From the NCBI GenBank assembly GCA_030616165.1, contig JAUWXV010000081.1, positions 1-13,688 of the forward strand: a DNA stretch of 13,688 nt. Direction: 5' to 3'. Source of the DNA: a bacterium. Its GTDB lineage: Bacteria; SM23-31; JAUVVT01. Position numbers and translations under genes: made by a program. The notes under the pieces were generated by a model. That model saw nothing but the letters and a program-made list of their open reading frames with translations. It was not told where the DNA came from and did no database searches. This document shows positions 1 through 13,688 of the stretch, piece by piece. How positions within the stretch are numbered: the first letter of the stretch is position 1; every line of letters starts with the position of its first letter.

Positions 1-94
1 ATTTAAATACTTAATAAACAATAGATACCGAATGTTATAAATCTGTTTCAGGATTAATAATTTTTTTATATTTATAACATAGTTATTGCGTAGG

Positions 95-180
95 GGCGGG
101 CTTGTCCGCCTCTGGTGGGTTGACCCGCCCTCATTATAAGGGCGAATCCAAAGGACAAGCCCGCCAGAGGCGGACAAGCC
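95..180. repeat. GC-rich inverted repeat (palindromic unit)
   Basis: GGCTTGTCCGCCTCTGG at 99-115 is exactly the reverse complement of 164-180, giving a 17-bp stem. An overlapping 13-bp pairing, GGCGGGCTTGTCC at 95-107 with 153-165, offers an alternative fold. A further G-rich/C-rich pairing (93-100 with 124-130) lies in the loop. It is far more GC-rich than the surrounding spacer, which is typical of dispersed REP/MITE-like palindromes in intergenic DNA. No ORF is associated with it. Confidence 0.8.
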
Positions 181-243
181 GAAAGGACAAGCAAGTTTGC
201 GCTTACGTGGGAATTTATCAGATATTATAAATATCAATACCTT

Positions 244-335
244 TTGTCATTCCCCCGAGTACTCGGGGTAATCCAGAGCTAAAACTGATTTAAAACACAA
301 GACTGGATTCCCCCGAGTACTCGGGGGAATGACAA
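244..335. repeat. Paired inverted repeat, 33-bp arms, each arm itself palindromic
   Basis: Arms at 244-276 and 303-335 are reverse complements with one mismatch (T269). Each arm has the internal palindrome CCCCGAGTACTCGGGG between the ends TGTCATTCC and GGATTCC, so it can fold alone or as a pair. Related, degenerate single units occur at 6075-6107 (same ends, altered core) and possibly 9508-9537. This is a REP-like dispersed family. A terminator role is unlikely because no T tract follows and no gene precedes it in the window. Confidence 0.85.
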
Positions 336-417
336 GATTAATAATGATGTTTTTGATTATTAATAAAAAATTAGTTTTGTGAATCCCTATTAGAATTTAA
401 AATAATGAAGGAGAATA

Positions 418-1644
418 ATGATAAAAAGAATAATGCCTTTTTGCCTAATGGCGCTCTTTTTACTTGGCAGTGTTTGTGCAAAAGTTTCGGATGATATTCT
501 TCTAACAAAAAAATTCATTGCCCCTCCGGGGTCAAAAATTGGACTGTTTAGTCCGGGTATCATGGTAGGCAAAACGCTTTACGTGGCCGGGAAGGGGGAT
601 CACATTCCCGGTGGAGGCCATCCTGAGACCTTCCCGGAACAGGCAAGGCAGTGCTTGGAAAATGTTCGCTCCACTTTGAAACTGGCGAATATGGACATGG
701 AGAATGTGGTTAAAGCGTGGGTAGTTCTTGATGACCTTGAAAACTATAATGAGTTGAATAAAGTGTTCTGGGAATATTTTCCAAAAAATCATCCTGCCCG
801 CACAACACTTCAGGTTGGAAAAATTCCCGGCGATTCCCATATTGAAATCACCGCTATTGCTTATAGCAAGCTCTCTGAAATCGAGATAATCCGACCTCCT
901 GGTTCAGCTGCCTCCAATCTCCCGTACAGCCCGGGAGTTCTTGCGGGCAATACCCTCTACATTTCTGGTAAGGGAGACCAACTTCCTGACGGCAGTCATC
1001 CTGCGACATTTAAGGAGCAGGTTCGTCAGGCGCTGGAAAACGTTGATTCGGTGTTAGAGGCGGCGGGTCTGGATTTCCGACATGTTGTTTGGTGTAATCC
1101 CTATCTGGACAAATATGAAAATTATTCGGAGATGAATTCGGTATACAGGGAATATTTTGAATTTGGAAAGACGCCTGCACGGGGTACTATTTTTGTCGAT
1201 AAAATTCCCGGTGGTTCCCATATTGAAATTACCTGCATTGCAGCCACGGATTTGTCCACACGAAAAGTAATTCGTCCGTCGAATATGGAGCCCAGCCCAA
1301 CTGCCAGTCCGGCTATTATGGCAGGTGATATCTTGTACCTTTCTGCTAAGTCCGGCTTTGTTCCGGGAAACGGTATAGTTGCAAAGGAGCTGGAAGGTCA
1401 GCTTCATCAGACCTTTCAGAATTTATTAGATGGGCTTCAGGAATCGGGACTGGGCTTTGAGAATGTTGTGTCTGCCAATGTCTATTTGCGTGATTTGGAA
1501 GATTTTGAACGAATGAACAAAATATTCCGGCAGTATTTTACTTCTGGACCCCCAGTTCGTACTACGTTTCAACAGAATTCCGGATATGAAAAGAATAATG
1601 CTCTGGAACAAATATCCCTTATCGCCGCCCGGACTACAAATTAA
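418..1644 (+). CDS. Exported protein with three fused RidA (YjgF/UK114) domains
   Basis: RidA-family proteins hydrolyse reactive enamine/imine intermediates made by PLP enzymes and are normally cytosolic homotrimers of about 130 residues. Here one 408-residue chain has a Sec signal peptide (residues 1 to about 21, cleavage likely after Val-Cys-Ala) and three tandem domains at about 30-150, 160-277 and 283-405. Each domain keeps the family's substrate-binding Arg (R128, R255, R381), the late Glu (E143, E270, E397) and the mid-domain Asn (N114, N240, N367). The Cys two residues after the Arg in E. coli-type RidA is Thr here. Domains 1 and 2 are very alike (shared TLY..GKGD, HP.TF.EQ, PAR.T and SHIEIT); domain 3 is more diverged. 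The start is supported by AAGGAG at 408-413. The chain could fold as a covalent pseudo-trimer. Family assignment is sure; substrate and exact activity are inferred. Confidence 0.93.
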   Translation: MIKRIMPFCLMALFLLGSVCAKVSDDILLTKKFIAPPGSKIGLFSPGIMVGKTLYVAGKGDHIPGGGHPETFPEQARQCLENVRSTLKLANMDMENVVKAWVVLDDLENYNELNKVFWEYFPKNHPARTTLQVGKIPGDSHIEITAIAYSKLSEIEIIRPPGSAASNLPYSPGVLAGNTLYISGKGDQLPDGSHPATFKEQVRQALENVDSVLEAAGLDFRHVVWCNPYLDKYENYSEMNSVYREYFEFGKTPARGTIFVDKIPGGSHIEITCIAATDLSTRKVIRPSNMEPSPTASPAIMAGDILYLSAKSGFVPGNGIVAKELEGQLHQTFQNLLDGLQESGLGFENVVSANVYLRDLEDFERMNKIFRQYFTSGPPVRTTFQQNSGYEKNNALEQISLIAARTTN

Positions 1645-2247
1645 AAGAAACGATTGTGCACTTTGCCGACACTCATTTTCTTTTCGCTGCAAACTTTTTC
1701 TGATACCGAATTTACAGGCTCAAGACAACCATTAAAAATATATCCCAGTGCCGTCCCATTTTCTGGTAATGTGAAGGATTTAAATTCATTATGTTGTGTT
1801 TGAAGTAAACTAGTGAGGTGATTTCTTAACCCTTTAACTAATAATTCTTCTATATTAGTAAAAAATAGAATATTTAATGTCAAATGTCAAAATCCAAATG
1901 TCAAATCAAGCTCTCCTCCAATGGCGGATTAGGAAAAAAATCCAAATATCAAAATAACTATAAATACACAAGTTTTGACATTTAGTCATTTGGATTTTAT
2001 TTGGCATTTGAGCTTTGAAATTTAAGCTTTTATTAGTAATATACCATAAAACTGCTTTTTTCAGATGCGAATATTTAAAGTTAATATATTAACAAATCGT
2101 TACACTAGCAAATATATACAACCATCCTTTTTGCGATAGACCTCTTGTATGTGAGATTGCGAAAGATAAATTAGAAATATCATCGATTCTTCAATGAGTA
2201 ATATATCATTTTTTCTTGTTACCTTTTATTAAAATGGAGTTAAGACC
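1645..2247. other. Intergenic spacer of about 600 bp
   Basis: No convincing gene. A minus-strand open stretch (1641-1883) has a protein-like composition, but its only early start is a TTG inside a repeat, and it has no ribosome binding site. An imperfect inverted repeat spans 1877-2016 (separate entry). A perfect 14-bp palindrome, GTTAATATATTAAC, lies at 2080-2093, and a 10-bp partial inverted copy of the right-hand 19-bp repeat (TTGCGATAGA) lies at 2131-2140. The last bases lead into the PLP-enzyme gene. Confidence 0.6.
1877..2016. repeat. Imperfect AT-rich inverted repeat, MITE-like
   Basis: The left part (about 1877-1912) consists of repeated CAAATGTC/AAATCCAAATG words. The right part (about 1972-2016) holds the reverse complement of the same words (TTTGACAT, CATTTGGATTTT, GGCATTTGAGCTTTGA). 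A 12-bp core pairs AAAATCCAAATG (1889-1900) with CATTTGGATTTT (1988-1999). The unit loop contains a GC-richer word, CTCCAATGGCGGATTAGG. It has no coding capacity and looks like a non-autonomous dispersed element. Exact ends and target duplications could not be defined. Confidence 0.6.
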
Positions 2248-3486
2248 ATGAGATTGAAATTTATAGACTCGGTAAAAGAAGGATTCCTGGGGAGATTTTC
2301 GCGCCGGGATTTTTTTAAAGGGTCTGTCCTTGCTGCTCTTGCCACAGTGTTCGGGTGGAAATGCAGCACCCCTTTTTACTTCCCCAGAATTTCCATACCA
2401 ACCTATTCATCCATAGGTGTAAGACCAGTTATAAACTGCCAGGGGACATATACAATTTTGAGTGGTTCCCTGATGTTTTCCGAGGTTACGCAAGCAATGG
2501 AGGAGGCAAGTAAACATTATGTCCACATGGACGAGCTGATGGAAGCAGTCGGGAGGAGACTGGCAGAACTAACAGGTGCGGAATGGGGCTTGGTGACTTC
2601 TGGCGCGGCTGCAGCCTTGTGCTGTGTTACTGCGGCATGTGTTGCCGGTTCAGATCCGGAAAAGATGGCACTGCTTCCGGATTGTTCAAGCCTCAAAAAT
2701 GAAGTTCTGGTGCCCTTTAATCATCGCCACGTGTATGACCATGCCATAAGGATGGTGGGGGTCAAATTAATTGAGGTAGATTCAAAGGAAGAAATGGAAG
2801 CAGCCGTGAATGACCGCACTGCGATGATTGATGTCTTAGGTGATGTGTGCGATAGGGGTCCGATATTCCTTGATGATATGGTTGCCATTGGAAAGAAATA
2901 CAACGTTCCCGTTGTGGTCGATGCGGCAGCTGAGCGCCTTGATGTGCCGAATGTGTACCTGCAAGCAGGAGCGGATGTGGTGGTATACAGCGGCGGAAAA
3001 TGCATGAGGGGACCGCAATGTTCCGGTCTGGTATTGGGACGAAAGGATATTCTTCAGGCGGCATTTTTGAACAGTGCTCCGCATCATGCCTTATGCCGTC
3101 CGATGAAAGTGGGAAAAGAGGAAATTATGGGCTTACTGGCAACAGTTGAAATGTGGATTAACGGCCGTGACCATGAAGCCGAATGGAGGGAATGGGAGAG
3201 AAGATTGCAATACATCAGTGACTGCATAACCATAATCCCATCAGTGAAGACGGAAGTCGTTCTGCCGGGCATATCCAATGTGGCGCCGACACTTTCCATT
3301 ACCTGGGACCAAAATAACGTGAAAATTACACCCCGAGAAATTCAGAAAATATTGTTGAATGGAGAACCCCGCATACAGGTTCCGCTCAGTAGAAGGGGAC
3401 TTTCTATTATGCCCTATATGATGGAACACAATGAAGAAAAGATAGTAGGCAGGCGACTGCATGAGGTTCTTTCAAATACGGTTTGA
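2248..3486 (+). CDS. Tat-exported PLP-dependent enzyme, SelA/DgaE-like (D-glucosaminate-6-P ammonia-lyase type fold)
   Basis: This fold-type I PLP enzyme belongs to the 'SelA-related' group, which includes DgaE-like ammonia-lyases (alpha,beta-elimination of amino-sugar acids) and is not true selenocysteine synthase. The Schiff-base lysine is K251 in YSGGKCMRGPQCSG. Asp225 in VVVDAAAE should contact the pyridine nitrogen, and TSGAAAAL at 117-124 is the phosphate-binding turn. The CRPMKVGKEEIMGLLATVE stretch (283-301) is characteristic of the group. The N-terminus has a twin-arginine signal (SRRDFFK, 18-24, then a hydrophobic run to about 36), so the folded, cofactor-loaded protein should go through Tat. 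There is no good lipobox at C39. The start is supported by GGAG at 2236-2239. A small secreted protein follows after 66 bp, probably cotranscribed. Fold and cofactor are confident; substrate unknown. Confidence 0.9.
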   Translation: MRLKFIDSVKEGFLGRFSRRDFFKGSVLAALATVFGWKCSTPFYFPRISIPTYSSIGVRPVINCQGTYTILSGSLMFSEVTQAMEEASKHYVHMDELMEAVGRRLAELTGAEWGLVTSGAAAALCCVTAACVAGSDPEKMALLPDCSSLKNEVLVPFNHRHVYDHAIRMVGVKLIEVDSKEEMEAAVNDRTAMIDVLGDVCDRGPIFLDDMVAIGKKYNVPVVVDAAAERLDVPNVYLQAGADVVVYSGGKCMRGPQCSGLVLGRKDILQAAFLNSAPHHALCRPMKVGKEEIMGLLATVEMWINGRDHEAEWREWERRLQYISDCITIIPSVKTEVVLPGISNVAPTLSITWDQNNVKITPREIQKILLNGEPRIQVPLSRRGLSIMPYMMEHNEEKIVGRRLHEVLSNTV

Positions 3487-3552
3487 GTGTGGTGGATATG
3501 TGGTAGTTGAGATATTAATTTTTTATTAGACGAACTATTTTGTGAGGATTTT

Positions 3553-3942
3553 ATGCGTTCATTTTTTCTTTTCAGCATCGTCTTCTTTTTTACGTTTATG
3601 ATAAATTATGGATTTGTGGAAGCCCAGGAAAGGAGACCAGATGCGGCAGGCGAATGGGTCATCACCATTAAATTCATTTATGGAGTCGGGCATCATACGG
3701 CAATAATACATCAGAAGGCAGACTCGCTTTCCGGAACATATAAAGGTGAATTTAATGAAGGTACCCTTCGCGGTACTATTCAGGGTGAACACATCGATTT
3801 CACCGGATATCTCAAACACGAGGCAAGTAGTTTACGTTTTCATTATACCGGAGTAATAAAGAATGACCAGATGGAGGGGGCGGTGGATATGGGAGAATAC
3901 TGGTCCGGCACATGGGTCGCCAGACGGGTGAAGCACGATTGA
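3553..3942 (+). CDS. Small secreted beta-rich protein, function unknown
   Basis: A 129-residue protein with a Sec signal peptide (hydrophobic run 4-18, cleavage likely after Val-Glu-Ala at 24). The mature part of about 105 residues is a chain of short beta strands split by Gly-rich turns: G-E-W at 33-35, GTYKGEF, GTLRGTIQGE, FTGYL, FHYTGVI, MEGAVDMGEYWSGTW and a closing WVARR. This G.W...G.Y.G...G...G....W.A.R layout resembles small lipocalin-like or beta-barrel exported proteins often seen beside amidohydrolases and other exported enzymes; I know no assigned function. GAGG at 3544-3547 supports the start. With only 66 bp to the PLP enzyme upstream, the two probably form one transcript, so it may bind or stabilise that enzyme or its ligand (inference). 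Confidence 0.85.
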   Translation: MRSFFLFSIVFFFTFMINYGFVEAQERRPDAAGEWVITIKFIYGVGHHTAIIHQKADSLSGTYKGEFNEGTLRGTIQGEHIDFTGYLKHEASSLRFHYTGVIKNDQMEGAVDMGEYWSGTWVARRVKHD

Positions 3943-4600
3943 TGAGTGTCAGGGAATAATAAAAAATATAAGTGTGGACATCCTCATCATCTGGTCGTGA
4001 TTCCTTGTTTATCATTCTGGACGGTTCAAAAAGTATTTGTACGGCAAACCTTGGTAAGATTTAATCTCTTCTGTCTGCCTGATAAACAGACCGGACTATC
4101 AGAAATACCAATTTAAAATGCTTAAGTCTGTATTATTTTTAAGTTGTGTTTACAATTAGCCAGAATTTTTTATTATCCGGTGGGCGGGAGTGATATTCGT
4201 ATTCTTACTGCAATTAATATCGCGCAGTGGGATATTCTTGGCAAAGCGCTCGGGGTTCCTATTTACCGTTTTTTATGTACTGCAACTCACCGGAGTTTCT
4301 GATAGACGCTGTTTATGGGGAGATACTACATCGGCGTATAAATAATCTATTCCACCTTCATACCTATTCGATAAGAGTCTGTCTTAACCGTTTTGCGACT
4401 ATCCGTTCCTCTCCTGGCTCCATCATATAGGGATTTACCGATAAGTCGTTAAGTGAGTGATTATAATAGTATCGTTGAATTGAATAGAAGGATCTATTAT
4501 CATTTTAAAATGGCAACTTGTTAGTTTTGTTTGTTATTGAATAATATTTTTGCACATAAATCATTTTATTGTTTACGTATAAAATGGAGGGTCGAGACAA
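3943..4600. other. Intergenic spacer of about 660 bp holding a gene remnant
   Basis: The only recognisable content is the enolase-superfamily remnant at 4126-4302 (separate entry). The flanks (3943-4125 and 4303-4585) have stops in all useful frames and no recognisable domain. A weak imperfect hairpin near the start (GATGAG with CTCATC) may help end the upstream transcript, but there is no clean T tract. GGAGG at 4586-4590 is the ribosome binding site of the amidohydrolase gene. Confidence 0.6.
4126..4302 (+). pseudogene. Remnant of an enolase-superfamily (mandelate racemase/muconate lactonizing type) gene
   Basis: Reading in the frame of 4186, the open stretch between a TAA (4123-4125) and a TGA (4300-4302) includes GGSDIRILTAINIAQWDILG, followed by KALGVPIYRFL (4183-4275). 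This is the hallmark junction between the capping domain and the barrel of COG4948 proteins (AI.IALWDI.GKA.G.PVY.LLGG). The expected LLGG is lost: the frame runs into CTATHRSF and a stop, while the +1 frame offers a weak continuation (LQLTGVSDRR), suggesting a frameshift. No start, no N-terminal capping domain and no catalytic barrel are left. Living relatives include N-acylamino-acid racemases, dipeptide epimerases and sugar-acid dehydratases; the fragment cannot tell which. Confidence 0.75.
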
Positions 4601-5881
4601 ATGAAAAAGAATATGTTCGCAATTTTTCTAATCTTAATACTTTTTTCAACATGGAAGTTATCATTTGCCCAGGAATATGACCTTCTTCTCAAAGGCGGAC
4701 ACGTTTTTGATCCGAAAAATACCATTAATGAAGAGATGGATGTTGCTATTTCCAGCAAGAAGATTGCTCGTGTTGATAAGGATATTCCCGCCAATCTGGC
4801 AAAAGATGTGATTGATGTTTCCGGTTACTATGTGACCCCGGGACTTATTGATATCCACGTCCATGTCTTTTACACTTCTGAGGAAGGATTCAAAGGTTCT
4901 GTTCTTCCAGAGACCCGTACTTTTTCATCCGGTGTCACAACAATAGTCGATGCAGGGACGCCAGGATGGCAGAATTTTGTTAATTTTAAGGAGACGGTTA
5001 TTGACCGTTCAAAAATCAGAATATTGGCGTTTCTCAATATTGCGGGGCCAGGTATGGGCGAAGTAGAACAAGATATTCATGAGTTAAATCCTGAAATGGC
5101 TGCCGCAACCGTTAAAAGATATTCTGATATTATTGTCGGGATAAAGACTGCGCATTACTGGACCAGAAAGCCCTGGGATGATGAACATCCGCCGTGGGCA
5201 TCAGTGGACAGTGCAATAGCGGCGGGGAGGCTTTGCAATAAGCCGGTCATGATTGATTTCTGGCCGCGGCTTCCTGAACGACCATACAGCACATTGATTC
5301 TTGAAAAGATGCGTCCAGGGGATATTCATACTCATGTTTTTGCACAGCAGTTTCCAGTTATCAAAAAAGATGGGAAAGTAAACGAAATTTTATTTCAAGC
5401 ACAGCGGCGCGGCGTCATATTTGACCTGGGTCATGGAGCAGGCAGTTTCTGGTTCCGAAACGCTGCCCCCGCAATAAAGCAGGGTTTTTTGCCCAATTCC
5501 ATCGGCACAGACTTGCATAAGGGGAATATTAATGGTCCAGTTGTAGATATGATTACTACTATGTCAAAATTTCTTATTATGGGTGTTCCGCTCGAAGAAG
5601 TTATCAGGCTTTCAACGGTAAATCCGGCAAAGGAAATAAACCGTCCCGAACTGGGTACATTGAGCGTGGGTTCCGAGGCGGATATTGCAGTTATTGAAAT
5701 GTTGAAAGGTCGTTTTAGTTATGCAGATTGTGGAAAGGCAAAAATGACAGGTGACAAAAAACTACGGTGTGTCATGACCCTGCGTGCCGGGGAGATTGTG
5801 TATGATCCCAGTGGATTGAGCATGCTCGAATGGGAAAATGCTCCGCCAGAGTACTGGGTTATTCCAGGGTTACAAAAATAA
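4601..5881 (+). CDS. Exported metal-dependent amidohydrolase, cog3964 (Atu3266/EF_0837) type
   Basis: An amidohydrolase-superfamily enzyme of 426 residues, close in layout to the dihydroorotase-like cog3964 group, whose characterised members deacetylate compounds such as acetyl-(R)-mandelate rather than acting as dihydroorotases. It has a Sec signal peptide (1-23, Ser-Phe-Ala then Gln). Visible metal-site residues are H86 and H88 in GLIDIHVHVF, the probable carboxylated K182 in VGIKTAHYW, H245 in DIHTHVF, H278 in FDLGHGAGSFWF and the catalytic D304 in IGTDLH. The composite beta domain is formed by both ends (YDLLLKGGHVFDPKN; GSEADIAVIE to the AGEIVYDPSG region). GGAGG at 4586-4590 supports the start. 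EF_0837-type genes are known to sit beside SelA-like PLP-enzyme genes, and here one lies 1.1 kb upstream on the same strand. Export is unusual for this family. Substrate unknown; an N-acyl amine or ester is the best guess. Confidence 0.93.
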   Translation: MKKNMFAIFLILILFSTWKLSFAQEYDLLLKGGHVFDPKNTINEEMDVAISSKKIARVDKDIPANLAKDVIDVSGYYVTPGLIDIHVHVFYTSEEGFKGSVLPETRTFSSGVTTIVDAGTPGWQNFVNFKETVIDRSKIRILAFLNIAGPGMGEVEQDIHELNPEMAAATVKRYSDIIVGIKTAHYWTRKPWDDEHPPWASVDSAIAAGRLCNKPVMIDFWPRLPERPYSTLILEKMRPGDIHTHVFAQQFPVIKKDGKVNEILFQAQRRGVIFDLGHGAGSFWFRNAAPAIKQGFLPNSIGTDLHKGNINGPVVDMITTMSKFLIMGVPLEEVIRLSTVNPAKEINRPELGTLSVGSEADIAVIEMLKGRFSYADCGKAKMTGDKKLRCVMTLRAGEIVYDPSGLSMLEWENAPPEYWVIPGLQK

Positions 5882-6289
5882 AAAAGTGCAGCAATTAATA
5901 GCGAAAAACGGAAATTGTTTGTTTCCTCTTAAGTGCTAATGTTAATTATATAATACTGCAATGCTGAATATCAATGGTAAGCTGAATTGCTCCCGACATA
6001 GTATTGCGTATTATAAATAATACGATAGGATTGTGCATACATGAAAAAAATTATAAAATCCGGCTGTTAGAGAATGGATTCCCACTGAATATTCGGGGGG
6101 AATGACACATTAATCCCTGATAAATTATAAAAATGGGTTGGATTTCAAAAAAATTTCAGATTAACTTGAGAAATTTCTTTAATTTTATTATAATAATAGT
6201 TCGTAAAATTTCTTAAAATTTTGGGGATGAAAAAACCTTTAGTTCTTAAATAACACATAAACTGAAATCATTTAAAAGGGGAGAATCCT
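5882..6289. other. Intergenic spacer with short palindromes
   Basis: No gene found. CGTATTAT and ATAATACG (6007-6014 and 6017-6024) form an 8-bp stem with a 2-base centre, a possible operator or small hairpin. A degenerate REP-like unit lies at 6075-6107. The stretch 6130-6250 is very AT-rich and probably carries the promoter of the membrane-protein gene, but I see no clear -35/-10 pair. GGGGAG at 6278-6283 is the next ribosome binding site. Confidence 0.6.
6075..6107. repeat. Single degenerate copy of the 244-335 repeat unit
   Basis: Starts TGGATTCCC and ends GGGGGGAATGACA, as in the right arm at 304-334, but the central palindrome is altered (ACTGAATATTC instead of CCGAGTACTC) and one G is added. 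It is a lone arm rather than a pair and lies between two genes, consistent with a dispersed intergenic repeat family. Confidence 0.7.
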
Positions 6290-7213
6290 ATGAGTGCAAA
6301 AACAATTATCATCCTTGGGCTGAAGGTCATCGCTCTGGCTATCATCTTGTGCTTGTGTTTCATGGTTGCCTCCATCGTCTCGGGTGTATCCACGCCACCG
6401 GCCGATGCAGAGCCAGCACCTTCGGATGTTGGAGCGTCAATGTTTCCTTTGGTTGTGTTTTCTCTTTTAGTTACAGCCGTATTTACATACATTATTCTTC
6501 GCTCACGCTGGACCGGATGGAAATTAGTAGGAGCAATTTTTATCGCCTTCTTCGGCTTAATGACTGTTGTCACGCAGATCGAGTCTGTTATTTATCTCAC
6601 ACATATCTTACAACCGGGCATGGTCCAGAAGTTATTCCTAATGGGTGCGGTAGTAGCCGTACTGTATTCACCACTGGCTGTTCTGATTTTGGGCAAGATG
6701 AGGCAGGAGTTGACACCACAAGCCCATAATCCGCGGCTGGTTATGCCTCCGGTTGAGTGGGTATGGAAATTGGCGACAATTGCAGCAGCCTACGTGATTC
6801 TGTATTACACATTTGGATACTTCATCGCTTGGAAGAACCCGGCGGTACAGGAGTACTACGGCGGAACAGACCCCGGAAACTTCTTCGCTCAGATGTCCGG
6901 TATTTGGGCATCGACGCCATGGATGTTTCCATTTCAGGCTTTTCGAGCGATGCTGTGGACGGCGTTCACTCTGCCTGTGATTCGAATGCACAAGGGAGGA
7001 CAATGGGAGGTGGGAATGGCGGTTGCATTGTTGTTTGCGGTATGGAGCAGTGGGCTTCTGCTGCCGAATCCGTATATGCCGGAGGCTGTGAGAATGACTC
7101 ATATCGTCGAGACTGTCCCGTCAAATTTTATATTCGGCTGGTTGGTGGGCTGGCTGCTAAATCGGCATCACTCGTCTCTGCGCGATTTGTTTAAGTGGTC
7201 TGAAGGATTGTAA
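6290..7213 (+). CDS. Polytopic integral membrane protein, family not recognised
   Basis: A 307-residue inner-membrane protein with about eight hydrophobic segments, roughly at 8-30, 49-70, 78-103, 114-135, 158-181, 216-233, 239-259 and 277-291. A short Pro/Ala-rich loop (35-48) follows the first. The loop 182-212 carries many aromatic and acidic residues (NPAVQEYYGGTDPGNFF). The C-terminus ends in a His/Arg-rich tail (NRHHSSLRDLFKW). No transporter signature, ATPase motif or catalytic motif is apparent. GGGGAG at 6278-6283, 6 bases before the ATG, supports the start. It stands alone, 408 bp from the gene before and convergent with the one after. Two hand-counted 60-base lines are about 53 % G+C, against about 40 % in sampled lines of the peptidase gene, so it may have a different history. 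Function unknown. Confidence 0.88.
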   Translation: MSAKTIIILGLKVIALAIILCLCFMVASIVSGVSTPPADAEPAPSDVGASMFPLVVFSLLVTAVFTYIILRSRWTGWKLVGAIFIAFFGLMTVVTQIESVIYLTHILQPGMVQKLFLMGAVVAVLYSPLAVLILGKMRQELTPQAHNPRLVMPPVEWVWKLATIAAAYVILYYTFGYFIAWKNPAVQEYYGGTDPGNFFAQMSGIWASTPWMFPFQAFRAMLWTAFTLPVIRMHKGGQWEVGMAVALLFAVWSSGLLLPNPYMPEAVRMTHIVETVPSNFIFGWLVGWLLNRHHSSLRDLFKWSEGL

Positions 7214-7568
7214 TAGGTAACTTTGGCTAACACCACGCTGCAAGCTCCGAACAAATGCCTTTGGGACTTTGCAAACACACAGAATGTAATAAACCATAGC
7301 CTATAAAAAGGCTTTGTGGAACAATGAACAACGAAAATCCATATGTAAATTCATTGCTTTTTTATAAGGAAATCTATCATACTCCACAGTCATTTAAATA
7401 AAAAAATAAGTCCATTATAAATGCGATTTATAATAGGCTTCTTCATTTAATTTTACCTCTGTGACACAGATTGGACACAAAAACAACTCAAATAATATGG
7501 AAAAAAGAAGAAATAAAAAAACATATTGAAAAAATATTATTCCTTTAGGTGATGTTCTATATAAGGAA
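7214..7568. other. Spacer between two convergent genes
   Basis: No gene seen. Small structures are a short hairpin AGCCT/AGGCT (7298-7302 with 7309-7313), a 13-bp perfect inverted repeat TCTGTG-A-CACAGA (7458-7470), and an imperfect fold around 7240-7272 (TGCAAGCTCC with GGGACTTTGCA). The last 30 bases hold a weak terminator candidate for the minus-strand gene (separate entry). Confidence 0.55.
7530..7568 (-). terminator. Weak terminator candidate after the beta-propeller gene
   Basis: Read on the minus strand, TTCCTT directly follows the stop codon and pairs with AAGGAA after a loop of about 17 bases, followed by TAATATTTTTT. The 6-bp stem is short and only a third GC, so this is tentative. 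Confidence 0.25.
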
Positions 7569-8834
7569 CTAATTGTTGCCAAAATCAAGCGAAACCATAT
7601 ATACCTGTCTTGTATTCTCATGAAACGAGTCAAAACATATCTTGTCACTTGTGTGATTCCATCTCGGATGCAGGTCGCATCGAGGAGGTCCGTCAATTTC
7701 TGGAGGTGCATAAAACCTGCCAATTGGAAGCACTGCATCATTTTCCATATCCATCAGCATCAATGTTCTCATTCTGAGTTCATCCGGATAAGTATCGGTA
7801 ACCATCCATCGTCCATCTGGAGAAAATACACCGTGACCATCCTTTGTTAGAATTCCCTCTCCGAGTATTCTATAATTTTCCTTTCCATCCGCAAACAGAA
7901 GATGAGAAAAAAGTTTACCCTGATATCTTGTAGTTACCATAAGTTTTTCAGGAGAAAGCCAGTCATAATGAGATGCTCCCCAACTGAAAGGCAATACGCA
8001 CCTGAGGTCTGAACCGTCGAGGTTCACTGTAAATCCTGCTGTCAAACGCCTTCCGCCGGGTTTGTGAGTTCGTGCCATAAAAAATATTCGAGTATCATCG
8101 GGATTATAAACGGTATGATTCATCCATAAGAGGGGCCCTTCAATCTCTGGAGGCGGAGGTGAAAGAGCATGAATATCTGCTAAAGAGACAATTAATTTGG
8201 ATTCCCCGGTTTCAAGGTCAATGACAAAAAGACCGTCATCAGATGGATAAGTCTCATCCAGTTTTGGCTCATCCCCATTACCCGCATATCCATAACCGGG
8301 GCGCGTTATGTGGAGTCGTGCGAAGTTTAAACTTACCGCTGTCTTACCATTGTTAGAAACTGCGCTGACAGGACGACCAATAACACGTTCCTCTTTTGTA
8401 TGGACATTAAGAATAACAGAAACAAATTTACCATTTCGGCGGTCATTGTAAATAATATTTGAATCGGGGGAAGTGCCCAGCCAGTGCTGCATTGCCCCTT
8501 GCTGAAAATTCCATGCATAAGTTTTTGCAAGAGGTATAAAATTATCATTAGTAAGGTCTACCATTCCTATTGCAGCAGTTTCATCAGCAGTTGGATTATG
8601 GTCAGCAATATCTGTTTCAAGGCAGAGCAAGTAACGCTCTGAAGCACTCCATGAACACGTATGGTAATAGGCGCTTGCAAAATGATGCTTGGGTCCTGAT
8701 GTCACGGAGCGAATCTCTAAAATTTTCGGGAAACCTTTTTGGTTTAATTGCCTGGAACCACAAACTGAAATTAAAAGACCTATTAAACAAAAAATAAAGG
8801 TTAACCGAATAAATTTTATTGATGATAATAGCAT
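7569..8834 (-). CDS. Exported PD40-type beta-propeller protein (oligogalacturonate-lyase-like fold)
   Basis: A 421-residue protein with an N-terminal hydrophobic signal (7-24). Cys25 follows Ile-Ser-Val, an atypical lipobox, so it is either a lipoprotein or a periplasmic protein. Propeller repeats of the TolB/PD40 kind can be seen: WSASERYLLCLETD (62-75), NPDDTRIFFMAR (244-255), FSPDGRWMVTDTY (337-349) and WNHTSDKICFDS (392-403). The closing HPRWNHTSD..CFDS..E..RQVYMVDL-like end is common in proteins annotated as oligogalacturonate lyase. Other conserved-looking words are FQQGAMQHW (110-118), IIYNDRRNGKFVSV (127-140) and ARLHITRPGYGYA (172-184), rich in His, Tyr and Arg, as expected for a catalytic or ligand face. 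Propeller polysaccharide lyases (PL22, PL24/25) are possible relatives, but activity cannot be claimed. The start is supported by AGAGAGGTG (complement of 8841-8849). Confidence 0.9.
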   Translation of the reverse strand: MLLSSIKFIRLTFIFCLIGLLISVCGSRQLNQKGFPKILEIRSVTSGPKHHFASAYYHTCSWSASERYLLCLETDIADHNPTADETAAIGMVDLTNDNFIPLAKTYAWNFQQGAMQHWLGTSPDSNIIYNDRRNGKFVSVILNVHTKEERVIGRPVSAVSNNGKTAVSLNFARLHITRPGYGYAGNGDEPKLDETYPSDDGLFVIDLETGESKLIVSLADIHALSPPPPEIEGPLLWMNHTVYNPDDTRIFFMARTHKPGGRRLTAGFTVNLDGSDLRCVLPFSWGASHYDWLSPEKLMVTTRYQGKLFSHLLFADGKENYRILGEGILTKDGHGVFSPDGRWMVTDTYPDELRMRTLMLMDMENDAVLPIGRFYAPPEIDGPPRCDLHPRWNHTSDKICFDSFHENTRQVYMVSLDFGNN

Positions 8835-8867
8835 TTAATACACCTCTCTAAATTTTTATACATCTTT

Positions 8868-8897
8868 TTTATATGATGACACGGTAATAAATCTAAA
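8868..8897 (-). promoter_or_regulatory. Possible sigma-70-type promoter of the propeller gene
   Basis: On the minus strand TTTAGA (8892-8897) and TATAAA (8868-8873) are 18 bases apart, with the ATG about 34 bases beyond the -10. Matches to consensus are 4/6 and 5/6. In DNA this AT-rich, chance matches are common, so support is modest. Confidence 0.3.
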
Positions 8898-8974
8898 AAT
8901 TTTGTTTTTAAATCTTTTTTCTGAAATGAGTGTAATTGTAATATATTAATTTAGTTTAATTCCCGCAACCATGC

Positions 8975-8998
8975 AGGGACAACCCTGGGGTTGTCCCT
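8975..8998. repeat. GC-rich hairpin repeat
   Basis: AGGGACAACCC (8975-8985) and its exact reverse complement GGGTTGTCCCT (8988-8998) are separated by 2 bases, a near-perfect 24-bp palindrome in AT-rich DNA. There is no T tract and no gene ends nearby, so a dispersed palindromic repeat is likelier than a terminator. Confidence 0.7.
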
Positions 8999-9507
8999 AC
9001 TAAATTATCTATAAAAAAAGTCAATAAATTTTAATATTGACTGACTTTAGTATACCTATTTTTAACTAAAAAATCAAGGAAAGATGCTGTCAAAATTAAT
9101 ATAAAATCCCAATCTTGATTTTACTTTTCACTTTCATTAAATCAAAAACAAACCCGAGGAAGAGAATCTAATAGATGCGCACGGTTCAAGGAGATGTTGG
9201 TTAATGCAATATCCACAACTATGTTGATGCTTTGCTTGAGCCTAATAATGACATTATTGATGATGCTCTTTAAAGAATTATAGTATGTATTTATTCACCG
9301 GGTAAAAAATGTGTGTATTCAGAATAAACTAATTTTCTTCTTGATAAATACACTTCTTTATTATAAATTAAATTTATTAATTATCCACCGTCGATAGAGG
9401 TAAAATATTGAAATAAGCTAACATTTTTCCCATTAAAATGGCATATCATTAATCAACCGGTAATATCAAAAATTCTGCAAAAAAGCGCGATAAAATGCTT
9501 TGAGTAA

Positions 9508-9537
9508 CTGTCATTCCTGCCTTCACTGGAATGACAG
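9508..9537. repeat. Hairpin with TGTCATTCC ends upstream of the peptidase gene
   Basis: CTGTCATTCC (9508-9517) pairs exactly with GGAATGACAG (9528-9537) around a 10-base loop. The ends match those of the 244-335 family, but the core differs, so it may be a distant member. It lies 75 bases before the ATG and could be in the mRNA leader. Confidence 0.6.
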
Positions 9538-9612
9538 AGAAATAAATACAAAAATAGTTGAAATAAAAGATTTATTTTTGACATTAATAACAAAGCACAA
9601 GGGAGGTGCACT

Positions 9613-12012
9613 ATGAAAAAATATATACTTATCACAGCCTTAATGTTAGTTTTTATACTATATTTTTCTCTTTTTGCCCAAGAACCTTACAAGCTTCCTC
9701 CTAAGGAAATAGTAGATATTGTAACTGCTCCACCAATTCCCAGAACTTCAATAAGCCCCACGGGTGAGCTTATGGTTCTTGCAGAATATGAAGCCATGCC
9801 CTCAATTGCCTATATGGCTCAGCCACTTCTCAGGATTGCAGGAATCAGGATAACGCCCAAGAATAACAGCCGTCAACAAACAACCTTCTATACCAGTCTG
9901 ACCATAAAGAATTTGAAAGATGGTTCGACCATTCGCACAGCCTTACCAGAAGGGACAAAGTGTGGTTTTCCTCGATGGTCCTTCGATGGGAAATGGCTGG
10001 CTTTCACTCGCTATTTAGAAACCGGCGTTGAACTATGGGTTGTTGAAGCAAAATCAGGAAAAGCGAAATCTCTTACTCCTCATGAAATCAATGCTGCCTT
10101 AAGCAGTGGTTTTAGATGGATGCCTGATAACCGTCACCTGCTTGTGAATATGGTTTTAGAAAATCGTGGGAATCCTCCAAAACCTCCTGCTGTTCCAATA
10201 GGTCCTACAGTTCAGGAAACATCAGGTAAGTCTTCAAAGGTCTGGACTTATCAAGACCTTCTGACAAGTCCATACGATGAAGATTTGTTCGATTATTACG
10301 CCACATCTCAAATTGTTGAAATAGATGTTATTTCCGGAAATATCCGCAAGATAGGTTCACCCGGCATATATAGCAATACATCTCATTCACCCAATGGAAA
10401 TTTCATCCTTGTTAATAAGATAAAAAGACCATACTCCTACAGTGTTCCTTACTCCAGATTTACCCATACGGTAGAAATATGGGACAGGAATGGTAAAATG
10501 GTTCACCTTTTAGCCGATATGCCCCTTGCGGATGAAGTTCCATTGAGAGGAGTTTCCACAGGCCCGAGGCCTATTGGATGGCGCTCCATGGAACCTGCCA
10601 CTCTTGTCTGGGCTGAAGCGTTAGACGAAGGAGACCCTGAAAAGGAGGTTCCTCACAGGGATAAAATCATGACACTCTCTGCTCCATTTAAAGATGAACC
10701 CAAAGAAATTACGAGAATTCAACATCGCTATTCAGGAATTTCCTGGATGCAAACAAAGGGGATGGCTTTTATTACAGAATCTGACTGGAAAAGAAGATGG
10801 CGAACTACCTATTTGATTAATGTTGACAATCCGAATATATCTCCTAAAAAAGTATTTGACCTCAGCAGTCAAGACCGTTATAACAATCCTGGAAGCCCTA
10901 TTTCTAAAGTTACTGAGGCTGGTGAGCGAATATTAGTCCTTGATAATGATTGGATTTATCTTTCAGGGAGAGGTGCCTCGCCTGAAGGGGACAGACCCTT
11001 TCTGGACAGAATGAATATCGAAACAATGGAAAAACAACGCCTGTTCCATTCAGGGAAAACAAGTTATGAAACCTTTGTTGATTTTGTCGGGGATTCTAAA
11101 TCTCAGATAATAATTAGTAATGAATCAAAATCAGAGCCTCCAAACTACTATCTGGTAAATCTAAGGACAAACGAACGGAGGTCTTTAACCGACTTTAAAG
11201 ACCCAGCACCCCAGCTCACGGGCATAAAAAAGCAACTTATAAAATACAGGAGAAATGACGGGGTTGAGCTTTCCGGAACTCTCTATCTTCCCCCAGACTA
11301 TGAAGAAGGGGAAAGACTGCCCCTTGTTATCTGGGCATATCCCCGGGAGTACAGTGACCCTAAAATTGCCGGACAGGTGAGTGGTTCACCTTACAGGTTC
11401 ACCTTTTTTAGGGGTACATCCCAGCTTTTCTTTGTAACACAAGGATATGCTCTTCTTGATGGAGCGCAAATGCCCGTTGTCGGAGACCCAAAAACTATGA
11501 ACGAAACTTTTATCGACCAAATTGTTTCCAGTGCAAAAGCGGCTATAGACAAACTTAATTCCACGGGCATTATCGACCCCAAACGTGTTGGTGTAGGGGG
11601 ACACAGTTACGGTGCTTTTATGACAGCAAACCTGCTCGCTCACTGTGACCTTTTTGCTGCCGGAGTTGCCAGAAGCGGTGCCTACAACAGGACATTAACT
11701 CCTTTTGGTTTTCAGAGCGAACGCAGGACTCTATGGGAGGCTCCTGACTTATATTTTAAAATTTCACCTTTCATGCATGCTGATAAAATAAATGAACCAA
11801 TACTCCTGATTCACGGGGAAGCCGATAACAACTCCGGTACATTCCCTATTCAGTCAAAAAGGCTTTACCATGCCGTAAAGGGACATGGTGCAACTGCCCG
11901 ATTGGTCATGCTTCCATACGAAAGCCATGGTTATAGTGCAAGGGAATCTGTTCTTCATGTGCTGGCAGAAATGTTCGAATGGTTGGATAAATACGTTAAA
12001 AATAAAAATTAG
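9613..12012 (+). CDS. Exported prolyl-oligopeptidase-family serine peptidase, S9D (glutamyl endopeptidase-like)
   Basis: A 799-residue secreted peptidase with a Sec signal peptide (1-22, Leu-Phe-Ala then Gln). The middle (about 90-530) is a beta-propeller with PD40-like repeats (RWSFDGKWLAFTRY at 121-134, FRWMPDNRHLLV at 167-178, HSPNGNFILVNK at 258-269). The C-terminal alpha/beta-hydrolase domain (about 540-795) has the nucleophile S665 in GGHSYGAFMTANLLAH, the acid D738 in LIHGEADNN and H772 in ESHGYSARES. The run GVARSGAYNRTLTPFGFQ and the last motif are hallmarks of the S9D glutamyl endopeptidases, including the plant chloroplast enzyme, so cleavage after Glu is likely. AAGGGAGGTG (9599-9608) is a strong ribosome binding site just before the ATG. 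The gene stands alone, divergent from the propeller gene and convergent with the aldo/keto-like gene. It probably degrades peptides in the periplasm. Confidence 0.95.
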   Translation: MKKYILITALMLVFILYFSLFAQEPYKLPPKEIVDIVTAPPIPRTSISPTGELMVLAEYEAMPSIAYMAQPLLRIAGIRITPKNNSRQQTTFYTSLTIKNLKDGSTIRTALPEGTKCGFPRWSFDGKWLAFTRYLETGVELWVVEAKSGKAKSLTPHEINAALSSGFRWMPDNRHLLVNMVLENRGNPPKPPAVPIGPTVQETSGKSSKVWTYQDLLTSPYDEDLFDYYATSQIVEIDVISGNIRKIGSPGIYSNTSHSPNGNFILVNKIKRPYSYSVPYSRFTHTVEIWDRNGKMVHLLADMPLADEVPLRGVSTGPRPIGWRSMEPATLVWAEALDEGDPEKEVPHRDKIMTLSAPFKDEPKEITRIQHRYSGISWMQTKGMAFITESDWKRRWRTTYLINVDNPNISPKKVFDLSSQDRYNNPGSPISKVTEAGERILVLDNDWIYLSGRGASPEGDRPFLDRMNIETMEKQRLFHSGKTSYETFVDFVGDSKSQIIISNESKSEPPNYYLVNLRTNERRSLTDFKDPAPQLTGIKKQLIKYRRNDGVELSGTLYLPPDYEEGERLPLVIWAYPREYSDPKIAGQVSGSPYRFTFFRGTSQLFFVTQGYALLDGAQMPVVGDPKTMNETFIDQIVSSAKAAIDKLNSTGIIDPKRVGVGGHSYGAFMTANLLAHCDLFAAGVARSGAYNRTLTPFGFQSERRTLWEAPDLYFKISPFMHADKINEPILLIHGEADNNSGTFPIQSKRLYHAVKGHGATARLVMLPYESHGYSARESVLHVLAEMFEWLDKYVKNKN

Positions 12013-12197
12013 GATGATATTTAGAGATAAGACACGTTCCAATTCATCGTAACTGTCTGAAAATTAAATATAAGAATGTCAGGTAGTACTGAGGTATTGG
12101 TACATACCCAACCTGCACAGGTAGAAAAACAAATTTGGGTATCATTATAAGGATTAATTTTTTTCTATCGCAATTTTCAGGTGTTTTATAAAATTTA
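12013..12197. other. Short spacer between convergent genes, with nested hairpins
   Basis: A nested fold pairs CAGGT (12080-12084) with ACCTG (12111-12115), and GGTAT (12093-12097) with ATACC (12104-12108). It may act as a weak bidirectional terminator, but lacks a clean T tract directly after it. The left copy of the 19-bp repeat lies at 12164-12182. Confidence 0.45.
12164..12182 (+). repeat. 19-bp direct repeat, left copy
   Basis: TCTATCGCAATTTTCAGGT, identical to 13477-13495, lies 15 bases beyond the stop codon of the aldo/keto-like gene. Both copies sit in similar T-rich context. The word CTGAAAATT at 12056-12064 is a partial inverted match. Confidence 0.8.
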
Positions 12198-13193
12198 TTA
12201 TCCTCTCCAGAGACGTTCTCTTTGGGAATTATCTGATAATGCTCTATTAGCGATAAGTATATCCTCTTTAATCTGAAAATCATACATTCCAACATTAATA
12301 AAATCTGCCCCCATGTCGAAAGAATATTTAAAAGCTATCCTTGGATGTATCGCTCCCGCAGCTAAAACCTTGTAAGCAATCCACGGCTTTTTCACTTTTT
12401 TCATGAATTCGATAGTCTTTTCTGGATTCATAGACCACATATTATCATGAGGAGGTAAATCAAATGGAGACTTACTTTCTTGTGGAGTAGCAGACCAATA
12501 ATTCCCGCTATGTAAAGTTTTCATGTAAAAATCGACATCTATTCCTGCTTTTTCAACTGCAATAGGCACTTCAACTGAATGACCCCCTACACCTGCAATC
12601 AATCCGTTTTCTTTAATAAATGAGACAACCTTTCCGACCAGGTCAACTTGTCCATTTTTTATAAAACGGTCTCCACAATTACCCTGTATAAAAGCTCCAA
12701 CAGCTCCATTATCAATTGCTCTTTTTACGATAGTAAATAAGTCATGTTCATATGAGTCGCATTGTGCAATCCATTGTATCTTTCCGCCTTCTTTCCAATA
12801 TCTATTGAGATTTCTAATGGAATTTTCATCACGACTTGCTGATCCTGTGTTCATTATACAAGTATTTATTCCGTTTTCTTCACTTATCCGCAGAGTTTCA
12901 ACAACTTTATCATCTGTAAAATAGTGCTTTATTAATGCAGATACATACATCAAATCTCTACTGTGAGCATAGCCGTTGATTAGATTACCGCCACAGATCA
13001 ATCTACTAATCTTAACATTACCAATCTTCCCTATTGGTAAGCCTTTAATATCACCTTCTGGCACACCTGCACTTGGTCTTCTCTGGTTCCGTGCTAATAA
13101 AGCTTGCTCTTCAAAACTTAAACCTCCAGTAACTCCCGCTGATACAATAAGAAAATTTTTCAAAAACTTACGGCGATTCAAATATTCTGACAT
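12198..13193 (-). CDS. Tat-exported aldo/keto-reductase-fold protein lacking the usual catalytic residues
   Basis: A 331-residue protein with a twin-arginine signal (NRRKFLK, residues 6-12, hydrophobic run 13-25). The mature part starts like an aldo/keto reductase (GKIGNVKISRLICGGNLING, 55-74) and continues as a TIM barrel: HSRDLMYVSALIKHYFTDDK (77-96), ETLRISEENGINTCIMNTG (99-117), KIQWIAQCD (138-146), AVGAFIQGNCGDR (164-176), GLIAGVGGHSVEVP (197-210), KPWIAYKVLAAGAIHP (269-284) and FINVGMYDF (298-306). The AKR tetrad (Asp, Tyr, Lys, His) is not intact: the usual D-T-A is N-T-C, and Lys and His are not at their expected strands, so ordinary NADPH reductase activity is doubtful. Tat-tagged relatives are frequent in Planctomycetes and Verrucomicrobia. 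The start is backed by AAGAGAGGT (complement of 13199-13207). Function unknown; flanking 19-bp repeats are noted separately. Confidence 0.92.
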   Translation of the reverse strand: MSEYLNRRKFLKNFLIVSAGVTGGLSFEEQALLARNQRRPSAGVPEGDIKGLPIGKIGNVKISRLICGGNLINGYAHSRDLMYVSALIKHYFTDDKVVETLRISEENGINTCIMNTGSASRDENSIRNLNRYWKEGGKIQWIAQCDSYEHDLFTIVKRAIDNGAVGAFIQGNCGDRFIKNGQVDLVGKVVSFIKENGLIAGVGGHSVEVPIAVEKAGIDVDFYMKTLHSGNYWSATPQESKSPFDLPPHDNMWSMNPEKTIEFMKKVKKPWIAYKVLAAGAIHPRIAFKYSFDMGADFINVGMYDFQIKEDILIANRALSDNSQRERLWRG

Positions 13194-13476
13194 AATTTAC
13201 CTCTCTTTGATTTGGTTTCTATATTTTGAAAGCATTTTAAATTATATTTGATAATGTAATTATAGTAATATTAACTTTCAACCATTTTTTAATTCCAACA
13301 TTTATTTTCCCATTTTTTCCCTATTAAAGATTTATGAACAGTTTATATTGCACCGTGGAAGGAATAAATATAATTCCTATAAATTTTCTTAATATTTATT
13401 TGGTTAGATTACTATTAAATGGATCAGAATTGGAATTTCTTCCATCCTTATAGCTTATAGTGTTGATTTATTTTAA

Positions 13477-13495
13477 TCTATCGCAATTTTCAGGT
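13477..13495 (+). repeat. 19-bp direct repeat, right copy
   Basis: Exact match to 12164-12182, 1313 bp away, same orientation. It lies about 280 bases upstream of the start of the aldo/keto-like gene, so the two copies bracket that gene. Confidence 0.8.
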
Positions 13496-13629
13496 AAATA
13501 TTAAATTGTATTATTTTAGTTGAAATTTATATTTGGATAATTTTCTCATTATTATTTTTTACTTATTTTAAGATAAAATAAGAATATAAAAAATATTTAT
13601 ATTTTTAATAAAAAAAATAAAAAATAAAC

Positions 13630-13658
13630 TTGACAAATAAAAAAAAAATCATTAAATT
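13630..13658 (+). promoter_or_regulatory. Possible promoter reading off the right edge
   Basis: A perfect TTGACA (13630-13635) is followed after exactly 17 bases by TAAATT (13653-13658, 4/6 to TATAAT). The spacer is an A tract, which often strengthens promoters through bending. The target gene would lie outside the window. Confidence 0.35.
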
Positions 13659-13688
13659 TTTCCGGTTTAGATAAAATATACCAACCAT

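Follow-up and report, generated by a model that had tools for sequence, protein, structure and literature searches.

Predicted exported enzymes in one gene block

The stretch of DNA analysed here (the window) spans an entire contig of 13,688 bases from a 3.74-Mb MAG, 90% complete, and carries genes for a candidate deacylase, ammonia-lyase and imine hydrolase with export-type N termini. We regard it as an evenly balanced proposition that these enzymes act together as an extracytoplasmic module. The original prediction had placed three enzyme families on one strand, and all of its reading frames and families were indeed found on the plus strand where it had located them. The block begins with a protein of three RidA domains (3x-RidA; positions 418-1644, 408 residues), recognized from the list of open reading frames and family models, and continues with a SelA/DgaE-like PLP enzyme (2248-3486, 412 residues), a small protein of 129 residues (3553-3942) and a cog3964-type amidohydrolase (4601-5881, 426 residues; NF006689/PRK09237). 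With intergenic gaps of 603, 66 and 658 bp, the four genes are not a single tight operon. The 13.7-kb window contains neither a transporter nor a kinase for the pathway's product.

Export signals were read from the sequences by eye and with a simple script. The N termini of the triple-RidA protein (MIKRIMPFCLMALFLLGSVCA), the small protein (MRSFFLFSIVFFFTFMINYGFVEA) and the amidohydrolase (MKKNMFAIFLILILFSTWKLSFA) appear Sec-like, and that of the PLP enzyme (FSRRDFFKGSVLAALATVFGW) appears to be a twin-arginine signal (SRRDFFKGSVLAALATVFGW; SRRDFFK at residue 18). TatC is encoded in the same genome (217 bits). As far as such readings go, they agree with the signals originally predicted for RidA, the PLP enzyme and the amidohydrolase, and they assign export-type N termini to all four proteins rather than pointing to different compartments. 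Among 94 sequences related to the PLP enzyme, about 82 also have an N terminus read as Tat-type (by script, with six assigned by eye). At one locus (L128), a Tat-type RidA adjoins a PLP enzyme in which no signal is visible, an exception to joint export. RidA and SelA/DgaE-like PLP enzymes have been described as cytosolic, the known task of RidA being the protection of cytosolic PLP enzymes.

The PLP enzyme lacks characteristic residues of DgaE

The PLP enzyme matched the selA_rel/DgaE family TIGR01437 (3e-53) with 181 bits, under the cut-off of 385, which makes it a relative of this family and not a certified member. Its score of 171 bits against the DgaE equivalog model NF047797 likewise fell short of the cut-off of 600. 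A true SelA identity was rejected (39 bits versus 268 for TIGR00474), DgaE being far nearer. The nearest solved structure is that of DgaE (7lc0/7lce, 211 bits), a member of the same PLP superfamily. Both enzymes have the Schiff-base lysine for PLP (K251 in SGGK in the window enzyme), which is kept within the SG(G/A)K motif in all 94 sequences, and the carboxylate Arg, which is kept in 80 of the 94. Whereas DgaE is cytosolic and has a phosphorylated substrate (PMC9529869), the window enzyme is of the Tat type and lacks both the phosphate-binding Arg residues and the proton-donor His. Phosphate-binding Arg-301, 332 and 346 of DgaE are replaced by T348, P379 and Y390, and the complete Arg cluster occurs in none of the 94 sequences. 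At the columns of His-162 and His-163, where the alignment of the loop is gappy, the window enzyme has V200 and C201, and the role of the absent histidine may fall to an acidic residue. The His pair is present in 5/94 sequences and in 0/24 from RidA-linked loci; since the five sequences form one clade, this contrast may reflect a single evolutionary event.

The H163A variant of DgaE turns over at a near-normal rate but releases the enamine, and its authors pointed to enamine clearance by enzymes such as RidA (PMC9529869). The absence of the phosphate-binding Arg residues and of the enamine-retaining His would thus explain both a RidA partner and an unphosphorylated substrate. We infer from these residues that the substrate is probably unphosphorylated and that the product is probably an enamine, hence the RidA. 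The direct elimination of ammonia that had been proposed for this enzyme needs to be revised in this respect: by analogy with DgaE, beta-elimination of water would yield the enamine, and ammonia would leave only at the later hydrolysis of the imine (PMC9529869). Nothing relevant on Tat-exported PLP enzymes of the PvdN type was found in the literature searched, which covered few subscription papers.

The triple-RidA protein and the amidohydrolase

The triple-RidA protein matched TIGR00004 in three stretches (1.4e-70) with 235 bits, over the cut-off of 106. The catalytic Arg is present in each domain (R128, R255 and R381), and the Glu is kept in the first two (E143 and E270) and is a Gln in the third (Q398). 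A structural model built from a shallow alignment consists of three RidA folds (pTM 0.83, pLDDT 80). The 3x-RidA architecture has already been named (EF_0115 type; PMC4433059), and the window protein resembles these proteins in its three tandem RidA domains and is likewise presumed to be a covalent trimer. It differs from them in its apparent export signal, the text of that paper containing neither "signal peptide" nor "periplasm". No multi-RidA chain occurred among the PDB matches of the window protein, and the literature searched, with few subscription papers covered, held nothing relevant on RidA in Acidobacteria.

It is very improbable that the PLP enzyme carries out aldol cleavage, racemisation or beta-replacement instead of ammonia loss and that RidA has a different role. 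The TIGR01437 score far under its cut-off and the wide diversification of the PLP-enzyme family in the tree would fit such a change of chemistry, but the PLP lysine is invariant, the carboxylate Arg is mostly kept, the Arg of the second RidA domain is invariant in 19/19 triple-RidA relatives, and the adjacency of PLP enzyme and RidA is specific.

The amidohydrolase scored 402 bits against NF006689/PRK09237, over the cut-off of 371. The motifs of the binuclear metal site, aligned with 2ogj, are kept (H86 and H88 of HxH, K182, H245, H278 and D304). Unlike the solved examples of the family (2ogj, 2ics and 8je0), the window enzyme is predicted to be exported. Exported-type amidohydrolases also occur in Bryobacterales in tandem arrays of five.

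Enzymes of the cog3964 type act on N-acetyl-D-amino acids and acetyl-mandelate, an activity in favour of a rather unlikely alternative, in which the same exported module would serve another substrate, N-acyl-D-amino acids such as those of cell walls or of soil organic matter that has racemised. In that case the amidohydrolase would be a D-aminoacylase and the PLP enzyme a D-serine/threonine-type dehydratase, the enamine of which RidA would clear. This would agree with the absence of the DgaE phosphate site from the window enzyme, with the classical role of RidA in clearing the enamines of serine/threonine dehydratases (PMC4433059), and with the deamination of D-serine and D-threonine by OngC, a PLP ammonia-lyase discussed below (PMC9537276). 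However, the closest solved homologue, DgaE, is a sugar-acid enzyme, and neighbours of the enolase superfamily and of the RraA-like type suggest sugar acids.

Pairwise linkage recurs in distant bacteria

The PLP enzyme has relatives in Bryobacterales, Verrucomicrobia, Latescibacterota and one Gemmatimonadota MAG, according to one scan of named genomes. No other close copy was found among six genomes of the window's own phylum, and a strong match was present in only 1/288 Verrucomicrobiota genomes, indicating no general trait in that phylum. Exported RidA adjoins a Tat-type PLP enzyme at a Verrucomicrobia locus (L019), where the RidA is triple and lies upstream, matching the window, and at several Bryobacterales loci (L018, L026, L163, L174, L176, L182, L186 and L189). 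In Latescibacterota, exported RidA is followed by the exported PLP enzyme at 11 of 12 closely related loci, the twelfth ending at a contig edge. No RidA was found in the stretches examined beside the more distant Tat copies L148, L150 and L151 or beside five cytosolic-type paralogues of that phylum (L152-L156). Pairs of PLP enzyme and RidA genes no more than 1 kb apart numbered 5 in eight genomes, the window's own left out, versus 0.39 expected (P 5e-5). Linkage of the PLP enzyme with the amidohydrolase was no more frequent than expected by chance among the first eight genomes; among 31 Bryobacterales genomes, a pair no more than 500 bp apart was present in 8 versus 0.73 expected (P 1e-6), and two PLP enzymes and two amidohydrolases lie in one run in three genomes (L171, L172 and L173).

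The full set of three exported families is present in the window and in two Bryobacterales genomes, lying within about 3 kb at L174 and within about 9 kb at L176. Exported RraA-like aldolases adjoin the PLP enzyme in L027, L031 and L185, and Tat-type enolase-superfamily proteins lie near it in L036, L171 and L172. The conserved linkage that had been expected of the trio was thus recovered in part: it recurs across phyla, but mostly as pairs of the PLP enzyme with either RidA or the amidohydrolase, the full trio being confined to the three loci. Both pairings recur in relatives, so that the prediction does not fail for want of conserved linkage.

In a FastTree phylogeny of the 94 PLP-enzyme sequences, RidA and amidohydrolase neighbours are distributed over several separate lineages, and the linkage of the PLP enzyme is therefore not one inherited block. 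The closest relatives of the window enzyme in this tree (L014, L021 and L155) look cytosolic. Single Bryobacterales genomes (the order being that of a Bryobacterales MAG) encode as many as 23 PLP enzymes and 14 amidohydrolases, and the copy numbers of the two families correlate across the 31 genomes (Spearman 0.88, Pearson 0.96) when kinship is ignored.

We also considered that no joint pathway exists and that the neighbours and copy numbers merely reflect the habit of export-rich genomes, such as those of Bryobacterales, in which these families are abundant, with RidA serving general clean-up. Many unrelated Tat-type genes surround the loci, the amidohydrolase linkage in the first eight genomes did not exceed chance, and the copy-number correlation takes no account of phylogeny. 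Moreover, the triple-RidA gene, taken as the anchor, has no single conserved partner, a PLP gene lying beside 3/22 and being absent beside 19/22. Against this, the adjacency exceeds random expectation, occurs in several separate lineages of the tree and in four phyla, and RidA is absent beside the cytosolic-type paralogues. We consider such a coincidence of genome habit distinctly unlikely.

A detached barrel domain and two gene remnants

The original prediction treated the small secreted protein as a separate gene within the block. A domain corresponding to it is found as a C-terminal fusion in 12 PLP-enzyme relatives of the first set and in 21/94 sequences of the tree set. These fusions ruled out an unrelated secreted gene, and the small protein is best described as a detached version of this C-terminal PLP-enzyme domain. 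The fused enzymes are sister (support 1.00) to the clade containing the window enzyme and its three cytosolic-looking relatives. An AlphaFold model from a three-sequence alignment (pLDDT 81) is an eight-stranded meander barrel, avidin-like in fold (Z 12-13, rmsd about 2 over about 92 residues), and it also matches a domain of quinohemoprotein amine dehydrogenase (Z 15.3); the fold alone says nothing of function.

The dead enolase-superfamily gene reported between the small-protein and amidohydrolase genes is real, although it is reduced to a remnant of 26 residues (4204-4281, plus strand; 16.3 bits versus 3.9 for the best of about 1,400 scored shuffles). A second dead gene had been overlooked, and a single dead gene was accordingly rejected: a 27-residue remnant of the C terminus of another SelA/DgaE-like gene lies on the minus strand (4373-4453; 15.5 bits versus a shuffle maximum of 4.4), convergent with the enolase remnant, and also appears as the inverted DNA repeat I4 against the live PLP gene. 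Intact convergent pairs of enolase-superfamily and PLP-enzyme genes are present in L034 and L057, suggesting that an older pair of this kind decayed in the window.

A candidate deamination pathway outside the inner membrane

In the pathway that we propose, the amidohydrolase would strip the N-acyl group, probably acetyl, from an amino-bearing carboxylic acid, with 2-amino-2-deoxy sugar acids (N-acetylglucosaminate, for instance) as the likeliest class of substrate. The PLP enzyme would fold and be loaded with PLP in the cytoplasm before export by Tat, and would then eliminate the beta-hydroxyl of the freed amine. Without the proton donor of DgaE, it would let the enamine go, which a RidA in the same compartment would help turn more quickly into ammonia and the 2-keto-3-deoxy acid. 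The PLP enzyme may be aided by the barrel domain, be it during assembly or in capturing the substrate. Where they occur, exported enolase-superfamily dehydratases would treat the non-amino analogues and RraA-like aldolases would cleave the keto acid. The products would then be imported, and phosphorylation would be unneeded.

The same three-step order of an amidohydrolase-type deacetylase, a PLP ammonia-lyase and RidA is known from the ong pathway of Pseudoalteromonas prydzensis, in which OngB, OngC and the essential RidA protein OngD act on N-acetylglucosaminate (PMC9537276). That pathway is predicted to be cytoplasmic, with a D-aminoacylase-like OngB, an OngC of fold-type III, a single RidA domain in OngD and no barrel domain, whereas the PLP enzyme of the window is not of the OngC type but SelA/DgaE-like and of the Tat type. 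The three-step logic is thus already known. The searchable literature has no description of the compartment predicted here, of this PLP family in such a pathway, of the barrel domain or of the multiplication. This accords with the original view that an extracytoplasmic version with its own RidA is new, as no description of one was found in the literature searched.

Because exported enzymes of these families are adjacent in distant bacteria, nitrogen-bearing sugars or amino acids are probably broken down in part outside the inner membrane. It is possible, though somewhat short of probable, that an entire PLP-dependent deamination pathway (the PLP enzyme carried across by Tat together with its cofactor and helped by a dedicated barrel, a RidA for the enamine that this lyase is made to set free, the deacylase upstream, the aldolase and the dehydratases) lies there and has been multiplied in Bryobacterales as a repertoire for nitrogen compounds. 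If the exported pairing is conserved, enamine chemistry would be run and controlled outside the inner membrane, without ATP at hand. An exported RidA partner offers a reason why loss of the DgaE proton donor would be tolerated. The pairing would also provide a testable role for a family with as many as 23 members in a single Bryobacterales genome, and it would supply an unnamed barrel domain with a partner.

Relatives of the PLP enzyme and of its neighbours

The His-His pair of DgaE (His-162/His-163) is retained in only five relatives of the PLP enzyme, at loci L171 (8728-9993), L172 (9877-11103), L173 (9435-10865), L178 (8270-9499) and L045 (9282-10547) of other genomes. Three of these five lie in PLP-PLP-amidohydrolase-amidohydrolase runs, and no RidA gene was found near those three. 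A Tat-type PLP enzyme with a fused barrel domain adjoins a Sec-type RraA-like aldolase in L027 (both genes, 871-3361), L031 (9280-11802) and L185 (5716-9081).

At L181 (3304-9776) and L188 (5671-12200), both in Bryobacterales genomes, five cog3964-type amidohydrolase genes follow one another head to tail, and nearly all of the encoded proteins have export-type N-termini. Exported triple-RidA genes form tandem pairs at L159 (8620-11100), L160 (8727-11207) and L161 (8754-11400), and no PLP-enzyme gene was found near them. Elsewhere in the window's own genome, the 380-aa product of L059 (7188-8327, G000:C158) carries two RidA-like domains, both of them weak, and lacks a visible signal.

Other features of the window

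Further exported enzymes on the contig are the products of 7569-8834 (-), possibly a beta-propeller protein without clear family, and 9613-12012 (+), a Sec-type S9-family peptidase. The 331-aa Tat-type protein at 12198-13193 (-; SEYLNRRKFLKNFLIVSAGVTGG) matched no Pfam family above its cut-off. A near-perfect (97%) 33-nt inverted repeat at 244-335, based on the palindrome CCCCGAGTACTCGGGG, may be a REP-like or small mobile element, and inspection by eye suggests a related stretch near 6075-6110. The remnants of an enolase-superfamily gene (4204-4281, +) and of a second PLP-enzyme gene (4373-4453, -) are convergent, like the intact pairs of such genes at L034 and L057.
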